From the NCBI GenBank assembly GCA_019637975.1, contig JAHBUR010000009.1:1-64000 (forward strand): 64,000 bases of DNA, read 5' to 3'. The translations under genes were made by a program, and so were the position numbers. The notes under the pieces were generated by a model. That model worked only from the letters and a program-made list of their open reading frames with translations. It ran no database searches and was not told the DNA's origin. Below are positions 1 through 64,000 of this stretch, in pieces; the first letter of the stretch is position 1; the number at the start of each line of letters is the position of its first letter. Origin of the DNA: Bacteroidota bacterium. GTDB taxonomy: Bacteria; Bacteroidota; Ignavibacteria; UBA10030; UBA6906.

Positions 1-944
1 GACGAGACTGCCAGCAAGTCGGCGAAAACTTTGTGCGGCTCCAATGTTCCTTTCAGATATTCATATCCGGATGAGCCGCCTGTTCCGATTTTCGTCCCAA
101 TCATCCGCTGCACCATCAGAGCATGATTGTAACGCCACGCCGTGAACTGTTCATCCATTTCGATCAATGCCGTGAGTAGTCGGAACGGCGGATGAAGAAT
201 CGGCTCATCATGATAGAGTGAGATGAACAATGCAGCCACCATCGCTTTGCGGGAAAGGCGGCGTTTGTTTTCCTTCATTAACGCATCGTGGGATTTGTCA
301 TCAAGCAACGCATTCAAATCCGTTTCAGAGACACGCAATTCCTGTCCCGAGCCGCGGACCGCCTTTTCGTATTCCCCCAAAAAATCAAAATCATGAACCT
401 CCAAAAACGGTGTCCGCTCAAGCCAATCTTGCACAACCTGAAAAAGAGAAGGCTCGATTTCTGATTGCAGAACGAGGCGTTGATGTTCCTCCGAAAGGTT
501 CACAAAGTACGGCAAACCGGGTGTATATGTGTGACGATGAGTTGGACGGACGCCAATCCGATTCTCCACCAATCGAAATTGGTAGCTTTGAAACCCCGAT
601 GCAGGATACAGTACGTCCCGGAAATCAAGGAAGTCAAGCGCCGTCATCGTCTCAAGAACCCGGATTTGCCCGATGAGAAGTTTCTGGATTTCCGCAATGC
701 GGTTCAGGCGGTGGACGGCAATATGAACCTGGCGTTCATCCACCTTGTTCGACCGAAATTCCCGAATGATTGCATCGAGTTCGAACAAGATTTGTTTGAA
801 CCACAACTCATACGCCTGATGGACGACGATGAACAGCATTTCGTCGTGCGCCTGAACGCCGTGCTTTGCGCTTTCAGGAAACTGGCTGTTGAGAAGCTTA
901 TCGAGTTGCAGGTAGTCGCCGTAATAGAGTGATGTTCGTTTCAT
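1..944 (-). CDS. kynA: Tryptophan 2,3-dioxygenase (3' end cut by window)
   Basis: This gene encodes the heme enzyme that opens the indole ring of L-tryptophan to N-formylkynurenine, the first step of the kynurenine pathway in the cytoplasm. The frame reads without a stop from ATG at 944 to the window edge (about 314 codons). It begins MKRTSLYYGDYLQLDKLL, carries HDEMLFIVVHQAYELWFKQ near residue 35 (heme-proximal and substrate helices), and ends with the family signature MIGTKIGTGGSSGYEYLKG about 30 residues before the edge, so only a short C-terminal tail should be missing. It stands alone: a terminator hairpin separates it from the upstream secreted-protein gene, and no other kynurenine-pathway gene is visible. 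The identification is firm because the GTGGSSG loop and the surrounding helices are diagnostic; the gene symbol follows common bacterial usage. Confidence 0.95.
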   Translation of the reverse strand, partial: MKRTSLYYGDYLQLDKLLNSQFPESAKHGVQAHDEMLFIVVHQAYELWFKQILFELDAIIREFRSNKVDERQVHIAVHRLNRIAEIQKLLIGQIRVLETMTALDFLDFRDVLYPASGFQSYQFRLVENRIGVRPTHRHTYTPGLPYFVNLSEEHQRLVLQSEIEPSLFQVVQDWLERTPFLEVHDFDFLGEYEKAVRGSGQELRVSETDLNALLDDKSHDALMKENKRRLSRKAMVAALFISLYHDEPILHPPFRLLTALIEMDEQFTAWRYNHALMVQRMIGTKIGTGGSSGYEYLKGTLEPHKVFADLLAVS

Positions 945-1047
945 GCTGTGCAAGATTCATGGTTGAGATTGGGGAGGTGCAGTAGGAAAAAGAAAGTCTG
1001 TGACAAAATCAAGAACGAACTTCGCTGAAATACATGCGACCGTCAAT

Positions 1048-1075
1048 AAAAAGGGACTCGCAAGAGTCCCTTTTT
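1048..1075 (-). terminator. Intrinsic terminator after the BNR/T9SS gene
   Basis: A perfect 12-bp stem (AAAAAGGGACTC / GAGTCCCTTTTT) with a GCAA tetraloop lies 24 bp past the stop codon of the BNR-repeat gene. Runs of A and T flank the stem on both sides, so it could act in either direction. By position it ends the minus-strand transcript and insulates the tryptophan dioxygenase gene. Confidence 0.85.
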
Positions 1076-1098
1076 GATCCACCTCATCATTCCGGAAG

Positions 1099-2637
1099 CT
1101 ATTTCATGAGCAGAAGTTTCCGGGTTTCCACAAACGAGCCTGTCTGCAGTTTATACAGATACATGCCGCTTGCGAGACTTCCAGCGTCAAATCTTGCTTT
1201 GTACGAGCCTGCGTTGAGGTTTTCCGAAACCAGTTTCTGAACTTCCCTTCCGAGCAAATCGTACACGGTCAGCCTTACAAACTCACTCTTCGGAATTGCA
1301 AATTCGATTGTGGTTGTTGGATTGAACGGGTTAGGATAATTCTGCTTCAGAACATACACATCAGGAACTCCGGCATTTGTCGGGCGTACATCCGTCGGTG
1401 TTGCATTGTAGCGATCATAGAATAACTTCCGTTGTCCGCCATCTATGCCAACCCAAATCACGCCCACTTCGGCATCGACATCATAGTACTCGAACACTGT
1501 CGGAATATAGTCGTTTGGTGACCAAACGGGAGGATGGTCGCTCAAGCGAATCCGGCCGGAGACTGTTGTCGGGGCAGATTGGCGGAGAAAAGCGTACATG
1601 ATCTTGTCGGTGTTGTTGTTTACAGTTGCGCCAAGACTGTCTGCATAGTAGATGAAATCCACACCGCCGCCCCCGATGGTGTAATTCCTGAAGTCAAACC
1701 AGTATTCGTCGATATTCGCATTCCCGGCAACGAGGAATGGAGCCCCGAACGTGACTCCCGCGTCCGTACTCACGCGCGCTTCAATATCCATTGAACCCGT
1801 GAGTCCCAGTGTATTAAACAACCACACCACATTGCCGAGTTTTACAGACCCGAATTCTGTTCGATAATTCGTGGTATCGATGTTGACATTCGTAAATCCC
1901 GCCGAAGCAATTGTACCCGGAGCGGTTTCTCGATAGCGGGCCTGACGGATAATGGAGCGAGCCGTATCGGCCTTCACAGGGCCGTAGTAGTTGATAATCA
2001 TCGTGTCGGTCGCTACAGGGTTGAGGAACAGCCTTGGGAACGCGCCAGCAGATGAGAGAAAGATTCTCTGGGACCAGGTCTCTCCACCATTGGAGGAACA
2101 CGCCGCACGGATATCATTGTTGTAGTTTGCATCCCAGAACAAGTACAGCCCCCCTGTACTGGAAGTGGCGACGTCGAAATCACGAATTCTGGTTGAATCG
2201 AGGACTCTGATTGTCGGCGTCTCCACATTCCAATATCGAACAACACCTTCTGCCAGATAGAACAGGTAGATCGAATCGTTTGCCGTACGAACCAGCTTCG
2301 TTTTGTTTACCCACCGGGCAGGTGAAATGGATGTAAACAGCGTCCACGTATCTCCAAAATTCGTCGTCTTGTATATCACCGTTGAACGGCCGGAAACGAT
2401 AGTAGTATCAGGAACAGCAACAAACGCAATGCCGTTGCTTCGTCCGGCAGCCGATGGACGACCGAGCGGTTCACTGTTAACGATAAGCACATCATTTCCC
2501 CACTGCGGGGTGGTCACCGGAGTGAATCCGTCAAGTATTGGAACCACTCTATCGGAGTGATCGATCTCTTGTGACCAAGATGGTAAAGCAATCAGACACA
2601 ACGATAGAACTGCAACAGCAAGTAGAGTCAGCCGCAT
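1099..2637 (-). CDS. Secreted BNR/sialidase-fold protein with T9SS sorting domain
   Basis: A 512-residue exported protein. It has a signal peptide (residues 1-22, LIALPSWS before the cleavage site) and a body with BNR/Asp-box-like motifs of the S-x-D-x-G-x-T-W type (TTNFGDTWTLF near 90, SSNGGETWSQRI near 180, STDAGVTFGAPF near 285), which form blades of a six-bladed beta-propeller. A C-terminal Ig-like T9SS type A domain occupies the last 85 residues (NYPNPFNPTTTIEF, then VYDLLGREV, ending in RKLLLMK). The sorting domain should direct it through the outer membrane to the surface or medium. A strong SD (AAGGAGG, 4 nt before ATG) fixes the start. The catalytic Arg triad of true sialidases is not evident, so the enzymatic role is open; it may simply bind glycans or proteins. 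Confidence 0.85.
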   Translation of the reverse strand: MRLTLLAVAVLSLCLIALPSWSQEIDHSDRVVPILDGFTPVTTPQWGNDVLIVNSEPLGRPSAAGRSNGIAFVAVPDTTIVSGRSTVIYKTTNFGDTWTLFTSISPARWVNKTKLVRTANDSIYLFYLAEGVVRYWNVETPTIRVLDSTRIRDFDVATSSTGGLYLFWDANYNNDIRAACSSNGGETWSQRIFLSSAGAFPRLFLNPVATDTMIINYYGPVKADTARSIIRQARYRETAPGTIASAGFTNVNIDTTNYRTEFGSVKLGNVVWLFNTLGLTGSMDIEARVSTDAGVTFGAPFLVAGNANIDEYWFDFRNYTIGGGGVDFIYYADSLGATVNNNTDKIMYAFLRQSAPTTVSGRIRLSDHPPVWSPNDYIPTVFEYYDVDAEVGVIWVGIDGGQRKLFYDRYNATPTDVRPTNAGVPDVYVLKQNYPNPFNPTTTIEFAIPKSEFVRLTVYDLLGREVQKLVSENLNAGSYKARFDAGSLASGMYLYKLQTGSFVETRKLLLMK

Positions 2638-2777
2638 AGAACCTCCTTGTTTTGGTTGGTAAGAAAAGAGTCAGTGCTTGCCCAGGAAAGGGATTTCTTC
2701 GAGGTGTGTTGTCAGCCGATGCTCTTCCTCGGCACACACAGGAGTGTATCGACTATTAGGGTGAAAAGCAATAACCG

Positions 2778-3701
2778 TTATACCATCATAGCGTCAATGT
2801 GTGACTCAACACTTGCCGCAAGCGCCTCAAGATTGTACCCCCCTTCCAAAACAGAAACAACGGGCGCAACATGCTTCACAAGCCTTGTGAACCCGGCAAA
2901 TGATTTCTCCGTCAACCTCATCCCTCCAAGCGGATCATCCTTGTGCGCATCGAATCCGGCGGAGATGATTAGCAGTTCGGGGCTGAATTTTTTAAGCGCA
3001 GGCACCACTTCATCCGTAAAGGCTTCGAGATAGCGATGTTCTCCCGTTCCGGCGGGGAGCGGGATGTTCAGTGTGAAGCCCTTCCCCTCTCCAATTCCAT
3101 TCTCATCTCTCGCTCCCGTTCCGGGGTAGAACGGATACTGGTGAAGACTGATGTAGAACACCGTCGGGTCGTCCTCAAAGATGTGTTGCGTGCCGTTGCC
3201 GTGATGAACATCCCAATCGAGGATTGCCACCTTCTTCACTCCATGCGTGCGTTGCGCGTAGCGTGCACCGACGGCAACATTGTTGAAGAGGCAGAATCCC
3301 ATTGGCCGGTCGCGCCCGGCATGATGTCCCGGCGGACGGACGGCACAGAATGCCGCGTTTACATGTTTCGTCATTACGGCATCAATGGCGTTGTTTACGG
3401 CCCCGGCAGCGAGGAGGGCTGTGTCTAAAGATTCCCGAACTGCATGCGTATCTCCCTCATCCAGCACGCCGCCGCCTTGCGCACACACCTCCTTGATATA
3501 GCGTAGATGTTCTTCAGTGTGTACGGCCCGAATATCTCCAGTACTCGCAGAAGTTGGTTGAATGTGCGTGAGCATTTGCCACGTTTGCGTCTTCTTCAAA
3601 TACCCGAGCAAGTGCCGTAACCGTTCCGGCCGCTCCGGATGTCCTTCAGGTGTGCGGTGATTCAAAAACGTATCACCGGATACAAAACCGATAGTCTTCA
3701 T
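2778..3701 (-). CDS. Histone deacetylase-like amidohydrolase (HDAC/AcuC family)
   Basis: A zinc-dependent deacetylase of the arginase/HDAC fold, likely removing acetyl groups from protein lysine, acetoin-pathway or polyamine substrates in the cytoplasm. All core motifs are present: HPERPERL near the N-terminus, the catalytic His pair in [10 protein letters not shown], zinc ligands Asp and His in [12 protein letters not shown], the third Asp ligand in [14 protein letters not shown], and the catalytic Tyr in EGGYNLEAL. From the chosen ATG ([10 protein letters not shown]) it is 307 residues, normal for class II-like bacterial members. An upstream in-frame TTG at 3746 would add 15 residues without homology to the family, so I prefer 3701. 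No SD is seen. It is transcribed away from sfsA, and its substrate cannot be told from sequence. Confidence 0.92.
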
Positions 3702-3761
3702 GTGACAGTTCGTCAAGAACGTGGGTTCAGCAAAAACAGATTCCAAATTGGACAGTTATGC

Positions 3762-3789
3762 TTGAACTTTTTTCTGTTTGTGATACAAG
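3762..3789 (+). promoter_or_regulatory. Weak candidate promoter for sfsA
   Basis: TTGAAC (3762-3767), a 16-bp spacer and TACAAG (3784-3789) sit 75 bp before the sfsA start in the 163-bp divergent gap. Both hexamers are imperfect, so this is a positional suggestion only. Confidence 0.3.
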
Positions 3790-3864
3790 ATAACAAGCAT
3801 TTTCAGAATTTCCACGTAATTACCGGGTAGTTTTTCAACTCGCAACAGGAAACAAATCAGCACA

Positions 3865-4578
3865 ATGAAGTTCTCGACGAAGCTTATCGGGGGAAAGCTC
3901 GTCAGGCGCTACCGTCGTTTTTTGGTAGATGTACAGCTTGATAGTGGTCCCGTGGTAACAGCACATTGCCCGAATTCAGGAACGATGGTCGGTTGCTCGG
4001 CTCCGGGCAGCCCGGTATTGTTATCGGAAAGCAAAGATCCGCATCGACGCAACGCCTACACGTGGGAGATGATCCGGATGAACGGCACGTGGGTCGGCAT
4101 CAATGTCGCAATCCCTCGCAGGGTTGTTGCGGAAAATCTTCGCGCCAAACAAATCCCTTCCCTCAAGCATTACACCGAACTGCTGCTCGATGCAGAATAT
4201 GGCCGCGGCAATAAAGTGGATATCATGATGCACGGAAACGATCAGAACGTGTTCATGAACATCCATCATGTTGCGTGGGCGGAGAACGGCGTTGCGAAAT
4301 TTCCCGAAACACCCAATGCCCGCGCACGAAAGGGATTGAAAGACCTCACGGAAATTGCTGCGCAGGGTCATCGTGCTATAGCGTTCTTTTTTATTCAGCG
4401 TGAAGATTGCGATTTTTTCTCCGATGCTGTTGACATTGACCCGGAGTTTGGAAACCTTTTCAGGGAAGCCGTGAAAACGGGCGTGGAAATCATGGCGTAC
4501 AGGGCACGAATCACTCCCGACGAGATATCACTCGGCGTCCCGATTCGAGCTTTGGTTGATGAGCAGGCAGCCGCGTAG
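3865..4578 (+). CDS. sfsA: SfsA family protein with altered nuclease motif
   Basis: A 237-residue full-length member of the SfsA family (sugar fermentation stimulation protein, a DNA/RNA-binding PD-(D/E)XK nuclease-like fold). It keeps the N-terminal OB-like part (RRYRRFLVDVQL, HCPNSGTMVGC, YTWEM) and the C-terminal part (FFFIQREDCDFF, AVDIDPEF, GVEIMAYRARI). The putative catalytic strand, I-E-V-K-S-V-T in typical members, here reads M-N-I-H-H-V-A (codons 4256-4276), so the Glu and Lys are replaced by Asn and His, and the following D-A-V-T segment is also changed. The upstream Asp of the fold (N-K-V-D) is retained. It probably still binds nucleic acid but may have lost catalysis. It lies first in a plus-strand run with a small unknown gene and an Fpg-like glycosylase. 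Confidence 0.9.
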   Translation: MKFSTKLIGGKLVRRYRRFLVDVQLDSGPVVTAHCPNSGTMVGCSAPGSPVLLSESKDPHRRNAYTWEMIRMNGTWVGINVAIPRRVVAENLRAKQIPSLKHYTELLLDAEYGRGNKVDIMMHGNDQNVFMNIHHVAWAENGVAKFPETPNARARKGLKDLTEIAAQGHRAIAFFFIQREDCDFFSDAVDIDPEFGNLFREAVKTGVEIMAYRARITPDEISLGVPIRALVDEQAAA

Positions 4579-4611
4579 AGAACCTGGAGTAGCAACACTC
4601 ATTGCTGTCCA

Positions 4612-5016
4612 ATGACCTTCCTCCCAAGCCAACTTGAAGAAATCCTGGCTGAAATAATTGACGGACGAATCGTCAAACGCGCAAAGCACGAGCTGCGCTG
4701 GAACTCGCGTGATGTTTCGCTGGAGTTCATTGAGGTACTGAAACAACGCGGCTATGCGCCTGTCACGGTTGCGGGTGTACACGTAACTCCCGGCGAACGC
4801 GTTCCCGCGTTTTATCTCGACAATGCATGCGCGTATTTCGGTTGGATTTTTTGGGAAAAATTTTCCCAACTCAAACTCCGCAAACTGTTCGGTTCGGTCG
4901 TTCGTAACGGAAAAGGCGACTGGGCTGTTCAGATTTCCGACAAACGCAACACCATTATCTACGCCAACCCATCTCTCAAACTCGAAATGGACATCGAAAA
5001 CCCTTCGGGGTTCTGA
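4612..5016 (+). CDS. Small conserved-looking protein of unknown function
   Basis: A 134-residue cytoplasmic-type protein that I do not recognise. It has no signal peptide or membrane segment. It begins with an amphipathic helix (SQLEEILAEIIDGRIVKRA), has a mixed alpha/beta composition, and ends with a strand-rich segment. It sits 33 bp after sfsA and 84 bp before the Fpg-like gene on the same strand, which supports it as a real gene. An antiparallel frame on the minus strand (4528-5163, 211 codons) overlaps both neighbours and has no recognisable domain, so I treat that as a shadow. No SD is evident. Codon use resembles its neighbours. Confidence 0.55.
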   Translation: MTFLPSQLEEILAEIIDGRIVKRAKHELRWNSRDVSLEFIEVLKQRGYAPVTVAGVHVTPGERVPAFYLDNACAYFGWIFWEKFSQLKLRKLFGSVVRNGKGDWAVQISDKRNTIIYANPSLKLEMDIENPSGF

Positions 5017-5100
5017 AGCCGGTCCCACCCAGGTCAAACAAGCAGAGTACCCGTCGGCTGCGTATATTGCCATTGTCAGATACTTCACTTCATCGAGCAT

Positions 5101-5946
5101 ATGCCCGAACTCCCCGATCTTCTCTACATTAAAAACCATCTCGACAGAAACGTCTGTCGCCATACCATCACAAAAGTTGACATCAACCAGCCGGTTGTCC
5201 TGCGTGTTGCCGTTGAAGGGAGATTTGGCGATCTGCTTACAGGCAAGACAATCACATCATGCACAATTCACGGCCCGTTTATCAAGCTTGACTGTTCGGG
5301 CGATCTCGATCTTGTGATGAACCTGATGTTAGCCGGGAAATTGCAGCATCAACGACAGCATGAAAAGGGGGCCGGACATCTCTGTTTCTCGCTATTCTTG
5401 AACGACGGTTCGAGATTGAATCTGTGTGATGAACAGAAAATGGCAAAAGCATACCTCGTGCGGCATGGCGAGTATGCAGCCATTCCGAAGTATCGTGAGC
5501 AAGGCGTCGATATCATGTCTCCGGTTTTCACGCTTCCGTTGTTTGTTGAATTGGCAAAGAAACACACACGCAAGCAGGTTCGAGTGTTCCTTAACGACCA
5601 CACTATTCTCAGCTCCATCGGCAACGCGTATGCAGACGAAATTCTGTTCGAAGCAAAGATCCATCCCAAGACATTCGTTGCCAGGCTCCCGGATGAAGTA
5701 CTCGATCAACTCTATCACTCCATTCTCTCCGTCATGAAATGGGGGATCGAACAAGTTGAATCGGCCGCGCAACCGATTCATATCAAAGTACGTGACCACA
5801 TGAACGTCCGCAATCGCAAAGACCAGCCCTGCCCCCGTTGCGGAACAAAAATCCGCCGTGAAGGCGTTAGGGGATATGACGTCTTTTTCTGCCCGAAGTG
5901 CCAAGCGCCGACGAGAAAGTCGTTTATTGATTGGAATCCAACGTAG
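5101..5946 (+). CDS. Divergent Fpg/Nei-family DNA glycosylase
   Basis: A 281-residue base-excision repair-type protein. The N-terminus MPELPD keeps the catalytic Pro2 and Glu3 of the Fpg/Nei family, the H2TH region is recognisable (SSIGNAYADEILFEA, compare G-N-I-Y-A in Fpg), and a C-terminal C4 zinc finger is intact (CPRCG ... CPKCQ, residues about 240-268). Several canonical Fpg residues differ: the K57 position of E. coli Fpg reads Pro (H-G-P-F), H-L-G-M-S-G reads N-L-M-L-A-G, and the void-filling D-P-R-R-F-G loop reads D-E-Q-K-M-A. This resembles the widespread MPELPD subgroup, whose lesion preference may differ from 8-oxoguanine. A glycosylase/lyase role is probable; the substrate is unknown. 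Confidence 0.85.
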   Translation: MPELPDLLYIKNHLDRNVCRHTITKVDINQPVVLRVAVEGRFGDLLTGKTITSCTIHGPFIKLDCSGDLDLVMNLMLAGKLQHQRQHEKGAGHLCFSLFLNDGSRLNLCDEQKMAKAYLVRHGEYAAIPKYREQGVDIMSPVFTLPLFVELAKKHTRKQVRVFLNDHTILSSIGNAYADEILFEAKIHPKTFVARLPDEVLDQLYHSILSVMKWGIEQVESAAQPIHIKVRDHMNVRNRKDQPCPRCGTKIRREGVRGYDVFFCPKCQAPTRKSFIDWNPT

Positions 5947-6086
5947 AAATCTGTTCATTTATAGGAGCCGCTCATTGAGAACGCCGGAGTTTCGCAGCGA
6001 GATTCCGCTTGCGGTAGATGTCGGTGAAGAATGACGCGCCGCAGCTGTCCGCCATTCATCAATTGTGTTACTGAAAGGAATCACGC

Positions 6087-7760
6087 ATGAAACAACGCAC
6101 CGTTGCATTTGTTCTGACAACATGTTCGCTCGCCCTCGCCTCCTGTACTTCCCGCGAAGGCTCAGACACGCCGGAACCGGGAGCAGTCAACGTCCTGAAT
6201 CACGTAACCACACATTCCCTTATGGGACACATCCGGTTTCTTTCGGATGATCTCCTCGAGGGACGCGGCCCGAACACTCGCGGCGACAAGCTCACGCAAA
6301 CATACATCGCTTCGCAGATGGAGATGCTGGGACTGCAGCCGGGTGGCGACGACGGTACGTACCTGCAGGCCTTTCCGATGGTATCCACAACGGTTGATCC
6401 ATCTATTACTCTTACCTTCACGCACAAGGGCAAGTCGATTCAATTGCGGAACCGCGCCGAGTTCGTGGGCGTTGCGGGGCGACAGCAGGAACGGGTGGAA
6501 GTGAAGGATGCTGAGCTGGTGTTTGTCGGCTACGGCATCGAAGCTCCCGAGCAGGAGTGGGATGATTACAAGGATGTTGATGTGAAAGGGAAGATTCTGC
6601 TGTTCATGAACAACGATCCCGCGGGGGACGATCCGGCATTCTTCGGCGGCGACGCCCGCACGTATTACGGACGCTGGACGTACAAGTACGAGATTGCCGC
6701 GGCGAAAGGAGCTGCAGGAGCAATCGTGATTCATACCGACGAATCGGCCGGATACGGCTGGAACGTTGTGGAGAATTCGTGGAGTAGGGAACGCTTCGCC
6801 CTTGCAAATGATCCTGCGGGACCATCAACGCTGTTCAACGGCTGGACGACATCCGCCGCCACGGAAAAACTCCTCAGTCTTTCAGGCCATTCGCTTGACG
6901 AGTTGATGAAAAGCGGCGAGAGCAAATCCTTCACGCCCGTACCGCTCGGCATCACGATGTCAACAGTCGTCAAGACGACAATCAAAACCGCGACGTCGGC
7001 AAACGTTATCGGCGTACTTCCCGGACGCGACCCGGTACTGAAAAACGAAGCGGTGGTGTTCACGGCTCATCACGATCATCTCGGAATCACCGCCCCCGTG
7101 AACGGCGATTCCATCAACAACGGCGCAATGGATAATGCCACCGGTGTGAGCGCCTTGCTGAACATCGCTGCCATGTTCATTTCGTTGGATGAGAAACCGA
7201 AACGCTCGATCGTTTTCGCTGCCGTCGGTGCGGAGGAATCCGGCACACTCGGGTCCGAACATTACGTTCTCAATCCATTTTTTCCGATGAGCAAGACCGC
7301 AGCGAACATCAACATCGATGGCATGAATGTTCTCGGCAAAACGGGCGACGTTATAATGATCGGTTACGGAAAATCGAGTATCGACAAGATTCTCACGGAT
7401 GTCGCGGCATGGCAGAAACGCATCGTGAAGCCGGATCAATTTCCCGAGCAGGGGGCGTTCTATCGTTCCGATCAGTTCAACTTCGCGAAAGCCGGCGTGC
7501 CGTGCATGTATCTCCGGGCCGGCCTGGACTACATCGGCAAGCCTCCGGAGTTTGCGCAGGAGAAAGTACGCGAGTACGTCAGAACCCGGTATCACCAACC
7601 TTCGGATGAGATTACGCCGGATTGGGATTTGAGCGGCGCTGTGGAAGATATTCAACTGACGTTTCTTGTCGGGCACAACATTGCCAACCGGAAGGAAACC
7701 CCCCGCTGGAACGCCGGTGATGAGTTTGAAACTGCGCGGCTCAAGTCGCTCGCCGAGTAA
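6087..7760 (+). CDS. M28 family metallopeptidase, PA-domain lipoprotein
   Basis: A 557-residue exported zinc aminopeptidase. The signal sequence ends in a lipobox (LALASC, Cys19), so it is membrane-anchored. A protease-associated domain (about residues 125-250, VFVGYGIEAP onward) is inserted before the catalytic half. M28 metal ligands are visible in order: H in TAHHDHLGI, bridging D in GAMDNATGVS, catalytic and ligand E-E in VGAEESGTLGSEH, D in NINIDGMN, and the last H in RYHQPSDE. The start is supported by AAGGA seven bases upstream. It probably trims peptides in the periplasm or at the cell surface, feeding the peptide uptake suggested by the POT transporter at 15 kb. Confidence 0.93.
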   Translation: MKQRTVAFVLTTCSLALASCTSREGSDTPEPGAVNVLNHVTTHSLMGHIRFLSDDLLEGRGPNTRGDKLTQTYIASQMEMLGLQPGGDDGTYLQAFPMVSTTVDPSITLTFTHKGKSIQLRNRAEFVGVAGRQQERVEVKDAELVFVGYGIEAPEQEWDDYKDVDVKGKILLFMNNDPAGDDPAFFGGDARTYYGRWTYKYEIAAAKGAAGAIVIHTDESAGYGWNVVENSWSRERFALANDPAGPSTLFNGWTTSAATEKLLSLSGHSLDELMKSGESKSFTPVPLGITMSTVVKTTIKTATSANVIGVLPGRDPVLKNEAVVFTAHHDHLGITAPVNGDSINNGAMDNATGVSALLNIAAMFISLDEKPKRSIVFAAVGAEESGTLGSEHYVLNPFFPMSKTAANINIDGMNVLGKTGDVIMIGYGKSSIDKILTDVAAWQKRIVKPDQFPEQGAFYRSDQFNFAKAGVPCMYLRAGLDYIGKPPEFAQEKVREYVRTRYHQPSDEITPDWDLSGAVEDIQLTFLVGHNIANRKETPRWNAGDEFETARLKSLAE

Positions 7761-7789
7761 TTGAATAAAGGGTGTTCCTGTGGTATATT
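7761..7789 (+). promoter_or_regulatory. Promoter of the RsbRD-like gene
   Basis: TTGAAT (7761-7766), a 17-bp spacer and TATATT (7784-7789) immediately follow the M28 stop codon. The spacing is ideal and the -10 is identical to two other strong promoters in this window. Transcription would start near 7796, giving a leader of roughly 45 nt. Confidence 0.55.
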
Positions 7790-7835
7790 TATGATGAAGT
7801 TGAACCGCTTCCAGCCCATTACAATATGCCACAGG
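7777..7835 (+). repeat. 13-bp inverted repeat spanning -10 and SD
   Basis: CCTGTGGTATATT (7777-7789) and AATATGCCACAGG (7823-7835) are inverted copies with a single mismatch, separated by 33 bp. The left arm overlaps the predicted -10 and the right arm overlaps the AGGTGA ribosome-binding site. The arms could be operator half-sites about 46 bp apart centre to centre; if transcription begins further upstream they could instead pair in RNA and mask the SD. Confidence 0.6.
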
Positions 7836-7842
7836 TGACCTC

Positions 7843-8298
7843 ATGACACTACAGGACGTTCTGCACGAACATTCCAACTCCATCATCAATGAAGCGATGG
7901 TTGCGCTGCAACGATCCCATTTGACGAACTACGAAAAGGCCGGGCCCGATCATACGCACCAGCGAATCAAGGCATTGTTTGTTCTTGCCGTTCGCGGCAT
8001 CAAAGAGCGCAACGTCGGACCCATGATTGCCCACGCCAACACTATTGCCGAAGAACGCTTCAAAGCAGGATACGATCTGTCCGAGGTCCAGACGGCATTC
8101 AATGTCTTGGAGGAAACAATCTGGCGCCATATTATCAAGAACGTTCCCGCCGCTGATCTTGCTGAGGCGCTTGGGCTGGTCTGCACGGTGTTGGGTGCAG
8201 GGAAAGATGCGCTTGCGCGAAGCTACGTCTCTCTCGCCAGCAAAACAAAGGCGCCATCTCTTAATCTTGAATCACTGTTCACAGGAACTGCCGGGTAA
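7843..8298 (+). CDS. RsbRD N-terminal-like sensor/regulatory protein
   Basis: A 151-residue all-helical soluble protein resembling the N-terminal domain of RsbRD/RsbR-type co-antagonists (a globin-like bundle upstream of STAS domains in stressosome proteins). Recognisable features are an N-terminal helix with conserved I-I-x-E, a central A-E-E-R-F-K-A-G-Y-D-L-S-E-V segment (residues 67-80), and the following helices leading to a short C-terminal tail with no STAS domain. It therefore probably acts by itself or with separate STAS/kinase partners that are not in the window. It has its own promoter and an inverted-repeat operator-like element, unusual among its neighbours. The PP2C phosphatase at 18.7 kb is the only other partner-switching-type gene here; a link is conjecture. 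Confidence 0.65.
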   Translation: MTLQDVLHEHSNSIINEAMVALQRSHLTNYEKAGPDHTHQRIKALFVLAVRGIKERNVGPMIAHANTIAEERFKAGYDLSEVQTAFNVLEETIWRHIIKNVPAADLAEALGLVCTVLGAGKDALARSYVSLASKTKAPSLNLESLFTGTAG

Positions 8299-8339
8299 GA
8301 ACCTCCGGCATTCTTCTCCATCAATCCGAAGGATTTATC

Positions 8340-8843
8340 ATGATCAGAACTATCTCCGATTTTGAACATCTCTGGTCTGCGGAAATCGAGAATACGCAGA
8401 AAGTCTTCAAACATCTCACCAATGAATCGCTGACCAAAGTCATCCATCCCGATGTGCGAACGCTCGGCAGGATTGCGTGGCACATTACGATTACCATTCC
8501 GGAAATGTGCGGCAAGATGGGATTGAACCTCGCCGGACCGAAAGAGAACGATCCGATTCCTGCAACGGCAAAGGAAATTCTCAAGGGCTACAGCGATGCC
8601 GCAATTTCTCTTCTCGAAGAAGTGAAGAAGAATTGGAAAGATGAAACGCTCGAGGTCGTGAATGATATGTACGGAGAAAAATGGAAGCGCGGCTTCACCC
8701 TGGAAGGATTCGTCAAACACGAAATTCATCATCGCGGAGAGATGATTGCGCTGATGCGCATTGCCGGTTTGGCTGTTCCCGGCCTGTACGGCCCGACACG
8801 CGAGGAATGGGCACAATACGGGATGCCGCCACCGGAGGTGTGA
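8340..8843 (+). CDS. DinB family metal-binding protein
   Basis: A 167-residue four-helix-bundle protein of the DinB/YfiT type. The three metal-coordinating histidines are visible: one in GRIAWHITI (about residue 48) and two in VKHEIHHRGEM (about 126-131), the usual H-x3-H arrangement at the end of helix 3. Members are putative metal-dependent thiol S-transferases or hydrolases; the actual reaction of most is unknown. A good SD (AAGGA, 6 nt before ATG) marks the start. It follows the RsbRD-like gene by 41 bp and precedes the isoprenylcysteine methyltransferase-like gene by 20 bp, so the three may be co-transcribed. Confidence 0.88.
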   Translation: MIRTISDFEHLWSAEIENTQKVFKHLTNESLTKVIHPDVRTLGRIAWHITITIPEMCGKMGLNLAGPKENDPIPATAKEILKGYSDAAISLLEEVKKNWKDETLEVVNDMYGEKWKRGFTLEGFVKHEIHHRGEMIALMRIAGLAVPGLYGPTREEWAQYGMPPPEV

Positions 8844-8863
8844 CAACAAGTCCAAACATTCGA

Positions 8864-9373
8864 ATGACACTTCTCCGCCTCATCATCTTCACCCTACTCG
8901 TTCCAGGTACGGTTGCCGTTTTCGCCCCCTACTGGATTCTCCAGATGTTCCCCGGGAAATTCGATATAGGAGACTGGCGCTTCGGCGGGATGTTTCTGAT
9001 GATTGATGGACTTGTCATGTACATCTTTAGCGCGCTTGCCTTTTTGAGAGAAGGCGGTGGGACGCCGGCAATGTGGTTTACCAGAGTGTTCAGCTTTTTC
9101 ATTGGCGAGGAACCGGCAAAGCTCGTTCGCGGAAAACTGTATCAATTCAGCCGGAACCCGATGTACGTCAGTGTTCTCTTGTTCATTATCGGCGAAGCGC
9201 TGTGGTTCGGGTCTGGTGTGTTGCTCATCTATGCCGCCATTGTCTTGTTGTTCTTCCACCTCACGATTGTGTTCATTGAAGAACCTCATCTGCGAAAGAA
9301 GAATGGCGCCGCGTATGAGGAGTACACTCGAACCGTTCCGCGGTGGTTCGGCTTCCGAAAAAGGCAATCATGA
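8864..9373 (+). CDS. Isoprenylcysteine/phospholipid methyltransferase-like membrane protein
   Basis: A 169-residue integral membrane protein with about four hydrophobic segments (near 4-25, 40-60, 100-130 in two passes). The C-terminal half has the ICMT/PEMT-type SAM site: FSRNPMYVSVLL near 103, followed by EEPHLRKKNGAAYEEYTR and PRWFGF at the end. Such proteins methylate small lipophilic or thiol substrates at the membrane; the exact substrate is not predictable. I chose ATG 8864 because the hydrophobic N-terminus begins there; an upstream in-frame GTG at 8840 would lie only 2 nt from GGAGG. Its stop overlaps the next start (ATGA), which implies translational coupling with the methyltransferase that follows. 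Confidence 0.85.
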   Translation: MTLLRLIIFTLLVPGTVAVFAPYWILQMFPGKFDIGDWRFGGMFLMIDGLVMYIFSALAFLREGGGTPAMWFTRVFSFFIGEEPAKLVRGKLYQFSRNPMYVSVLLFIIGEALWFGSGVLLIYAAIVLLFFHLTIVFIEEPHLRKKNGAAYEEYTRTVPRWFGFRKRQS

Positions 9374-10143
9374 AGCCCAACCCCAAGGATCACTTCTCAA
9401 AACAATCCGCCGAGTACGCCGAATACCGTCCCCGATACCCGAAAGAACTGTTCGCCTATCTTGCCTCGTTGACAAGTGAACATGAGCTTGCCGTTGATTG
9501 TGCCACGGGAAACGGGCAGGCAGCTGTCGGACTTGCAGACTATTACGGTCGCGTTGTTGCCCTTGATCAAAGCCCCCAGCAACTTGCACATGCTCCGCGC
9601 CATCCCCGCATCACATATCAGATTGGAAAAGCAGAGGCGCTCGGCGTTGCACCGCACACTGCAGATCTTGTCGCAGTTGCCCAAGCGCTTCATTGGTTTT
9701 CGCTCGACGAGTTCTATGCTGAAGCGAGAAGAGTATTGAAACCTGCCGGCATACTCGCGGTGTGGACGTACGGTATCAACTGCATCTCGCCGGAGATCGA
9801 CACTCTCGTCCGCGAGTATCACGACAAGGTTCTCGAAGGATATTGGCCGCCCGAACGCTCGCACATTATTGATGGCTACCGTTCACTCCCATTTCCTTTT
9901 CGGGAACTCACGCCACCTGCAATTGAAATGCAGGCGGAATGGACTTTGGAGCAGTTACTCGGGTACTTGCGATCGTGGTCAGCGACGCAGCGGTATATCA
10001 CTGCCACGTCGAAGAATCCCCTGAATCTCATTGAGCGCGCCTTGCGGAAGGAATGGGACACAGGCCGAAACACAAAGAGAGTTTTCTGGCCTTTGACGCT
10101 GAGGATAGGGGTTGTCGGTGAGCATCCCTCCGCGGGAGGATGA
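9370..10143 (+). CDS. Class I SAM-dependent methyltransferase
   Basis: A 257-residue cytosolic methyltransferase. It starts MKPNPKDHFSKQSAEYAEYR, then has motif I (AVDCATGNGQAAVGLA, about 40-55), the motif II acidic residue in VVALDQSPQQLAHA, the post-II region QIGKAEALGV, and QALHWFSLDEFYAEARRVLKPAG, a signature of the 'class I methyltransferase / TMT1-like' group related to trans-aconitate methyltransferases. The ATG overlaps the stop of the preceding gene by four bases. Its stop codon lies one base from that of the convergent M1 peptidase gene, so the two genes share a terminus without a terminator hairpin. The substrate is probably a small carboxylate or metabolite, but this is not established. 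Confidence 0.88.
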   Translation: MKPNPKDHFSKQSAEYAEYRPRYPKELFAYLASLTSEHELAVDCATGNGQAAVGLADYYGRVVALDQSPQQLAHAPRHPRITYQIGKAEALGVAPHTADLVAVAQALHWFSLDEFYAEARRVLKPAGILAVWTYGINCISPEIDTLVREYHDKVLEGYWPPERSHIIDGYRSLPFPFRELTPPAIEMQAEWTLEQLLGYLRSWSATQRYITATSKNPLNLIERALRKEWDTGRNTKRVFWPLTLRIGVVGEHPSAGG

Positions 10144-10144
10144 A

Positions 10145-12451
10145 TCATTCACCTTTCCAATCCACTTCTTTCACCTCGCAGAGCACGGAACCGAGGTCGT
10201 TAAACAACACCTTCTCCGGATATGACGGCACGGGTAGGTCGAAGGCATACTGCTCCCCCGCTATCAAAACGCGGCTGCGATATGCCCGATCATCCGATAG
10301 CCTCACCAGCACATTCACATACGCACGAAAGTCGGGGGGAACATTCTCCTGTTTCACGCGAAACTTCACGATGAATTGCCCGTCAGGCGCCGGGAAGGTT
10401 TTGTGCGAGAACAGATACCGGGGGACCTTGTTGTTCTTCACCCATTGCTCGAAAAACCAGCTCATGTCATCTCCGGCATACTTCTCGACAACGCTTTGGA
10501 AATCCGCTGTTGATGCTTTCTTCCCTTTGTATGTGTGATAGAATTCGCGCATCATATTTACAAAGCGGCGCTCATTCATAGTGTTGAGATCCAGAAGAAG
10601 AACGCGGAGCATGTGAAGCACAAACGCTCCCTTCTGGTACACAATCAATCCGTAATCGTTGGGATGTCCCCGGCTGCCAAGCCACACAGGATCCGATTCA
10701 ACGCCGTCGCCAAAAGCAAACTTGCGATTGTTGATGATTCTTTGTGCCGCTCGCTCAAGGAAGGCGTAGAACAAAGTATTGTCGTTCAGCAGGGATTGCA
10801 TGTACATAAGACTGAAATATTCCGAGAATGCCTCGCTGATCCATGTGTCGTGGTAGGACTTCGTCCCTACTCCCACACCCCACCATTGGTGTGCAAGTTC
10901 ATGTGCGCGATAGATCTGAAATTCTGACAGTAGCTTGTTGTGGTCCAAACTCGATGCCCACGACAAATGGACAAGGCCGGGAAACGCCTCACCATGCAAT
11001 CCGACAATTTCCGTGGCAGCGAGTTGCGAGAATGGATACTCACCAAGTAATGAGTGGTAGAATCCGACTATGGATTCGAGGTCACGCCCAAGTGTTACCG
11101 GATCCCATACATGACGCGTCGGCCTTCTCGATTTTTCAAAGACAAAAAGCGTCAAGGGAGGAGCTTCCTTGGGGACCAGCCTGATTTCGGTAAAAAACCC
11201 CACGCTGAAGGAGGCCGAGCCGTTTGTAGGTTGCGCAGTCACCCATCGTGATGTCGTCATGTCTCCCTGTGTTGATTCGGAGATACGGTTTCCTATGCTG
11301 ACAAACTTGTACTTTGACGGATAGTGAAATGTCAACTCGAACGAAGCTGCCTCGCCGCTTCGATGCCGCGGGTACCACGTTATGGAAGACCGCAAGGGAA
11401 TATACGGGTTGATCCGTCTTTCCAAGAGATCGCCGCCATATGATACTGTCAGGGAACAAAGCTCGTTCTGTGCCAACGTCTTGGGGGACTTGATCCACAA
11501 GAACGGGTTCTTATCGCCCTTGAAAAAAGGAAGGGGAGTCCCATCTCCCCACATCACCGATCTCACTTCCAAATCGTGATACAAGTAGAACTGAAACCAC
11601 TGTTCGTTTTCTACCCGCGCGGAAAACCGGACCTTGGCCACCGCATTGAAATCGAGATTCTTGCTGATCGTTGATTCAATGGCGTATGATTGAATGTTCA
11701 GCCCGCTCTTGCTTTCGTCATCACGTATCAGCGATTTTTCGTATTCGTGCTTTGTGTGAAACTGTGTCAGCGATTGGAAGGCGCTCCACGGCAATCCAAT
11801 AACGCTTTGCATGAAATGCACTTCCTCTTCCTGGTAGGGATCGATCATGAAGAATTTCGGGTGGAACTTCTCGAAGCTGAAGTGGGCATAGAACAGCTCA
11901 TTCCGTCTTCCCTCCAGAAATGTTTTTATGAATGAACTGTGGAAATATTCTCTATCCTTGTCACTCAGGAATGACATTGCGTGCTGCATTCTGCTTTTAA
12001 TGTCAAAAGGAAGTCTTCGGTCTTCAAAGGCAAGTTGAGCCGTCAACTCTTCGTACGTGCTGTCGGCAAACATCATGAAAAGAAAATTGAATCTCTCGTC
12101 TGCGGATTCCTTTTCATAAACACGTTGCAGGCGTCCACGCTCGATATCCGTCGGGGGTCTGAGCGTAAACCTTCCTTTCCCGAAAAACAGTGCGGCACAG
12201 TACCGCTGTTGCACAGGTTTACAAAAGTAGAATGTTCCGTCTTCAAACAGAAAAATGCCTTCGTCGCGACGCACCGTCAGTTGTGAAACGGGCGCAATCT
12301 TATTATTGTCAACCGAAAGAGTGAGAAACTCATCGAGAAGTCTGGAATACTCGTTCGGCGTTTGCGGGCGAGCGGCATCGGCACCTGTTAGCAAAAGAAC
12401 AACACTTAGTAGAAACATCCGACAAGCAACAGTCAGAGAACGATTCGACAT
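10145..12451 (-). CDS. Secreted M1 family aminopeptidase
   Basis: A 768-residue zinc aminopeptidase of the gluzincin clan. The start MSNRSL at 12451 is chosen because it has GGAGG eight bases upstream and opens a normal signal peptide (hydrophobic FLLSVVLLLTG, cleavage near A-D-A-A); a longer frame to 12535 lacks these. The catalytic HExxHx18E motif is complete: HELAHQWWG with the third ligand in SEAFSEYFS. A long N-terminal region (about 30-230) precedes the beta-sandwich domain and does not match classical M1 enzymes. A C-terminal domain follows. There is no T9SS sorting domain, unlike the M1 enzyme at 56 kb, so this copy is presumably periplasmic. A candidate promoter lies about 100 bp upstream. 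Confidence 0.9.
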   Translation of the reverse strand: MSNRSLTVACRMFLLSVVLLLTGADAARPQTPNEYSRLLDEFLTLSVDNNKIAPVSQLTVRRDEGIFLFEDGTFYFCKPVQQRYCAALFFGKGRFTLRPPTDIERGRLQRVYEKESADERFNFLFMMFADSTYEELTAQLAFEDRRLPFDIKSRMQHAMSFLSDKDREYFHSSFIKTFLEGRRNELFYAHFSFEKFHPKFFMIDPYQEEEVHFMQSVIGLPWSAFQSLTQFHTKHEYEKSLIRDDESKSGLNIQSYAIESTISKNLDFNAVAKVRFSARVENEQWFQFYLYHDLEVRSVMWGDGTPLPFFKGDKNPFLWIKSPKTLAQNELCSLTVSYGGDLLERRINPYIPLRSSITWYPRHRSGEAASFELTFHYPSKYKFVSIGNRISESTQGDMTTSRWVTAQPTNGSASFSVGFFTEIRLVPKEAPPLTLFVFEKSRRPTRHVWDPVTLGRDLESIVGFYHSLLGEYPFSQLAATEIVGLHGEAFPGLVHLSWASSLDHNKLLSEFQIYRAHELAHQWWGVGVGTKSYHDTWISEAFSEYFSLMYMQSLLNDNTLFYAFLERAAQRIINNRKFAFGDGVESDPVWLGSRGHPNDYGLIVYQKGAFVLHMLRVLLLDLNTMNERRFVNMMREFYHTYKGKKASTADFQSVVEKYAGDDMSWFFEQWVKNNKVPRYLFSHKTFPAPDGQFIVKFRVKQENVPPDFRAYVNVLVRLSDDRAYRSRVLIAGEQYAFDLPVPSYPEKVLFNDLGSVLCEVKEVDWKGE

Positions 12452-12779
12452 GGCAAGATCCTCCGCAAGTTCCATGTGATTGTGACGGATTGTGTGCAGG
12501 TCAAATGCGTCAAGCGTGAAGTGCCGTCTTTGCATTTGGCCTTTTCCAGTAGTAGCAAACTACAGCTTTGATATTCCAAAGTCAACAAAACCGAGAAGGG
12601 CGCCCTTGCCGTCAAGATTCTCCCTTCTGACAGTGGCGCTTTAGTTTATTGCCCTTCAACAACCTGTTTGTGTCCACTGTCTCGGAGTACCGGTTTGCGA
12701 AACTACACACAGGGAGAGTAAAAGACGGGCCCCTTCAACGGATTGATTCGAAGGAAAGCTTTGCGTATTATGAAGCAGG
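12452..12779. other. Divergent intergenic region, M1 peptidase / HlyIII
   Basis: This 328-bp gap has no convincing gene. It holds the SD of the M1 peptidase, the candidate minus-strand promoter described separately, and a short palindrome AAGGGCGCCCTT near 12597. No promoter for the HlyIII gene could be assigned. Confidence 0.5.
12557..12585 (-). promoter_or_regulatory. Candidate promoter of the M1 aminopeptidase
   Basis: On the minus strand, TTGACT (12585-12580), a 17-bp spacer and TAGTTT (12562-12557). The -35 is close to consensus and the -10 is weak; the predicted leader is about 100 nt. Confidence 0.4.
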
Positions 12780-13451
12780 ATGCAGAACGATCACCGCCAC
12801 CCGTTCTTTCGTGAGCCCGTTAGCGGTCTGACCCATGCGGCGGGCACTCTCCTCTCGGTTGCAGGAATCTTGGTACTTATCAGCTCTGCCGCTGCTGCAG
12901 GAAAAGCCACGCATGTGCTGGCATTTGCCGTGTATGGCGCGAGTCTGATACTTCTGTATGCCGCAAGCGCCTTGTACCATCTTCTACCGGTGTCGGAAAA
13001 AGCAATCGCCGTTCTTCGCCGTATCGATCACATGATGATCTATATCCTTATCGCCGGAACCTACACGCCCGTATGCCTCATCGTGTTGCCGGAAATGTGG
13101 GGACTCGGCATGCTTATTCTCATTTGGACACTTGCCGCCGCGGGAATTCTCTTCACGTTGTTTTGGATGAACGCTCCGCGCTGGCTTTACACCGCCCTGT
13201 ACGTTGCAATGGGATGGTCTGCCGCGGTCGCCATTGTTCCTCTTCTGCAGGCTCTTCCGACAGTAGGGCTTCTCTGGCTTCTGGCCGGAGGCGTGTTCTA
13301 TACAGGCGGCGCTGTTATGTATGCGATGAAAAAGCCTGACCTTATCCCCGGTTGGTTGGGCTTTCACGAAATCTGGCATCTCTTTGTCATGGCGGGGAGT
13401 TTCTGTCATTTCATGATGATGCTGCAATCCATTCTGCCAATGGCAGGATAG
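12780..13451 (+). CDS. Hemolysin III / PAQR-type membrane protein
   Basis: A 223-residue polytopic membrane protein of the HlyIII/YqfA family (PAQR superfamily) with seven hydrophobic segments. The family's metal-site residues are present: S and H in ASALYHLLPVS (TM2), the Asp in RRIDHMMIYILIAGTYTP (before TM3), and two His in GFHEIWHLFVMAGSFCHF (TM7). Despite the name, most members are not toxins; related proteins influence membrane fluidity and lipid metabolism and may act as ceramidase-like hydrolases. It is followed after 13 bp by a small secreted-protein gene, so a two-gene unit is likely. No SD is obvious. Confidence 0.93.
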   Translation: MQNDHRHPFFREPVSGLTHAAGTLLSVAGILVLISSAAAAGKATHVLAFAVYGASLILLYAASALYHLLPVSEKAIAVLRRIDHMMIYILIAGTYTPVCLIVLPEMWGLGMLILIWTLAAAGILFTLFWMNAPRWLYTALYVAMGWSAAVAIVPLLQALPTVGLLWLLAGGVFYTGGAVMYAMKKPDLIPGWLGFHEIWHLFVMAGSFCHFMMMLQSILPMAG

Positions 13452-13464
13452 TTCACCAGGGGAG

Positions 13465-14061
13465 ATGAGTCTGAAAAGAACGCCCGGTTTTTTGCTCGCG
13501 ATGTTCATCGTCGTCTCATCCGCAACAATCGGACAAACACATTCGCCTGAAGCGGAGAGGTTCCTTTTGTCGTTACCGGCACCGGCTCTTGACGCCGCGG
13601 AAGCGCTCACTCGTTGTCCGGATCAAGTAGATACCTTGATGCAGTCGTTTCTGGCTGAACTCACACATCTCGCCGCCGCGGATACTGCAAGCATCCCTTC
13701 GGCTTATGACGAATGGCGTTTCCATACAAAATACCTTGCGCATCATCTGACTCAACTTGAGCGGGAGATATTTGCCGCAGGCGAGCAAGTTGACAAGGAA
13801 ATCTTGTCGTGTCCCAAGGTCGGGAATGCAAAAGGTCAGAGCGTTTTTGAGCCGGTATGTGTTCAAACGGCAGAGCGAAAGGGACACCGGCATCGCGTTG
13901 CCGCAGTCGATCATTACCTTTCCATGATTCATACAATCTGGCCGGAGTTTATGGGAGAGATACGCAAGCTTGTGCATCGCACCGGCAGTTGGCAGATTGT
14001 CTTGAATACCTCGACAACTATTGCGAGGATTACAGAGACTGCCGCCCAGTATTCCCGATAA
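13465..14061 (+). CDS. Exported protein of unknown function
   Basis: A 198-residue protein that I do not recognise. It has a signal peptide (residues about 1-23, hydrophobic LLAMFIVVSSATIG, likely cleaved after Q-T-H or nearby). The mature part is helical with conserved-looking W (YDEWRFHTKY) and three cysteines (in TRCPDQ, LSCPKV and EPVCVQ). AGGGGAG directly abuts the ATG. It lies between HlyIII and the DUF1028 gene on the same strand with gaps of 13 and 31 bp, suggesting an operon. The cysteines could form a disulfide in the periplasm. No catalytic motif is visible. Confidence 0.7.
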   Translation: MSLKRTPGFLLAMFIVVSSATIGQTHSPEAERFLLSLPAPALDAAEALTRCPDQVDTLMQSFLAELTHLAAADTASIPSAYDEWRFHTKYLAHHLTQLEREIFAAGEQVDKEILSCPKVGNAKGQSVFEPVCVQTAERKGHRHRVAAVDHYLSMIHTIWPEFMGEIRKLVHRTGSWQIVLNTSTTIARITETAAQYSR

Positions 14062-14092
14062 TAACAACATTCACAAGCCACGAGGATGAGCC

Positions 14093-15076
14093 ATGAGAAC
14101 AGCTGTATTGCTTCTTCTTGTTCTTGCGCATGTATCGCACGCGCAAGAACGGCATTCGCGTCCTGTTCACACCTACTCGATCGTCGCACGGGATACGGTA
14201 ACGGGAGAGATGGGTGTTGCCGTTCAGTCGCATTGGTTCAGTGTCGGGTCGCTGGTGACGTGGGCAGAGGCAGGAGTTGGTGCAGTCGCCACGCAATCGT
14301 TTGTTGATCCGGCGTACGGTCCTCTCGGACTTGACTTGATACGGGCAGGGAAGACGGCGCACCAGGCGTTGAATTCGCTTGTGTCGACTGATGAAGGAAG
14401 GGATGTCCGGCAAGTTGCCATGATTGATGCGAAGGGAAATGTAGCCGCGCACACGGGCAGCAAGTGCATTCAAGGCGCGGGGCATATTGTGGGAAACAAC
14501 TACTCCGTGCAGGCAAATCTGATGTTGAACGACAACATCTGGCCAGCAATGTCGAAAGCGTACGAAAGCGCCACGGGTGATCTTGCAGAACGAATGCTTG
14601 CCGCACTCGATGCTGCTGAAGCTGAAGGCGGCGACATACGCGGAAAGCAATCCGCCGCAATTCTGATTGTCAAAGCACAATCCACGGGGCGCCCGTGGGC
14701 TGATCGTGTGATGGAGTTACGAGTTGAAGATCATGAGGAACCATTGAAAGAACTGCGGCGACTCGTGAACGTTCATCGCGCGTATGAACACATGAACGCA
14801 GGCGATCTGGCGGTCGAACACGGAGATATCGACGGCGCATTACGTGAATACAGTGCTGCAGAGAAAATGTTTCCCGACAATCTTGAAATGAAATTCTGGC
14901 ATGCCACTGCCCTCGTAAATGCGGGGCGCGTTAAAGAATCTCTCCCCATTTTCCAAGAGGTGTTTTCTAAAGATCCGAACTGGGCAACGCTCGTTCCGCG
15001 TTTACCCGCTTCGGGGACGCTGATTGCCGACGAAAAGACAATCCAGGAAATCCTCTCCGTCGCGCCGAGAAAGTAG
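14093..15076 (+). CDS. Exported DUF1028 (Ntn-hydrolase-like) protein with C-terminal TPR
   Basis: A 327-residue protein with an 18-residue signal peptide (LLLLVLAHVSHA). Residues 25-225 match DUF1028, an Ntn-hydrolase-fold family: HTYSIVARD, GEMGVAVQSHWFSVGSLVTW, GAVATQSFVDPAYGPLGLDL, RQVAMIDAKGNVAAHTGSKC, GDIRGKQSAAILIV. The C-terminal 90 residues form TPR-type helices (YEHMNAGDLAVEHGDIDGA, then WHATALVNAGRVKESLPIF), an arrangement found in many members. DUF1028 proteins are suspected amidohydrolases, but no reaction is assigned with confidence. GAGGA about 8 nt upstream supports this ATG. It probably acts in the periplasm, possibly within a complex scaffolded by the TPR. Confidence 0.9.
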   Translation: MRTAVLLLLVLAHVSHAQERHSRPVHTYSIVARDTVTGEMGVAVQSHWFSVGSLVTWAEAGVGAVATQSFVDPAYGPLGLDLIRAGKTAHQALNSLVSTDEGRDVRQVAMIDAKGNVAAHTGSKCIQGAGHIVGNNYSVQANLMLNDNIWPAMSKAYESATGDLAERMLAALDAAEAEGGDIRGKQSAAILIVKAQSTGRPWADRVMELRVEDHEEPLKELRRLVNVHRAYEHMNAGDLAVEHGDIDGALREYSAAEKMFPDNLEMKFWHATALVNAGRVKESLPIFQEVFSKDPNWATLVPRLPASGTLIADEKTIQEILSVAPRK

Positions 15077-15116
15077 CTCCAATCAACCTGATTTCTAAAC
15101 TACATCCCACACTTAT

Positions 15117-16598
15117 ATGACTGAACCTAAACAAAGCATTCTCCGCTCCTTCCCAAGGGTATTCTGGGTCGCCAACATCATGGAGCTATTTGAACGAGCC
15201 GCGTACTACGGACTCAACTCTGTTCTTGCAATTTATCTCACCAACTCCATAGCAGAAGGCGGACTTGGTTTCTCTGAGAACTCCGTCGGTTTTTTGCAGG
15301 GACTCATTTACGCCTTTACTTACATAATCCCGATTCTTGGCGGTGCATTGGCAGATCGGTACGGATACAGAAAGATGCTGCTTGTCGCATTCTCGCTTCT
15401 CGCAACAGGCTACTTCCTCAGCGGACAGGCAAGCACGTATGGTGTTGTGTTTGTTGCCCTGCTGGTAATGGCCACCGGCGCGGGTCTCTTCAAACCGATC
15501 ATCTCCGGAACTCTTGCGCGCTCGACGAACGAATCAAATTCCGGTTTCGGCTTCGGTGTGTACTACTGGATGATCAACCTCGGCGCATTCATCGCCCCGC
15601 TCGTTGTCAATTACATTAAAGGCTTTTCGTGGAATTACGTCTTTATTGCCTCATCGCTATATTGCGCATTGATGTTGCTGCCGACGATCTTTCTGTACAA
15701 AGATCCGCCGAAGCCGGAAAATACCAAGAAGCTGAAGGAGGTACTCAGCGGTGCCGCGATGGTGTTGGGTGATGCCCGTTTTATGCTGATGATTTTTGTG
15801 TATTCCGGATTCTGGATTCTCTATTTCCAGAATTTCGGTTCAGTACTCTGGTTCCTGCGCGACTTCATCGACCCGACGCCGGTCAACAATCTGTTCGCCT
15901 CTCTCGGCCTCGGGATGACGTTCGATGCGGAGTTCGTCACCATCATCAATGCCGGAACTATCATTCTCCTTCAGGTGCTGGTCAGTCGTGTCGTGAAAGA
16001 TATCAAACCGCTTCCCACGATGATCAGCGGAATGGTGATAGGAGGAATCGGTTTTGTCTTTCTTGCGTACGCCTCCACCGCCTGGATTTTCATTCTCGGT
16101 ATTGCCGTATTCTCCATCGGCGAAATGACGGCGCATCCAAAATATTACAGCTATATCGGACTCGTTGCGCCCGCGGACAAGAAGGCCGTGTACATGGGAT
16201 ATGCATTTCTCTACGGCGTCATCGGGAGCCTTGTCGGCTCGAACCTTGGCGGAGCCCTGTACGAGTCAATGTTAAAACCGCTTGCAGGCCAAACCGGCGT
16301 TGAAGATACGTACAGAAACTTCTGGCTGATGTTCGCCGTACTGGATATTGTAGCGGTGGCCGGCCTGTTGATGTACAATCGATTCTTCGTCGAAGATACG
16401 CCTGCAACCAACGCCCGCGCACGAAGCATCATGGTTGCCATCTATTCCGTGCTCATTCTTTTAGGTGGATGGTTTTTGTATGACTCGGTGTTTGGCGGAG
16501 AGGAGATAGCATACAAGACAATGGTACAAGCAGCCATCATGCTGTTGATCGGTGCCGGGGGTGTATTGATAAGTTCGAAGCATTCTCACTCACAGTGA
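15117..16598 (+). CDS. POT/PTR family proton-coupled oligopeptide transporter
   Basis: A 493-residue MFS transporter of the POT (PepT) family with 12-14 membrane segments. The diagnostic helix-1 motif MELFERAAYYGLNSV (E-x-x-E-R-x-x-Y-Y) contains the proton-coupling glutamates. Other family marks are GGALADRYGYRK after TM2, the TM4-5 region KPIISGTLAR, and GFGVYYWMINLGAF, the F-Y-x-x-I-N-x-G signature. It should import di- and tripeptides with protons across the inner membrane. Several secreted peptidases in this window (M28, M1 twice, M14) would supply such peptides. It begins 40 bp after the DUF1028 gene and ends 16 bp before rho, all on one strand. Confidence 0.93.
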   Translation: MTEPKQSILRSFPRVFWVANIMELFERAAYYGLNSVLAIYLTNSIAEGGLGFSENSVGFLQGLIYAFTYIIPILGGALADRYGYRKMLLVAFSLLATGYFLSGQASTYGVVFVALLVMATGAGLFKPIISGTLARSTNESNSGFGFGVYYWMINLGAFIAPLVVNYIKGFSWNYVFIASSLYCALMLLPTIFLYKDPPKPENTKKLKEVLSGAAMVLGDARFMLMIFVYSGFWILYFQNFGSVLWFLRDFIDPTPVNNLFASLGLGMTFDAEFVTIINAGTIILLQVLVSRVVKDIKPLPTMISGMVIGGIGFVFLAYASTAWIFILGIAVFSIGEMTAHPKYYSYIGLVAPADKKAVYMGYAFLYGVIGSLVGSNLGGALYESMLKPLAGQTGVEDTYRNFWLMFAVLDIVAVAGLLMYNRFFVEDTPATNARARSIMVAIYSVLILLGGWFLYDSVFGGEEIAYKTMVQAAIMLLIGAGGVLISSKHSHSQ

Positions 16599-16614
16599 TT
16601 GTTCAGATCTTTCC

Positions 16615-17778
16615 ATGGCAGTACCCTTTTCAGGAATTGTAGAACTCGAATCGAAATCCGCACGGCCGTCAGGACGTGATAAAAACGACAAACGAGCAGG
16701 CGGCCGGTTCGGATTCGCACGGACGATATCGCATTCGGTGAAACATTCGTCAACGGATGTGTTTATTCCCGCCAACCTCGTTGCACGGCACAAGCTCCGC
16801 ACGGGAGCCTTCGTTGAAGGCACAGCAGAGGAAAAAAGAAATAAAAGCTCCGAAGCAATAGTGATTGAACGCATCAACGGTATCTCGCCTGCGGAATGGT
16901 TGACGGTGAAAGAATTCTCCGAACATGAAGTCGTTTCTCCCGACCAAGTGATTAAACTCGAGGGAGCCGATACCTCGGCGGCGGGACGGCTGGGGAAAAT
17001 CCCCATGCGCGTCGTAGATTTATTCTGCCCGGTCGGGAAAGGCCAGCGCGCATTAATCGTCTCTCCTCCAAAGGCGGGAAAGACGATGCTGATGCAGCAA
17101 CTTGCTCACGCCATCAGCCACAACAATCCTGATATTGATTTGCTCGTGTTGTTGATTGATGAGCGCCCCGAAGAAGTCACCGACATGCGGCGTTCCATCA
17201 AAGGAGAGGTGTTTGCGAGCTCCAGTGACAGTGAGCGGGGAGCACACGTCCGGCTTGCGCAACTCGTGCTCGAGTATGCCAAACGCAAAGTCGAAGTCGG
17301 GAAGGATGCCGTCATCCTGCTCGATTCGCTGACACGCCTTGGCCGGGCTTTCAACATCCATCAAAAAAGCAGCGGGCGTACTATGTCGGGAGGCGTTGAT
17401 GCGCGGGCGCTGGAGATTCCGAAGCGGATTTTCGGCGCAGCGCGCAATTGCGAAGGAGGGGGATCCCTGACGATTATCGCCACGGCATTAATTGATACGG
17501 GTTCCCGCATGGACGAACTGATCTTTCAGGAATTCAAAGGCACCGGCAATATGGAGCTCGTCCTCGACCGCGACCTGGCAAACGAACGCATCTTCCCCGC
17601 CATGAATTTGGGATTATCGGGAACACGACGGGAGGAACTATTGTTCGGTGACACGACAACGCTGCACCAGAATTTGCGGCGCTCAATCGCCCGTATGTCG
17701 CCGCGGGACGCGATGCTTGCTGTGCACAAGCTGCTTTCGCAGTATCCGACAAATGAACTGGTACTTTCCAAGTTTTGA
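16615..17778 (+). CDS. rho: Short Rho-type transcription termination factor
   Basis: A 387-residue hexameric RNA helicase of the Rho family. The cold-shock/S1-like RNA-binding domain is present (GGRFGFARTI, then STDVFIPANLVARHKLRTGAFVEG), but the N-terminal Rho-N helical domain is missing; the protein starts only about 28 residues before the CSD. The ATPase core is complete: Walker A PPKAGKT, LLIDERPEEVTDMRR, Walker B VILLDSLTRLGRAFN, and FGAARNCEGGGSLTIIATALIDTG. Two RNA-contacting lysines of E. coli Rho appear as Arg: S-G-K-V-L-T-G-G in the Q-loop reads S-G-R-T-M-S-G-G, and T-G-S-K-M-D reads T-G-S-R-M-D. It may be a second, divergent Rho rather than the housekeeping copy. Confidence 0.92.
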   Translation: MAVPFSGIVELESKSARPSGRDKNDKRAGGRFGFARTISHSVKHSSTDVFIPANLVARHKLRTGAFVEGTAEEKRNKSSEAIVIERINGISPAEWLTVKEFSEHEVVSPDQVIKLEGADTSAAGRLGKIPMRVVDLFCPVGKGQRALIVSPPKAGKTMLMQQLAHAISHNNPDIDLLVLLIDERPEEVTDMRRSIKGEVFASSSDSERGAHVRLAQLVLEYAKRKVEVGKDAVILLDSLTRLGRAFNIHQKSSGRTMSGGVDARALEIPKRIFGAARNCEGGGSLTIIATALIDTGSRMDELIFQEFKGTGNMELVLDRDLANERIFPAMNLGLSGTRREELLFGDTTTLHQNLRRSIARMSPRDAMLAVHKLLSQYPTNELVLSKF

Positions 17779-17820
17779 TCGGCGGAAGCGCTTCGCCGAA
17801 AGCACCGGCAGTAACCGAAT

Positions 17821-18729
17821 ATGCAAGAAACCGTTCTCACAATCACCACCCCCGCTAACTTCCATTTCTGGCGGACAGCATACAGCCACGGCTGGTGTGA
17901 CTTGCCGCCGTTCTCCCATGATACCGAGAACGAGATAATCTCCCGCGTCCTGACACTCGATAGCAAAGCCCGCGTATTGGCAACGCTTTCCGCAAGCAGG
18001 ATGAAGCTGCGAATTACAACTACATCAGCCGGACCCCTCTCTTCAGCACAGAGGAAAGAAATCATCTCTCAAGTTCGTACATGCCTCAGATTAGACGAAG
18101 ACTTCTCGGAATTCCACCGCGCAGCAAGGAAAATCCCCGCGTTCAGGTGGATTGCGACAACAGGTTCGGGCAGAATGCTCCGCTCGCCGACGGTCTTTGA
18201 AGATGTCGTGAAGATGATCTGCACAACGAACTGTACATGGGCGCTCACGAAAATTATGGTTGGAAATCTGGTCGGACAGTTTGGCGACAAATTCAACGGC
18301 ACGCTGAATACCTTCCCCACACCTGAAGCAATAGCCGCATCATCTGACAAGTATTTGCGTAAAGAAATCAAATCCGGCTACCGTTCACCCTATCTGATCG
18401 AGCTTGCGGAACGCGTAGCATCCGGTGAACTTGACCTTGAATCGTGGCGTACATCGGACTTGCCGACAGATGAACTCTTCAAACACATGCGGCAAGTTAA
18501 AGGAATCGGCCCCTATGCCGCGGGCAACATCATGAAACTCATCGGCCGGTACGATTATCTCGGACTCGATTCGTGGGTTCGGGCGCAGTACTACAAGCAG
18601 CATCGTAAAGGACGCGCGGTGAAGGACTCGACTATTGAGAAGCACTATGAGCAGTTCGGTACATGGCGAGGATTGTTCTTCTGGCTTGAAATGACACGGT
18701 ATTGGCATGACGATAAGTTCACAGCGTAA
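17821..18729 (+). CDS. HhH-GPD DNA glycosylase (OGG/AlkA-like)
   Basis: A 302-residue base-excision repair glycosylase. The N-terminal ~110 residues form the beta-rich domain typical of the OGG1/AlkA branch. The HhH-GPD core follows: FEDVVKMICTTNCTWALTKIMV (about 128-150), the helix-hairpin-helix VKGIGPYAAGNIMKLIGRYD (about 225-245), and the catalytic Asp in GLDSWVRAQY. The Lys of bifunctional OGG enzymes is not obvious at its usual HhH position, so a monofunctional action on alkylated bases is possible. It starts 42 bp after rho and ends 9 bp before the PP2C phosphatase gene, so the three may form an operon. The exact lesion is undetermined. Confidence 0.85.
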   Translation: MQETVLTITTPANFHFWRTAYSHGWCDLPPFSHDTENEIISRVLTLDSKARVLATLSASRMKLRITTTSAGPLSSAQRKEIISQVRTCLRLDEDFSEFHRAARKIPAFRWIATTGSGRMLRSPTVFEDVVKMICTTNCTWALTKIMVGNLVGQFGDKFNGTLNTFPTPEAIAASSDKYLRKEIKSGYRSPYLIELAERVASGELDLESWRTSDLPTDELFKHMRQVKGIGPYAAGNIMKLIGRYDYLGLDSWVRAQYYKQHRKGRAVKDSTIEKHYEQFGTWRGLFFWLEMTRYWHDDKFTA

Positions 18730-18738
18730 GTACTGCAC

Positions 18739-20169
18739 ATGAATGCCCGTTCACCCTTGAAGTTTCTCAGCCGCTTTCTTCTGGTTGCCGGCCCCATGTT
18801 CATTCTTCTTTCACTCTCATTTCATTTTAATGACGACGGAGATCTTCGCATTCTGTGGCGCGACAATCCGGCGTTTGCCTTGACCTTCGTCGCAGCAGGC
18901 ATTGTGATGATAGGCGGCGGGTGGATGTTGTCACGCAAATTGAAACCGGAGGAGCAGCGCAACCCGATCAAGATATTCCAATCCACAAAAAGCGAAAAAG
19001 CACCATACAATATTTTTGGTGAAATGGAAACTGCCGTGCGTGCCAGGATGGGCATCGCCGTGTTCCTGACGTTCTCCATCATTGGACCCATCACTACGTT
19101 GATGAGTTCCTCAACCGCTCCGATTCATCCGTTGACTCTTCTCATCGGGACGCTTGCCTCGGGAGGAATTGGTTCCAGCTTTGTGTTCTTCGGACGGAGA
19201 AGGATCCTGCTGGTGCTTGTATTCCTGCTTTTTCAAGCAATCAACATGTCGGCCCCGCAAATCACAAGATGGGTTACGCAAGCGCGTCCGTTTCCAGCGA
19301 TAGAAACCAGTCCGGAAATGACGGAACGCCTGAGGGACGTTGACGATCAGCGAAACGTTGTCGGCGCACTCGCGGTGCTTCTGCTTGTATCAGGCTACGT
19401 AACCTGGATTTTTGTTCTCAACAAGGAGGGTAACAAGCGGGTCCGGTACCAGACAGAGATTCATCTTGCCCGCGATATCCAGCAACAGCTTCTGCCCTCG
19501 GAAATTCTCCGGACATCCTCCTGCGAAGCGTTCGGAATCACCATCCCCGCTGCGGATGTTGGCGGGGATTATTTTGATTTTGTCAGAATCTCCGATGATG
19601 CGGTCGCTTTTGTTGCAGCCGACGTATCGGGGCACGGTATCGGGGCGGGCATTCTTTCCACAATGACAAAGAGCGCCCTCCGCACACAAGTACTTCACGA
19701 TCCCGCTCCCATTGCCCTGCTGAATATGCTGAACGCTGTTCTTTGCCAAATCTCCGACAAGAAAACATTCGTGACACTCGGCTATGTTCTTATTGAACGG
19801 AACGCGCAGCACGCGCGAATTGCAACTGCCGGACACCCGCCGGTTATTCTGCATTCAGCGCAAGGAGGCATTCAGGAATTCCGGACGCAAAGCCTGGGTC
19901 TCGGTATGCAGTTGCAATCCAGATTCACAGAAATTTCGCACCCGATTGAAGCGGGGGATATGTTGGTTATGTATACGGACGGCGTTATCGAAGCGACGAA
20001 CAAAGCCGGCGAAGAATTCGGTACGGGACGCCTTGGGGAAACGGTGGCATCCGTTGCGGACCGAAATGCACAAGAGGCCACTGAACAGATTATCGGAGCG
20101 GTCCGGGCCTTCACCGGCAGGGAAGAATTCAGTGATGACGCAACAATCGTGACTGTCAGGATTATATGA
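18739..20169 (+). CDS. Membrane-bound PP2C-type (RsbU/SpoIIE-like) phosphatase
   Basis: A 476-residue protein. The N-terminal half is membrane-embedded, with hydrophobic segments near residues 12-28, 45-64, 110-130, 135-150, 153-172 and 205-230. It is followed by a linker helix (YQTEIHLARDIQQQLLPSE) typical of RsbU-type phosphatases, and a cytoplasmic PPM/SpoIIE domain from about 265 to the end. Metal-binding motifs are intact: DVGGDYFDFV, ADVSGHGIGAG, TAGHPPVI, MYTDGVIEAT and FSDDATIVTV. It should dephosphorylate an anti-sigma-antagonist (STAS) protein in response to a membrane or lipid signal. No STAS, HPK-like kinase or sigma factor is adjacent, so partners must be encoded elsewhere. It ends convergently 98 bp from the glycosyltransferase gene. 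Confidence 0.92.
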   Translation: MNARSPLKFLSRFLLVAGPMFILLSLSFHFNDDGDLRILWRDNPAFALTFVAAGIVMIGGGWMLSRKLKPEEQRNPIKIFQSTKSEKAPYNIFGEMETAVRARMGIAVFLTFSIIGPITTLMSSSTAPIHPLTLLIGTLASGGIGSSFVFFGRRRILLVLVFLLFQAINMSAPQITRWVTQARPFPAIETSPEMTERLRDVDDQRNVVGALAVLLLVSGYVTWIFVLNKEGNKRVRYQTEIHLARDIQQQLLPSEILRTSSCEAFGITIPAADVGGDYFDFVRISDDAVAFVAADVSGHGIGAGILSTMTKSALRTQVLHDPAPIALLNMLNAVLCQISDKKTFVTLGYVLIERNAQHARIATAGHPPVILHSAQGGIQEFRTQSLGLGMQLQSRFTEISHPIEAGDMLVMYTDGVIEATNKAGEEFGTGRLGETVASVADRNAQEATEQIIGAVRAFTGREEFSDDATIVTVRII

Positions 20170-20267
20170 TGACCAAGGAGCTGTGATCGCAGAGATTGAG
20201 AGGTTGATGAAGCTAGGGAAACAGAGGAACATCAACTCTGTTCACTATGTCCCTGCTCAGCCCGCAG

Positions 20268-21032
20268 TCACATCCGGCAGACCTTATCCGGCGGAATAAA
20301 TACACGCGGCCCGGTATGCTGATTGATCAGGTTGATAAACTCGCGCGGGCTGTTTCTCATTATTGATGAGTGAAATATCTTGACGGGCCCGGAGAGATAG
20401 GCATGACCCACCAAAAAATTATACTCCGGCGGAAGAACATATACGGAGATGTCCGAGTAAAACAACGCTTCACGCAATGCGGGTTGGTCATGGCGGTGTT
20501 GAGGGTTCGACTCATACAACTCACGCCACCGCTCAAAAACCTTGTGCGTTCTTTCAGACTTTACAAAACCAACAACCCCGGTGTTGAACTGAGTGAACGC
20601 TGCCGGCAACTCCGGCGACTCGTAAGGGTGCATGCGAGCACCGGAGTGACCTGGAGCATGAGCGGCGGCAAATTCCACACGATCCAGAAGAACAAACAGA
20701 TCCGAAATATCCCCCGCAACTAATGTGTCGGTATCAAGAAAAACATTCTTGACGTACGGGGCGTGCAAAAAGCCGTACAGCTTGTCGATAAATGAGTACC
20801 GCGGTGACCAGAGGGCAATCACCTGATCGAGCAGGCGATGGACGGAGACAAACGACTCGGGTTCATCTGTGAAAACCGTTATCCCGAGGTGTGGGTTTGT
20901 CGATCTGAGAAATTCGATCGCATCGCATGACGCCTGTCTGTGTTTCTCACCCGTAGCAACATAGAAAACACCTTGAGTTGGCACTCCCGCTCCGATTGCG
21001 TGGTCGATGTGTTCAGTAGTCATCCGGTTCAT
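20268..21032 (-). CDS. GT-A fold glycosyltransferase-like protein
   Basis: A 254-residue nucleotide-diphospho-sugar transferase-like protein of the glycogenin/GT8-related type. Evidence is the N-terminal strand VFYVATGEKHRQASCDAIEFL, the metal-binding D-x-D in VFLDTDTLVAGD (about 95-106), FNTGVVGFVKSE about residue 147, and a C-terminal histidine-containing segment VKIFHSS that may serve as the third metal ligand. I chose ATG 21032, whose ATGA overlaps the upstream stop; the longer frame begins with GTG at 21038. It is third in a minus-strand run pfkA - OM protein - this gene. The sugar donor and acceptor are unknown. Confidence 0.75.
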   Translation of the reverse strand: MNRMTTEHIDHAIGAGVPTQGVFYVATGEKHRQASCDAIEFLRSTNPHLGITVFTDEPESFVSVHRLLDQVIALWSPRYSFIDKLYGFLHAPYVKNVFLDTDTLVAGDISDLFVLLDRVEFAAAHAPGHSGARMHPYESPELPAAFTQFNTGVVGFVKSERTHKVFERWRELYESNPQHRHDQPALREALFYSDISVYVLPPEYNFLVGHAYLSGPVKIFHSSIMRNSPREFINLINQHTGPRVFIPPDKVCRM

Positions 21033-22051
21033 GGCCACTCAACACCCACCGCAATTGAGAATCCGTTCATCAGTCCGATATTGTAGTCAGCATTGACTCT
21101 GACCTTCCAAACGGACGCAGAAAGCCCACCAATAAAACGGGTTTGCATTCCGCTATCGAATGTCAGTTGCTGCTTATCAATGTACGGATCTGCAAAGTCG
21201 TAACGAACATCAATGCTTCCCGTCTCAAATCCGAAACCTGCATATGGTATAAGCGTCAGAACCCCGAGGGGGATGTTCTTGCTCGCGCAAAGTTGTCCGG
21301 AGAACGTCGATATTTCCAACGCCGCATTGAAGCCTTCATCGCTTGCGCTCAAGGTCAATGTTTGGTACATAAATGAAGCTGCTATATCGAACGGGACATC
21401 CACATAACGGCTGACGAGATGCCTCATGCCAATCCCGAACGAATTGACATCGCCAACATCCTCAATATTGACCTTCGGGAGAATGCGGATGATTAATTCC
21501 GTTCCGAACACCGAACCCACGGTGAGTTGCGGTGTCCCAAGAACCACAGTAGATAAGTCCTTGTAGCCTCCTATTGTCACCGACGCATCTTGCTGAATGG
21601 AATCGTAAACAGGATTGGGGACATACGGCAGACCTTTGGGTCGAATACGTCTGAGTCTGCCGGTGAATGTGTACCGTCTATCGAGACCTGCCGCCGTCGG
21701 AAGTTCGTCCGGTGAAATGTCAAGATCGCCAAGATATGTTACCCCGTTGCGCGTAAACTCGACCGTTTTGCTGTATGGTGTCGGTCTGAATGTCTTCCTT
21801 TCATCAGGAATAGTAATACCCGTCAACACGGCCTGAATACCGATATGAATTCCATCTGCAACTACCGGCACAAAGAGTCCTGCATGAACATTTGAATGCA
21901 ATGCATCAACCACCGGTTGAAGGAACGGTCGCGCATTCTCACCCACAAATTGGCTGATTTCACGGGCAAATTCCTGACCCGTTGCCTGAGCAACCAGGAA
22001 TAGCGGGAGTATTGCACAAACAACCGTTCTTGTGATTGTCTTCAGCGTCAA
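21029..22051 (-). CDS. Outer-membrane beta-barrel protein (DUF6588-like)
   Basis: A 340-residue exported protein with signal peptide (residues 1-25, ending QATGQ) and alternating amphipathic strands in the second half (GFGFETGSIDVRYDF, TRFIGGLSASVWKVRVNADYNIG, FSIAVGVEWP at the end), as expected for an outer-membrane barrel. It resembles DUF6588 proteins in having a middle part with successive P-x-G and G-T-E-L strands around V-F-G-T-E-L-I-I-R. The start codon appears to be TTG (22051-22049) with a GGGGGA SD-like run upstream. The following glycosyltransferase overlaps its stop by four bases. Function unknown; family assignment is tentative. Confidence 0.65.
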   Translation of the reverse strand: MTLKTITRTVVCAILPLFLVAQATGQEFAREISQFVGENARPFLQPVVDALHSNVHAGLFVPVVADGIHIGIQAVLTGITIPDERKTFRPTPYSKTVEFTRNGVTYLGDLDISPDELPTAAGLDRRYTFTGRLRRIRPKGLPYVPNPVYDSIQQDASVTIGGYKDLSTVVLGTPQLTVGSVFGTELIIRILPKVNIEDVGDVNSFGIGMRHLVSRYVDVPFDIAASFMYQTLTLSASDEGFNAALEISTFSGQLCASKNIPLGVLTLIPYAGFGFETGSIDVRYDFADPYIDKQQLTFDSGMQTRFIGGLSASVWKVRVNADYNIGLMNGFSIAVGVEWP

Positions 22052-22090
22052 ACATCCCCCATAAAACTCAAAGAACGCAATCTATACTTC

Positions 22091-23176
22091 TTAATCTCCC
22101 ATACAAGTCCCAACTGCCCGGGCCGCAAACACGAGTTGACCATCCGGAGGAACGAGACGTTGTTTGCCGACGGCATCCTTTAGCGGCACGGTAACGACAC
22201 GGTTTTGCCGGAGGCTCGAAAGAACTCCGAATTCACCGCGAGATGCAGCTTCAAGCGCAACGGTACCAAAGCGTGTGGCGAGAATCCTGTCATACGCCGT
22301 CGGGCTGCCGCCGCGTTGCACATGCCCCAAAACTGTGACACGGGTTTCGAGTCCTGTCTCCTCTTCAATTCTCTTGGCAACCATTTCGCCGATGCCGCCG
22401 AGTTGGACAGGGTCGGTTCGCTTATTGTCTATTGCCTTTACGCTGATGTCACCGCCGAAGGGTTTTGCTCCCTCGGCCACCGAGACGATGCTGAACTTGG
22501 CCCCTTTGCTTCGTTTCAAAACTGCCTCAAACAACTTGTCCCAGTGAAAGGGAATCTCCGGAATCAGAATAATATCGGCTCCACCGGCCACGCCGGCACC
22601 GAGCGCAATCCATCCGGCATACCGTCCCATTGTCTCGACAACCATAACCCGATGATGCGCCGAGGCGGTTGTCTGCAGTCTGTCAATCGCTTCCGTGGCA
22701 ACTGCCCTTGCCGAGTCATGTCCGAATGTAATGTCCGTAGCGTCGAGATCATTGTCGATTGTTTTGGGAACGCCAACGACATTGAGGCCGAGATCCGAAA
22801 ATTTATCGGCAATGATTTGCGTTCCGTCGCCCCCGATGGTGATTAATACATCCAGTTTGAGATCGCGGTAGTGTTCGATGACTTGTTGTGACGCGTCGAC
22901 AATGCGGATGTTTTTTCCAATTCCCATAGGGAAATGGAACGGATCACCTTTGTTGGAGGTACCAAGAATGGTACCGCCCATGTTGATAATGCCTGTGACG
23001 TCACGCGGAGTCAATTCGCGATGCCGCCCTTCCACCATGCCCTCGTATCCATCGAGAATGCCAATCACTGTTGCGTTGAAATGCGCCATTGCCGGCTTCG
23101 CAACACTGCGAATTACTGCGTTCAGTCCGGGACAATCGCCGCCGCCGGTGAGTATGCCTATTCGTTTTAGTTTCAT
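22091..23176 (-). CDS. pfkA: 6-phosphofructokinase
   Basis: A 361-residue phosphofructokinase catalysing phosphorylation of fructose 6-phosphate to the 1,6-bisphosphate in glycolysis. Motifs are GILTGGGDCPGLNAVIR at the N-terminus, ITIGGDGTQ (Gly at the position that distinguishes ATP users from the Asp of most PPi users), VPKTIDNDLDATD (catalytic Asp; the Lys here is typical of group III/PPi-related clades), VVETMGRYAGWIA and LGHVQRGGSPTA. By length and motifs it belongs to the group III/mixed-substrate class; phosphoryl donor ATP is likely but not certain. AAGGA five bases before ATG gives the start. A perfect TTGACA (minus strand, 23270-23265) lies about 90 bp upstream, but no good -10 follows it. 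Confidence 0.95.
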   Translation of the reverse strand: MKLKRIGILTGGGDCPGLNAVIRSVAKPAMAHFNATVIGILDGYEGMVEGRHRELTPRDVTGIINMGGTILGTSNKGDPFHFPMGIGKNIRIVDASQQVIEHYRDLKLDVLITIGGDGTQIIADKFSDLGLNVVGVPKTIDNDLDATDITFGHDSARAVATEAIDRLQTTASAHHRVMVVETMGRYAGWIALGAGVAGGADIILIPEIPFHWDKLFEAVLKRSKGAKFSIVSVAEGAKPFGGDISVKAIDNKRTDPVQLGGIGEMVAKRIEEETGLETRVTVLGHVQRGGSPTAYDRILATRFGTVALEAASRGEFGVLSSLRQNRVVTVPLKDAVGKQRLVPPDGQLVFAARAVGTCMGD

Positions 23177-23354
23177 GCGTTTCCTTAAAAGTCAGGAATA
23201 ATGCCAATAACAACTCTCCAGGGATCACGGCCCTGTAAAAATGCCGTATGAGAAGAGTTGTGCTTGTCAATATATGATTTTGCTTTGAATGTTGTTTGGG
23301 GCGCGCTTCTTGCGCCTCTGGTAAATCTTTTGTTTCTTATGGAAAGAAACTCCC

Positions 23355-24242
23355 ATGACCATCGCTGAAGAATACAGAAAATCACTCAAAATGGCTGAGG
23401 CCGAAGAGATACTCGACCTCATGCTCTACCGGCCAATTGCATTCATCCTCGTAAAGCTCATCTACCGACTGCCAATCACTCCGAACCAGGTCACCTATGC
23501 AGCACTGATTGCCGGCCTTATTGCCGCGTTCGAATTCGGGCAGGGAACGGCAAATGGATTTATCTGGGGAGCAATCTGGTATGCCATAGCAAACGTGCTC
23601 GATTGCGGCGACGGCATGCTTGCCCGCCTGCAGAAAAGCGGAACGCCGCTCGGCAGAATTGTTGATGGGATTGTTGATTGGGTATCAAGCGTGGCGATCT
23701 TCTTCGGGCTTGGGCTTGGTTTGTCTGCCTACTACGGACAGCCATTGCTCTGGCTTCTGGCATTCGCTGCCGGAATGTTATCCGGCTATCACGCTATGAT
23801 GTTCGACAAACGACAACAGGAATATATCTCCACCGTTCGCGGCGAACGTAACTTCATCGATCGGGAAAGTGAAAAAATCAACGCTGAACTGAACATCACA
23901 ACCAATCCGGTTCGGAGACTGTTTCTTTCTGCTTATCGGTGGTATCTGACCGTTCAAGAAGGTTCACGCGAACGGCATGTTGAACTCCCCCACTATCCTC
24001 CTCAACTCTACCGCTCGTACAACAAGTCAATCATGCGGTGGTGGACATTCCTGGGGCCGACAACAAACCGTTCGCTGCTCATGATTGCCGGATTGCTCAC
24101 AGCCCCTGAATGGTTCTGTTGGGCGGTGATAGTGCCGATGAACCTGTACCTCGTGTTCTTGACTCTCTGGCAAAGAGAAGTCACACGCAAACTGAACACT
24201 GCGGTAAAATCCAACCTGTTTGCGACGCCAGTTGCAGCATAG
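23355..24242 (+). CDS. CDP-alcohol phosphatidyltransferase family protein (first copy)
   Basis: A 295-residue integral membrane enzyme that should transfer a phospho-alcohol from a CDP-alcohol to an acceptor alcohol. The signature D-x2-D-G-x2-A-R-x8-G-x3-D-x3-D is complete: DCGDGMLARLQKSGTPLGR followed by IVDGIVDW (about residues 83-109). About six hydrophobic segments surround it, and a polar insertion (about 150-225, QQEYISTVRGERNFIDRES) separates the two membrane halves. It opens a plus-strand cluster with a PLP enzyme, a nucleotidyltransferase and a second CDP-alcohol transferase, which argues for a dedicated lipid headgroup pathway rather than PgsA or PssA housekeeping. A TPNQVTYAAL motif precedes TM1, as in the second copy (TPNHVTIASI). 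Confidence 0.9.
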   Translation: MTIAEEYRKSLKMAEAEEILDLMLYRPIAFILVKLIYRLPITPNQVTYAALIAGLIAAFEFGQGTANGFIWGAIWYAIANVLDCGDGMLARLQKSGTPLGRIVDGIVDWVSSVAIFFGLGLGLSAYYGQPLLWLLAFAAGMLSGYHAMMFDKRQQEYISTVRGERNFIDRESEKINAELNITTNPVRRLFLSAYRWYLTVQEGSRERHVELPHYPPQLYRSYNKSIMRWWTFLGPTTNRSLLMIAGLLTAPEWFCWAVIVPMNLYLVFLTLWQREVTRKLNTAVKSNLFATPVAA

Positions 24243-24310
24243 GAACATTCTGCTCTCTCCGCCGCACCGAAATGGCAACGTTTCATACACACATGTAAGG
24301 ATTTTCTTTT

Positions 24311-25369
24311 ATGGATCAGATTGTCTTGGATCGGAATGAGAACCAGTATGGTCCCGCTCCGGCTTGCTATGACGTGCTGCGTAATGCGAATCTTGAACAG
24401 CTCAGCTTGTATTCCCGCGACTTTGCCAAGGGAAGAAAGAGCGAACTTTCCCAAAAGATAGCCGACGACATCGGCATCCCGGAGGAACGGGTCCTGTTAA
24501 GCTACGGAAGTGAAGATATGCTGAAGCAAGTCGTGCATTGCTACCTGCATGAAGGAGAGCGACTTCTGCTTCCCCAGCAATCATGGTGGTACTACAAAAA
24601 GATCGCAAAGGAAGTACACGGCGCTCATGTAGAATATCCCCTGCATGAGCGGGGCAGCCGGTTTGAATTTGATGTGGATGAGATTATCAGGCTGTACCAC
24701 ATTCACAAGCCGCACCTCATTCTCATTGCGTCGCCCAACAACCCGACCGGCAGCACAATGCGGCGTGACGACCTTGCACGACTCATTGACTACTGCACCG
24801 ATTCCTTCATCGTTCTCGATCAGGCTTACTTCGGTTTCGAGGATTCGACCAACGACCAACTGAAGAACCTGCTCGATACGCACAGCCGGCTTGTTGTGTT
24901 GAGGACCTTCTCGAAATACTATGCTCTGGCAGGCCTCCGCATCGGGTATACATGCGTCGGAACAGAATTGACCCACCTGATCGAGTTCAGCGCACGATAT
25001 CTGGGCTACAATCAACTGACGGAAAAGATAGCTCTTGCAGCTCTGTCGGACAAGGCGTACTACGAACGCATCACCAACTATATGCGTGACGACAAGGCCA
25101 TATTCATGCGGGAGTTCAATCAACTGGAGGGATTCAAAGCATTTGAATCTGACGCGAACTTCATGCTGGTACGTTTCCCGGTTGACCACAAGAAACAGCT
25201 GCAAGATGGATTGAAACAGCGCGGCGTAATTGTGAAATTTCTCGATGATCCCGGCGTTACGGATTGCATCCGCATCACCATTGGCACTCGTGAACAAAAC
25301 GCCCGAGTGGTGGAAGCATTCAAGGACGTCGTCTTGCGTCTGCCGGCCCTCATCGAGGTTGTAAGATAA
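24311..25369 (+). CDS. HisC/CobD-like PLP-dependent enzyme
   Basis: A 352-residue fold-type I PLP enzyme in the histidinol-phosphate aminotransferase / threonine-phosphate decarboxylase group. Visible motifs are LDRNENQYGPAP at the N-terminus, SYGSEDMLKQV (phosphate-cup region), IASPNNPTGSTM, VLDQAYFGFE (the PLP-contacting Asp and Tyr), and FSKYYALAGLRIGY with the Schiff-base Lys. Conserved Arg residues near the C-terminus (CIRITIGT) bind the substrate carboxylate or phosphate in relatives. Its stop overlaps the start of the cytidylyltransferase by one base (TAATG), so it is translationally coupled to a headgroup-activating enzyme rather than to his genes. It may make or use an amino-alcohol phosphate for that pathway; true HisC activity remains possible. 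Confidence 0.85.
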   Translation: MDQIVLDRNENQYGPAPACYDVLRNANLEQLSLYSRDFAKGRKSELSQKIADDIGIPEERVLLSYGSEDMLKQVVHCYLHEGERLLLPQQSWWYYKKIAKEVHGAHVEYPLHERGSRFEFDVDEIIRLYHIHKPHLILIASPNNPTGSTMRRDDLARLIDYCTDSFIVLDQAYFGFEDSTNDQLKNLLDTHSRLVVLRTFSKYYALAGLRIGYTCVGTELTHLIEFSARYLGYNQLTEKIALAALSDKAYYERITNYMRDDKAIFMREFNQLEGFKAFESDANFMLVRFPVDHKKQLQDGLKQRGVIVKFLDDPGVTDCIRITIGTREQNARVVEAFKDVVLRLPALIEVVR

Positions 25370-26088
25370 TGACGGGTGTCATTCTTGCCGCAGGAATCGC
25401 GTCGCGGCTCCGACCTCTGACTAACGATCTCCCGAAATCGCTGCTTGAGGTTGGCGGCAAACCTTTGCTGCAACGCAATCTTGAATCGCTGAAAGCAAAC
25501 GGCATTCGCAGGTGTGTGATGGTAACGGGGTATCTCCATGAAATGATCGAGAGATTTGTCTCAAGCCTGCAGCTCGGAATCGAGATCGAATTCATCCACA
25601 ATCCTGTGTTCGATCAAACCAACAATAACTACTCCCTCTGGCTTGCGCGGCCTGCAGTTCATGCCGAGGATATTGTGTTGCTTGACGCCGATATTCTCTT
25701 CCACAACACCATTCTGACACGGTTACTTGCATCTCCTCACGTTGATGCACTTATCATGCGGGCCGACGGCTCTCTCGGGCATGAAGAAATCAAGTGTGAG
25801 GTACGTGCTGACGGATCAATAGCCCGGATCGGAAAGCACATTGAGCCGGAACGCTCGGCGGGAGAATCACTCGGGATCGAGCGATTTTCCGGCCCGACAA
25901 CAGCCAAACTCTTTGATGTTCTTTCACGCCGCCATGTGCACGATGAGTTCTACGAAGCGTCCTTTCAGGAAGTAATTGACAACGGTGCAAAAATCTATGC
26001 AATTGATAGCGGTGGATTGCCTTGCATGGAAATTGATACGCCAGATGATCTCCTCGCGGCAGAAAAGCTGGCAAAAAAGTTGAAGTGA
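25369..26088 (+). CDS. LicC-like CTP:phospho-alcohol cytidylyltransferase
   Basis: A 239-residue nucleotidyltransferase of the LicC/IPCT type (sugar-phosphate nucleotidyltransferase fold). The N-terminal loop VILAAGIASRLRPLTNDLPKS binds CTP and Mg; KSLLEVGGKPLL follows; NPVFDQTNNNYSLWLAR (about 82-98) is characteristic of phosphocholine cytidylyltransferases; VLLDADILF carries the metal-binding Asp; and EIDTPDDLLAAE closes the fold. It would activate a phospho-alcohol such as phosphocholine, phosphoethanolamine or inositol phosphate to its CDP form for the flanking CDP-alcohol transferases. It is coupled to both neighbours: TAATG with the gene before and GTGA with the gene after. The alcohol cannot be specified from sequence. 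Confidence 0.88.
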   Translation: MTGVILAAGIASRLRPLTNDLPKSLLEVGGKPLLQRNLESLKANGIRRCVMVTGYLHEMIERFVSSLQLGIEIEFIHNPVFDQTNNNYSLWLARPAVHAEDIVLLDADILFHNTILTRLLASPHVDALIMRADGSLGHEEIKCEVRADGSIARIGKHIEPERSAGESLGIERFSGPTTAKLFDVLSRRHVHDEFYEASFQEVIDNGAKIYAIDSGGLPCMEIDTPDDLLAAEKLAKKLK

Positions 26089-26984
26089 CTGTGCAGAAAA
26101 CGTACTCCTACGCTGCATCGGTAAAGTCGGGAGTCTCCGATGAACTCATCAACACCTATCTGATACGCCCGCTGGCTGGCATCGCTGTCCGTCTCATCTA
26201 CAGTACCCCCCTAACACCAAACCATGTTACGATCGCATCGATATTCGTCGGGCTGGTTGCTGCGTATTTCTATCTCGAAGGCACGGCGTTGCACAACCTC
26301 GTCGCCGGTTTTTGCATAACGGTAAAGGATGTTCTGGATTCCGCCGACGGGCAACTGGCCCGGGCAAGACAGCAGTACAGTCGCGTCGGCCGGTTTCTCG
26401 ACTCTATCGGTGATATAATTGTAAATGCTCTTGTGTTCTGCGCTATCACTGTTGCGCTCATATACGGCTCCGGTTCCGCAGCGCTGGCCTTCCTTGGCGT
26501 ACTCGCATTCGTCGGCACAACTCTCCGGGTTTCCTACCACGTATTCTACCATACATCATTTCTTCACTTGAGCAACTCATACGAAGCAAACAGAGTTACG
26601 GAGGACATCACTTGCGAAGATGCGCAAGAAACGCCCATGACGCTTCGTCTCCAGCGTGTATTTTTGTTCCTGTACGGATGGCAGGATAGACTCATGGTAG
26701 AAATTGATCGTTGGTGTTACGGAAAAGGTGAACCCGATTCGAGATTCTTCAAGCGATGGTACAGCGACCGCATCGGATTGCGATTGTCGGGGTTGTTGGG
26801 GTTGGGAACGGAGTTGTTTCTCTTAATGCTGCTTTCTGTTACGAATCACCTGCAGGAATACCTTCTTGCCAACATCTTCGGCATGAACTGCATATGGGGC
26901 ATTTCCGTTTTGTACCGGAAGCGTTTCCTTGCACAACAAGTCAAGGATGCACAGCATCCCGATCGCCTGTCAGGTGGTCCATAA
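26085..26984 (+). CDS. CDP-alcohol phosphatidyltransferase family protein (second copy)
   Basis: A 299-residue membrane enzyme with the full CDP-alcohol transferase signature, DSADGQLARARQQYSRVGR followed by FLDSIGD (about residues 83-108). It starts with GTG overlapping the stop of the cytidylyltransferase gene. The organisation mirrors the first copy: N-terminal TPNHVTIASI, two transmembrane halves, and a polar stretch (about 155-210, NRVTEDITCEDAQE) between them. Two such enzymes around a single activating enzyme suggest either two acceptors or two sequential steps, as in making an inositol- or amino-alcohol-type lipid. The 3' end overlaps the convergent coiled-coil gene by 44 bp, so neither gene has a separate terminator there. 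Confidence 0.9.
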   Translation: MTVQKTYSYAASVKSGVSDELINTYLIRPLAGIAVRLIYSTPLTPNHVTIASIFVGLVAAYFYLEGTALHNLVAGFCITVKDVLDSADGQLARARQQYSRVGRFLDSIGDIIVNALVFCAITVALIYGSGSAALAFLGVLAFVGTTLRVSYHVFYHTSFLHLSNSYEANRVTEDITCEDAQETPMTLRLQRVFLFLYGWQDRLMVEIDRWCYGKGEPDSRFFKRWYSDRIGLRLSGLLGLGTELFLLMLLSVTNHLQEYLLANIFGMNCIWGISVLYRKRFLAQQVKDAQHPDRLSGGP

Positions 26985-29900
26985 TGGCAGCATGTTGATC
27001 TACTGTAATGCCCATTTGTTCACGCAGATGGGCGGTTGCCTCCATATGATCACGGCCGAGTTGCTTCGCGTCGAGCATTCGCCGCATGGTATCGGCGTAT
27101 GCCTCAACCCGGATGGAACGTTCCATAACAGCATGATCGTTTTCGCTAATACCAAGAGAGGAACGGATTGCAGCCAACAACGATGCTTCTTCGCCGGCAG
27201 GGTTGCCCTCGCTCCAGAGGTGTTTGAGAAAACTTCTGTACAATCCGACCGACTCCTTGCGTAACGTCGACCGACGTTCACTCAACGTCCGTTCTCTGGC
27301 TTCTTCCTCCCGCTTCCATGCCGTGCCCCGGTTTGTGCGTTGTTCAAACACGCGCCGCGCCTCTTCTTTGAGGTTCATGTCATTCAGGATATCCATCTCA
27401 TAATCCTGGGCACGCGTGTGTGAAGGATCGATAGCGTATACGGTTTCGATTTCTGCTCGCGCTTTGTCGAATTGACGATGCCGGTAGAAATCTTCAATCT
27501 TTTTGAGAATCACATCGATCTTGCTCTTGCGAATTGCACGCTTCTCCTCCTCCTCGCGCTCTTTAAGTGTAAGTTCGGCGATTTCCTTTTGAAGCGATTC
27601 GACTTTGTGAAGATGTTCCTCCCGCCAGCGGCGGGCGCCCTCTTTCCGTTTGACCTGATGTTGACGCCCGTTGTAGATCTCCGTTTCCAACTCCTTGGCT
27701 TCGGCGTCGGTTGGATTGACGAGATAGATTTTCGTCACTTCCTTCATTGCATCCTCGAACCGACCAGCGGCAAGGAACTGCCTTGCCGACTCAAAGTATG
27801 AACGGAGTTTCTTTTGTTGGGCCAATCGTCGCCCCTCCGCGATTGCCTGACGGACCGCCTCTTCGTGGTTCTTCGTCAGAATTTCCTGCTCATCCTTGAG
27901 GCGTTCGATCTCGGCCTGCCTCAACCGTTCGGATTCTTCATCCTTTCGACGCTTTTCGGCAAGAAGGCGCTGTTCCTCCTCCTCAATTCGACGTGCCTCA
28001 TGTTCTGCCTTTTGTTGCGCTTCATGCTCAATGCGCCGTCGCTCGGCTTGAAGAAGTTGTTCTTGTTCGGCCTCTACGCGCCGTTGCTCTTCCTCAATCT
28101 GTTGTTGGTATTCTTTCTCGATGCGTATTCGCTCTTCATCATCAGCCCGTTGTTTGAGTGCGCGCTCTTCTTGTTCCTTCTGTTCGGCAAGTTCAAGCTT
28201 GCGACGTTCCTCTTCAAGCCGGGCTTGCAGTTCATCTTCAATGCGCTGACGCTCGGTTTCCAGTTTCGCGGAAGCGGCACGCTCAAGACGCAGACGCTCT
28301 GCTTCAAGTTCTTCCTGTGCTTCTTCCTGAATCCGTTTCCGGGTTTCTTCTTCCAGGTACTTCTGCTTCTCTATTTCCGCCACGTGTCGTGCCTCTTCGT
28401 TGGCACGCCGTTCCTCCTCTTCGCGTTTGCGGGCTTCCTCGGCGGACTTCAGTCGCGTTTCCCGCTCGATGCGTTTACGCTCGGCCTCGAGGAGTTGCTG
28501 ATGTTCCTCGGCAAGCCGTCGTCGCTCCTCTTCAATCTGACGTTTGAATTCCTCCTCAATGCGCCGGCGCTCTTCCTCCTCTGCCCGTTTCCGGACTTCC
28601 ATTGCTTCGTTCTCCCGCCGGTGCTCCTCATCGAGTTTGCGTTGCTGCTCTTCGATTCTGGCTTGCAGTTCCTTCTCGATACGTCTCCGTTCTGCTTCCA
28701 GTCGGGCCTGTGCCTCAGCCTCAATCCGCTTGCGTTCCTCTTCGAGTTGCTGACTTGCCTGTTCGGCGATGAGCCGCCGGGCATTCTCTTCTTCTTCTTT
28801 CAGACGAAGTTCCTGCTGCCTGCGCTGCTCCTCTTCCTGGCGTTTTCGAAGTTCTTCCGCCTCGATGCGTGCACGCTTTTCTTCATCGTAGCGTCGGCGT
28901 TCTTCTTCAAGCTTGCGGGTTGCCTCCTCAAGCTTTCTGCGGATTTCCTCTTCGGCCCGTTTGTGGGCCTCTTCCAAATCACGTCGACGAAGTTCTTCCT
29001 CCCGTTTCCGTTTGGATTCAATTTCCGCTGATTGCTGTACAGAAGCTTCATCGAGTTTTCTACGCTTTTCTTCTCCTTTCAACGCCGCATCGATAATCTC
29101 GCGTTGACGGGCAAGTTCCTCTTCAACCCTCCTCCGCTGGTCTTCTGCACGTTGGCGCGCTTCTTCGGCGAGCTTTCGTTGCTCTTCTTGTTCTTTTCGA
29201 CGTACTTCTTCTGCAAGTCGGAGCAGTTCTTCCTCCTCAGCCCTGCGCCGTGATGCTTCGGTGATTTTGCGAACTTCCTCTTCTGCAAGCCGCTTTGCAT
29301 CCTCGGCTTCGCGCATTGCTTTTTCTGCAATACTTCGCTTTTCCTCTTCACCGGCTTTAATGAGGGCTTCCAACTCGGCACGCTGACGGGCGATTTCCTG
29401 CTCTGCAAGTCGTTTTGTTTCTTCCACAACACGCTGAATCTCGGCTTCAGCAGATTTACGCGTTTCTTCGGCTATGCGGCGTCGTTCTTGTTCCTCTTCA
29501 TTGAGGCGACGCTCCATTTCAGCACGTTGCCGCGCAATTTCTTGCTCGGCCTGACGTTTCGCCTCCTCGGCGGTGCGGAGAGCCTCCTCGGCAATTTTTC
29601 TTTTTTCTTCCTCACCTGCTTTGACTATTGCTTCCAAGTGGGAACGTTGTCGGGCAAGCTCCTCCTCGGCCTTCCGCCGAGCTTCCTCAGCTTTGAGGCG
29701 CTGTTCTTCTTCCCATTTGCGTTTCTGCTCCTCGGCGAGACGATCCTGCTCTACCTTCTCCGCTTTCTGGATGGCTTCGTGCGCAATGCGACGGCTTTCC
29801 TCCTCGATTGCCTTGAGTTTCTCTTCAAGTTCGGCGCGCTGGCGGAGGCTTTCCTCATTGCTCTTCTTCCGAACCTCCTCGATCTTCAATGCAGCTTCAA

Positions 29901-30348
29901 CCAACGATTTTTGACGGGCAAGTTCGGCTTCGATTTTCTGACGAGATTCGGTGGCGCGACGTTGGGATTCGTCGTCAACCGGTTCGCTTTTCTTCTGTTT
30001 ATCAGCACTTTTGCCAAGCCCGCGTTCTTCTCTGACTGCAAGATTCTCAGCAGCCGGCGTGCGTATCTCAGCAACACGAGCAGTACGCGTTTCGGGCTGG
30101 TTCGATGGAGGTGAAGTTAGTGGCGATGACGATGATGATGGTGTTCGCTTCGCATGCTGTTCTTGAAGAGCATAGTGGACGCGTTCCCGATATGCAAGTG
30201 CATACGGATTGTTCGGATCGGTATCCATGGCCTGTTGGACAAGCCGTTGCGCGCCCTCATAATCGGCAACCTTGAACAGCTTGTCAGCCATTTTCAGGTA
30301 TTCGCCGCTTCTCTTGCGCCGCTCTTGTGCTTCGTCCAATTCAGCCAT
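26941..30348 (-). CDS. Giant charged helical protein with terminal TPR-like segments
   Basis: A 1135-residue protein without signal peptide or membrane segment. Residues about 15-58 form a TPR-like helix pair (YEGAQRLVQQAMDTDPNNPYA); about 65-125 are a flexible Ser/Pro-rich linker; about 125-860 are an almost unbroken E/R/K/A/Q stretch with repeated units of the form A-E-E-E-x-A-R-Q-R, consistent with a very long coiled coil or ER/K single alpha-helix. Two more TPR-like pairs follow (FEDAMKEVTKIYLVNPTDAEA, FDKARAEIETVYAIDPSHTRA). The last ~100 residues hold a tandem motif: L-x2-L-R-x2-L-G-I-S-x2-D-H-A and L-R-E-x-M-G-I-T-x-D-Q-H-A. A near-consensus promoter drives it. It is probably a cytoplasmic scaffold or spacer; no enzyme domain is visible. 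No SD precedes the ATG. Confidence 0.85.
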   Translation of the reverse strand: MAELDEAQERRKRSGEYLKMADKLFKVADYEGAQRLVQQAMDTDPNNPYALAYRERVHYALQEQHAKRTPSSSSSPLTSPPSNQPETRTARVAEIRTPAAENLAVREERGLGKSADKQKKSEPVDDESQRRATESRQKIEAELARQKSLVEAALKIEEVRKKSNEESLRQRAELEEKLKAIEEESRRIAHEAIQKAEKVEQDRLAEEQKRKWEEEQRLKAEEARRKAEEELARQRSHLEAIVKAGEEEKRKIAEEALRTAEEAKRQAEQEIARQRAEMERRLNEEEQERRRIAEETRKSAEAEIQRVVEETKRLAEQEIARQRAELEALIKAGEEEKRSIAEKAMREAEDAKRLAEEEVRKITEASRRRAEEEELLRLAEEVRRKEQEEQRKLAEEARQRAEDQRRRVEEELARQREIIDAALKGEEKRRKLDEASVQQSAEIESKRKREEELRRRDLEEAHKRAEEEIRRKLEEATRKLEEERRRYDEEKRARIEAEELRKRQEEEQRRQQELRLKEEEENARRLIAEQASQQLEEERKRIEAEAQARLEAERRRIEKELQARIEEQQRKLDEEHRRENEAMEVRKRAEEEERRRIEEEFKRQIEEERRRLAEEHQQLLEAERKRIERETRLKSAEEARKREEEERRANEEARHVAEIEKQKYLEEETRKRIQEEAQEELEAERLRLERAASAKLETERQRIEDELQARLEEERRKLELAEQKEQEERALKQRADDEERIRIEKEYQQQIEEEQRRVEAEQEQLLQAERRRIEHEAQQKAEHEARRIEEEEQRLLAEKRRKDEESERLRQAEIERLKDEQEILTKNHEEAVRQAIAEGRRLAQQKKLRSYFESARQFLAAGRFEDAMKEVTKIYLVNPTDAEAKELETEIYNGRQHQVKRKEGARRWREEHLHKVESLQKEIAELTLKEREEEEKRAIRKSKIDVILKKIEDFYRHRQFDKARAEIETVYAIDPSHTRAQDYEMDILNDMNLKEEARRVFEQRTNRGTAWKREEEARERTLSERRSTLRKESVGLYRSFLKHLWSEGNPAGEEASLLAAIRSSLGISENDHAVMERSIRVEAYADTMRRMLDAKQLGRDHMEATAHLREQMGITVDQHAAIMDHLTGDRDAVHP

Positions 30349-30415
30349 TTGGGGGAAAGAGGTAGTTTAATACAGTACTCTATCTCATAAGAGAGATTAA
30401 AAAAATGTGCCAAAA

Positions 30416-30444
30416 AATATATCCATTGATGTTTTGATTGTCAA
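30416..30444 (-). promoter_or_regulatory. Strong promoter of the coiled-coil gene
   Basis: On the minus strand, TTGACA (30444-30439), a 17-bp spacer and TATATT (30421-30416). The -35 is perfect and the spacing ideal. Transcription should begin near 30409, giving a leader of about 60 nt that contains a short ATCTC/GAGAT inverted repeat. Confidence 0.7.
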
Positions 30445-30546
30445 TGAATCCACACAGGCGTATGACGGCGTTCACAGTAGATTGTAGAAATTGGCATTAC
30501 GGGGGGAAAACCACTCAATCGGGCGGCGTTCAGTGTGAAATGTGTA

Positions 30547-31239
30547 TTATGTTCTGGCTCGATAGAAGGAAACGGAATGCTCCATTCTCAAGTTCTTCCT
30601 GTCCCAATACTCATACCGCTCCAGCCAAGGGTGTGAGCGGAACACATCATCATGTTCCGGGTTTGCATACGCAAGACGAATGCGAGATTTGTTTGGGCCT
30701 GTATCGGCTGCAATCTTCCGAAGAACTTGATCCAACGTGACCGCCCCGAAAGGATTGAAGAGCGTGAAGACGGTACCGTTCGAGTAGTCAAAATGCTCGG
30801 CCATGCCCCGATGTACTTCCACCGTTGATTTCCTCTCCCTCATGCGTATGACATTTCTCCGGGCGTGGCTGCACAGATCTTCTGAAAGCTCCACTCCAAT
30901 GACCTTCCGGACCTCTAATCGAGCAGCACAACAAAGGACGCGGCCCTTGCCGCTGCCGATATCAATGAAAACATCGGAAGGATCCAGCGCAAGGAAAGTG
31001 ATAACCCGCTGAATGGTTGAGTAGAGCATGGTGGCATAGTGATGGGCATCAGGATAATTTACTTCGATAATACCCCTCGTAGATATGCCGAGGCGATACT
31101 CCCAATAGAGATTGTGGAGACGCTTCCTGAATGGAGTCCGCGCTATGATCACGTTGCTATCCGGCGATGGTACATGAATCCTGTTTCTTGGCTGACTAAT
31201 ATACCCGCGGAATAGCCTTTTTGCAAACTCATCAGACAC
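30547..31239 (-). CDS. Class I SAM-dependent methyltransferase
   Basis: A 230-residue methyltransferase. Motif I is clear (DVFIDIGSGKGRVLCCAARL, about 90-108), followed by VIGVELSEDLCSHARRNVI (motif II acidic Glu) and a catalytic-loop-like FTLFNPFGAVTL (N-P-F-x, reminiscent of N/D-P-P-[YFW] in amino methyltransferases). The C-terminus YANPEHDDVF matches a broad bacterial family related to Dot1-type and rRNA methyltransferases. The first codon is GTG at 31239. It is on the same strand as the cytochrome operon but 118 bp downstream of its last gene, so a read-through relationship is possible. The substrate is unknown. Confidence 0.8.
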   Translation of the reverse strand: MSDEFAKRLFRGYISQPRNRIHVPSPDSNVIIARTPFRKRLHNLYWEYRLGISTRGIIEVNYPDAHHYATMLYSTIQRVITFLALDPSDVFIDIGSGKGRVLCCAARLEVRKVIGVELSEDLCSHARRNVIRMRERKSTVEVHRGMAEHFDYSNGTVFTLFNPFGAVTLDQVLRKIAADTGPNKSRIRLAYANPEHDDVFRSHPWLERYEYWDRKNLRMEHSVSFYRART

Positions 31240-31357
31240 ACTACGATATACGTCACATCCTTTCCCAACCCATTACGATGAGGTCGATGATTCGGGATTA
31301 TTCCCCTGTCATACGCCACAAACGCGACAGTTGGTGGACTTTGACTGCGTCCTTTTC

Positions 31358-32677
31358 TTATGCCGCAACCGCCTGCGCCTCAACCTCCGCCGGTCTGAGC
31401 TTGATGCCGCATTTCTTCAATAGTTCCGTCGGCAATTCCCCCCCGGCGAAAATGAACACAAAATCGTTCTTCAGATTGTGCATGATTTTGCCCGACTCCT
31501 GCACAAGAACAGTGTCTTCCCGTATTTCAAGAACTTGCGAATTGAACATTGTGTGGAGTGTGCCGGAATCAAGGTACTGTCTCACCTTTTGTTCATTCTT
31601 TTCTTTCAGACGCACGAAATCTTCTTTGCGATAGCTGATAGTCACAACATTCCCCGTCTGGCTTGCAAGCCCGATTGCAGCTTCGACGGCGCTATCACCG
31701 CCGCCGACGACGAGAATATGTTTGTGCTTGTATGATTCTGCCTCAATCAATCTGTACATCACCTTGGAGAGATTCTCTCCTGTCACGCCCAACTTGCGGG
31801 GGCTTCCACGCCTCCCCAGAGCAAGCATAACGTTTGCCCCGGTGAATTCGGCCGTCTGCGTCTTCACGATAAAGCGATCGTTTATGTTGTGAATCACCTC
31901 GACCTTTTGCCCTGTGACGACATTCAAGTGAAATCTCCCGACGACCTCCTTCCAGATTCTCAACAATTCTTCTTTTTTGATTTCCGAGACCTTCAGCTTT
32001 CCGTACAATGGTAACTCCACAGGACTCGTGAGCACGAGTTTTTGACGCGGATAATGCAACAATGCTCCGCCGATTTCGTCTTGTTCGAGCAGAACATACC
32101 GCAAGTTTAACGCTTGTGCCGAGAGGGCGGCAGAGAGACCCGCCGGTCCCGCACCGACAATAACAATATCCAGCCCATCCAGATGTTTTGACCGGCCGTT
32201 TGAGGCAACGTGTTGCACAGCCTTTTTCCCGTGAGCAATTGCGTTCTTGATCAAACCCATGCCGCTCAACTCGCCGATGATATACAGGCCGCGGACATTC
32301 GTTTCGAAGTTGTGATCATACTGGGGAAGTTCCATGCCTTGGCGCGGCGTTCCGAAACCGAGCGTGATGGCGCCAACGGGACACACATCAGCACACAAAC
32401 CATGACCCACGCATTTTGTTCCGTTGATGATTGCAGGTCTGCCTTGCACGATACCCAACACGTGTTCAGGGCATGCACGCACGCAATTGGCGCAGCCAAT
32501 GCAGTTCGTGAGATCGAAATGGGGATGCATCGTGACGGGAGGCAGTATTCCCATCCGCTGGTTCTTCTCAAACTTCTCAACCGCTTCCCGCTTGTGGCGC
32601 GCAACTCTTCTCCAATAGGGAACAGCAATCGCCCCGAACAAAACGACAAACACCAGTAGTGTATAGGCCGTCTCCAT
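31358..32677 (-). CDS. Membrane-anchored 2x[4Fe-4S]/FAD/NAD(P) oxidoreductase
   Basis: A 439-residue redox enzyme. Residues 1-20 form a single membrane anchor; residues about 55-105 are a bacterial ferredoxin domain with two clusters (CIGCANCVRACP and CVGHGLCADVCP); the rest is a thioredoxin-reductase-fold flavoprotein with an FAD site (DIVIVGAGPAGLSAAL, about 168-183) and an NAD(P) site (HILVVGGGDSAVEAAI, about 310-325). The CxxC active site of thioredoxin reductase is absent, so electrons should pass between NAD(P)H, FAD and the Fe-S clusters. It is the last gene of the cytochrome operon, seven bases after the barrel gene. It probably links cytoplasmic NAD(P)H or ferredoxin to the membrane cytochrome b. 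Direction of electron flow is not evident from sequence. Confidence 0.88.
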   Translation of the reverse strand: METAYTLLVFVVLFGAIAVPYWRRVARHKREAVEKFEKNQRMGILPPVTMHPHFDLTNCIGCANCVRACPEHVLGIVQGRPAIINGTKCVGHGLCADVCPVGAITLGFGTPRQGMELPQYDHNFETNVRGLYIIGELSGMGLIKNAIAHGKKAVQHVASNGRSKHLDGLDIVIVGAGPAGLSAALSAQALNLRYVLLEQDEIGGALLHYPRQKLVLTSPVELPLYGKLKVSEIKKEELLRIWKEVVGRFHLNVVTGQKVEVIHNINDRFIVKTQTAEFTGANVMLALGRRGSPRKLGVTGENLSKVMYRLIEAESYKHKHILVVGGGDSAVEAAIGLASQTGNVVTISYRKEDFVRLKEKNEQKVRQYLDSGTLHTMFNSQVLEIREDTVLVQESGKIMHNLKNDFVFIFAGGELPTELLKKCGIKLRPAEVEAQAVAA

Positions 32678-32684
32678 TCTTCGC

Positions 32685-34277
32685 CTACAATCGTACGCTC
32701 AGTTCGGCAAATACAGAATTCGACACTGTACCATACCCGCTCAGCCTGTCGTACGATGCGACAAAGTTGAGTTCTCTCGTAAGAAACACTATCACGTCAA
32801 CGCCTAGTGTGGAGCTTGAGCTTCTCACATCGGTTTGCTTCACCGTGTAACCGTTGCGATGTGCGCGAAGAATGATATCGAGAAGTTGCGCGAAAGTTTT
32901 CTGGATCGAAACACCGTATCCGGTTCCACGTGTAAACTGATTCGCATTCACATTCATAGTGGTACGGATGCCGATTCCACTTGAAAGAACATCAGAGATG
33001 TTGATTGCCGAGTAGTTCGAGTAGTCCCTGCCGAACGATGCGTGTTCTGAAGACCGGGGCGTATACGTATTGAACAGCGATATACCACCCGGCAACAGGA
33101 TATTCACGCTGATACTCACTCCAGAGCGTACGTCGTTCCTCAGAAGTGAATCCGGAATATGCCGTACGGTTTCGAAGCTGTAATACGGTCTGGATGCGTC
33201 GGCCCCGATGCCGACACTCACCGGACGGATGATACGATAGTTGAGATGAACGTTCGCACCGGTCAGCTTGGGCGAGAGGATGAAGTTGCTGCCGGACTTT
33301 CTTCTCAAGTCAATTTCCGTATTGGCATAGAGAAAGAGGTTCGACGCAAGCGAAGCATTCATCAGCACACTGGTTACCTCCCGGTCAAGCGCCGACCGAA
33401 AGTACGTACGTGCATACGCAGTCGAAACAGACAACGCAATGCGATCGGGTGTTCTGTACTGTGCGAATACCGCAACCTTCCTATAGTCTGTGGAAATGCT
33501 GCGCAGATTGAATGCGGGTTGGTATCCGACTGTCACTCCCGCAGTCAGGTTGCCAAACGCTTTCGACACGAGCGCCCCGTCGATATAGCCGATGGAGGGC
33601 GAAAAGACAGGTATAATCCGCCCGAAAGAAAGAACATTCTCACCGTCATCGTAACTTACCGAGAGACCGTAAACACGGGTTTGGTTGATCGCTCCTCCGG
33701 AGAACGGGCTTTTGTTTCCGACAGAAAGGGTTCTGACATTTGCGTATACGTCGAACTTCAGAGGGATGTCGCGCAGCGTGCCGCGCAAGTTAACGACAAC
33801 TCCGGGCTGTGAACTGTTGAACAGTGTATTGTCGTAGAGAGATGCGAAGTACTGGGCGCTAAGCCTACCTCGCACGCTCAGAATGTTTTCCTGGACAGAA
33901 ACAGGGGGCAACGCACGCGGATTGGGAAGCGGAACCCTCGAAGGTTGATCTGCCGTTCGGATAGTGTCGGTTGCCGGCCGGATTGTTTCAACAATTTCTA
34001 TGGTTCCGAACACCTCATCACCGATGCCGGTAGAACGCGTGCCGTGCAAAACGCGGCAGGCCGAGGACTTCGAACTCACAGCAAACACTTTCAACGCTGT
34101 CGTATCACTGCCCGAAACAACAAAAAGAAGAGTAGAATCCTGAACCCCCGACTCTCTCCCCAGCGACGTGTACACTGTTCCGCTTGCCACGTACGTCACC
34201 TTACCACGTATGTGCTTCACTTCACCTCTTGCGCTCAGTGCAAGCAGTATGCACACCCACACATATCTTCTCCTCAT
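32685..34277 (-). CDS. Outer-membrane beta-barrel of the cytochrome operon
   Basis: A 530-residue exported protein. The start MRRRYVWVC at 34277 overlaps the stop of the 37-heme gene by one base (TAATG) and opens a signal peptide. Residues about 20-90 form a small beta domain (HIRGKVTYVASGTVYTSLG, then G-D-E-V-F-G) resembling SH3/FlgT-C-like periplasmic modules; a Pro-rich linker follows; and residues about 130-530 show regular alternating strands with a terminal barrel strand ending SVFAELSVRL. That length suits 18-22 strands. In porin-cytochrome conduits a barrel of this kind sheathes a multiheme cytochrome through the outer membrane, and this position in the operon suggests the same here (inference). 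It carries no heme motif. Confidence 0.75.
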   Translation of the reverse strand: MRRRYVWVCILLALSARGEVKHIRGKVTYVASGTVYTSLGRESGVQDSTLLFVVSGSDTTALKVFAVSSKSSACRVLHGTRSTGIGDEVFGTIEIVETIRPATDTIRTADQPSRVPLPNPRALPPVSVQENILSVRGRLSAQYFASLYDNTLFNSSQPGVVVNLRGTLRDIPLKFDVYANVRTLSVGNKSPFSGGAINQTRVYGLSVSYDDGENVLSFGRIIPVFSPSIGYIDGALVSKAFGNLTAGVTVGYQPAFNLRSISTDYRKVAVFAQYRTPDRIALSVSTAYARTYFRSALDREVTSVLMNASLASNLFLYANTEIDLRRKSGSNFILSPKLTGANVHLNYRIIRPVSVGIGADASRPYYSFETVRHIPDSLLRNDVRSGVSISVNILLPGGISLFNTYTPRSSEHASFGRDYSNYSAINISDVLSSGIGIRTTMNVNANQFTRGTGYGVSIQKTFAQLLDIILRAHRNGYTVKQTDVRSSSSTLGVDVIVFLTRELNFVASYDRLSGYGTVSNSVFAELSVRL

Positions 34278-37057
34278 TACACATTCCTGTGGCAACTGTA
34301 ACATGCCGGACTATTGTACTGGTAGCCGGGAACACCTTGGTGTTCATCATCCATTTCCGATTGTCTGTGTTCGTGGCAACTGATGCACGTGAAGTTCTGA
34401 TATTGGCCGATCGACGGGTGGCACTGCGAGCAACTCGTCCACTTGTTTCGATGCTTGCCGGAGTAAATCCTGAAGAATTGCTGATCATGGTTGAACGTTG
34501 AAGGAAGCCACGCCGACTGTGTATGGCACGGCGTGCAATCGTGACCAAATTGCAGCGTGACGTGATTCGGGTTCGTCGGGATAGCGTACTGCGTTGCGTG
34601 GCATTGATAGCAGTTCGTGTACGTGAGTTGGTAGTTTCCGTTCACATGACACGAAATGCAGGCAGTCGCGGTATGTGCGCCTGTCAAAGGAAAACTCGTT
34701 GATGAATGATTGAATGTCGCTGGCTGCCACGCTGACTGCGTATGGCACGTCAGACACTCATGACTGAACTGCCCTTGCTGATGATTCGGATTTGTCGTTG
34801 CATTGAAATCCCCGGAGTGACAATCCCAGCATGTGTTCGGAAGTCCCTGATATTGGTTGTTGATGTGACACTGATTGCACGACACTGCCTGGTGCGCGCC
34901 AACAAGCGGAAACGGCGTACTTGCATGACTGAATGTCGACGGCATCCACGCAGTTGTTGTATGGCAGGGCACGCAGTCGTGACTGAAATTACCAAGAACG
35001 TGGTTCGGACTTTGCGGCTGCGCATACTGCGTTGTATGACACGGATAGCAATTTGTGTACACAAGCTGATAGTTGCCGTTGATGTGGCACTGCTGGCATT
35101 GTGCCGTCAGATGCCGGCCTGTGAGCGGAAACTTTGTAGTTGAATGATTGAATGATGCGGGTTGCCATGCAGATTGCGTGTGGCATTGCAAACAATCGTG
35201 ACTGAATTGTCCCTGCTGATGGTTCGGATTTGTTGTATTGTTGAACGTCGTTGCATGACAATCCCAGCATGTACCAGGAAGACCCTGATATTGGTTGTTG
35301 ATGTGACATTGATTGCACGACACGGACTGATGGGCACCGACGAGCGGGAACGGCGTAGTCGAATGACTGAAAGTTGACGGCAGCCATGTTGCTGTTGTAT
35401 GGCATGGCGCACAATCCTGATTGAAATTTCCGAGAACGTGGTTCGGGTTCTGCGGAAGGGCGTACTCGGAAGTGTGGCACGGATAGCAGTTTGTGTACAC
35501 AAGCTGGTAGTTGCCGTTGATATGGCATTGTGCACATTGTGCGGAAAGGTGCCTGCCTGTCAACGGGAAGTTTGTGGTATTATGGTCGAACGATGCGCCA
35601 TCCCAACCGTTTGTTGAGTGGCATTGTGTACAATCATGGCTGAAATTCCGCTGCACATGGTTCGGATCTGTCGCTCCAAGATAATTGTGAGAATGGCAAT
35701 CCCAGCATGTTCCGGGCAAGTTCTGATATACACTGTTCACATGGCATTGATTGCACTGCGTGGCAATGTGACGGCCTGTGAGCGGAAAACCTGTCGCTCC
35801 ATGATTAAACGATGAGGGAACCCATGCCGACGTGGTATGACACGGCGTACAATCGAGGGCGAAGCTCGGTGTTGCATGCCGCGGATTTGTCGGAAGATTA
35901 TAATTTGCCTGATGGCACTCGTAACAATTTGTATAGGTAAGCTGGTAGTTATTGTTGATGTGACATGCCTGGCATTGCGTACCGGCATGCCGCCCGGTCA
36001 ACGGAAATTGTGTCGCGTTATGGTCGAACTGCGCCGGACTCCATGCGATTGAAGTATGACACAGTTGACAGTCCGTCGGAAAACTGCCTGCAACATGGTT
36101 CGGGTTCATTGCGGAATTGAACTGCGTGCGATGGCATGAAACACAATCTGTAGGCTTTCCCGCAAACACATTGTCGGCGTGGCAATCCCGGCACTGCTGA
36201 TTGCGATGGGCACCAACAAGCGGAAACCGTGTCTGATCGTGGTTGTACGCGACTCCGGACCATCGCGAAGTGGTATGGCACGTTTGACATGCAGTCGAAA
36301 AGCGAGCCGCCGCATGATTCGGATTTGCCGTCGAAGTATACTCAGGCTGGTGACAAGACACACATTCCGTTGGTGTTGATTTGAAGACCTGGTTCTTGTG
36401 ACAGGTAAAGCACGATGCCGCAACATGTGCCCCCGTGAGAGGAAATCGCGTCAGTTCGTGTTGGAATCCCGTTCCCCACCTGAACGCCGTAACGTCGTGG
36501 CACTGCATGCAATCGGTGGAAAATCCTGACGTAACATGATTCGGAGATCGTGCAGCCGAAAAATCCTCCTTGTGACACCCAAAGCAATCAATCGGGGTCC
36601 CCGCAAACTGCTTCTGAGCGGCATTCGTGTGGCATGTCTGGCAGGGTAATGTCGAGTGTTTGCCGAGGAGTGGAAATCGGGTTGATTGATGTCTCTGCAC
36701 CATGTCGGCAATTTTCCAAGACTGCGTTGTATGACATCGCAAGCAGTTGTTTCCCATCTCACTTTTGTGAACATCGGTGTGACATGACAGGCAGTCCGAA
36801 GACTTCTTGGGAAATTTCAGGCCTTCATGACACGATACACACTGCAGCGACGTGTGTTGCCCGGTCAATGCAAAACCTGTTGCTTCGTGGTTGAATATAC
36901 CACCGTCCTTTATTTTCCACGTTTCCGTTGTGTGACATGTCCTGCATTCGAAACGGATTTTGCCGTGAGGCGATTCCTGTGCTGCCCCGTTTTCGGCTAC
37001 GGAAAAAACCGATATAAAAATGCTCAGAAGACAAAGGAACAGTCTCAGCTTCTTCAT
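34277..37057 (-). CDS. 37-heme c-type cytochrome built of tri-heme repeats
   Basis: A 926-residue exported cytochrome with 37 CXXCH motifs by my count, one heme per 25 residues. The start MKKLRLFLC at 37057 gives a standard signal peptide (cleavage near GAAQ-E) and leaves 50 bp after the upstream gene. Residues 38-182 hold six motifs in irregular order. From residue 183 a 73-74-residue unit recurs about ten times, each with three CXXCH and three other histidines in F-x-H, G-[RA]-H and N-P-N-H, enough to ligate every heme on both sides. The spacing within a unit is 32, 16 and 25 residues. There is no other domain, sorting signal or lipobox. It probably serves as a long electron wire in the periplasm or outside the cell. 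Confidence 0.95.
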   Translation of the reverse strand: MKKLRLFLCLLSIFISVFSVAENGAAQESPHGKIRFECRTCHTTETWKIKDGGIFNHEATGFALTGQHTSLQCVSCHEGLKFPKKSSDCLSCHTDVHKSEMGNNCLRCHTTQSWKIADMVQRHQSTRFPLLGKHSTLPCQTCHTNAAQKQFAGTPIDCFGCHKEDFSAARSPNHVTSGFSTDCMQCHDVTAFRWGTGFQHELTRFPLTGAHVAASCFTCHKNQVFKSTPTECVSCHQPEYTSTANPNHAAARFSTACQTCHTTSRWSGVAYNHDQTRFPLVGAHRNQQCRDCHADNVFAGKPTDCVSCHRTQFNSAMNPNHVAGSFPTDCQLCHTSIAWSPAQFDHNATQFPLTGRHAGTQCQACHINNNYQLTYTNCYECHQANYNLPTNPRHATPSFALDCTPCHTTSAWVPSSFNHGATGFPLTGRHIATQCNQCHVNSVYQNLPGTCWDCHSHNYLGATDPNHVQRNFSHDCTQCHSTNGWDGASFDHNTTNFPLTGRHLSAQCAQCHINGNYQLVYTNCYPCHTSEYALPQNPNHVLGNFNQDCAPCHTTATWLPSTFSHSTTPFPLVGAHQSVSCNQCHINNQYQGLPGTCWDCHATTFNNTTNPNHQQGQFSHDCLQCHTQSAWQPASFNHSTTKFPLTGRHLTAQCQQCHINGNYQLVYTNCYPCHTTQYAQPQSPNHVLGNFSHDCVPCHTTTAWMPSTFSHASTPFPLVGAHQAVSCNQCHINNQYQGLPNTCWDCHSGDFNATTNPNHQQGQFSHECLTCHTQSAWQPATFNHSSTSFPLTGAHTATACISCHVNGNYQLTYTNCYQCHATQYAIPTNPNHVTLQFGHDCTPCHTQSAWLPSTFNHDQQFFRIYSGKHRNKWTSCSQCHPSIGQYQNFTCISCHEHRQSEMDDEHQGVPGYQYNSPACYSCHRNV
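34373..36511 (-). repeat. Tandem ~219-bp coding repeats (tri-heme units)
   Basis: About 9.7 in-frame units of 219-222 bp encode residues 183-895 of the 37-heme cytochrome. Each unit supplies three CXXCH and three distal-ligand His. Key positions within a unit are CxxCH, W at +4, F-x-H at about +16, F-P-L-[TV]-G-x-H, CxxCH, Y-x-x-x-Y or similar, CxxCH and N-P-N-H. Confidence 0.9.
34757..35632 (-). repeat. Two adjacent near-identical 438-bp blocks
   Basis: Units 5-6 (residues 476-621) and 7-8 (622-767) form two 146-residue blocks that match at almost every position, with a third, more diverged copy beginning at unit 9. The nucleotide sequence is also closely similar (compare 35041-35100 with 35479-35540). 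This is a higher-order duplication on top of the 219-bp unit. Confidence 0.8.
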
Positions 37058-37107
37058 TCCTGATTGATTAGCTGTGGCATTGATTTCGTTTTGGTTCACG
37101 GTTGCAG

Positions 37108-38754
37108 TCATTGCCTCATACTCCCTTGCGTATGACATGATTCGCATTTCGTGGACAGCGGCTTGTAGCGAACAAATCTGCCGATGCTACTCTGTTCTTC
37201 CTGATGACACTGACGGCAATCGACGCGTGAGTGTCCGCCCGTCAAAGCAAACGAACTGTGTGTATTGTGGTCGAATACCAACGACTTCCATCCTGATGCT
37301 TCATGGCAGCTTGCGCAGGTTGTTTCACCGTTCTTTGCAAACTGTCCCATGTGGACTTCCTTGTGGCACGATTCGCATTTTGAAGGCGTATTCTTGAATT
37401 GAGCAATTTCTGCGTTTCCGATCCTGACTGGTTTGTGACAGCTTGCGCATTTCGTCTGAGTATGCTTGCCGACCAGGGCGAAGCGTGTTTTCGAGTGATC
37501 GAATTTATTGGGAAACCAGTCTTCCGTTGAATGACACGCGGCGCAATTCTGCCCTGCCATTTCAACGGCAAACTGCCCCTTGTGTACATCGTTGTGGCAT
37601 CCGTCGCATTGAATATTCGGAACCCGAAAAGTCTTTCTCCCGTCATTACCGACCGCGTGACATTTCTCGCAAGGTGTCGCCACGTGGGCGCCTGTCAGTG
37701 GAAAGCGTGCAGTGTTGTGAGCAGCAATAGTGTATGTTGCCGGCCGGAATCCGAATGGAGTATGGCACGATTCGCATTTGCTCTCGAACCTCGCCGAAAA
37801 TTCCCCCTTGTGATAGTCGGTATGACAATCACGACACGCATTGTGTGCCAACTTCAGCCGCTGACCGGGAACCGGAAATGTTGCCGATTTGTGGCATTTA
37901 TCGCATTGGACGGACGCATGTTTTCCTACAAGTCGGAAAGGCGTCAAGTCATGGTTGAACTTGTTGCTTGCCCGCGCACTCCCCCATCCCTCATCTGTAT
38001 GACAGGAGTTGCAAGCCTGTTTTCCGACAAAATCGATACTGTGGGGCGATCGATGGCAGGGGGCACAATCAGGAAAAGACTTCGTCGAGAAAAGAAGAGC
38101 GGTTTCTCTCTCTGCCCGTTCAAAGTCAGCGTGGCATCCGATACACGCTACCGTGGTATGTTTGCCCCGTAACGGGAATTCCGTCTTCGCATGATTGAAA
38201 AATGCTGCCGGCCTCCAAGACGTTGTCGTATGGCAGGTTTGACATTCCTTGCCTACAGTGGCATTATGCCTGTCAGCATGGCAACCGGCGCAGGCTTGAG
38301 AAAGCCCGAGATAAGTCTCCCGTCCGGTTTGCTTCACAAGTGCAAGTATGCCCGGGTCTTTGATGTTTTTTGTGGAATGGCAATCCTCGCACCGGATTGT
38401 TGCATGTTTCCCCGTCCGGTTGAAGCCTGTTTGCGCATGATCGAACGTATTCTTGTCGAACAAAATTGTCTGCGCATCGCGGCCGAGATGTTCCTTGTGG
38501 CACGCAACGCATCTCTGTGCGGCAACCCGGAAGTGATACCCGCGCTTCGCGTCGATGACAGACTTGATTTCCTCGTGGCACGCAAGACATTTCTGCCCGC
38601 TGATTTCCTTTCCGGTTTCATGGCACGTAAGGCAGTTCTGCATTCCTTCAAGATCAAGATGCACACGCGAGAGCTGCCCCGGCGAAAACTGAGCATAAGC
38701 GATTCCTCTCAACACAAGGAGAACAAGCAAAGGGACTATGCGTTTAGTCGCCAT
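37108..38754 (-). CDS. 20-heme c-type cytochrome
   Basis: A 548-residue exported cytochrome with 20 CXXCH motifs by my count. Signal peptide at residues 1-21 (VPLLVLLVLRGIAYA). The middle part uses a related tri-heme grammar: CQTCHTTTSW then F-x-H, G-K-H and CIGCH, and so on, with W/F-x-P and F-x-H-x3-T-x-F-x-L-x-G-x-H recurring five to six times. It therefore appears homologous to, but much more diverged than, the neighbouring 37-heme protein. ATG 38754 lies 3 bp after the cytochrome b stop (a GTG at 38757 is also possible). Gene order places it next to the membrane cytochrome b, and a periplasmic shuttle accepting electrons from it is the likely role. Confidence 0.95.
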   Translation of the reverse strand: MATKRIVPLLVLLVLRGIAYAQFSPGQLSRVHLDLEGMQNCLTCHETGKEISGQKCLACHEEIKSVIDAKRGYHFRVAAQRCVACHKEHLGRDAQTILFDKNTFDHAQTGFNRTGKHATIRCEDCHSTKNIKDPGILALVKQTGRETYLGLSQACAGCHADRHNATVGKECQTCHTTTSWRPAAFFNHAKTEFPLRGKHTTVACIGCHADFERAERETALLFSTKSFPDCAPCHRSPHSIDFVGKQACNSCHTDEGWGSARASNKFNHDLTPFRLVGKHASVQCDKCHKSATFPVPGQRLKLAHNACRDCHTDYHKGEFSARFESKCESCHTPFGFRPATYTIAAHNTARFPLTGAHVATPCEKCHAVGNDGRKTFRVPNIQCDGCHNDVHKGQFAVEMAGQNCAACHSTEDWFPNKFDHSKTRFALVGKHTQTKCASCHKPVRIGNAEIAQFKNTPSKCESCHKEVHMGQFAKNGETTCASCHEASGWKSLVFDHNTHSSFALTGGHSRVDCRQCHQEEQSSIGRFVRYKPLSTKCESCHTQGSMRQ

Positions 38755-38757
38755 CAC

Positions 38758-39618
38758 TTAAAAGATCCACCGGTATCCGAGCAACACGGTTACCGCAACG
38801 TGTGCTGCCAGCGTAATGAACATGATGACGGTAAACGGCAAGTGTATGGCATGCCAGTAAAAGAACAATTTCTCAACCTGGGCAAGCAGTACTGTTTTTT
38901 GGACGAGCGTTGTACGGGCGGAGGCAAGTTTGTAGAGTGAACGGGTCTGTTCATGCGTCATCCTGCTTTTAGCAATCATCTCACGGACGGCATGTTTTAC
39001 CTGGCGTCTTGTATTCTGCAAACGAATAAGAAGCCCGAAGGTCTCAAGCAATTTGTTCGGTTTCGGAATTGCCGAGAAGCTCTCATCTATCTTCTCTACC
39101 AATTGAAGTCCGAGAGGGGAATGCGCTATTTCGTCTCGAAGTCTGTCCAGTTCGTTGATGATTTCCTGCTGGGTCAATTCACTTCCCTTGAGATTGCGCG
39201 GAATTTGCACATACAAAAACCTGCCGATGATGCCGCTGGCCGCAACCGAAACCATGCACCACAAACTGATTGCCGCAATGCCGCCCGCTTTGAACGTGGT
39301 ATGAAACACTACAAGAATGGGACCCAGCAAACAAAGAAAGATGTGAACTTCAAGCCAGCGCGATAGCTTGCCAAGATTCCAGAGTTTCTTCACGCGTTTG
39401 CGCGTCGAATACATCGTAACCCCGATGGTAATCATCGATGCCCCGATAATCCCGAGCCCGTGGCTGTATTTGCCGGACGGTTTCATGGTGTCGTATTCGG
39501 GAAGAAAGGGTCGTTGGGGAATGGGGGTGGTGTAGTATCCGAATCCGTTGATACCGACAACGATGATTGCGGTTCCGGCTACAAAGAACAGAAACAACAG
39601 AAAGACTTTATGTGCCAA
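38758..39618 (-). CDS. Di-heme cytochrome b-type membrane protein
   Basis: A 286-residue integral membrane protein with hydrophobic segments at about 4-24, 53-70, 91-108, 112-137 and 253-283. Two histidine pairs with 13 residues between them, H92/H106 in the third segment and H259/H273 in the last, reproduce the HX13H spacing by which two b-hemes are bound between helices in bc1-type cytochrome b. A soluble helical stretch (about 141-250) separates the two halves. The start codon is TTG at 39618 with AAAGGAG five bases upstream. It is first in the cytochrome operon and should exchange electrons between quinol and the periplasmic 20-heme cytochrome. No known family name could be assigned with certainty. 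Confidence 0.82.
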   Translation of the reverse strand: MAHKVFLLFLFFVAGTAIIVVGINGFGYYTTPIPQRPFLPEYDTMKPSGKYSHGLGIIGASMITIGVTMYSTRKRVKKLWNLGKLSRWLEVHIFLCLLGPILVVFHTTFKAGGIAAISLWCMVSVAASGIIGRFLYVQIPRNLKGSELTQQEIINELDRLRDEIAHSPLGLQLVEKIDESFSAIPKPNKLLETFGLLIRLQNTRRQVKHAVREMIAKSRMTHEQTRSLYKLASARTTLVQKTVLLAQVEKLFFYWHAIHLPFTVIMFITLAAHVAVTVLLGYRWIF

Positions 39619-39717
39619 GCAAGCTCCTTTTGCATCAGCGTGTTTTTTTTTGCATTAACGTACAAGGAACACATAAAGTGGCGATAGCGCGAAGCTTCTT
39701 GGACGTGAAAACACAAT

Positions 39718-39745
39718 GAAATATCAATAAGATAGTTATAATCAA
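39718..39745 (-). promoter_or_regulatory. Candidate promoter of the cytochrome operon
   Basis: On the minus strand, TTGATT (39745-39740), a 16-bp spacer and TATTTC (39723-39718), about 100 bp before the TTG start of the cytochrome b gene. The gap also holds two copies of TGCAAAA close to the SD. Moderately convincing only. Confidence 0.35.
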
Positions 39746-39755
39746 CAAGGACTGA

Positions 39756-42254
39756 ATGAGTCGTAGTTCAATAGATAATACCGGATTGAACCGAAAACCG
39801 CCCAAAAAAGGCCGACATCTTGCCGTTTTGGACAGGTTTCTTTACACAACCATAACTTGCCTTCTTGCGAAACATGCCTTATCATCAATTCACAATCTCA
39901 CTACTTCATATTCACAAAGAACGGCTGCGAGTCAACGACCCGCCCTATTATTCATGCTCGAGCAACGCGAACAAGGCAAGAAAATCTCAGAAGAAGACTC
40001 CCTGGCCAGAAAACCCGATGGGAAGGGAAATATAGATCAACCAGATTCAAAGGGTCAGGCCAAACCGCGCAGAGCACGAACATCACGGATCCGCCGCCGC
40101 AAGCCCGTGCGCGCAGCCGATCAGGGATTGCCCGGACAAACCACGCTTGACCCGTTGTTGTACATCAACCGCGAGTTGAGTTGGCTTGAGTTCAATCAAC
40201 GTGTCTTTGAAGAAGCGCAGGACAAGCGCCATCCGCTGCTTGAGCGCGCCAAGTTTCTCGCAATTACCAGCTCCAATCTCGATGAATTCTTCATGATCCG
40301 TGTCGCCGCAATCAAGGAACAGATTCTTGCAGATTTTGCGGAGCTTTCTCCCGACGGCAAGGTTCCGGTTCAGCAACTCAAAGCAATTCACGAGCGTTCG
40401 TCGCGCATGTTCAAAGAAAAATCCGGCCTTTTTTGGAACGAACTGCAGCCGCAATTTGCGGAAAACGGCATTCATCTGTTGAAGATGAATGACATCACTA
40501 CCACAGAGAAAGCCCTGCTTTCGGAGTACTATGCCCGCGAAATCTTCCCTGTACTCACGCCGCTTGCGTTCGATCCGGGACATCCGTTCCCGTACATTTC
40601 CAACCTGAGCCTGAACCTCGCAGTTTCCGTCAGCAACCCGAAGGGCGAGGAACGCTTCGCACGCGTGAAGGTACCTGATGTTCTTCCGCGCCTTGTGGAA
40701 ATTCCGGGCGGCGCTGCACCCCCGCACCGTTTTGTATGGCTTGAAGACCTGATACGCGAGAACCTCGGCATGCTTTTTCCGGGTATGACCGTAAATGAAT
40801 CGCACGCGTTTCACGTCACACGCAACGCCGACATTGAAATCCAGGAAGATGAGGCTGAGGATTTGATTCACTCGATCGAGGAATCGATCAAGATGCGACG
40901 ATTCGGATCGGTTGTGCGACTGAAAGTGGAAGATACGATGCCCCAGCGGATAATCGACATTCTTGCCGAGAATCTGGAAATCACGCAAGATGATGTGTAC
41001 CACCTCAAGCCGCCTCTCGGTTTCGGCCATCTTATGCAACTGCTGAAGCTTCCCCGTCCCGATCTCAAAGATGCGCCTCACCATCCGGCCCTGTTGTTGA
41101 ATGAAGAAGAGGGAGACGACATCTTCGCCCTCATCAGGCGGGGCGATGTTGTGCTTCATCATCCGTACGATTCGTTCGCCCCCGTCGTACAGTTCATCCG
41201 TTCTGCCGCAACCGACCCGAATGTTCTTGCCATCAAACAGACGTTGTACAGAATCGGGAAGGAATCGCCGCTTATTCCGCTGTTGATTCTTGCTGCCGAA
41301 AGCGGAAAGCAGGTAGCTGTGCTCGTGGAACTGAAGGCCCGCTTCGACGAAGAAAACAACATCGGCTGGGCGAAAAAACTCGAACGGGCGGGTATTCATG
41401 TCGTGTACGGCTTGGTCGGATTGAAGACACACTCGAAAATCGCGCTGGTGATCCGGAAAGAACCGGACGGGCTTCGCCGGTACGTTCATCTCGGCACGGG
41501 CAACTACAATCCCGACACGGCACGCATCTACACCGATATCAGTTATCTGACTTGCAAAGAGGACTTTGCCATTGATGCCTCCGAAGTGTTCAATTTTCTT
41601 ACCGGGTTCTCCCATAAGGAGGAATTCAAAAAGCTGATCGTTGCTCCCGTGAACTTGCGAAGTCGAATAACAGAACTGATTCAGCGGGAGATAGGGCATG
41701 CGCGAAACGGCAAGCCCGCACAAGTAGTGATGAAAATGAATGCTCTGACCGACACGAGAATGATCGAAACGCTGTACGAGGCCTCGAAGGCAGGAGTACT
41801 GATTGATATTATTGTGCGGGGAATTTGCTGTCTGCGTCCCGGCGTGAAAGGTGTCAGCGAAAATATCCGTGTACGCAGCATAGTGGGAAGATTCCTTGAA
41901 CATAGCCGCGTCTTCTATTTCTCCAACAATGGACATCCCGAACTCTACTGCAGCAGCGCCGACCTCATGGGACGCAACCTCGACCGGCGCGTCGAACTCA
42001 TGTTCCCGATCGAGGATCGGGTCTGGGCCGAATTCATCAAACGCGAAACGCTTGATGACGCTTTGTGCGATACGGCGGGAACCCGTGTATTGGATGCGAA
42101 CGGCAACTATACGCGTGTGTTGCCAACGAACGGCGAACCGGCGTTTGACGTACAATCACATCTCCTCTTTTCCCGGTCCAAACAATTGCCGCGGAAGGCA
42201 ATGCCCCGGGAATCGCCGCTGGGCGAGCGAACCGAGCCGGCACTCGACGTCTAA
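39756..42254 (+). CDS. ppk1: Polyphosphate kinase 1
   Basis: This enzyme reversibly polymerises ATP gamma-phosphate into polyphosphate. The conserved core begins at YINRELSWLEFNQRVFEEA (about residue 136), continues through NLDEFFMIRVA, the catalytic-histidine region VYGLVGLKTHSKIAL, YVHLGTGNYNPDTARIYTD and DRRVELMFPIE, all of which match PPK1. The first ~135 residues are not family-like: residues 1-66 are a poorly conserved-looking stretch and about 85-125 a very basic K/R-rich tail. ATG 39756 has AAGGA four bases upstream, which supports the long form. ATG 39954 would give a 766-residue protein closer to the usual 690-740, but has no SD. The N-terminus is thus uncertain; the core is not. 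Confidence 0.92.
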   Translation: MSRSSIDNTGLNRKPPKKGRHLAVLDRFLYTTITCLLAKHALSSIHNLTTSYSQRTAASQRPALLFMLEQREQGKKISEEDSLARKPDGKGNIDQPDSKGQAKPRRARTSRIRRRKPVRAADQGLPGQTTLDPLLYINRELSWLEFNQRVFEEAQDKRHPLLERAKFLAITSSNLDEFFMIRVAAIKEQILADFAELSPDGKVPVQQLKAIHERSSRMFKEKSGLFWNELQPQFAENGIHLLKMNDITTTEKALLSEYYAREIFPVLTPLAFDPGHPFPYISNLSLNLAVSVSNPKGEERFARVKVPDVLPRLVEIPGGAAPPHRFVWLEDLIRENLGMLFPGMTVNESHAFHVTRNADIEIQEDEAEDLIHSIEESIKMRRFGSVVRLKVEDTMPQRIIDILAENLEITQDDVYHLKPPLGFGHLMQLLKLPRPDLKDAPHHPALLLNEEEGDDIFALIRRGDVVLHHPYDSFAPVVQFIRSAATDPNVLAIKQTLYRIGKESPLIPLLILAAESGKQVAVLVELKARFDEENNIGWAKKLERAGIHVVYGLVGLKTHSKIALVIRKEPDGLRRYVHLGTGNYNPDTARIYTDISYLTCKEDFAIDASEVFNFLTGFSHKEEFKKLIVAPVNLRSRITELIQREIGHARNGKPAQVVMKMNALTDTRMIETLYEASKAGVLIDIIVRGICCLRPGVKGVSENIRVRSIVGRFLEHSRVFYFSNNGHPELYCSSADLMGRNLDRRVELMFPIEDRVWAEFIKRETLDDALCDTAGTRVLDANGNYTRVLPTNGEPAFDVQSHLLFSRSKQLPRKAMPRESPLGERTEPALDV

Positions 42255-42331
42255 CCACCAACCACCCGACAGCGTTTGCCCATTGTGCGTTAACTATTCT
42301 CCGCTGCCGAGCGGATGGTGCAATTCCGGTT

Positions 42332-42589
42332 TCAGCTTCTGCGCGGAAGCTTTGAAAGCCAATCCGCCATCCCTGTTTCCGACGGAGTCGTCACGCTTGT
42401 GTGAAAGCTCGCCCGCACAACGCTTCGCAATTTCTTTTCGACAAGCCCCGTAAATTCCCTGCAACACCCCGTTATTTCGATGTGCGAACCCCCGGGCGCG
42501 ACAGGCTGATCCACGAAGACGTTGACTGCTTCGTGATGGTTCGGACATTTTACCGACGACGTCCAATGAAAATGATGTACGAGATTCAT
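42332..42589 (-). CDS. Small Cys/His-containing protein of unknown function
   Basis: An 85-residue frame in the gap between ppk1 and a barrel gene. It begins MNLVHHFHWTSSVKCPNHHE and contains G-S-H-I-E-I-T-G-C-C-R-E-F-T, reminiscent of small bacterial proteins with a Cys-x2-His near the start and an I-E-x-x-G-C-C-x-x-F motif mid-chain, whose function is unknown. The start is preceded by a G-rich tract (GGGGGTGGGGG). It is on the same strand as the genes upstream. The Cys and His residues could bind a metal. It may instead be non-coding; the plus-strand frame crossing this area has no recognisable features. Confidence 0.45.
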   Translation of the reverse strand: MNLVHHFHWTSSVKCPNHHEAVNVFVDQPVAPGGSHIEITGCCREFTGLVEKKLRSVVRASFHTSVTTPSETGMADWLSKLPRRS

Positions 42590-42631
42590 CCCCCACCCCC
42601 CAATGTACATGGTATACTATTGACCCTGAAC

Positions 42632-43300
42632 TCAGAACACGTAGCTGATCCCCAACATACCAACAAAATGAAACTTCGGCTGGTTGACTACCGCGTCCGC
42701 CTCCTTGAATGTATAGTCTCTCCTACTATTCACATACTCGCCGTCAGGACTGTAGGATGTGTCGTGTCCGTACAGTGTGCCGGTGAAAAAATGTTCAACC
42801 CCTGTCTTCACAACAAATCCCAGACTTCTGCTCATCGGAAACAATGCCTTCACTCCGGCCCCTATTCCCCATTGGTAACTTGTGACGTCGAAGTCTTCGT
42901 TTCCACCAACAAACTTGAAGTTCGCCGTGAAAATCGAATAGCGGACACCTGCATATACATTGGCATTGTTCAATCCGAGTATCCTGACGGGATGGAGAAA
43001 ATCGAACTGCATATCCCACATCCAGCCCGCCTTTTCCGGCGTTCCATCGGTAGCATCGTTGATGAAGATCTTCCGCGCCTGTTCCGCGCTTCCCGGATCC
43101 ATCCGGGCGTGACCGACTGTGAATTCGAACGCGAGGGGAAAGCCGGAAGCAAACCCGGCCGCAGATCCGCTCAATGCAACACCTGTTCCACCTTTATAGC
43201 CGGCAAGAAGTGTTGTTGAGAACACCCCTGCTGACGATGTTGTTGTAAAGAATGCAACGGCCAAAGCCATTGCCCGCAAAGCTCGATAGTTTGATAACAT
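42632..43300 (-). CDS. Small outer-membrane beta-barrel protein
   Basis: A 222-residue exported protein with signal peptide (about residues 1-24, MALAVAFFTTTSSAG) and alternating strands (NVYAGVRYSIFTANFKFVGG, YQWGIGAGVKALFPM, SLGFVVKTGVEHFFTGTLYG), ending in the barrel-type strand FHFVGMLGISYVF with terminal Phe. The size suits an 8-10-stranded barrel. GGAGAG directly before ATG marks the start. It precedes the short Cys/His protein gene and follows the GH9 gene by 78 bp on the same strand. There is no clue to function beyond membrane location. Confidence 0.75.
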   Translation of the reverse strand: MLSNYRALRAMALAVAFFTTTSSAGVFSTTLLAGYKGGTGVALSGSAAGFASGFPLAFEFTVGHARMDPGSAEQARKIFINDATDGTPEKAGWMWDMQFDFLHPVRILGLNNANVYAGVRYSIFTANFKFVGGNEDFDVTSYQWGIGAGVKALFPMSRSLGFVVKTGVEHFFTGTLYGHDTSYSPDGEYVNSRRDYTFKEADAVVNQPKFHFVGMLGISYVF

Positions 43301-43378
43301 CTCTCTCCTTCATTGTCATGTCGTTGGAATGGTGTATATGTGTATAGCGTAACTGTTGTGTTTTTCATCTGCATGGAA

Positions 43379-45397
43379 TTATTTCACAAGAACCATGCTT
43401 CTTGTCTGAGAATAGCCTCCCGCCTGCAGGCGATAGAAATATACACCGGATGTCAATCCGGATGCATCGAACCGGAGCGTATACTTCCCCGCATCCTGTG
43501 TTTCATTCAGTAACAGTGCAACGTCCTGTCCGAGCATGTTGTACACCGCGACGGTAACATATTCGCGATGAGGCAAATTGAATTCTATGGTTGTCAGCGG
43601 ATTGAACGGATTCGGATAGTTCTGGTAGAGCGCAAAACCTTCCGGCAACGCCGCCGAGTTCCGGACAATGCCGTTCACGTTTCCTCCCCGGGCGATCTTC
43701 TTCGCCGCGTAGAGATTGTACACGAGAACCGAATTCCAATTGATATCGATTTCATTTGTGGACCAGCTGTCATTTTCTGTGAAACGCCCTTCAACGGGAG
43801 TTGATGCGCTTCTCGGGTTTGCCGGGTCGCCCCAATATCCCCATACGGGATACGGCTGCGCTCCGGGATACGAGATATCGTTCACATCGGGAAACTCGTT
43901 CGGCCCTCCGGCAAGCGCCCCCGGGTAGTGCCACGGGTTTGCATTCAGTGCTTTCATCCAGTGGTGAAATCCGTTCACTCTGGGTTTCGAGACGCCGCTG
44001 ATTCCGCTTACATAACACTGGTTGTAGTAGTTTCGTCCGAAGATGTAATCCAGATTCGAAAGCGCCTGATCACGATCGGCGACACGTGTTGTATCAAGGA
44101 AGTACGCCCGCCACGAAAATTCGCCGCTGCGGTGCATTGCATTTCCGTTACATCCCCAATAATAATGGGTTGCATATTGGAAGGGATGGTTGTTTGCATC
44201 ACTTCGTATCGTGTCAGCCATGACAAAAATCTGCTGCCTGATGGCATTCTGTGTTGCAGGATTCGCCCCCGAAGTTGTTCGCAAATACAGACTGTTGGCG
44301 AACCCGTCTGTCTTGCTGTATGAGCTGATCCAGCCGGTCTCCTGATACTCGGACTGAAAAGCAGTCTCATACATCGGATTGCCGGTTGCGTACAGCATCG
44401 CGGCCGCCGCCCACATTCTGTTTGTTTGCAGCAGGAATGTGTCGGCCCCTTGCTCATACGTACACGGACCCGCATCGTTGGTTGCAGTCGGATTGTTGAT
44501 CATCCACGTCCACCCGGCTTGCGCTGCAGAGAGGCAGGAATTTGCAAAAGCGGCATCGTACGGTGTGTAGACACGTGACCCGTACGCAAGCACGGCGATG
44601 GCTTTTGCAGTATTCTGTACCGTAGGTGGAATGGACTTGCAATATTGCGGAATCGTATGCGGAAAGGAGGTTCCACAGTAGTAGTTGTTGTTGCATCCCG
44701 GACATGCAGACCCCCAGAATCCGCCGTTGGGGTCTTGCATGGAACGGACCCACTCGAGCCCCCACCGTACTTCATCAAGAAGATCGGGAACACCGTTGCC
44801 GCTTTCGGGAATGTTCGTATTGTCATCAAGCGGCCCGAAATCCGACCACGCTTCAAGCAGCCAGAAAATTGATTGTGCCATCGTCGGCATATATATAGCA
44901 TAGTCGCCTGCATCGTGCCAGCCTTTGACGATGCCGGCCGGAGCTTTGTCTGCATCGGAAGGATGTACCCACGGACCTTCGGCATACGGCATCGTGATTT
45001 CCGTAAACGCCCTCTGGTAGTAGAACATGCGTTGTGCAGCGCGCACAGGCTGATCAAAAACATTTATGTCGATGTTGAACGGATAACTTTCCAGGCCGCC
45101 CGCAACAACTTTGTAGCGCCCCGGATCTGTGAATGCGGTAAAATCTCCGATCCAAACAGGGAGACCTCCAATCAATGCAGACGTCACCTGGCGGAGAGGC
45201 GCTCCACCGGCAAACACAAGAGCATTGTCCGAAATCCTTCGGATCTCGAAAGAAGTGAACTGTGCCGGAGATGAGAACTGTTTGATCGACGTCGGCGCAA
45301 ATCCGACTTGCGAAACAGCAATCCTGTCCAGCGCAAAGCCGCGCTCTGCAACGAAACACATGAGCACGAGTAGGATTGTTCCTGCGAGATTCTTCAT
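43379..45397 (-). CDS. Secreted GH9 endoglucanase-type glycosidase with T9SS domain
   Basis: A 672-residue exported beta-glucan hydrolase. A signal peptide (1-22) is followed by an N-terminal Ig-like CelD_N domain (about 25-110, VSQVGFAPTSIKQF), the (alpha/alpha)6 GH9 catalytic domain (about 120-575), and a T9SS Ig-like domain (last ~85 residues: NYPNPFNPLTTIEF, VYNMLGQDV, ending MVLVK). Catalytic residues are visible: the D-A-G-D-Y pair in GWHDAGDYAIYMP (general base) and E in STNEIDINWNS (acid). HHWMKA near 480 resembles the His motif of GH9. GAGGG upstream fixes the start. It is adjacent to the GH18 and NHL genes and should act on cellulose or mixed-linkage glucans outside the cell. Confidence 0.93.
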   Translation of the reverse strand: MKNLAGTILLVLMCFVAERGFALDRIAVSQVGFAPTSIKQFSSPAQFTSFEIRRISDNALVFAGGAPLRQVTSALIGGLPVWIGDFTAFTDPGRYKVVAGGLESYPFNIDINVFDQPVRAAQRMFYYQRAFTEITMPYAEGPWVHPSDADKAPAGIVKGWHDAGDYAIYMPTMAQSIFWLLEAWSDFGPLDDNTNIPESGNGVPDLLDEVRWGLEWVRSMQDPNGGFWGSACPGCNNNYYCGTSFPHTIPQYCKSIPPTVQNTAKAIAVLAYGSRVYTPYDAAFANSCLSAAQAGWTWMINNPTATNDAGPCTYEQGADTFLLQTNRMWAAAAMLYATGNPMYETAFQSEYQETGWISSYSKTDGFANSLYLRTTSGANPATQNAIRQQIFVMADTIRSDANNHPFQYATHYYWGCNGNAMHRSGEFSWRAYFLDTTRVADRDQALSNLDYIFGRNYYNQCYVSGISGVSKPRVNGFHHWMKALNANPWHYPGALAGGPNEFPDVNDISYPGAQPYPVWGYWGDPANPRSASTPVEGRFTENDSWSTNEIDINWNSVLVYNLYAAKKIARGGNVNGIVRNSAALPEGFALYQNYPNPFNPLTTIEFNLPHREYVTVAVYNMLGQDVALLLNETQDAGKYTLRFDASGLTSGVYFYRLQAGGYSQTRSMVLVK

Positions 45398-45571
45398 TGG
45401 CTTCCCTCAAAAGACGATGGGTGTATAGCTGCGCCTCTTGAGCCAAAAAGGCAAGGCGCACGGTGTTTACGTGAAGCCAATGATACAAAATGTCTCACCC
45501 GCAGGCAAGAGGAAACCATTATCGCCGATCCGTTCATCAGGACCTTCCGACACCCCCCATTTTTCATGCAT

Positions 45572-47026
45572 CTACTGCAGCAAGACCATCTTCTTTGTTT
45601 CGGAGTAGCCGCCTGCCTTCATTTGGTAGAAATACACGCCCGACGTAAGCACATCGCCGAGATTGTTCCTCGCTTCGAATGCTACTTCGTGCGTTCCGGC
45701 CTGCTTCGGCTCACTCAACAACGTTGCAACTTCCTGCCCGACCATGTTGTACACTTTCAATGTAACAACCGCATCCTCAGCCAACGTGTATCGTATTGTT
45801 GTTGTCGGGTTGAAGGGATTCGGGAAGTTCTGCTCCAGCACAAACCGTTGGGGCAGGACGTCGGGTGGTTGAAGTGATGTGGACCCCAGTGTAACCCTCA
45901 TTGCAGTTTGCAGTGGATTTCTGTCGGCAACACTCGGATAGTTTTGTGGATCCAGATATCCTGAGTTCAGGTCGAAAATCATGATGCCGCCATGCCCTTG
46001 CTGCAGGGCGTAATTCACTTTTTCAGTTACGGCCTGGGAATCGTGGTAATCGATATATGCCGTTTCGTTCGAGCCAAGCTGTCCACTCACTTTGCTGATC
46101 CACGGAGTCTTGGACTGCGTATCGCGACGCAACACACCTTTCCCCAGATCTTCTCGAAGAACAAAATGATACCGTGTAAAATAGCTGTTGGACCAACCGG
46201 TCTGTCCCGGAGCCGTAATCCCCCACCATTTGAACCCGTAGAATGGGATACCTGTGGCAAACTTCGCCGGATCAACGCCGCGAGCTATCCAGTTAAGGGA
46301 CGACTGGTGTACGTTGTCGCCTCTGTATCCGGGCCAGTTGGGAGTCGGGTCGTATAGCGGCGAGTTGAATCCGCTCGCGCCGCTCCAGAATCCGTTCAGG
46401 TCGAACGTCATGGACTCAATGTAGTCGATGTTCCTGTTGAGCGCATCAATATCGTATGGATTGTTCCAACCCATCTGAATCATACCGGCTATTGCCGCGC
46501 TGAACTTGCCTCTTGGATTCCACCTGTTGAGTCCGGCCCTGAGACTGTCGGTAAGCCGAATCCACCCCTCACGAAATACGCTTCCTTCCCAATCAAGCGA
46601 AACTCCGTCATACCCTTTGGATCTGGCATAGTTGAGAACAGCGGTCACGTAGTTGTGAACCCACACAGGGTCATTTGCGTGGTTGAGAAATGCATTCCCG
46701 CCGCAGTCGCCGGGACACCACACGCCGCCGAGGCCGAGAAGAACCTTCACGCCGTTTGCATGAGCCCGGGCAATCAAATCGGCCGCAGTTGCCTCAAAGA
46801 CTTGCTGACCGGGCCAGTGAAATTGAAAGTAGGGAGAACTGCCAATCGGATCGAGGTTGATGAAAATGATATTCGTCAGCCCTCGGAAGTCGATAGCGCT
46901 CGGCGGCATTCTTTGATAGTCCCAATCGGTGTAGTACGCATTCACCCACGTGACAGACGGCTGCGCGGGAACTTGAGGTGTGAAACAAACAATGAGTAAT
47001 AATAAAAAAAGTGCATATGTCTTCAT
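45572..47026 (-). CDS. Secreted GH18 chitinase-like glycosidase with T9SS domain
   Basis: A 484-residue exported protein. A signal peptide (1-21) is followed by a GH18 TIM barrel (about 25-380) and a T9SS sorting domain (last ~85: NFPNPFNPTTTIRYTL, VYNMVGQEV, ending MVLLQ). The active-site strand reads YDGVSLDWEGSV, so the D-x-x-D-x-D-x-E motif keeps the Asp before the catalytic Glu and the Glu itself, but the second Asp is Ser. GGIMIFDLNSGY near 375 is the usual end of the barrel, where W-D replaces F-D in many chitinases. GGGGAGA before ATG is a clear SD. It may hydrolyse chitin, peptidoglycan-like or N-glycan chains. Confidence 0.9.
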   Translation of the reverse strand: MKTYALFLLLLIVCFTPQVPAQPSVTWVNAYYTDWDYQRMPPSAIDFRGLTNIIFINLDPIGSSPYFQFHWPGQQVFEATAADLIARAHANGVKVLLGLGGVWCPGDCGGNAFLNHANDPVWVHNYVTAVLNYARSKGYDGVSLDWEGSVFREGWIRLTDSLRAGLNRWNPRGKFSAAIAGMIQMGWNNPYDIDALNRNIDYIESMTFDLNGFWSGASGFNSPLYDPTPNWPGYRGDNVHQSSLNWIARGVDPAKFATGIPFYGFKWWGITAPGQTGWSNSYFTRYHFVLREDLGKGVLRRDTQSKTPWISKVSGQLGSNETAYIDYHDSQAVTEKVNYALQQGHGGIMIFDLNSGYLDPQNYPSVADRNPLQTAMRVTLGSTSLQPPDVLPQRFVLEQNFPNPFNPTTTIRYTLAEDAVVTLKVYNMVGQEVATLLSEPKQAGTHEVAFEARNNLGDVLTSGVYFYQMKAGGYSETKKMVLLQ

Positions 47027-47097
47027 TTTCGTATCTCCCCGACTAATCCAACGTTCGTAACGTATCAGTTGTTTATTGAAATGTACTAGCTGACATC

Positions 47098-49554
47098 CTA
47101 TCGCAACAACACCATTTTGCGCGTTTCTGTGAACCTTCCTGCCGTGACTCTGTAGAAATAAATCCCCGACGAGAGTGAGCTGCCGAATGTGTTTTTCGCG
47201 TCAAACGTTATTTCGTATTTGCCGGCGGCTTTCGGCTCGCTCACCAGCGTTGCCACCTCCTGTCCGTTAATATTGTACACCTTCAACGTCACGACAGCAT
47301 CTTCCGGGATTGCATACCGGATGGTTGTGGTCGGATTGAAGGGATTGGGAGAAGTTCTGTCGAGCAGGTATTTCGATGGTACTGTGGCTACAGGCTGCGG
47401 GTTAAACCCGACTCCGGTTTCCTTCAACCACAACTGGGTTACCATTGCCGAACCTTCTGCAAGTCTGTTCACGGCAATCGTTACTTCACCGTCGGCGTAA
47501 CTTTCCTGCGGGAGCTTCATAAAGCCTGTTGCTGCAGGATTTGCCGAGACGCGAAAATGCCCGCCGATCCGGACACCATCGGCCGTTAATTCCTGAAGTC
47601 GCTGCACCCCGTCACCAGCCGCATACTCTGCAGCGACTTCATATTCACCCGCCGGATTCAAACCGGTGAACCTGTATTGCACCGACGAAGCATGCTCACT
47701 CGCTGTTTGCGACGGAGCAGAGCCCCATGCCACAGCGCTTCCCTGAACGAGATGTGCATCATTGATCCGGTTTGTACTGCCGCAATCTTCATGGTAGTAC
47801 AGCGGCAAATAGAAGCGGGTATTCGAAATTGCCGGCTCGCCGCCATACGCCGATGTTGCCCCGACTTCATAACGGTACGTGCCGGGAGGAACCTGCATTC
47901 CCTCATCATCTCTCCTGTCCCACTGCAGGTCCTTGCTTCCGGCAACCATCCACGATGAAGTCAGAGTGCGAACGAGCCGCTTGTTCTCATCATAGATTCT
48001 GACATGCACATTGCTGACATCCGTCAACGTAAAATCATTGCGGACTGCACTGACGTCGGCATCGGCGCTGAATTCGATGTTTTTCATCTTCACACCCAGT
48101 GTCCGACGTTGTGCACCACTGCCATTGTCCCAACGTTCAATCGCAAACAATTGGTTGAACCCGGTCCAGTAGTTTCCTTCACCTTCAACAACGATCTTTG
48201 CAAACGGGATATCGATATGCGCCAGCGCTTTGTAGGTATCATCACCGCCTTCCGCATCGAGGAGGTCGAGCGATGATGTGAACTTCAGGATTCCGGAGTT
48301 CACCTTGTCAACCACATACACATGCCCGAAATGGTCAATCTTTATTGATGAAAAGTACTGGCTGTATTCCCCTTTGTATTCCCCCAACAGGAAGAGGGAT
48401 GTCCCCTCGTCGTCGTACACTCGAATGCGTTTTGCAATCTTGTCGATTACATAGAGAATGTTTTCGTTCGCCCCGTTCCATCTGCCGAGGGCAATTCCGG
48501 TCGGCGTGTCGAACCCTTCGAACACGGCAACAAGGGAATTACGATTTGCCCCGCCGGTATATTTGTAAATCTTGTTTTGCGATGCATCGGCAATGTACAC
48601 GAAATCGTCGGCGGTGTTAAACGGCGTGCCGTTGTCATTAATTGCAATATCGGTCGGTGTTGTGATGGTGTTGATTTGATGGCGATGCTGTAACACCGCA
48701 TCGTTTCCGCTGCCGGCGAGTTTCAGAACCAGCACGCGTTTGTTTGCGGGTTCTCCCACAAATACATTTCCGTCGGCATCCACCGCAATTCCCGAGGGAC
48801 TTTGAACAGTGTACGTTCTGATCCAGTTTCCCATGCTGCCGTACACAATGCGATTCCATTCCGGATCAAGAACAAACTGAATGTAGGTCGCCTCGACAAA
48901 CGGAGCTGATTTCCTGTAGCGAACACTGTAGTACGACGCAGTATTCTCCGGCGCTCCGAACAGTTGCCGTCCGATTCGGGCCCGCGTAACGCCACTTGTC
49001 AAGCGTCCGATGCTGTATTCCCGGCTGATTGCGGCGGCGGCGAACGTTTCTCCAACGGAAAGCCCCGATCCTCCCGTTATGGTGGTTATCGTGCGGGGTT
49101 CACCTTCCGCGGAAAGGCCATTGGGAACTGAACCTCCGGTCACTTTCCAGAGGCCATCGACCTTCAGTAGTTCAAGCTTCTCGCCAGACTGAAAATCCAC
49201 CGTGGCTGCGTTCGCCTGCATCCTTACGCTGTACGACGAGCGGTCGCCCCGTTGCCGCTCCGCAGCCACATTGGTAGATGTACGCACTGCTCCTGCCGTC
49301 CCACCGCGCTCCCCTGCGAGCGAGTGCCCTGTTGTGTGTGTTGCTGTTGCAAGATTTGCGGGCACGAGTTTCCGTTCCGTCCCTTCACCACCACCCGATC
49401 TCAGCCTATCAACAATAAGCTGGATCTGCGCCTCATCGGAAACCCGTGCCCAGTGTGCACCCAACTGCTCAGGCGAGCGTGACCCTCCTGCACTTGCCGC
49501 CACCCACATGCCAGCACTCATCACCATCACCGCACACACTTTTATCGTACCCAT
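47098..49554 (-). CDS. Secreted NHL-repeat protein with FlgD-like and T9SS domains
   Basis: An 818-residue exported protein. A signal peptide (1-23) precedes a Gly/Ala-rich region; residues about 255-450 hold NHL-type beta-propeller repeats (PSGIAVDADGNVFVGEPANKRVLVL, PTDIAINDNG, PTGIALGRW, IKIDHFGHVYVVDKVNSGI); about 510-585 is a FlgD-Ig-like domain (VHVRIYDENKRLVRTL, QWDRRDDEGMQVPPGTYRYEV); then a carbohydrate-binding-like beta-sandwich; and finally the T9SS domain (SPNPFNPTTTIRYAI, VYNINGQEV, ending MVLLR). There is no catalytic motif. GGGGAG upstream sets the start. Its sorting domain closely resembles that of the neighbouring GH18 protein. It may be a surface adhesin or polymer-binding partner for the two hydrolases. 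Confidence 0.85.
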   Translation of the reverse strand: MGTIKVCAVMVMSAGMWVAASAGGSRSPEQLGAHWARVSDEAQIQLIVDRLRSGGGEGTERKLVPANLATATHTTGHSLAGERGGTAGAVRTSTNVAAERQRGDRSSYSVRMQANAATVDFQSGEKLELLKVDGLWKVTGGSVPNGLSAEGEPRTITTITGGSGLSVGETFAAAAISREYSIGRLTSGVTRARIGRQLFGAPENTASYYSVRYRKSAPFVEATYIQFVLDPEWNRIVYGSMGNWIRTYTVQSPSGIAVDADGNVFVGEPANKRVLVLKLAGSGNDAVLQHRHQINTITTPTDIAINDNGTPFNTADDFVYIADASQNKIYKYTGGANRNSLVAVFEGFDTPTGIALGRWNGANENILYVIDKIAKRIRVYDDEGTSLFLLGEYKGEYSQYFSSIKIDHFGHVYVVDKVNSGILKFTSSLDLLDAEGGDDTYKALAHIDIPFAKIVVEGEGNYWTGFNQLFAIERWDNGSGAQRRTLGVKMKNIEFSADADVSAVRNDFTLTDVSNVHVRIYDENKRLVRTLTSSWMVAGSKDLQWDRRDDEGMQVPPGTYRYEVGATSAYGGEPAISNTRFYLPLYYHEDCGSTNRINDAHLVQGSAVAWGSAPSQTASEHASSVQYRFTGLNPAGEYEVAAEYAAGDGVQRLQELTADGVRIGGHFRVSANPAATGFMKLPQESYADGEVTIAVNRLAEGSAMVTQLWLKETGVGFNPQPVATVPSKYLLDRTSPNPFNPTTTIRYAIPEDAVVTLKVYNINGQEVATLVSEPKAAGKYEITFDAKNTFGSSLSSGIYFYRVTAGRFTETRKMVLLR

Positions 49555-49568
49555 ACGCTTCTCCCCGA

Positions 49569-50708
49569 TTAAATCGAAAACGTGATGCTTGCTTGAATAA
49601 TGTCCGCGGAAAAATCCAAGCTGTTAAAGTACCGAAAATACTGAAGTTCAATGGCCGAATCCTGGAGGAATTGCATGTCGGGATTCGACTTTGCAAGTCC
49701 TCGCAGCAGATACGTCAACGTAAACCCGAAATTATTGGATGAGAACTCCTTTAACTTGTAATCTGCTGTGCGGAGTCCTCCCGCCTGATACTGGTTCCCG
49801 CCATATTTCTCGCTGTAAAAATACGCCGCCGATTGCGTGTAGTAGCGGAAATCGACACCGAAGACGAGGTCATTGAGAATGTACTTGTTAAACTTGACTT
49901 CCCCCGTATGCGATTTGACTTTCCACGAATCAAAATAGTACCGGTAGCTTCCGATGACGGATGCCTTGATCGGCGCAATGAACTGGCTCAGCTTCATGGC
50001 TGCGGCATGCCGCGTTCGTGAGTTCGGGTGGAGTTCATCAACCGTAATCGAAGCGCCGGTTGCGTCAAGCACACGTACCTGCCTGTACGGATCGCTCTGA
50101 AATCCTTTGTGCAGGACAAAGTCGTAACTCAGATCCATAACGGTGTTTGGCGAGAGGATTTGGGAAAGATTGAATGAGCCGTTATAGGTTTTCTTCCGTT
50201 GATTGACAACATCGCCATCATCCAGAATTTTTCCGACCAGATCGGCATTGTACTGACCCCGCAGCGTTACCGTTGTGTTCTTGTCATTCAATTCGTGGCT
50301 GAAGATGCCGACAAACGCATTCGAGACGTAGTCGATTTCCTGGCTTCGGTAGAAGTTCCCCGCAAACGATGCGTTGTCACCGAGAGCTTGCTGTACACCA
50401 ACGATTATCTGGCCGCGGTTCTTCTCGAACGGTTCATTTTTCCGCCTTTGCGGCCTTGTAGCACCGGTAACAGCCGTTACAGCAGGAACCGTGACCTGGT
50501 CCAACTCTATATCAATCAAAAACAACGTGTTCTCCAGGAGTTTCTTGGCAAGTTTGAATGATGTCGTCACGACACTGTTGTCGCCACTGTCCGAGAAATA
50601 GTACGTTGTGAAGCCGAGACCTTCACGTTCACCCTCGGCATACCCCGTCAGCCACGGGAGAAATGACAACAGCGTGCATACGGAAATCGGCTTGATGTAT
50701 CGTCTCAT
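49569..50708 (-). CDS. DUF3570 outer-membrane protein
   Basis: A 379-residue exported barrel-type protein. Family marks are G-L-G-F-T-T-Y-Y-F-S-D-S-G-D-N-S near the N-terminus, VTGATRPQRRKNEPFEKNRGQ (about 80-100), then regular strands to a C-terminal barrel strand ending in ASITFSI. I start it at MRRYIKP (50708), which opens the signal peptide; ATG 50741 would add 11 residues and lies 6 bp after the DUF4266 gene. DUF3570 genes are commonly paired with DUF4266 lipoproteins, as here, which supports both assignments. The pair's role is unknown; it is thought to form an outer-membrane module associated with exported redox or flavin proteins. Confidence 0.88.
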   Translation of the reverse strand: MRRYIKPISVCTLLSFLPWLTGYAEGEREGLGFTTYYFSDSGDNSVVTTSFKLAKKLLENTLFLIDIELDQVTVPAVTAVTGATRPQRRKNEPFEKNRGQIIVGVQQALGDNASFAGNFYRSQEIDYVSNAFVGIFSHELNDKNTTVTLRGQYNADLVGKILDDGDVVNQRKKTYNGSFNLSQILSPNTVMDLSYDFVLHKGFQSDPYRQVRVLDATGASITVDELHPNSRTRHAAAMKLSQFIAPIKASVIGSYRYYFDSWKVKSHTGEVKFNKYILNDLVFGVDFRYYTQSAAYFYSEKYGGNQYQAGGLRTADYKLKEFSSNNFGFTLTYLLRGLAKSNPDMQFLQDSAIELQYFRYFNSLDFSADIIQASITFSI

Positions 50709-50749
50709 ATCGTTGTGTCGTTCAGGTATCGGTTTCTCCATGAGTCACA

Positions 50750-50968
50750 TTACTTCGCACAACCGCAGCCGCCACCAATACCGCTTGTGCCGCCGATGCT
50801 GCCTTCACGCGTTGAAAAAAATTTCTCTTCAAGACTCTGCTTTGCGAACACATCCTTCCGCTCCATGATGGGATCGCCAAGGTTGCCGCGTTGATAGACT
50901 TTCGTTGACGAACAGCCTGCAACAAAGTACAGCAACAGCGCCACAGCGAACAATTGTGTTATTCTCAT
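50750..50968 (-). CDS. DUF4266 lipoprotein
   Basis: A 72-residue lipoprotein. The signal sequence ends in a lipobox (FVAGC, Cys19). The mature peptide has the DUF4266 pattern: VYQRGNLGDPIM, then F-F-S-T-R-E-G-S-I-G-G and the C-terminal G-G-G-C-G-C-A-K. The paired cysteines in a glycine-rich tail are the conserved end of the family and may anchor a metal or a thioether-type link. AAGGGAAAG before ATG is a good SD. It sits 9 bp after the cytochrome lipoprotein gene and 41 bp before DUF3570, so all three are co-transcribed. Function unknown. Confidence 0.88.
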   Translation of the reverse strand: MRITQLFAVALLLYFVAGCSSTKVYQRGNLGDPIMERKDVFAKQSLEEKFFSTREGSIGGTSGIGGGCGCAK

Positions 50969-50977
50969 TTCTTTCCC

Positions 50978-53218
50978 TTATCTGCTTACTGTGTTGGAAT
51001 ACTGCGTTCCGGCGTCAACCCATTCGATCATCATCAGCAAGTCGCGGTTTGCCGGCAGGAACGGGTCGATTCTGTTGTACTGATCCTTCGTCCACAGTTG
51101 TGTATGGTCGTACGTAAGTGTTCGGTAGTCTCTATTAGTTTGATCGTTCAATTGCTTTCCAAACATAACCCAGATGAGCGGGCTGCGTCGTGCCCCGTCA
51201 TCCCTCACGTACCGCAACTGGTTGCCGGATGGCGTGCGGTACGTTCCATTCTGCGTGATCCTTTCGTACACAGTGGTTGTGATGTTGCTGTTTGCCGGCG
51301 GCGGCGTCAGGTCGGCTGCGACTGTTTGCAGGCTGAGTGAACCAGCGGGAGCAGTTTCACCGTGACACGAAATGCAACGCCGGTCGAAAACAGCCTGGAC
51401 CGTGTTGGTCCGATTCGTTCGGTGTCTGTCGAAGAAGTCAAGTGTATCGGTTCGCGCCGCGGGATGGTTCACAACAACTTCGGCGTTATGAAACCCCGAT
51501 TCATAGGCACTGCCGCGTGCACGGTTCAAGACCTGGTTGTTCGGCGCAATCTGCAGGTCATTGATGATCTTGTCGCGATCATGTGAATCGTGACAGCCAG
51601 TGCATAAACGCTTTTCGCCCGGCATCACCTGAATCCAGGTCAGCTGGTTGACGAGCATAACGCCATGTTGGTCAAGGGTTTGGAGATGCAACGAACGGTT
51701 GGCAGGCACCTCAATTGAGAACGAACCATCCGACCTGACTGCGGCATACCCCACGACTCTTTGTTTTTCGAGATTTGTATTACCGATGGCTTGTCCCCGC
51801 CTGTTGCCTTCCCGCGGCAATGATACTGCCTCCAACACCCGCACGTACCTTACCTGGCCTGCCGTCCCGTCATCGTTCACGAATGTCGCCGATGGCCGCA
51901 CTTGCCCGTCGTTCGTCGCCCTATCATACACGTTGCCGTCAAAGAACATTCCTGTTGATGCACCGGTCGCAAGGCCGCTCGCAACATTCGGGTCCATTGC
52001 AATCACTTGCGGAATCCCGCCGGGAATTTTTTCACGAGGGAGAAGGGGAACCGGGTCGATTTCGTTGTACTCGGGATCGTTATAGATGAGGCGCAGATTA
52101 CGGCCGTCTTTATCCATAATGTAGAGCCCGTAGTCTACTCCTTCACTTCGGCTTCCCCCGGGGTCACGCGGTATGGGCGACATTGCGACGAGGATTTTCT
52201 CTCTTCTATCGGCAGAGGCGCCTTTATCAATAATCGGATGAGGAGTTTTGAAGAAGGCGCTTGTTGCCCTGCCGGAGTTGTTGAAAATTGCATCCGGCGG
52301 GGAGATAAAAGTGAGATTATCATCCGATTTTGAAATATCAATGATGGCGATTGCGCCGCCCTCAAATGGAGAATTTCGTTCCATCACCGAGCATACCAAG
52401 CCGCCGTCAGCGAGTTCACGAGCTTCTGTAAATGATCTGTCGCCGCTGGCCTGCGGAGAATGGTTGCCGTACAGAACGAACGGACGCGTCCCGTCCGGAT
52501 TCATCACGAACAGCGGAAACTTGTTCGGGTTGCCAAGATGTTCCCAGCGGCCGTAGATGATCTTTCCGCTTGAATGAACCATCGGGTTGATATCGTGGCT
52601 CTGGTTGAAGGAAATCTGCCTGATGTTGACGAGCCTTCCATCGCCCGCCCGATCTCCAACGTGAAGCAGGGGGGATTCGCGACGTTCATACTCATCAACA
52701 ATTCCGGGACGAGTCGACGTGAATACGATCTGGCCATTCGGAAGATATGCCGGATCCATATCGTCACCCGTTGATCCGTCTGTGAGTTGAACGAGATTGG
52801 TTCCATCAGAGTTCATTTCGTACAGTCGCCACCGGCTGTTCCGGTTCACTCTCATTGAGAAGAGAATCTTCCTCCCGTCGTATGATATTTCCGGATCGGC
52901 ACAGGCGCCGAAGTTGCGCGGGTCGGTAATGCCATTTGTCGTGTACTGCGCAGTCAGATTCGTCAACTTGCCCTGGCTGGAGATCGGGCTGAGCAGGTAA
53001 AGATCACTGCCGGGATAGTATTTGTCGATATTGCTACGCATCGGCTCGCTGATATTATTTGTGCGGCTTTTTTCCTTCACAAACACGAGCGCCGCCTGGC
53101 CGGATTTATCCAGAATGTCATCCGGCGGTGAAGAACCGCACGCCGCAAGCATTGCGCCGATTACTCCGTACAACAGTACATTCGAGAATATTCGGAGAAC
53201 AACTTGTTTGTGAATCAT
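50978..53218 (-). CDS. Di-heme cytochrome lipoprotein, hydrazine synthase alpha-like
   Basis: A 746-residue lipoprotein. The start MIHKQVVLR at 53218 has GGGGAGAGG just upstream; the signal ends in a lipobox (MLAAC). The body resembles HzsA, the alpha subunit of hydrazine synthase, and its wide set of non-anammox homologues: WD40-like/PD40 repeats (ISYDGRKILFSMR, WRLYEMNSDGTNLVQLT, YGLYIMDKDGRNLRLIY), a middle beta domain, and a C-terminal cytochrome part with CTGCH at about 539 and CISCH at about 615. True hydrazine synthesis is improbable: no beta/gamma subunits, hydrazine dehydrogenase or other anammox genes are here. An electron-transfer or oxidase-like role at the membrane is more likely. 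Confidence 0.82.
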   Translation of the reverse strand: MIHKQVVLRIFSNVLLYGVIGAMLAACGSSPPDDILDKSGQAALVFVKEKSRTNNISEPMRSNIDKYYPGSDLYLLSPISSQGKLTNLTAQYTTNGITDPRNFGACADPEISYDGRKILFSMRVNRNSRWRLYEMNSDGTNLVQLTDGSTGDDMDPAYLPNGQIVFTSTRPGIVDEYERRESPLLHVGDRAGDGRLVNIRQISFNQSHDINPMVHSSGKIIYGRWEHLGNPNKFPLFVMNPDGTRPFVLYGNHSPQASGDRSFTEARELADGGLVCSVMERNSPFEGGAIAIIDISKSDDNLTFISPPDAIFNNSGRATSAFFKTPHPIIDKGASADRREKILVAMSPIPRDPGGSRSEGVDYGLYIMDKDGRNLRLIYNDPEYNEIDPVPLLPREKIPGGIPQVIAMDPNVASGLATGASTGMFFDGNVYDRATNDGQVRPSATFVNDDGTAGQVRYVRVLEAVSLPREGNRRGQAIGNTNLEKQRVVGYAAVRSDGSFSIEVPANRSLHLQTLDQHGVMLVNQLTWIQVMPGEKRLCTGCHDSHDRDKIINDLQIAPNNQVLNRARGSAYESGFHNAEVVVNHPAARTDTLDFFDRHRTNRTNTVQAVFDRRCISCHGETAPAGSLSLQTVAADLTPPPANSNITTTVYERITQNGTYRTPSGNQLRYVRDDGARRSPLIWVMFGKQLNDQTNRDYRTLTYDHTQLWTKDQYNRIDPFLPANRDLLMMIEWVDAGTQYSNTVSR

Positions 53219-53252
53219 ACGCCTCTCCCCAAGATTCATGTTGTGTGTCGAT

Positions 53253-53840
53253 TTAGAAATACAGTTGCAATCCGAGCGTAAAGACGATATTATGGGAAAT
53301 GAACGGATCATTGTTCATTATTCTTTGGGAAAAAATCTGATCGCGTACATCATACCGGAATCCCAGCCTGTCGCCTCCAAACAGCCCTTTCAACGGAACT
53401 CTCTTTCCGAGACCGAGAACTCCGGCAAAGTTTGATTGCCCGCCCTGATTCAATCCCGCCACTCCAACCACAAGATAGGGAGTATAGCCATTCGGATACG
53501 GGTCAATGCCTGCAACGAACTCGTACGTATACAAGCGATCCGTATCAAAGACTTGCGATCGCGTAATGTTCTCGAGAACCTGCGATTTCAAACTTCCGAA
53601 ACTCAGGGCGCCTTCAATGAAGAACTTTCCTCCTGAAATGAAGTAGTTGTATCGCGCTCCGTAACTGAAATTCGTACCGAATCCGCTTGCGGCATATGCA
53701 CCCAGTGATATACTGACACTGTTATCGTACGGCATCTGTGCACGCACGGGGGCAGTAACGAACAGTGACAACGAAGCAATCAGCAGAATGACCCGCAAGG
53801 GAAGGCGTAAAAAGAAGATCTGAGGAAGTCGCATATTCAT
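53253..53840 (-). CDS. Outer-membrane beta-barrel protein (first of a pair)
   Basis: A 195-residue exported protein with signal peptide (about 1-35, LIASLSLFVTAPVRAQ). Strand pattern: VSISLGAYAASGFGTNFSYGARYNYF, FFIEGALSFGSL, YTPYLVVGVAGLNQG and the closing strand HNIVFTLGLQLYF with terminal Phe, consistent with an 8-stranded barrel. GGAG eight bases before ATG. It lies 34 bp before the cytochrome lipoprotein gene and 24 bp after the next barrel gene, so it belongs to the same transcript driven from 54.5 kb. Function unknown, but co-expression with DUF3570/DUF4266 suggests one outer-membrane assembly. Confidence 0.8.
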   Translation of the reverse strand: MNMRLPQIFFLRLPLRVILLIASLSLFVTAPVRAQMPYDNSVSISLGAYAASGFGTNFSYGARYNYFISGGKFFIEGALSFGSLKSQVLENITRSQVFDTDRLYTYEFVAGIDPYPNGYTPYLVVGVAGLNQGGQSNFAGVLGLGKRVPLKGLFGGDRLGFRYDVRDQIFSQRIMNNDPFISHNIVFTLGLQLYF

Positions 53841-53864
53841 GCAGTGAACTCCGTTGGTAGATGT

Positions 53865-54437
53865 TTATCGAACCATGAACGTAACGCCGAGACTTATCTC
53901 TTGAAAGAGCAGCAACTCATCCTTCTGGTCTCTAGTGTTCTTCACATTAGTGACATACTGCTTCACTTCGACGCGCACGCCGAAAGATCGTGTAAAATAG
54001 TATCGAGCCCCGGCCCCGAAGTTCACGGCAAGGGACGAGACTGTTTCGTCTCCGATAGTAGCGGTTGGCACGGTAAGCAGCAAGCCTACTCCGGCTGCCC
54101 CGTACGGAATAAGCCGGGAACGGGTCGACAGATTCAGAATTGCATTGACAGATAAGGGGTACAGATTTGCCAGATTGCCGATCACCTGCTCCCCCGCCAG
54201 TTCAAGATTGAACGATCCGTAGTTCATTGAAAGACGTAACCCGAATGTTCCACTTCGACCCATCAATCCGGTGTGCGGTGCGATTTCGAAACTTACTCCA
54301 TCATTGAGATTAATTGGTGACGGCTTAGATATTGCAAACGTTGAGTCTACCCGTTGGGAGATTGCCGATGAATGCATTGTGAGAAGAAGGAGGGATGCAA
54401 AAACTGCTGTACGAAGATATTCCAAAAGAGCCCCCAT
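53865..54437 (-). CDS. Outer-membrane beta-barrel protein (second of a pair)
   Basis: A 190-residue exported protein. The start MGALLEYLRT (54437) gives a signal peptide ending near HSSAISQ; a frame extending to 54497 has no better support. The strands SGTFGLRLSMNYGSFNLELAG, YGAAGVGLLLTVP, NFGAGARYYFTRSFGVRVEVKQY and the terminal ISLGVTFMV fit an OmpA-like 8-stranded barrel. It is the first gene of the transcript from the strong divergent promoter at 54545-54572, about 100 bp upstream, and is followed by the other barrel and the cytochrome lipoprotein. It is paralogous in style, not in detail, to the adjacent barrel. No function is evident. Confidence 0.78.
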   Translation of the reverse strand: MGALLEYLRTAVFASLLLLTMHSSAISQRVDSTFAISKPSPINLNDGVSFEIAPHTGLMGRSGTFGLRLSMNYGSFNLELAGEQVIGNLANLYPLSVNAILNLSTRSRLIPYGAAGVGLLLTVPTATIGDETVSSLAVNFGAGARYYFTRSFGVRVEVKQYVTNVKNTRDQKDELLLFQEISLGVTFMVR

Positions 54438-54497
54438 GCGTAAATTAGAGTAAAACGTACCTGACAGACACTTGTAGCCAGCCCTTATGGTTCTCAT

Positions 54498-54928
54498 TTT
54501 ACTTGTTTATCCTTACCGACTTAGCCATACAGCAGACAAATACAAATATAACGTATTATACTGATTTGTCAAGCAAAAATTTTCAGATATTCTTGTAATT
54601 ATGAATTTTTAATTTCCCTATTTTACTCGTTTTGTGAATGTGCCGTGTTCTAAGGAATGGGTTAGGAGAAAAGAGCATCCGCAGAGACCCACGCAAGCAC
54701 ACTACGTACATCAGCGATTTGGAAGCTCTCTGTGTTCCTGTTCTGACACTTTAGATACTTGTTTTTGCTCTCTGTTCTTCATAGGTTACTTTCAGAAAGT
54801 CTCGTTCTTTCAGATCCAAATGGAGAGCAAATCTCTCTGGGACTTTTTACTTCCGCTCTACTCATTCCCCACCTCCCTTGCGAGATTTCTCTTCGTGATT
54901 AATAACCCACTTATTTGGAGGAGCAACA
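54498..54928. other. Divergent promoter region and long citrate synthase leader
   Basis: An AT-rich 430-bp gap. The minus-strand promoter lies at 54545-54572. A weaker plus-strand match, TTGTCA (54566-54571), 16 bp, TATTCT (54588-54593), would give gltA a leader of about 330 nt. That leader has a short GAGAG/CTCTC hairpin near 54822 and a CTTTCAGA direct repeat near 54790-54812. I see no gene and no known riboswitch. Confidence 0.5.
54545..54572 (-). promoter_or_regulatory. Strong promoter of the barrel/cytochrome/DUF3570 cluster
   Basis: On the minus strand, perfect TTGACA (54572-54567), a 16-bp spacer and TATATT (54550-54545). It matches the same consensus as the coiled-coil gene promoter at 30.4 kb. 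Confidence 0.7.
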
Positions 54929-56257
54929 ATGGAACCTACAACTGCCCCAAGCGGACAACAGAAAGGTACACAAACAGTTGACACGCTTACAATCACCGAC
55001 AACCGTACCGGTAAGCAGTACGAAATCCCGATCGACAACGGTACAATCAAGGCGATCGATCTACGTCAGATCAAAGTCGATGCAGAGGACTTCGGCATGA
55101 TGACTTATGACCCCGCGTTCATGAACACGGCATCATGTAAAAGCAAGATTACGTTCATCGACGGAGACAAAGGTATTCTACGCTACCGCGGCTATCCGAT
55201 TGATGAGCTTGCAGAGCGCTGCTCCTATCTTGAGGTAGCATACCTGCTTATTCACGGTGAGTTACCGAACAAGACACAACTTGAAGTGTGGACGAACAAC
55301 ATCACGACCCATACGTTCGTTCACGAGAACATCAAGAAGTTCATGGATGGATTCCACTACGATGCAAACCCGATGGGGATGTTTGTCAGCACCATCGCTG
55401 CACTTTCAACGTTTTATCCATCTGCAAAGAAAATTCATGATGCCCAAGAGCGGATGCTCACAATCTATCGGCTCATCGGTAAAGTCCCGACGTTGGCTGC
55501 GTTCGCTTATCGTCACAGCATCGGCATGCCGTATGTCCATCCCGATAATGAGCTAACGTATGCTGAGAACTTCCTGAACATGATGTTCAAAGTGGCCGAG
55601 CCAAAGTACAAGCCCAATCCGATTCTTGCCAAGGCACTCGACATTCTCTTCATCCTGCACGCAGATCACGAACAGAACTGCAGTGCAAATGCCATGCGTT
55701 CCGTCGGCAGCTCGCATGTCGATCCGTACAGCGCGGCGGCGGCGGCGGCAGCAGCCCTGTATGGCCCGCTGCATGGCGGAGCAAATGCCGAAGTACTTTA
55801 TATGCTCGATGAAATCGGCAGCAAGGACAAGATTCCGGCGTTCATTCGCGAAGTCAAAGATGGCAAAGGCAAACTGATGGGCTTCGGCCATCGCGTGTAC
55901 AAGAACTACGATCCTCGCGCCAAAATTATCAAGAAGCTCGCCGATCAGGTATTCGAGGTAACGGGACGCAACCCGAAACTGGATATTGCGCTCGAACTCG
56001 AACGCATCGCTCTCGAGGATGACTACTTTGTGAAACGAAAGCTGTATCCCAACGTTGATTTCTATTCCGGATTGATCTATCAGGCAATGAAGTTCCCCGT
56101 TGACATGTTCCCCGTTCTGTTCGCAATCGGAAGGATGAGCGGGTGGCTTGCCCAGTGGCAGGAACTCCTGCTCGATCCCGAGCAGAAGATTGCCCGTCCG
56201 CGGCAAGTGTATCTGGGGCACGACAAGCGGGACGTTGTTTCACTGAGCAAACGATAA
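54929..56257 (+). CDS. gltA: Citrate synthase (type II)
   Basis: A 442-residue enzyme condensing oxaloacetate and acetyl-CoA to citrate at entry to the TCA cycle. The length and the N-terminal beta domain (about residues 15-60, VDTLTITDNRTGKQYEIPI) mark the hexameric, NADH-sensitive type II class. Catalytic residues are visible: His in LHADHEQNCS, His in GPLHGGANAEV, and Asp in PNVDFYSGLIY; GFGHRVYKNYDPRA carries the substrate-binding Arg/His. A strong SD (GGAGGAG, 6 nt before ATG) sets the start. It has a long leader (see the preceding region) and is divergent from the DUF3570 cluster. The identification is certain; allosteric behaviour is inferred from class only. Confidence 0.97.
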   Translation: MEPTTAPSGQQKGTQTVDTLTITDNRTGKQYEIPIDNGTIKAIDLRQIKVDAEDFGMMTYDPAFMNTASCKSKITFIDGDKGILRYRGYPIDELAERCSYLEVAYLLIHGELPNKTQLEVWTNNITTHTFVHENIKKFMDGFHYDANPMGMFVSTIAALSTFYPSAKKIHDAQERMLTIYRLIGKVPTLAAFAYRHSIGMPYVHPDNELTYAENFLNMMFKVAEPKYKPNPILAKALDILFILHADHEQNCSANAMRSVGSSHVDPYSAAAAAAAALYGPLHGGANAEVLYMLDEIGSKDKIPAFIREVKDGKGKLMGFGHRVYKNYDPRAKIIKKLADQVFEVTGRNPKLDIALELERIALEDDYFVKRKLYPNVDFYSGLIYQAMKFPVDMFPVLFAIGRMSGWLAQWQELLLDPEQKIARPRQVYLGHDKRDVVSLSKR

Positions 56258-56334
56258 ACGTGTTCTTTCACCTCCGGCCGTTTTCGTGCGTCGTGCACGG
56301 AACGGCCCGGGGTCTTACTACTTGCATAGAGTTG

Positions 56335-58296
56335 ATGAGATTGCTGAAACTGGCGGTTGCGGTGTTGGTGTGTATGCATGCGGCACCCGGCCAAATGCTG
56401 GTTTTGCCGGAAAAGCAGGTTGATACGTTCAACTCCGAAGCCCGTCGGTATCAGTCGTACCTCACAACTCAGCGGCAATCCGTCGCCGACAGCAGAATTG
56501 ATGTTACATACTACCGCTTGAATCTCCACCTCACGACGTCTCCTCATTTCCTGAGAGGCGTCGTGACCATTAACGCCATCAGCAGAGTCGACCAGCTAGC
56601 GACACTATCTCTCGACTTGACCAATACCTTGACGGTCGATTCCATCAAGGTGGAGAACGTCAACGTTCAGTTTGTCCAGCACCCCACTACCGTTTCAATC
56701 GAACTCAACCGAAGTTACGGTTTCGGTCAGATGGTGGTGCTGGATGTGTATTATCAAGGAACTCCGCAAGGAACAGGATTCGGCAGCTTCGTCTTCGGCG
56801 GGCACGGCTCCACGCCTTGGGTTTGGACGTTGAGTCAACCCTACGGCTCGCGGGATTGGTGGCCTTCGAAGGATCATCCCATCGACAAGGCCGATTCGGT
56901 TGACATTTTCGTTACTTGCCGGCAGGATTTCAAGGTTGCGTCAAACGGCAAACTCGCCGGCATTACCCGGAATCCGGACAACACGCACACATACTTCTGG
57001 TCCACACGCTACCCGATTGCGACGTACCTCGTATTCGTGTCGCTCACAAACTACGCCGAGTTCACCGATTGGTACCGCTATACTCCAACCGATTCGATGC
57101 CTGTTCTGAACTACGTTCTCCCCCAACATCTTACGCAAGCCCGCGATAGCCTCTCAAAAGTTCTCCCGATGTTGGACATCTTCTCGGATCGCTTCGGCCC
57201 CTATCCATTTCTCAATGAGAAATACGGGCACGCACAATTCGGCTCGGGCGGCGCAATGGAACATCAAACCATGACTTCGCTTACGCTCGCTGCGTTTGAG
57301 GAATACGTTCTCGCGCATGAACTTGCGCATCAATGGTTCGGCGATCTCATTACCTGTGCAAACTGGCAACATCTCTGGCTCAACGAAGGCTTCGCATCGT
57401 ACGGCGAGTCAATATTTGCAGAGGGCCGGTATGGAATACAACAGTACCGGAACAGAATGTCTGAAACGATGACAACGGCAAAGCGAGCCGTCGGCCCTCT
57501 TGTCAAGATCGACACATCGGTTGTCCGGACGTTGTTTGATCAACCGACCGTGTATCGCAAAGGGGCATCCGTGCTTCACATGCTGCGGCATGTTTTGGGT
57601 GATTCACTGTTTTTCCTCTCACTCAAGAGTTACGTTGCCGATCCGCGTTTCCGTTTTGGGGTGGCACTTTCAGAGGATTTTCAGCAGGTCTGTGAAACCG
57701 TTTCGCAACAATCGCTCGGCTGGTTTTTCCAGCAATGGCTGTACGGCGAGAAGTACCCGACGTATGGCTTCTCTTGGTCTTCCCTGCAGCGTTCCAATGC
57801 GTATGAGGTGGCCGTGAATCTCTCTCAATCAACCGGCACTGCCAATCCGGCATTTTTCACAATGCCTGTTGATTTCAGATTTTCGGCTGGCGATTGGGAT
57901 ACAACAGTAACGTTTTTCAACATTGCAAACCCCCAGCAGTTTTCTGTCATTCTTTCTCACAAACCCTCAAACGTCGAGCTTGACCCTGACAACTGGATAT
58001 TGCGCGACATACAATCCGGCCCTGCGATTCCGGTTGATTTCCGTTTGCGACCGAACTATCCCAATCCGTTCAATGGTTCGACTCGAATCGAGTACGAAGT
58101 ACCACGTGCAGCGTTCGTTACACTTGCCGTGTTCAACATTCTCGGTCAAAACGTTCGGACGCTGGTAAACGAAACCGTGTATCCGGGATTTCACAGTACA
58201 ACGTTCGACGCGGACGGACTTCCAAGCGGGGTCTATTATTACAGGCTCCAGGCCGGACAGACGTTCCGAACGCGGAAGGCAGTTGTCATTCGTTGA
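56335..58296 (+). CDS. Secreted M1 aminopeptidase with T9SS domain
   Basis: A 653-residue exported zinc aminopeptidase. ATG 56335 opens the signal peptide (MRLLKLAVAVLVCMHAAPGQ); the longer frame to 56143 overlaps gltA and is not coding. It has an N-terminal beta-saddle (about 50-240), the exopeptidase loop with GGAMEHQTMTS (G-A-M-E-N in most M1 enzymes), the zinc site AHELAHQWFGD with the third ligand in WLNEGFASYGE, and a helical region to about 560. The last ~80 residues are a T9SS domain (NYPNPFNGSTRIEY, VFNILGQNV, ending RKAVVIR). Unlike the M1 enzyme at 10-12 kb it is compact and destined for the surface or medium. Confidence 0.93.
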   Translation: MRLLKLAVAVLVCMHAAPGQMLVLPEKQVDTFNSEARRYQSYLTTQRQSVADSRIDVTYYRLNLHLTTSPHFLRGVVTINAISRVDQLATLSLDLTNTLTVDSIKVENVNVQFVQHPTTVSIELNRSYGFGQMVVLDVYYQGTPQGTGFGSFVFGGHGSTPWVWTLSQPYGSRDWWPSKDHPIDKADSVDIFVTCRQDFKVASNGKLAGITRNPDNTHTYFWSTRYPIATYLVFVSLTNYAEFTDWYRYTPTDSMPVLNYVLPQHLTQARDSLSKVLPMLDIFSDRFGPYPFLNEKYGHAQFGSGGAMEHQTMTSLTLAAFEEYVLAHELAHQWFGDLITCANWQHLWLNEGFASYGESIFAEGRYGIQQYRNRMSETMTTAKRAVGPLVKIDTSVVRTLFDQPTVYRKGASVLHMLRHVLGDSLFFLSLKSYVADPRFRFGVALSEDFQQVCETVSQQSLGWFFQQWLYGEKYPTYGFSWSSLQRSNAYEVAVNLSQSTGTANPAFFTMPVDFRFSAGDWDTTVTFFNIANPQQFSVILSHKPSNVELDPDNWILRDIQSGPAIPVDFRLRPNYPNPFNGSTRIEYEVPRAAFVTLAVFNILGQNVRTLVNETVYPGFHSTTFDADGLPSGVYYYRLQAGQTFRTRKAVVIR

Positions 58297-58329
58297 ACGT
58301 GTTTATATTCCAAGACGATAGAAAGAGAT

Positions 58330-58716
58330 ATGATGAAAGCACCAATCGACAAATCACGTATGCTGCTTTACGCGGCGAGAATTTTAGGATTGTTGTGGGC
58401 AGGGTTCTGGTTGTTTTTTGGCATCGCATCAGGGGTCGGCGAGAACCTCCAACTCTCCGGCATCATTATGCACATTCTCTTTCCCGGCCTTGTTTTTCTA
58501 GGCATCGCGTTACTTGCGTGGCGATGGCCGAACCACGGCGTGTTCGTCTTTCTTTTGATCGGCGTCTTCGTGCTTATCGGCTATCCTGCCATGATGCATC
58601 ACTTTCCGCTTTCCACCATTATCTTCGTGGAGTTGACAATGGCTTTCCCGCCGATTCTTGCAGGTATTCTCTTGTTCCTTTCAACACGAATGAAGAATAA
58701 CGTCACAACTCTGTAA
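58330..58716 (+). CDS. Small four-helix membrane protein of unknown function
   Basis: A 128-residue integral membrane protein with four hydrophobic segments (about residues 12-34, 43-62, 69-85, 94-118) and short polar loops. A second in-frame ATG directly follows the first. It begins 33 bp after the M1 peptidase stop on the same strand. I cannot name a family with confidence, although small four-TM proteins with this arrangement (A-R-I-L-G-L-x-W-A-x-F-W near the N-terminus) recur in Bacteroidota-related genomes. There are no conserved charged residues inside the membrane to suggest transport. Confidence 0.7.
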   Translation: MMKAPIDKSRMLLYAARILGLLWAGFWLFFGIASGVGENLQLSGIIMHILFPGLVFLGIALLAWRWPNHGVFVFLLIGVFVLIGYPAMMHHFPLSTIIFVELTMAFPPILAGILLFLSTRMKNNVTTL

Positions 58717-58722
58717 AAATCC

Positions 58723-58836
58723 GACTATCGAAATCCTGAACAAATACGAATTCAAATACCCGCAACCGGCAATTCAGCGTAGCGGCTTTGACTATTCGGA
58801 TTTCGATATTGCGCGGGATTGTAGGATTTCGAAATT
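58723..58836. repeat. Intergenic element with inverted ATCGAAATCC copies
   Basis: TATCGAAATCC (58726-58736) is repeated inverted and exactly as GGATTTCGATA (58798-58808), and partly again as GGATTTCGA (58824-58832). The intervening DNA has no gene. It has the look of a dispersed small repeat; similar AATCCGAAATTC-type sequence occurs at the start of the M14 gene (63200-63240). Confidence 0.55.
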
Positions 58837-58847
58837 AGGACTCAGCT

Positions 58848-59198
58848 CTACAGAATCTCTCGAATCTTCTCAGCGGGACGGGCAAGAATGGCTTTGCTTC
58901 CGTTCTCAACAATCGGACGCTGAATCAGATCGGGATGCTTTGCCATCAAGTCGATCAATTCGGCGTCAGAGGCTTTCTTTCCGGCAAGATTCAATTCCTT
59001 GTAGACGGGTTCTTTTGTGCGAAGCAGTTCGCGGGGTGTGATCTCGATCTTCGCAATCAGTTCTTTCAGCCTCTTCTTCGGAATCGGGTCGATATAGTAG
59101 TTGACTTCCTCGAAATCAACTCCCGCTTCTTTCAGAATCGCCATCGTTTGACGACAGGTTGTGCAGGTTGGTTTTTGGTAGATGGTGAGTTTCGACAT
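58848..59198 (-). CDS. ArsC/Spx-family thioredoxin-fold protein
   Basis: A 116-residue protein of the ArsC/YffB/Spx fold: TIYQKPTCTTCRQTMAILKE places the catalytic Cys12 with a second Cys at 15 (C-x2-C), followed by FEEVNYYIDPIPKKRL, the family's conserved LLRTKEP, and IQRPIVENGSKAILARP near the C-terminus. It may reduce arsenate with glutathione or thioredoxin, or act as a redox-regulatory Spx relative; the C-x2-C and R-P-I motifs fit the reductase-like branch. It ends a minus-strand run crcB - DUF190 - this gene with gaps of 15 and 17 bp, so it is probably co-expressed with fluoride export. Confidence 0.85.
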   Translation of the reverse strand: MSKLTIYQKPTCTTCRQTMAILKEAGVDFEEVNYYIDPIPKKRLKELIAKIEITPRELLRTKEPVYKELNLAGKKASDAELIDLMAKHPDLIQRPIVENGSKAILARPAEKIREIL

Positions 59199-59215
59199 TG
59201 GTCAGTGACGCCCTC

Positions 59216-59563
59216 TTACTTCCCTTGCGTATATCTTATCACTTCCGCCCGTTCGAGTGTCACCATTCCGCCGGAGCCGCTGCGCAGGAACAAGTCGTCA
59301 ACAACCGGCATGAACACCCGAATTTTCTCTTCCGTATCAACAATCTCGACCACAATCGGAAGATCTTCGGAGAGACGCAAAATTTTCGCCGTATGAATGC
59401 GGCTTGCAGCGCCGAAACCCTGAACGCCCCGCAGAACGGTTGCCCCGGCAAGTCCCTGTTCTTTCGCCGCGACAACAAGGGCCTCGTACAGCGGCTTGCC
59501 GTCAATCTTGTCCGACTCGCCGAGGAAGATTCTGAGCAGTTTGCCTTCGCCTTCAAGTTTCAT
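59216..59563 (-). CDS. DUF190 PII-like protein
   Basis: A 115-residue protein of the DUF190 family, a ferredoxin-like fold related to PII signalling proteins. Features: LLRIFLGESDKIDGKPLYEALV at the N-terminus, GLAGATVLRGVQGFG (mid-strand glycine loop), LSEDLPIVVEIVDTEEKI, then the C-terminal VTLERAEVIRY. DUF190 genes are widely found next to crcB, as here. The protein is presumed to bind a nucleotide or other small ligand and to modulate the channel, but that is unproven. It is between crcB (15 bp upstream) and the ArsC-like gene in one transcript. Confidence 0.92.
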   Translation of the reverse strand: MKLEGEGKLLRIFLGESDKIDGKPLYEALVVAAKEQGLAGATVLRGVQGFGAASRIHTAKILRLSEDLPIVVEIVDTEEKIRVFMPVVDDLFLRSGSGGMVTLERAEVIRYTQGK

Positions 59564-59578
59564 TACAGTCTCGCTTTC

Positions 59579-59950
59579 TTACAGCAGTTTGGCCACTGTG
59601 ATTCCCGACCAGGTTGAGAAAAGACAAATTCCGACACTCGCAAGCACGTTCAGGAAGCCCAATGTGTAACTCCCGTCGCGCAACAATGCCATGGTTTCGT
59701 AGCTGAATGTCGAAAAAGTTGTGAAGCCGCCTAAAATTCCCATCGTGAGAAACACCCGAACTGACGGGCTGACGATGAACCGTTCGCCGAACAATGTCAT
59801 CACAACGCCGATGACGAACGAACCGAGGATGTTAACGGCGAGAGTCCCGTACGGAAATCCGGCGGAAGCGAAGCGATACACGAGTCCCTGCAGCCAGTAG
59901 CGTGCCGTGGCGCCTATACCGCCTCCGAGAAAAACAAGTAGATAATTCAT
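59579..59950 (-). CDS. crcB: Fluoride ion channel Fluc/CrcB
   Basis: A 123-residue four-helix membrane protein that forms a dual-topology dimer expelling fluoride. Signature elements are GGGIGATARYWLQG at the N-terminus, GTLAVNILGSFVIGVVM (conserved Asn in TM2) and GILGGFTTFSTFSYET, with the Phe/Thr/Ser residues lining the pore and the break in TM3. It heads the crcB-DUF190-ArsC-like operon. A candidate promoter is placed so that transcription would begin within about ten bases of ATG (essentially leaderless), and a perfect AAGACG/CGTCTT palindrome overlaps its -35. I looked for a crcB/fluoride riboswitch upstream and did not find one. Confidence 0.95.
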   Translation of the reverse strand: MNYLLVFLGGGIGATARYWLQGLVYRFASAGFPYGTLAVNILGSFVIGVVMTLFGERFIVSPSVRVFLTMGILGGFTTFSTFSYETMALLRDGSYTLGFLNVLASVGICLFSTWSGITVAKLL

Positions 59951-59958
59951 GTCAATAT

Positions 59959-59987
59959 TTTACTGAAGAAGTTGAAAAGACGCAACG
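59959..59987 (-). promoter_or_regulatory. Candidate crcB promoter
   Basis: On the minus strand, TTGCGT (59987-59982), a 17-bp spacer and TAAAAT (59964-59959). The -10 is good and the -35 imperfect. The -10 ends 8 bp before the start codon, which would give a leaderless or nearly leaderless mRNA. Confidence 0.4.
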
Positions 59988-59993
59988 TCTTGG
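59979..59993. promoter_or_regulatory. Palindrome over the crcB -35
   Basis: AAGACG-CAA-CGTCTT is a perfect 6-bp inverted repeat with a 3-bp centre. It overlaps the predicted -35 of crcB, where a repressor would block transcription. It has no T-tract, so it is not a terminator. Confidence 0.4.
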
Positions 59994-60224
59994 TTCTCAG
60001 CTTATGGGAGTTGGAACGCCTATGACGCAGAGTGAACGGATATTGAGACGTTTTTGTAGAGAGAACTGCAGAATAATTTTGCGATTTGCTGTTTTTTAGT
60101 GCCTCACAACACATCAGCGTACACCCGTCTGATCCGTGTCATTAGCGTTGACCGGTCACTTCATTTCGGGTTGTTCCTTGCAGCCGTTTTCAGTATGTTG
60201 GATACACTACTGCTCACCTGACAG

Positions 60225-61400
60225 ATGATCCATCAACCTCTGAATGTTCTGCAGACCTGCTTTTCCGCCTCGTGGGGCGGATTGGAATTGCAGGCGCTCG
60301 AAATATCAAAGCAACTGAAGTCCCGCACCCACCGTGTGTGGCTTGCATGCATTCACGGCAGCCGGCTTGAAGAAGCGGGCCGCTCCGCTGACATCAACGT
60401 TGTGCCGCTGAAGATTCGCGGCTACATTCACCCGCTGATTGTTGCAAAACTCGCCCGGCTGGTCAGGCGGGAAGGTATTGATATTATTCACTGCCAGCAT
60501 TCAAAGGATATTGCGACGATTGTGCCCGCCAGGAGGATTTCGGGCGAGCGATGCCCGATCATTCTCAGCAAACGGGTCGGTTCGTATGTGCAGAAGAAAG
60601 ATCTGCTGCATCAGTTCACGTACGCGAACATTGCCAGAGTACTTGCCATTTCCGAAGTCATTCGCAAGAATGTGATTGAGACAACGCCCGTTCCGCCGGA
60701 GCGTGTCATAACACTGCACGACGCGGTTGACACGGAAGCGTTCTCTCCAAGCCGTGTCAGCAAGCATCGCATCAGGCGTGAATTCGGCATTGATGACGAG
60801 ACGCTTGTTGTGGGATTTGTCGGAAGATTTTCGCCGGGGAAAGGGCACGAGGAGTTTCTTGAAGCGGCTTCCGCTCTGAACAACAAGTACGGCAATATCC
60901 GCTTCCTGGTTGTCGGCGAGGCGAGCTACGGCGAGCAAGCCTACGAGCAACGCATCCGGTCAATGAGCCGTGCCCTGAAGCTCGATGGTGTTCTTACGTT
61001 CACGGGCTTCAGAAAGGATGTGCCCGACCTGATGGCGGCGTTCGATATTTTCGCATTTCCGTCACATGCCGAAGCATTCGGTGTAGCGTTGATTGAAGCG
61101 ATGGCTCTCGAGAGGCCCGTCGTTTCCACAAACTGCGACGGAGTACTGGATATTGTGGTGGATGGAGAAACCGGTATATACGTGAATCCCCGAAATGCAC
61201 AGCAGCTTGCCGACGCAATAGAACGGCTCGGCGCCGATCCCGAATTGCGCCTTTCGATGGGAAGAGCCGGACGACGCCGTGTAGAAGAGATGTTTGATCA
61301 ACAGAAACACATCACACGCATCGAAGAGATCTACTACGAACTGCTTGAATTGCCCTCTTATCTGAAACCGCGACAAAAGGAGAATGTCGAGCGATCATAA
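60225..61400 (+). CDS. GT4 family glycosyltransferase
   Basis: A 391-residue GT-B fold glycosyltransferase. The N-terminal domain begins LNVLQTCFSASWGGLELQALE (glycine loop for the acceptor) with IIHCQHSKD following; the C-terminal donor domain has VVGFVGRFSPGKGHEEFLEA (about 205-224), FTGFRKDVPDLMAAFDIFAFPSHAEAFGVALIEAMA with the E-x7-E motif typical of GT4, and VSTNCDGVLDIVVDGETG. It probably builds a surface polysaccharide or lipopolysaccharide at the inner membrane. It is divergent from crcB and convergent with the M14 gene (24 bp). No other polysaccharide synthesis gene adjoins it, so its sugar specificity cannot be inferred. Confidence 0.9.
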   Translation: MIHQPLNVLQTCFSASWGGLELQALEISKQLKSRTHRVWLACIHGSRLEEAGRSADINVVPLKIRGYIHPLIVAKLARLVRREGIDIIHCQHSKDIATIVPARRISGERCPIILSKRVGSYVQKKDLLHQFTYANIARVLAISEVIRKNVIETTPVPPERVITLHDAVDTEAFSPSRVSKHRIRREFGIDDETLVVGFVGRFSPGKGHEEFLEAASALNNKYGNIRFLVVGEASYGEQAYEQRIRSMSRALKLDGVLTFTGFRKDVPDLMAAFDIFAFPSHAEAFGVALIEAMALERPVVSTNCDGVLDIVVDGETGIYVNPRNAQQLADAIERLGADPELRLSMGRAGRRRVEEMFDQQKHITRIEEIYYELLELPSYLKPRQKENVERS

Positions 61401-61424
61401 CCCGCCATTCGCGGAAGCCAGCAG

Positions 61425-63239
61425 TCACTTCAGCTTCAAAAACTCTGTTTCGTCAACGACCCTCCCGACAGGATACTTATGGAGCCACGGATCGACCCAC
61501 TTTGAACGGAGATAAAGCCAATTCAACCGTGCCCGGGGATTTCTCGCAAAGCTTGTGTCACTTTGGACTTTGTGTTCAAATTCCTGCTTCAATGCTGAGT
61601 CTTCCGCCAACATCGTTGCGGCAACTTCTTCCATTACATACGACTCGGCATATTCTTTTTGCTCGAAGATGGTGTTGAAGAAGCCCCACGCGACAAACGA
61701 GTCGGGACCGCGCGGTTCCAACAAGTGCATTGCCACTTTCGCCGTACGCTGGTTCGTTCGAACGATGAGTGTTCCTTGCGGATAGGATCTGGCCTCTTTG
61801 ATTGTCTCCGTTTTGAACGTCGCCCCCTGCCTTCCCTCGTAAGGACGCTCACGGAACTTCACATCCGAGAATCTGTATGACTCAACCTCCACAGCCGTCG
61901 GGTGCGTAATCCGCTTAACGTTAACACCGTGCAGCGTTAGAATCTCATCAACAAATTTCCACTCCGCAGGAATGAGATACGCGTACGGAACCCGGACCGA
62001 ATCCGTTACAGTCACATCCGAGAAGAACGGAACCACGATTTCCTCCGCCTCTCCTGTATAAACCCGTCGCATGCCGCCGGAAACCGGGCTCGGTTCCATT
62101 CTGGATTTGATTCCGAGGAACTTCCTCATTTCACTTTTTTCCGACAGGCCGAATGTCAACGGAAGCATTGTTGCAGCATTGCTTCCCGCATTGATTACCG
62201 CCCGGTCGGCTTCCTGAACGACATGGCGAAGCGCTTTCGCATCAGCGTTCACACATTCAATCATTGCCTTGAGGAAATGGTACGTCGCCTCCACCCTGAC
62301 TTTGTAGGGCTTCAACATATGCGTTTCAATCAGCATTGTTGGGCGGTTATGCAGAGCGCCGTAGCCTGTGGAAAACCGTGGCGGAGCGGCACCCGCCGTC
62401 AGGCCTTTGCTTAGATCATTATCCTCGCGGGGGAACACGTAATAGAAAATCTTGTGCCCGGCAGCTTCGACCTTCGGCAGCGATTCGGGAAGGAGTTTCT
62501 GGTTAATCCATTGCGCCACGCTCGGGTCGATATTTTGCGCCGTTTCAATCGCGTACGTGATGTCGTACTGACAATCAATGCCGTCCGTTACGTGACAATC
62601 AACATACAAATCGGGGAGCCAGGCAGAGAACAGCCGGAGCATGGCCCGCATTTCAGGCGTGTCGGCCTTCAGATAGTCGCGGTTAAGATTGAGATTCTGT
62701 GCATTGACACGCCATCCCATTTCCTCCGGTCCGTTCTGATTGATGCGATTGTACGGGCCCGAACGTTCATGGGCATCGACACTGAATATGGGCACGAAGA
62801 GAAGAATCGTATTGTCAAGCAGGCTTCCATACTTCTTGGTAATGGCAATGTCACGCATCAACATCAGGCTCGCGTCTTTGCCGTCAATCTCGCCCGAGTG
62901 AATGCCGCTTTGAATGAGAATGATCGCCTTGCCGCTCGCCCGCGCTTTGGCAGGATCGAAAATCTTTCCCTTGGAAAGGACAACAAGAGGCAGTTCCCTC
63001 CCTTGCGGGCTTTTTCCGAACGACGTGTACTTCACCCACGGTGAAGCCGATGCAAGACGTTTGCAGTACTCAATCGTCTCGGCATAGGGCGGAGTTCGTT
63101 TGCCGCCGCTTTTCTCGAAGTAGGTCTCCCATGCGTCCGTACCGGCTGATTGCGCGAACGCTTCGCCTGACATCAGAATACAGATCCCTGCGACAAGCAG
63201 TCCAATCCGGAATCCGAAATTCACAATCCGTAATTCCAT
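61425..63239 (-). CDS. Secreted M14 family zinc carboxypeptidase-like protein
   Basis: A 604-residue exported protein of the M14 family. ATG 63239 overlaps the stop of the small upstream gene by one base (TGATG) and opens the signal peptide (residues about 1-30). The zinc ligands are visible as H-x2-E in SGIHSGEIDGKDA (about 110-122) and His in DLYVDCHVTDG (about 208-218); the catalytic Glu is in MLIETHMLKP (about 300). The first 13 residues, MELRIVNFGFRIG, are encoded by a repeat-like AT-rich stretch. The C-terminal ~200 residues form an extra domain (RPYEGRQGATF onward) without a sorting signal. It probably acts in the periplasm on peptides or cell-wall fragments. Confidence 0.9.
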   Translation of the reverse strand: MELRIVNFGFRIGLLVAGICILMSGEAFAQSAGTDAWETYFEKSGGKRTPPYAETIEYCKRLASASPWVKYTSFGKSPQGRELPLVVLSKGKIFDPAKARASGKAIILIQSGIHSGEIDGKDASLMLMRDIAITKKYGSLLDNTILLFVPIFSVDAHERSGPYNRINQNGPEEMGWRVNAQNLNLNRDYLKADTPEMRAMLRLFSAWLPDLYVDCHVTDGIDCQYDITYAIETAQNIDPSVAQWINQKLLPESLPKVEAAGHKIFYYVFPREDNDLSKGLTAGAAPPRFSTGYGALHNRPTMLIETHMLKPYKVRVEATYHFLKAMIECVNADAKALRHVVQEADRAVINAGSNAATMLPLTFGLSEKSEMRKFLGIKSRMEPSPVSGGMRRVYTGEAEEIVVPFFSDVTVTDSVRVPYAYLIPAEWKFVDEILTLHGVNVKRITHPTAVEVESYRFSDVKFRERPYEGRQGATFKTETIKEARSYPQGTLIVRTNQRTAKVAMHLLEPRGPDSFVAWGFFNTIFEQKEYAESYVMEEVAATMLAEDSALKQEFEHKVQSDTSFARNPRARLNWLYLRSKWVDPWLHKYPVGRVVDETEFLKLK

Positions 63240-63439
63240 CAATCTCCTTCGTGTTTGTAGAAATAGTGAGAATCTTCAACCACTTCGTACGTCAATCCCC
63301 TGCGTTCGCATGCGCGAATAGCCTCTTCAAGTCGCAGAAATTGCGTTCGCCCGATATACCAGTGTTCTCCTCCCCGCCAACTCACAATCTTGACAGGAGA
63401 AGTCCGCGGATCGTCACACCGAGTTGAAGCGTTGTCCAT
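63239..63439 (-). CDS. Small protein of unknown function, coupled to M14 gene
   Basis: A 66-residue protein that I do not recognise. It has a compact beta-alpha-beta look: VKIVSWRGGEHWYIGRTQF, a helix LEEAIRACERRG, then LTYEVVEDSHYFYKH. There is no signal peptide. ATG 63439 is preceded by GAGGTAAAGAG, a reasonable SD, and its stop overlaps the M14 start (TGATG), which argues that it is translated. It may be a cytoplasmic protein whose role is unrelated to the peptidase, as the coupling may simply aid expression. Confidence 0.65.
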   Translation of the reverse strand: MDNASTRCDDPRTSPVKIVSWRGGEHWYIGRTQFLRLEEAIRACERRGLTYEVVEDSHYFYKHEGD

Positions 63440-63452
63440 CTCTTTACCTCAA

Positions 63453-63491
63453 TAAAAAACGGGGCATGTCGAGAACTTCGATATGCCCCGT
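63453..63491 (-). terminator. Intrinsic terminator of the TonB-dependent receptor gene
   Basis: A 14-bp stem with one G-U pair (arms 63459-63472 and 63478-63491, GGGGCAT core) is followed on the minus strand by TTTTTTATT. It lies about 20 bp beyond the receptor's stop codon and separates it from the small gene. Confidence 0.88.
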
Positions 63492-63510
63492 GAAACAAAC
63501 GCCCGAAGGG

Positions 63511-64000
63511 TTAGAATGTAGCCGTGATTGTTCCGATCGCCTGCCGTCCGATAATGGAACCGCCAAACAGTTGGTAGACACGGTTATCGAACATGTTGCT
63601 TACGGTAATACCGACCCGGTAATTCTTTGAGAGCCGGTAGCCGACTGAACCGTTTACAATCGTGTACGCAGGAATTTTCCCTGAGAAAACACCGGCCGAC
63701 CAGGTAAACGGCTGCACGTTGCGCATCTGAATCGACATGTCGATGCCATCTGTACGTGTCCAGTTGAACGCCGCGGCGAACTTGTGTTTCGGCGCGTTCG
63801 GCAGAAGTATATCGCCCGCCTGTTGTTCCTTCACTTTGAAGTCATACCACGTCCAGTTGCCGCTGATCATGACTTCGTCGTCGATGTAATAGTTGACGCC
63901 GACTTCCACGCCGGTTTCATCGACTTTGCCTGCGTTGGTGTACGACACAACGCCCGCCCGCTCGCCGTTTTCAACTGTCGCAAGAAGCGGCCCGAGCTGC
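63511..64000 (-). CDS. TonB-dependent receptor, C-terminal part (5' end beyond window)
   Basis: The frame is open to the window edge, giving about 163 residues of C-terminus. It is the end of an outer-membrane receptor barrel: VDETGVEVGVNYYIDDEVMISGNWTWYDF, NAPKHKFAAAFNWTRTDGIDMSIQMRNVQPF, YTIVNGSVGYRLSKNYRVGITVSNMFDNRVYQLFGG, and the closing strand IIGRQAIGTITATF with a terminal Phe. The T-G-x-E-V-G and N-M-F-D-N-R signatures are typical of TonB-dependent receptors and SusC-like proteins. The ligand cannot be inferred without the plug domain. A strong terminator follows. Incomplete here because of the window boundary, not because of mutation. Confidence 0.88.
   Translation of the reverse strand, partial: QLGPLLATVENGERAGVVSYTNAGKVDETGVEVGVNYYIDDEVMISGNWTWYDFKVKEQQAGDILLPNAPKHKFAAAFNWTRTDGIDMSIQMRNVQPFTWSAGVFSGKIPAYTIVNGSVGYRLSKNYRVGITVSNMFDNRVYQLFGGSIIGRQAIGTITATF

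Follow-up and report, generated by a model that had tools for sequence, protein, structure and literature searches.

Within the analysed window (64,000 nucleotides, positions 1 to 64,000 of contig JAHBUR010000009.1 in assembly GCA_019637975.1, from a Bacteroidota bacterium of the Ignavibacteria), five genes lie on the minus strand between positions 31358 and 39618, and these are referred to here as CYB, MHC20, MHC37, BAR, and FLAV (Table 1). With ATG start codons at 38754, 37057, and 34277, the intergenic gaps amount to 3, 50, -1, and 7 bp, and these distances, along with the gene order and strand, agree with a preliminary description of the same DNA. All five genes gave a dN/dS of 0.06-0.15 against a relative from the same genus, which signifies purifying selection, and promoter- and terminator-like sites at the operon were found at chance level.

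Table 1. Genes and features of the five-gene operon, with positions in the window
Feature	Position	Strand	Basis or remark
CYB, inner-membrane di-heme cytochrome b, 286 aa	38758..39618	-	ORF, TTG start, five TM helices
CYB helix 3, H92-x13-H106 in WX3HX13H	39301..39345	-	His invariant in 71 sequences
CYB helix 4, SGIIG (SGXXG motif)	39223..39237	-	S128, G129, G132 invariant in 71 sequences
CYB helix 5, W255-x3-H259-x13-H273	38800..38856	-	H259, H273 invariant, W255 at least 90%, in 71 sequences
MHC20, 20-heme c-type cytochrome, signal peptide, presumed periplasmic	37108..38754	-	20 CXXCH, 22 other His
MHC37, 37-heme c-type cytochrome, signal peptide, presumed outer	34277..37057	-	37 CXXCH, 44 other His
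MHC37 three-heme repeats, 73 residues, CXXCH spacing 32/16/25	34523..36511	-	Spacing list
BAR, outer-membrane beta-barrel protein	32685..34277	-	AlphaFold2, mean pLDDT 86.9; open frame to 34304
BAR small N-terminal beta domain, presumed periplasmic	33996..34220	-	Model strands 29-103
BAR 22-strand barrel, no plug domain	32691..33881	-	Strand list of model
FLAV, membrane-anchored Fe-S/FAD/NAD(P) enzyme, 439 aa	31358..32677	-	Pfam Fer4 and Pyr_redox domains
FLAV N-terminal TM helix	32603..32659	-	Hydropathy; positive stretch RRVARHKR follows
FLAV Fe-S motifs Cx2Cx2Cx3CP and Cx2Hx2Cx3CP	32378..32503	-	Alignment
FLAV FAD and NAD(P) domain, thioredoxin-reductase-like	31394..32170	-	Pfam; no conserved CxxC

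The AlphaFold2 model of CYB (pLDDT 88.7) contains five transmembrane (TM) helices, and the two HX13H pairs noted in the preliminary description of this cytochrome b are indeed present (H92/H106 and H259/H273), each being preceded by WX3. Here, the signature ascribed to the inner-membrane protein (IMP) of the PCC3 and PCC4 clusters, WX3HX13H on helices 3 and 5 and SGXXG on helix 4 (PMC5566968), is matched, and this, together with the five predicted helices, supports the reading of the operon as an electron conduit. Having two HX13H pairs on two helices and a flavoprotein to feed them, CYB would work like the membrane domain of NADPH oxidases and ferric reductases, though in this case the flavin and Fe-S centers are carried on a separate protein of the thioredoxin reductase family, and CYB itself matched no family in a Pfam search, those of the ferric reductases included. 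Its relatives gave weak Pfam matches to DUF4405 and Ni_hydr_CYTB. In fold searches, the CYB model aligned only with helical bundles (best VIA Z of 10.8, with a rmsd of 7.1 over 148 residues), among them cytochrome b561 with a Z of 7.0 over 142 residues, and such matches do not identify the fold; that the fold could be assigned to no solved cytochrome in these searches counts against a conduit.

The 20 and 37 hemes of the preliminary description proved exact as CXXCH counts, whereas residue-shuffled versions of MHC20 and MHC37 averaged 0.24 and 0.51 and reached at most 3 and 4, respectively. The packing is dense in both cytochromes, with 27.5 residues per heme in MHC20 and 25.8 in MHC37, the open frame of the latter extending to 37147 and leaving its start ambiguous by 30 codons. 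Moreover, the MHC37 gene carries 438-nt direct repeats at 34679, 35117, and 35555. Among relatives, 63 of 77 inner cytochromes carry 20 hemes (20 or 23 being typical), and the outer ones carry 10-46, with 51 of the 66 counts conforming to 3k+1. The outer cytochrome is modular and grows in three-heme steps, a feature that is apparently new, and the pairing of a near-constant inner with a variable outer heme count supports the conduit reading. A sequence search of the PDB returned one short match for MHC20 and none for MHC37. The decaheme MtrA identity (DmsE family) can be ruled out, given the heme numbers and the scores of the two cytochromes with model TIGR03508 (46 and 27 bits, cut-off 192).

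For BAR, the barrel suggested in the preliminary description was recovered as the 22-strand AlphaFold2 model listed in Table 1, and the high confidence of this prediction is likewise in favor of a conduit. Fold searches gave generic barrels, with a VIA Z of about 20 to those of TonB-dependent transporters, and MtrB was not among the matches listed. Furthermore, a Pfam search with BAR found no match, MtrB_PioB (PF11854) included, and this family is absent from the entire host genome. Both the missing Pfam kinship to MtrB and the generic fold matches count against the conduit reading, as does the outer cytochrome, for which lipobox-like motifs were found in only 3 of 65 sequences and no other surface signal was seen. 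Such a cytochrome, lacking a lipid anchor, would suit an alternative in which neither cytochrome leaves the periplasm, their role being to store or relay electrons, and in which the barrel belongs to an unrelated transporter; the small IMP-cytochrome modules on plasmids, which adjoin copper-resistance or hydrogenase genes, would suit it as well. However, in almost every complete locus the barrel gene adjoins that of the outer cytochrome, and the length of the outer but not the inner cytochrome varies several-fold, which is hard to explain if the two share the periplasm. We consider a purely periplasmic arrangement very improbable; MHC37 would instead be exposed at the surface and in contact with BAR.

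The soluble domain of FLAV is predicted from its sequence to be cytoplasmic. While the preliminary description had assigned two [4Fe-4S] motifs to this protein, only one is canonical, and the other is of the Cys3His type, its histidine (H92 of FLAV) being retained without exception by 16 relatives. The nearest relatives in the PDB are YpdA/Bdr and ferredoxin-NADP reductase, and the likeness to these NAD(P)H-dependent enzymes, without a conserved CxxC, is in line with a conduit. With 175.5 bits against the NCBIfam model of YpdA (TIGR04018, cut-off 339.9), a TM anchor, and Fe-S motifs, FLAV can be ruled out as a true YpdA/Bdr (bacillithiol disulfide reductase).

To follow the operon among its relatives, a comparison was made across Ignavibacteriota and other Bacteroidota, which covered 89 distinct loci. 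The set is kept together, and the missing synteny that the preliminary description had named as its main refutation was not seen. FLAV occurs in 53 of the 55 loci that have CYB, both cytochromes, and the barrel, and does so in two gene orders, which again supports the conduit reading. The best 80 loci of a genome scan all belong to Bacteroidota in the wide sense, and CYB is found in about 10% of genomes sampled evenly from the phylum. On plasmids, MHC37 matched only Emticicia and BAR matched nothing, and the only match in a viral collection was a fragment with phage surroundings. Emticicia oligotrophica, from warm spring water, has all five genes next to a CcsA/ResB gene for cytochrome c assembly, and plasmid-borne distant IMP homologs adjoin genes annotated as 2Fe-2S, ferredoxin, or FAD/NAD(P) oxidoreductases (Pfam domains confirmed for one); both neighborhoods count in favor of a conduit. 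As a predicted five-part electron conduit, the operon is well supported by synteny across a large clade.

The CcsA/ResB neighbor would also suit a rival reading in which CYB exchanges electrons with quinones, following the proposal of He et al. for PCC3, while FLAV has a side role, for instance as a reductase in cytochrome c maturation or thiol balance. This would accord with YpdA, a putative bacillithiol disulfide reductase, being the nearest family, and with the TPR genes having weak CcmH-like matches inside the clusters of some relatives. Nonetheless, FLAV scores far below the YpdA cut-off and has no conserved CxxC, a thiol reductase needs neither two Fe-S motifs nor a TM anchor, and distant IMPs likewise adjoin flavin or Fe-S reductases, and so a side role seems unlikely to us. 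The conserved FLAV points instead to NAD(P)H as the cytoplasmic partner and not to quinol only.

Among the known systems, the closest is PCC3, whose function was predicted in 2017 from Fe(II)-oxidizing Proteobacteria (He et al., PMC5566968). Besides a porin and an inner-membrane protein, its cluster encodes two cytochromes, one extracellular with a median of 34 hemes and one periplasmic with a median of 21, as exemplified by Slit_0867-0870 and Slit_1446-1449 of S. lithotrophicus ES-1 (PMC5566968). Compared with PCC3 as described, the operon is PCC3-like by its gene set, its heme numbers, and the CYB signature: CYB falls in the class of about 300 residues with five TM helices, two WX3HX13H motifs, and an SGXXG, a conserved barrel of 22 predicted strands is encoded within the cluster, and there is one cytochrome of about 20 hemes and another of many, both with few residues per heme. 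In contrast, PCC3 is known as a proteobacterial four-gene cluster, the descriptions of which include no flavoprotein, and the inner cytochrome has 21, 24, or 27 hemes in Gallionellaceae rather than the 20 or 23 found here, where the outer count is mostly 3k+1. Since PCC3 already has counterparts to four of the five parts, the preliminary description overstated the case in treating the set as unprecedented among known systems, though what apparently remains new is the conserved FLAV, the constant inner and modular outer heme numbers, and the spread outside Proteobacteria.

In PCC4, the inner-membrane protein shares the helix and histidine pattern of CYB and is joined by Fe-S redox partners, but the cluster lacks an extracellular cytochrome and instead has three small ones in the periplasm (4, 5, and 10 hemes); cytochromes of 20 and 37 hemes rule out a PCC4 identity. 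A PCC4-like IMP locus (L062) with a Fer4_11 gene is located elsewhere in the host genome. MtrCAB, MtoAB, and PioAB are alike in how they work, through a barrel with periplasmic and outer multiheme cytochromes, whereas the operon has bigger cytochromes and its own cytochrome b and flavoprotein; with no MtrB_PioB match and no decaheme MtrA, membership in MtrAB/PioAB is ruled out. The OmbB-OmaB-OmcB conduits of Geobacter share the general logic, as do the OmbB- and MtrB-like clusters with cytochromes of 33 and 40 hemes reported from Ignavibacteria (PMC7399161), which also share the phylum and the large cytochromes, yet no cytochrome b or flavoprotein was described in these clusters.

Taken together, we consider it likely that these five genes form a PCC3-type electron conduit across the cell envelope, equipped with an NAD(P)H module of its own. 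In such a conduit, FLAV, at the cytoplasmic face of the inner membrane, would mediate electron exchange of NAD(P)H with the Fe-S centers, and the b-heme pair of CYB would then take the electrons over and carry them across the membrane in the manner of NADPH oxidase or ferric reductase. MHC20, nearly fixed in size, would then span the periplasm, the plug-less BAR would provide passage for the heme chain through the outer membrane, and the modular MHC37 would reach outward to an electron acceptor, or to a donor in reverse. That the putative coupling of FLAV to CYB is suggested by gene neighborhood and domain content only counts against this reading, in which NAD(P)H, rather than quinol, would be the main partner; the protein locations and contacts, the transfer order, and the substrate are likewise putative.

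Direction cannot be read from sequence alone, and the same conduit might run mainly inward, from a donor outside the cell, be it Fe(II), partner cells, or a cathode, to CYB and on to quinones, or to NAD(P)+ via FLAV. This would be consistent with the proposal of PCC3 from Fe(II) oxidizers (PMC5566968), the three heme-copper-oxidase-family genes in the host genome, and the gene set of Emticicia from warm spring water. Against this, electron transfer from Fe(II) to NAD(P)+ is uphill, and many of the listed hosts are metagenome-assembled genomes named from groundwater, fen, or sediment, or are anaerobic-clade Bacteroidales. We view a mainly inward flow as rather improbable and an outward one as more likely. 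The PCC3 of S. lithotrophicus is downregulated with Fe(II) (PMC8788666), and this counts against the conduit reading.

More tentatively, and with greater doubt than confidence, these operons might represent a conduit class of their own, frequent among Ignavibacteriota and other Bacteroidota, that would link NAD(P)H straight to extracellular transfer without quinones and have the reach of its outer cytochrome tuned by three-heme modules on a fixed base. As FLAV is found in almost every complete cluster, the electron partner of the PCC3 inner-membrane protein becomes testable with two purified proteins, and the three-heme increments provide a ready-made range of sizes for relating wire length to electron transfer. 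Moreover, because of the frequency of CYB across the phylum, extracellular electron transfer that is missed by Mtr and Omb marker searches may be widespread there.

The operon extends over positions 31358-39618 of the minus strand. The gaps and overlaps among its five genes, as well as the heme counts, agree with the preliminary description, and the 20 and 37 CXXCH motifs of the two cytochromes compare with maxima of 3 and 4, respectively, in shuffled sequences. In comparison with a same-genus relative (L031), all five genes are under purifying selection (dN/dS 0.06-0.15). Two genes downstream are also kept in this relative, one methyltransferase-like (30547-31239), the other (26941-30348) encoding a Glu/Arg-rich protein of 1135 aa that is probably coiled-coil and matches TPR weakly. 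A polyphosphate kinase gene (39756-42254) is transcribed divergently, with a short intergenic region between it and the operon.

Genes of the proposed electron conduit operon
Gene	Product	Positions	Strand	Transcription order
CYB	inner-membrane di-heme cytochrome b	38758-39618	-	first
MHC20	20-heme c-type cytochrome	37108-38754	-	second
MHC37	37-heme c-type cytochrome	34277-37057, frame open from 37147	-	third
BAR	outer-membrane β-barrel protein	32685-34277, frame open from 34304	-	fourth
FLAV	membrane-anchored Fe-S/FAD/NAD(P) enzyme	31358-32677	-	fifth

Relatives of CYB were found in 31 of 60 near relatives (a few being distant paralogues), in 40 of 395 genomes sampled evenly across the phylum, and 465 times in a scan of a species-level genome collection. 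Judged by record title, Ignavibacteriota or other Bacteroidota account for all of the best 80 of these 465 except one "uncultured bacterium"; among them are Ca. Chrysopegis kryptomonas and MAGs of Bacteroidales, Marinilabiliales, and Saprospiraceae. Neighbourhoods labelled around 89 distinct CYB genes showed two dominant orders, CYB-MHC20-MHCn-BAR-FLAV (as in the window) and CYB-FLAV-MHC20-MHCn-BAR, where MHCn is an outer cytochrome of n hemes. The five-gene set is conserved, with FLAV present in 53 of the 55 loci that hold CYB, both cytochromes, and the barrel. A named strain, Emticicia oligotrophica DSM 17448, carries the complete set on plasmid pEMTOL02, immediately downstream of a CcsA/ResB cytochrome c assembly gene. 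Given this recurrence, co-location by chance is not a plausible explanation. In some clusters (L042, L044, L055), CYB is directly followed by a gene for a ~200-aa TPR protein, whose weak CcmH-like TPR matches suggest that it may act in cytochrome c assembly.

Proteobacterial PCC3, a proposed porin-cytochrome conduit, is described as four genes, these being for a porin, outer and inner cytochromes (medians of 34 and 21 hemes), and an inner-membrane protein (IMP) of ~300 aa with five TM helices, WX3HX13H on helices 3 and 5, and SGXXG on helix 4 (He et al., 2017; PMC5566968). In Sideroxydans lithotrophicus ES-1, PCC3 is downregulated with Fe(II) (PMC8788666). The window operon agrees with PCC3 in every feature open to testing, and FLAV goes beyond the published set; since the comparison covers described features, we call the operon PCC3-like. 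Ignavibacteria with porin-cytochrome clusters of other types, and with large cytochromes, have been reported (PMC7399161), though we found no literature joining this group with PCC3.

Five TM helices are predicted for CYB, and His92, His106, His259, and His273, together with the SGxxG residues, are invariant in 71 sequences. Small, distant homologues encoded on plasmids of Proteobacteria and Cytophagales retain this motif pattern; their genes adjoin those for small cytochromes and for proteins whose annotation is 2Fe-2S, ferredoxin, or FAD/NAD(P) oxidoreductase (domain content was checked for one), with copper-resistance or NiFe-hydrogenase genes nearby. The NADPH oxidase family is flavin-fed. 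For CYB, we argue for a similar mode rather than the quinone coupling suggested for the IMP (PMC5566968), because a conserved NAD(P)H enzyme occurs here and flavin enzymes lie beside the distant homologues, though quinone binding by a CYB-type IMP is still conceivable. Plasmid loci (L065-L070) from several Proteobacteria and Spirosoma hold three-gene modules of a 2Fe-2S/FAD/NAD oxidoreductase, a small HX13H membrane protein, and a small c-type cytochrome, adjoining copper-resistance or NiFe-hydrogenase genes. A 168-aa ORF (L155:7920-8426), on a viral-collection contig bearing phage-like genes, scores 94 bits against the CYB profile and is a cytochrome-b-like fragment borne by a phage.

In FLAV, a markedly positive segment comes after the N-terminal TM helix; the protein also has two Fe-S motifs and an FAD/NAD(P) domain. 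Ser replaces the second Cys of the first motif in two distant members, and the His of the second (Cx2Hx2Cx3CP) is invariant in 16 relatives. The solved structures closest to FLAV are those of YpdA/Bdr, thioredoxin reductases, and a ferredoxin-NADP reductase; alignment with relatives revealed no conserved CxxC. Most simply, FLAV would pass electrons from NAD(P)H through FAD and Fe-S to a b heme.

In MHC37, CXXCH spacings of 32, 16, and 25 recur as a 73-residue three-heme unit, flanked by N-terminal (35, 16, 16, 34, 19, 25) and C-terminal (35, 15, 28) patterns also found in relatives. The window DNA repeats with a period of 438 nt, equal to a six-heme unit of 146 residues, and the same-genus relative's 31-heme outer cytochrome is missing a single block of exactly 146 residues. 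Across relatives, outer cytochromes have 10 to 46 hemes, the count being 3k+1 in 51 of 66 (binomial p 3e-13, uncorrected for shared descent); misassembled repeats could be the source of part of this variation in MAGs. Of 77 inner cytochromes, 63 have 20 hemes and nine have 23. A fixed inner and a variable outer length would fit a conduit whose periplasmic gap is fixed and whose outer end is free. BAR is predicted to have a signal peptide, a small N-terminal β domain, and, after a disordered linker, a plug-less 22-strand barrel (mean pLDDT 86.9), and the model's nearest solved neighbours by fold are the barrels of TonB-dependent transporters.

The sequence data show the parts, their motifs, their synteny, and the selection on them. 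For the conduit, we infer protein locations, contacts, direction, donor, and acceptor as follows: electrons would most likely pass from NAD(P)H through FLAV, CYB, and MHC20 to BAR with MHC37, and then outside, a flow reversible in principle, with outward the more likely direction.

The host genome has three heme-copper-oxidase-family genes. A second locus with an HX13H inner-membrane protein (L062, G000:C22:18000-34000) resembles PCC4, another conduit type; a cNMP-binding/Fer4_11 protein comes before the HX13H protein, and an FHA/flavin/2Fe-2S protein and genes resembling a phosphatase and a Ser/Thr kinase come after, so that PCC4-like redox parts look linked to signalling genes. A further candidate electron-transfer system is the third large cytochrome locus (L151, G000:C4:138500-158400). 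It encodes proteins of 19, 13, 12, 11, and 8 hemes, what is probably a Rieske/cytochrome b pair, and a possible outer-membrane barrel of 442 aa. Given these two loci, the operon is one among several multiheme systems in the cell.

Follow-up and report, generated by a model that had tools for sequence, protein, structure and literature searches.

A 37-heme cytochrome built from 73-residue tri-heme units, a candidate variable-length heme chain of a PCC3-type electron conduit in Ignavibacteria and Bacteroidota

The window is the whole 64,000-nucleotide stretch of DNA analyzed in this study, taken from the genome of a member of the Ignavibacteria. A cluster of five genes is located on its minus strand (Table 1). 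The genes encode, in order, a 286-aa membrane protein, a 20-heme cytochrome, a 37-heme cytochrome, a predicted outer-membrane barrel and an Fe-S/flavoprotein, and the ends of neighboring genes overlap or are closely spaced. Both cytochromes carry Sec signals only. The gene set probably transports electrons across the cell envelope.

Table 1. Features of the cluster, with positions in the window.
Feature	Position	Strand	Basis
Membrane-anchored 2x[4Fe-4S] / pyridine-nucleotide-disulphide-oxidoreductase-like flavoprotein, 439 aa	31358..32677	-	Pfam Pyr_redox_3, Fer4; N-terminal hydrophobic stretch
Predicted outer-membrane beta-barrel, 539 aa	32685..34304	-	Start overlaps stop of 37-heme cytochrome
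37-heme c-type cytochrome	34277..37057	-	37 CXXCH, spacing 32/16/25; Pfam Cytochrome_C7 in nine stretches, over cut-off
C-terminal cap, hemes 35-37, conserved	34280..34474	-	Invariant columns up to 923 in homologue alignment
Array, nine consecutive 73-residue tri-heme units, length-variable part	34475..36445	-	Motif spacing, homologue comparison
Higher-order 438-bp repeat, two units per period	34679..35673	-	TRF; unit identities
N-terminal connector, hemes 1-7, invariant SPHG	36497..36976	-	Invariant columns 29-248 in dense block of homologue alignment
Sec signal peptide MKKLRLFLCLLSIFISVFSVAENGAAQ	36977..37057	-	One hydrophobic stretch
20-heme cytochrome partner, 549 aa	37108..38757	-	20 CXXCH
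Inner-membrane protein, 286 aa, probable di-heme b	38758..39618	-	H92-X13-H106, SGXXG at 128, W255-X3-H259-X13-H273

The open frame of the long cytochrome extends over 34277..37147. A first, sequence-only reading had placed the start at the Met at 37057, which opens an ordinary Sec signal peptide; counted from there the protein has 926 aa, or 25.0 residues per heme (family median 26.1). The same reading had described a 37-heme cytochrome with a 73-residue tri-heme repeat and a regular spacing of 32, 16 and 25 residues. This description was confirmed: 37 CXXCH motifs were counted, and the spacing is exact across nine successive units. The complete series is 35,16,16,34,19,25,33,16,25, then 32,16,25 repeated, and finally 35,15,28; two less regular units precede the nine perfect ones, and the cap follows. 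From one F-x-H to the next, the order within a unit is F/Y-x-H, G-x-H, CXXCH, CXXCH, P-x-H, CXXCH. TRF detected the array solely as a 438-bp repeat of about 78% identity, and units 5/7 and 6/8 share 75 and 82% protein identity, respectively. The higher-order repeat appears to be the trace of a block duplication. Two further matches, an NCBIfam RelE/StbE match inside the repeat and a BMT5-like Pfam match, were rejected as chance matches on Cys/His-rich sequence.

Alignment of homologues showed a chain with conserved ends and a variable middle. The spacing of the N-terminal connector, 35,16,16,34,19,25, is common to close homologues. A Sec-type signal peptide was found in 70 of 73 homologues and a lipobox-like pattern in four. 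Most homologues are without a lipobox and no T9SS-type C-terminus was seen, which weighs against export beyond the outer membrane.

It had been proposed that each repeat holds exactly three non-motif histidines and is thereby stoichiometrically complete for bis-His hemes. The exact number was found in four of the nine perfect units; the other five contain four or five (five in unit 4, residues 454-526, and four in units 6-9), the surplus being mostly the His of FSHDC. In total, the protein has 44 non-motif histidines for 37 hemes. The proposed completeness itself stood. The F-x-H, G-x-H and (N)P-x-H positions are occupied in all nine units, with the variants AYNH, NPRH, DPNH and SPNH occurring once each. 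Loss of these histidines in homologues had been named beforehand as the observation that would count against the proposal; in the 73 homologues, all three were kept in 400 of 400 tri-heme-spaced units. Since the same pattern recurs in 73 homologues, it does not reflect chance. Within units of canonical spacing (n = 199), His occupies the G-x-H and P-x-H positions in 100% of cases and the F-x-H position in 92%; in the remaining 8% a His sits one or two residues off. No homologue with fewer non-motif histidines than CXXCH motifs was found among those examined, and the numbers are equal in a 64-heme relative (64) and a 22-heme relative (22). Met is rare, with just six residues after the signal peptide in the window cytochrome. 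Bis-His completeness of the repeat is strongly supported by these sequence comparisons. The counts are those that all-bis-His ligation would demand, and every heme may be ligated in this way; pairing of His and heme within or between units is not fixed by the counts.

Relatives with other units were also detected. The stand-alone 10- to 16-heme relatives at L187:4708-5853, L188:5446-6687 and L189:4580-5407, members of family f23 of the genome set and by inference Chlorobiaceae-like, have a 46-residue di-heme unit with two CXXCH and two non-motif histidines and carry a C-terminal cap similar to that of the long cytochrome. Theirs is a different unit that follows the same rule of one His per heme. 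A 1661-aa, 64-heme relative (L174:3765-8750) has 77-residue units with a spacing of 34,22,21, and its non-motif histidines fall between the motifs in a perfectly regular 2-0-1 pattern; a homologous barrel gene was not found within the stretch fetched for this locus.

The sequence-only reading had also suggested that the chain could be lengthened by repeat number, and had called for a search for homologues with other repeat counts. Such homologues were found: heme numbers (counted as CX2-4CH) range from 10 to 64 and are nearly always 3n+1. The rule holds for 61 of 73 homologues (binomial 1e-18, a value that disregards the relatedness of the homologues). Among 13 clusters drawn later it held for all (64, 58, 46, 22, 46, 28, 25, 34, 49, 43, 43, 28 and 37 hemes), and in a set selected because the partner is intact, with 20 or 23 hemes, it held for 54 of 59; this set includes the later-draw clusters with such a partner. 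In a sister genome (G001) the long cytochrome carries 31 hemes and is thus shorter by two units than that of the window; unit comparison placed the loss among units 7-9. Five pairs of clusters have a partner identity of at least 80%, and heme numbers are unequal in four of them, with differences of 12, 6, 3 and 3. Because of the two-unit loss in the sister genome and the differences between close pairs, chain length appears to change fast and in whole units; steps of two units at a time are also suggested by the 438-bp repeat. The modular-length part of the earlier reading is strongly supported by these comparisons.

The heme number of the partner cytochrome is far more constant. It is 20 in 62 and 23 in eight of 80 unselected ORFs of the family, the remainder being mostly shorter or split ORFs, and 20 in 56 and 23 in three of the 59 selected clusters. 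The difference between 20 and 23 is again a step of three.

The same gene set was found in dozens of loci of Ignavibacteria and Bacteroidota. Related loci were retrieved with the membrane protein, the alignment of the long cytochrome having no stretch conserved enough. Examples include an uncultured Chlorobi CHB1 (L070, 31 hemes) and a Melioribacteraceae MAG (L108, 61 hemes). A complete cluster was also detected in a cultured strain, Emticicia oligotrophica DSM 17448, where it lies on plasmid pEMTOL02 (L190:8989-17685) directly after ccsA and includes a 23-heme partner, a 40-heme chain, the barrel and the flavoprotein. CcsA, which serves c-type cytochrome biogenesis, was rejected as a member of the cluster; its motif was found in two of 58 loci and is absent from the window. 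The flavoprotein is kept in the cluster, and in many loci its gene is placed between those for the membrane protein and the 20-heme cytochrome.

In most clusters the ends of the barrel gene and the long cytochrome gene overlap or adjoin, which couples the two, and a barrel is present in nearly every intact cluster. No Pfam or NCBIfam family matched it. An AlphaFold model (pLDDT 82.5) predicted a small beta domain near the N-terminus (residues 29-103) and, beyond it, 22 strands (142-538). The matches listed by Foldseek and VIA-align were all outer-membrane barrels, the best with a Z of 20.4 over 347 residues; having a barrel fold in common points to no specific function. The sequence is too short for a plug domain as in the TonB-dependent receptors that the barrel resembles. 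MtrB-type barrels were absent among the listed fold matches, which excludes nothing. The cluster lacks the hallmarks of MtrAB/MtoAB, an MtrB-type porin and a decaheme MtrA: the DmsE/MtrA-type model scored far below its cut-off, and MtrA has 10 hemes, whereas the window cytochromes have 20 and 37. These numbers also differ from those of the OmbB-OmaB-OmcB type of Pcc (8- and 12-heme cytochromes beside an OmbB-type porin), a comparison made by heme number only.

The membrane protein links the cluster to a known class of conduits. PCC3 and PCC4 have been described as sharing a membrane protein, about 300 aa long, that has five transmembrane helices, an SGXXG motif and two WX3HX13H motifs (PMC5566968). 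The window protein has four clear transmembrane stretches by hydropathy and a fifth, weaker one by eye, with H-X13-H on TM3, SGXXG on TM4 and W-X3-H-X13-H on TM5 (motifs at 88/92/106, 128 and 255/259/273). Both H-X13-H pairs, SGXXG and the TM5 Trp were present in 90 of 90 homologues; the first Trp is variable in some. Judged by these motifs, the protein is probably of the di-heme b type.

PCC3 has been described as a porin, a periplasmic cytochrome with a median of 21 hemes and a long cytochrome with a median of 34 and up to 85 hemes (PMC5566968). The long cytochromes contain repeats, have a residue-to-heme ratio of 22-39 (median 26) and were proposed as molecular wires (PMC5566968). In Gallionellaceae the periplasmic cytochrome has 21, 24 or 27 hemes and the outer one 10-35, and the AlphaFold models are long and mostly linear (PMC10734462). 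The window cluster carries the membrane-protein signature, the gene set (a porin, two many-heme cytochromes and the membrane protein) and a low residue-to-heme ratio combined with repeats. It shares with PCC3 of Proteobacteria (He et al. 2017, PMC5566968) the gene set, the repeats, a variable heme number and approximately the number of residues per heme. It differs in its occurrence in Ignavibacteria and Bacteroidota, in heme numbers quantized as 3n+1, in the strict His stoichiometry, in a barrel of 22 predicted strands where PCC3 porins are larger, with up to 42 strands (PMC5566968), and in the addition of the Fe-S/flavoprotein, which lies outside the PCC3 components as described. The cluster is likened to PCC3 because the signature, the gene set and the residues per heme agree, and probably works in the same way; porin and cytochromes are likened by description, not by sequence homology.

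A search of plasmids for Proteobacterial PCC3 yielded only short trios of the 2Fe-2S / b-type / c3-type kind, none with a porin. They occur on plasmids of Alteromonas, Methylophaga, Sphingobium and Bradyrhizobium (L191, L192, L193, L194) and consist of a 2Fe-2S protein, a protein of about 250 aa weakly like the 286-aa membrane protein and a short c3-type cytochrome. Some of the trios adjoin hydrogenase or metal-handling genes.

The long cytochrome had been contrasted with compact decaheme proteins and with OmcS-type filaments. That contrast is incomplete, since single-chain, unpolymerized wires are already known from Geobacter: GSU1996/GSU0592 (12 hemes; PDB 3ov0, 3oue), the hemes of GSU1996 lying in four tri-heme domains, and the 27-heme GSU2210 have been described as nanowires of hemes (PMC10138318). 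The window protein resembles GSU1996 in that tri-heme domains of about 70-80 residues (here 73) are repeated in one chain. Each GSU1996 domain has one His-Met heme, whereas the window ligands all look to be His, with three per unit throughout. The order of the window unit, H-H-C-C-H-C, differs as well, the protein is linked to a porin, and its repeats are far more numerous and vary more in number than those of GSU1996 and GSU2210. OmcS, OmcE and OmcZ are likewise long heme chains for electron transport; in these, small subunits polymerize, whereas in the window protein the length is set in one gene. The nearest solved chains by profile were the sixteen-heme HmcA (1z1n, E 5e-9) and GSU1996 (3ov0, E 4e-5), the latter a weak match. 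HmcA shares the class III style of heme motifs but has a fixed heme number and no such tandem unit, and the long cytochrome scored 48.6 with the NCBIfam HmcA model against a cut-off of 400. No match for the long cytochrome was found with phmmer in the PDB. An AlphaFold model of five units (385 aa; pLDDT 76, pTM 0.40) was moderate locally and uncertain globally; Foldseek found no PDB fold match for it, which says little given the few secondary-structure elements in the model. The linear-wire shape of the long cytochrome is plausible, if unproven.

The cluster suggests a possible route for electrons. Menaquinol, or NAD(P)H via the Fe-S/flavoprotein, would feed electrons into the di-heme b inner-membrane protein, and these would pass to the 20-heme cytochrome, which would bridge the fixed width of the periplasm. 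From there they would reach the 37-heme cytochrome, docked via a conserved end at the 22-strand barrel, which would move charge to (or from) the cell exterior. What we infer here is the bis-His ligation of each heme, the geometry of the chain, its docking and its export through the outer membrane, the direction in which electrons move and the physiological partner. The rise of OmcS is about 8 A per heme. With such a rise, chains of 10, 37 and 64 hemes might reach about 8, 29 and 50 nm; for the partner with its 20 hemes the span might be about 16 nm, close to the width of a periplasm. On balance, the long cytochrome seems likely to be the variable-length heme chain of a PCC3-type porin-cytochrome electron conduit. 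A more specific version is offered tentatively and has less than an even chance of being correct: a genetically set single-chain wire, made of bis-His tri-heme quanta between two conserved connectors, inserted in a non-Mtr outer-membrane barrel and reaching outside the cell, with the length quickly adjusted by gain or loss of units and the periplasmic partner fixed at 20 hemes.

Repeat number could instead determine the number of electrons held and not the distance covered, if the long cytochrome were a periplasmic charge store (capacitor) as proposed for GSU1996, which has been described as periplasmic and capacitor-like (PMC10138318). The Sec signal and the mostly absent lipobox agree with storage, as does a heme number that varies freely while the partner stays fixed. 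Coupling of the cytochrome gene to an outer-membrane barrel gene in most clusters argues against it, and a plain store would not need two strongly conserved, connector-like ends; we regard storage as rather unlikely. It is quite improbable that the cluster serves intracellular or periplasmic respiratory wiring, to or from a periplasmic reductase, with the barrel merely an assembly partner, given the barrel in nearly every intact cluster. No recurring reductase gene was seen in the listed cluster gene orders, in which other neighbors were not annotated singly. The lack of a known terminal enzyme or mineral link would fit such wiring, and so would the occurrence in Emticicia, an isolate from warm spring water that is not known to be electroactive.

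The unit count might also be an assembly artefact, or the product of neutral repeat drift without functional bearing, as many loci are metagenome-assembled and 438-bp repeats at 78% identity can shift. At the DNA level the window units differ from one another at no fewer than 22% of positions, a divergence too great for collapse. Single- or few-contig genomes (G216, G225, G324, G274) and the isolate plasmid also obey the 3n+1 rule, and the ligand His is retained throughout. Artefact or drift is given very little credence, although a neutral change of length is conceivable. The preferred reading is still that of a heme chain in a PCC3-type conduit.

The idea of a wire is not new; it was put forward earlier for PCC3 (PMC5566968) and, in a different form, for GSU1996 (PMC10138318). 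Bioanode metagenomes have yielded large cytochromes of Ignavibacteria, Burkholderiales and Anaerolineales, and Ignavibacteria cytochromes with 33 and 40 motifs, with homologues varying in heme number, were termed an unexplored area (PMC7399161). The words "repeat" and "modular" are absent from the main text of that paper, and no unit, ladder or ligand stoichiometry was found there. Within the literature searched, the novelty lies in the strict quantization by three over 10-64 hemes, in the stoichiometry of His, in the constancy of the partner and in a version from Ignavibacteria/Bacteroidota that includes a flavoprotein. Electron hopping distance and speed along heme chains are a matter of debate, and it is difficult to engineer proteins of graded length. 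The relatives provide a natural series that rises by threes from 10 to 64 hemes while the ends and the partner genes remain similar, which makes rate, storage and reach testable against chain length. They also point to a putative widespread route of electron export (or uptake) in Ignavibacteria and Bacteroidota, including a cultured strain.

Several other genes were observed in the window and its source genome. Adjoining the cluster, 26941-30348 encodes a coiled-coil-like protein of 1135 aa that is highly charged, rich in E/K/R and without a Pfam match; the sister genome has an ORF of equal length in the corresponding position (L034:14030-17437). A 777-aa protein at 50978-53311 has a hydrazine synthase alpha middle domain (PF18582, E 3.5e-21), a PD40 repeat and two CXXCH. 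Further Cytochrome_C7-type multiheme genes are present in the source genome, in a run at G000:C4:142103-154728 and on contigs C22, C35 and C65.
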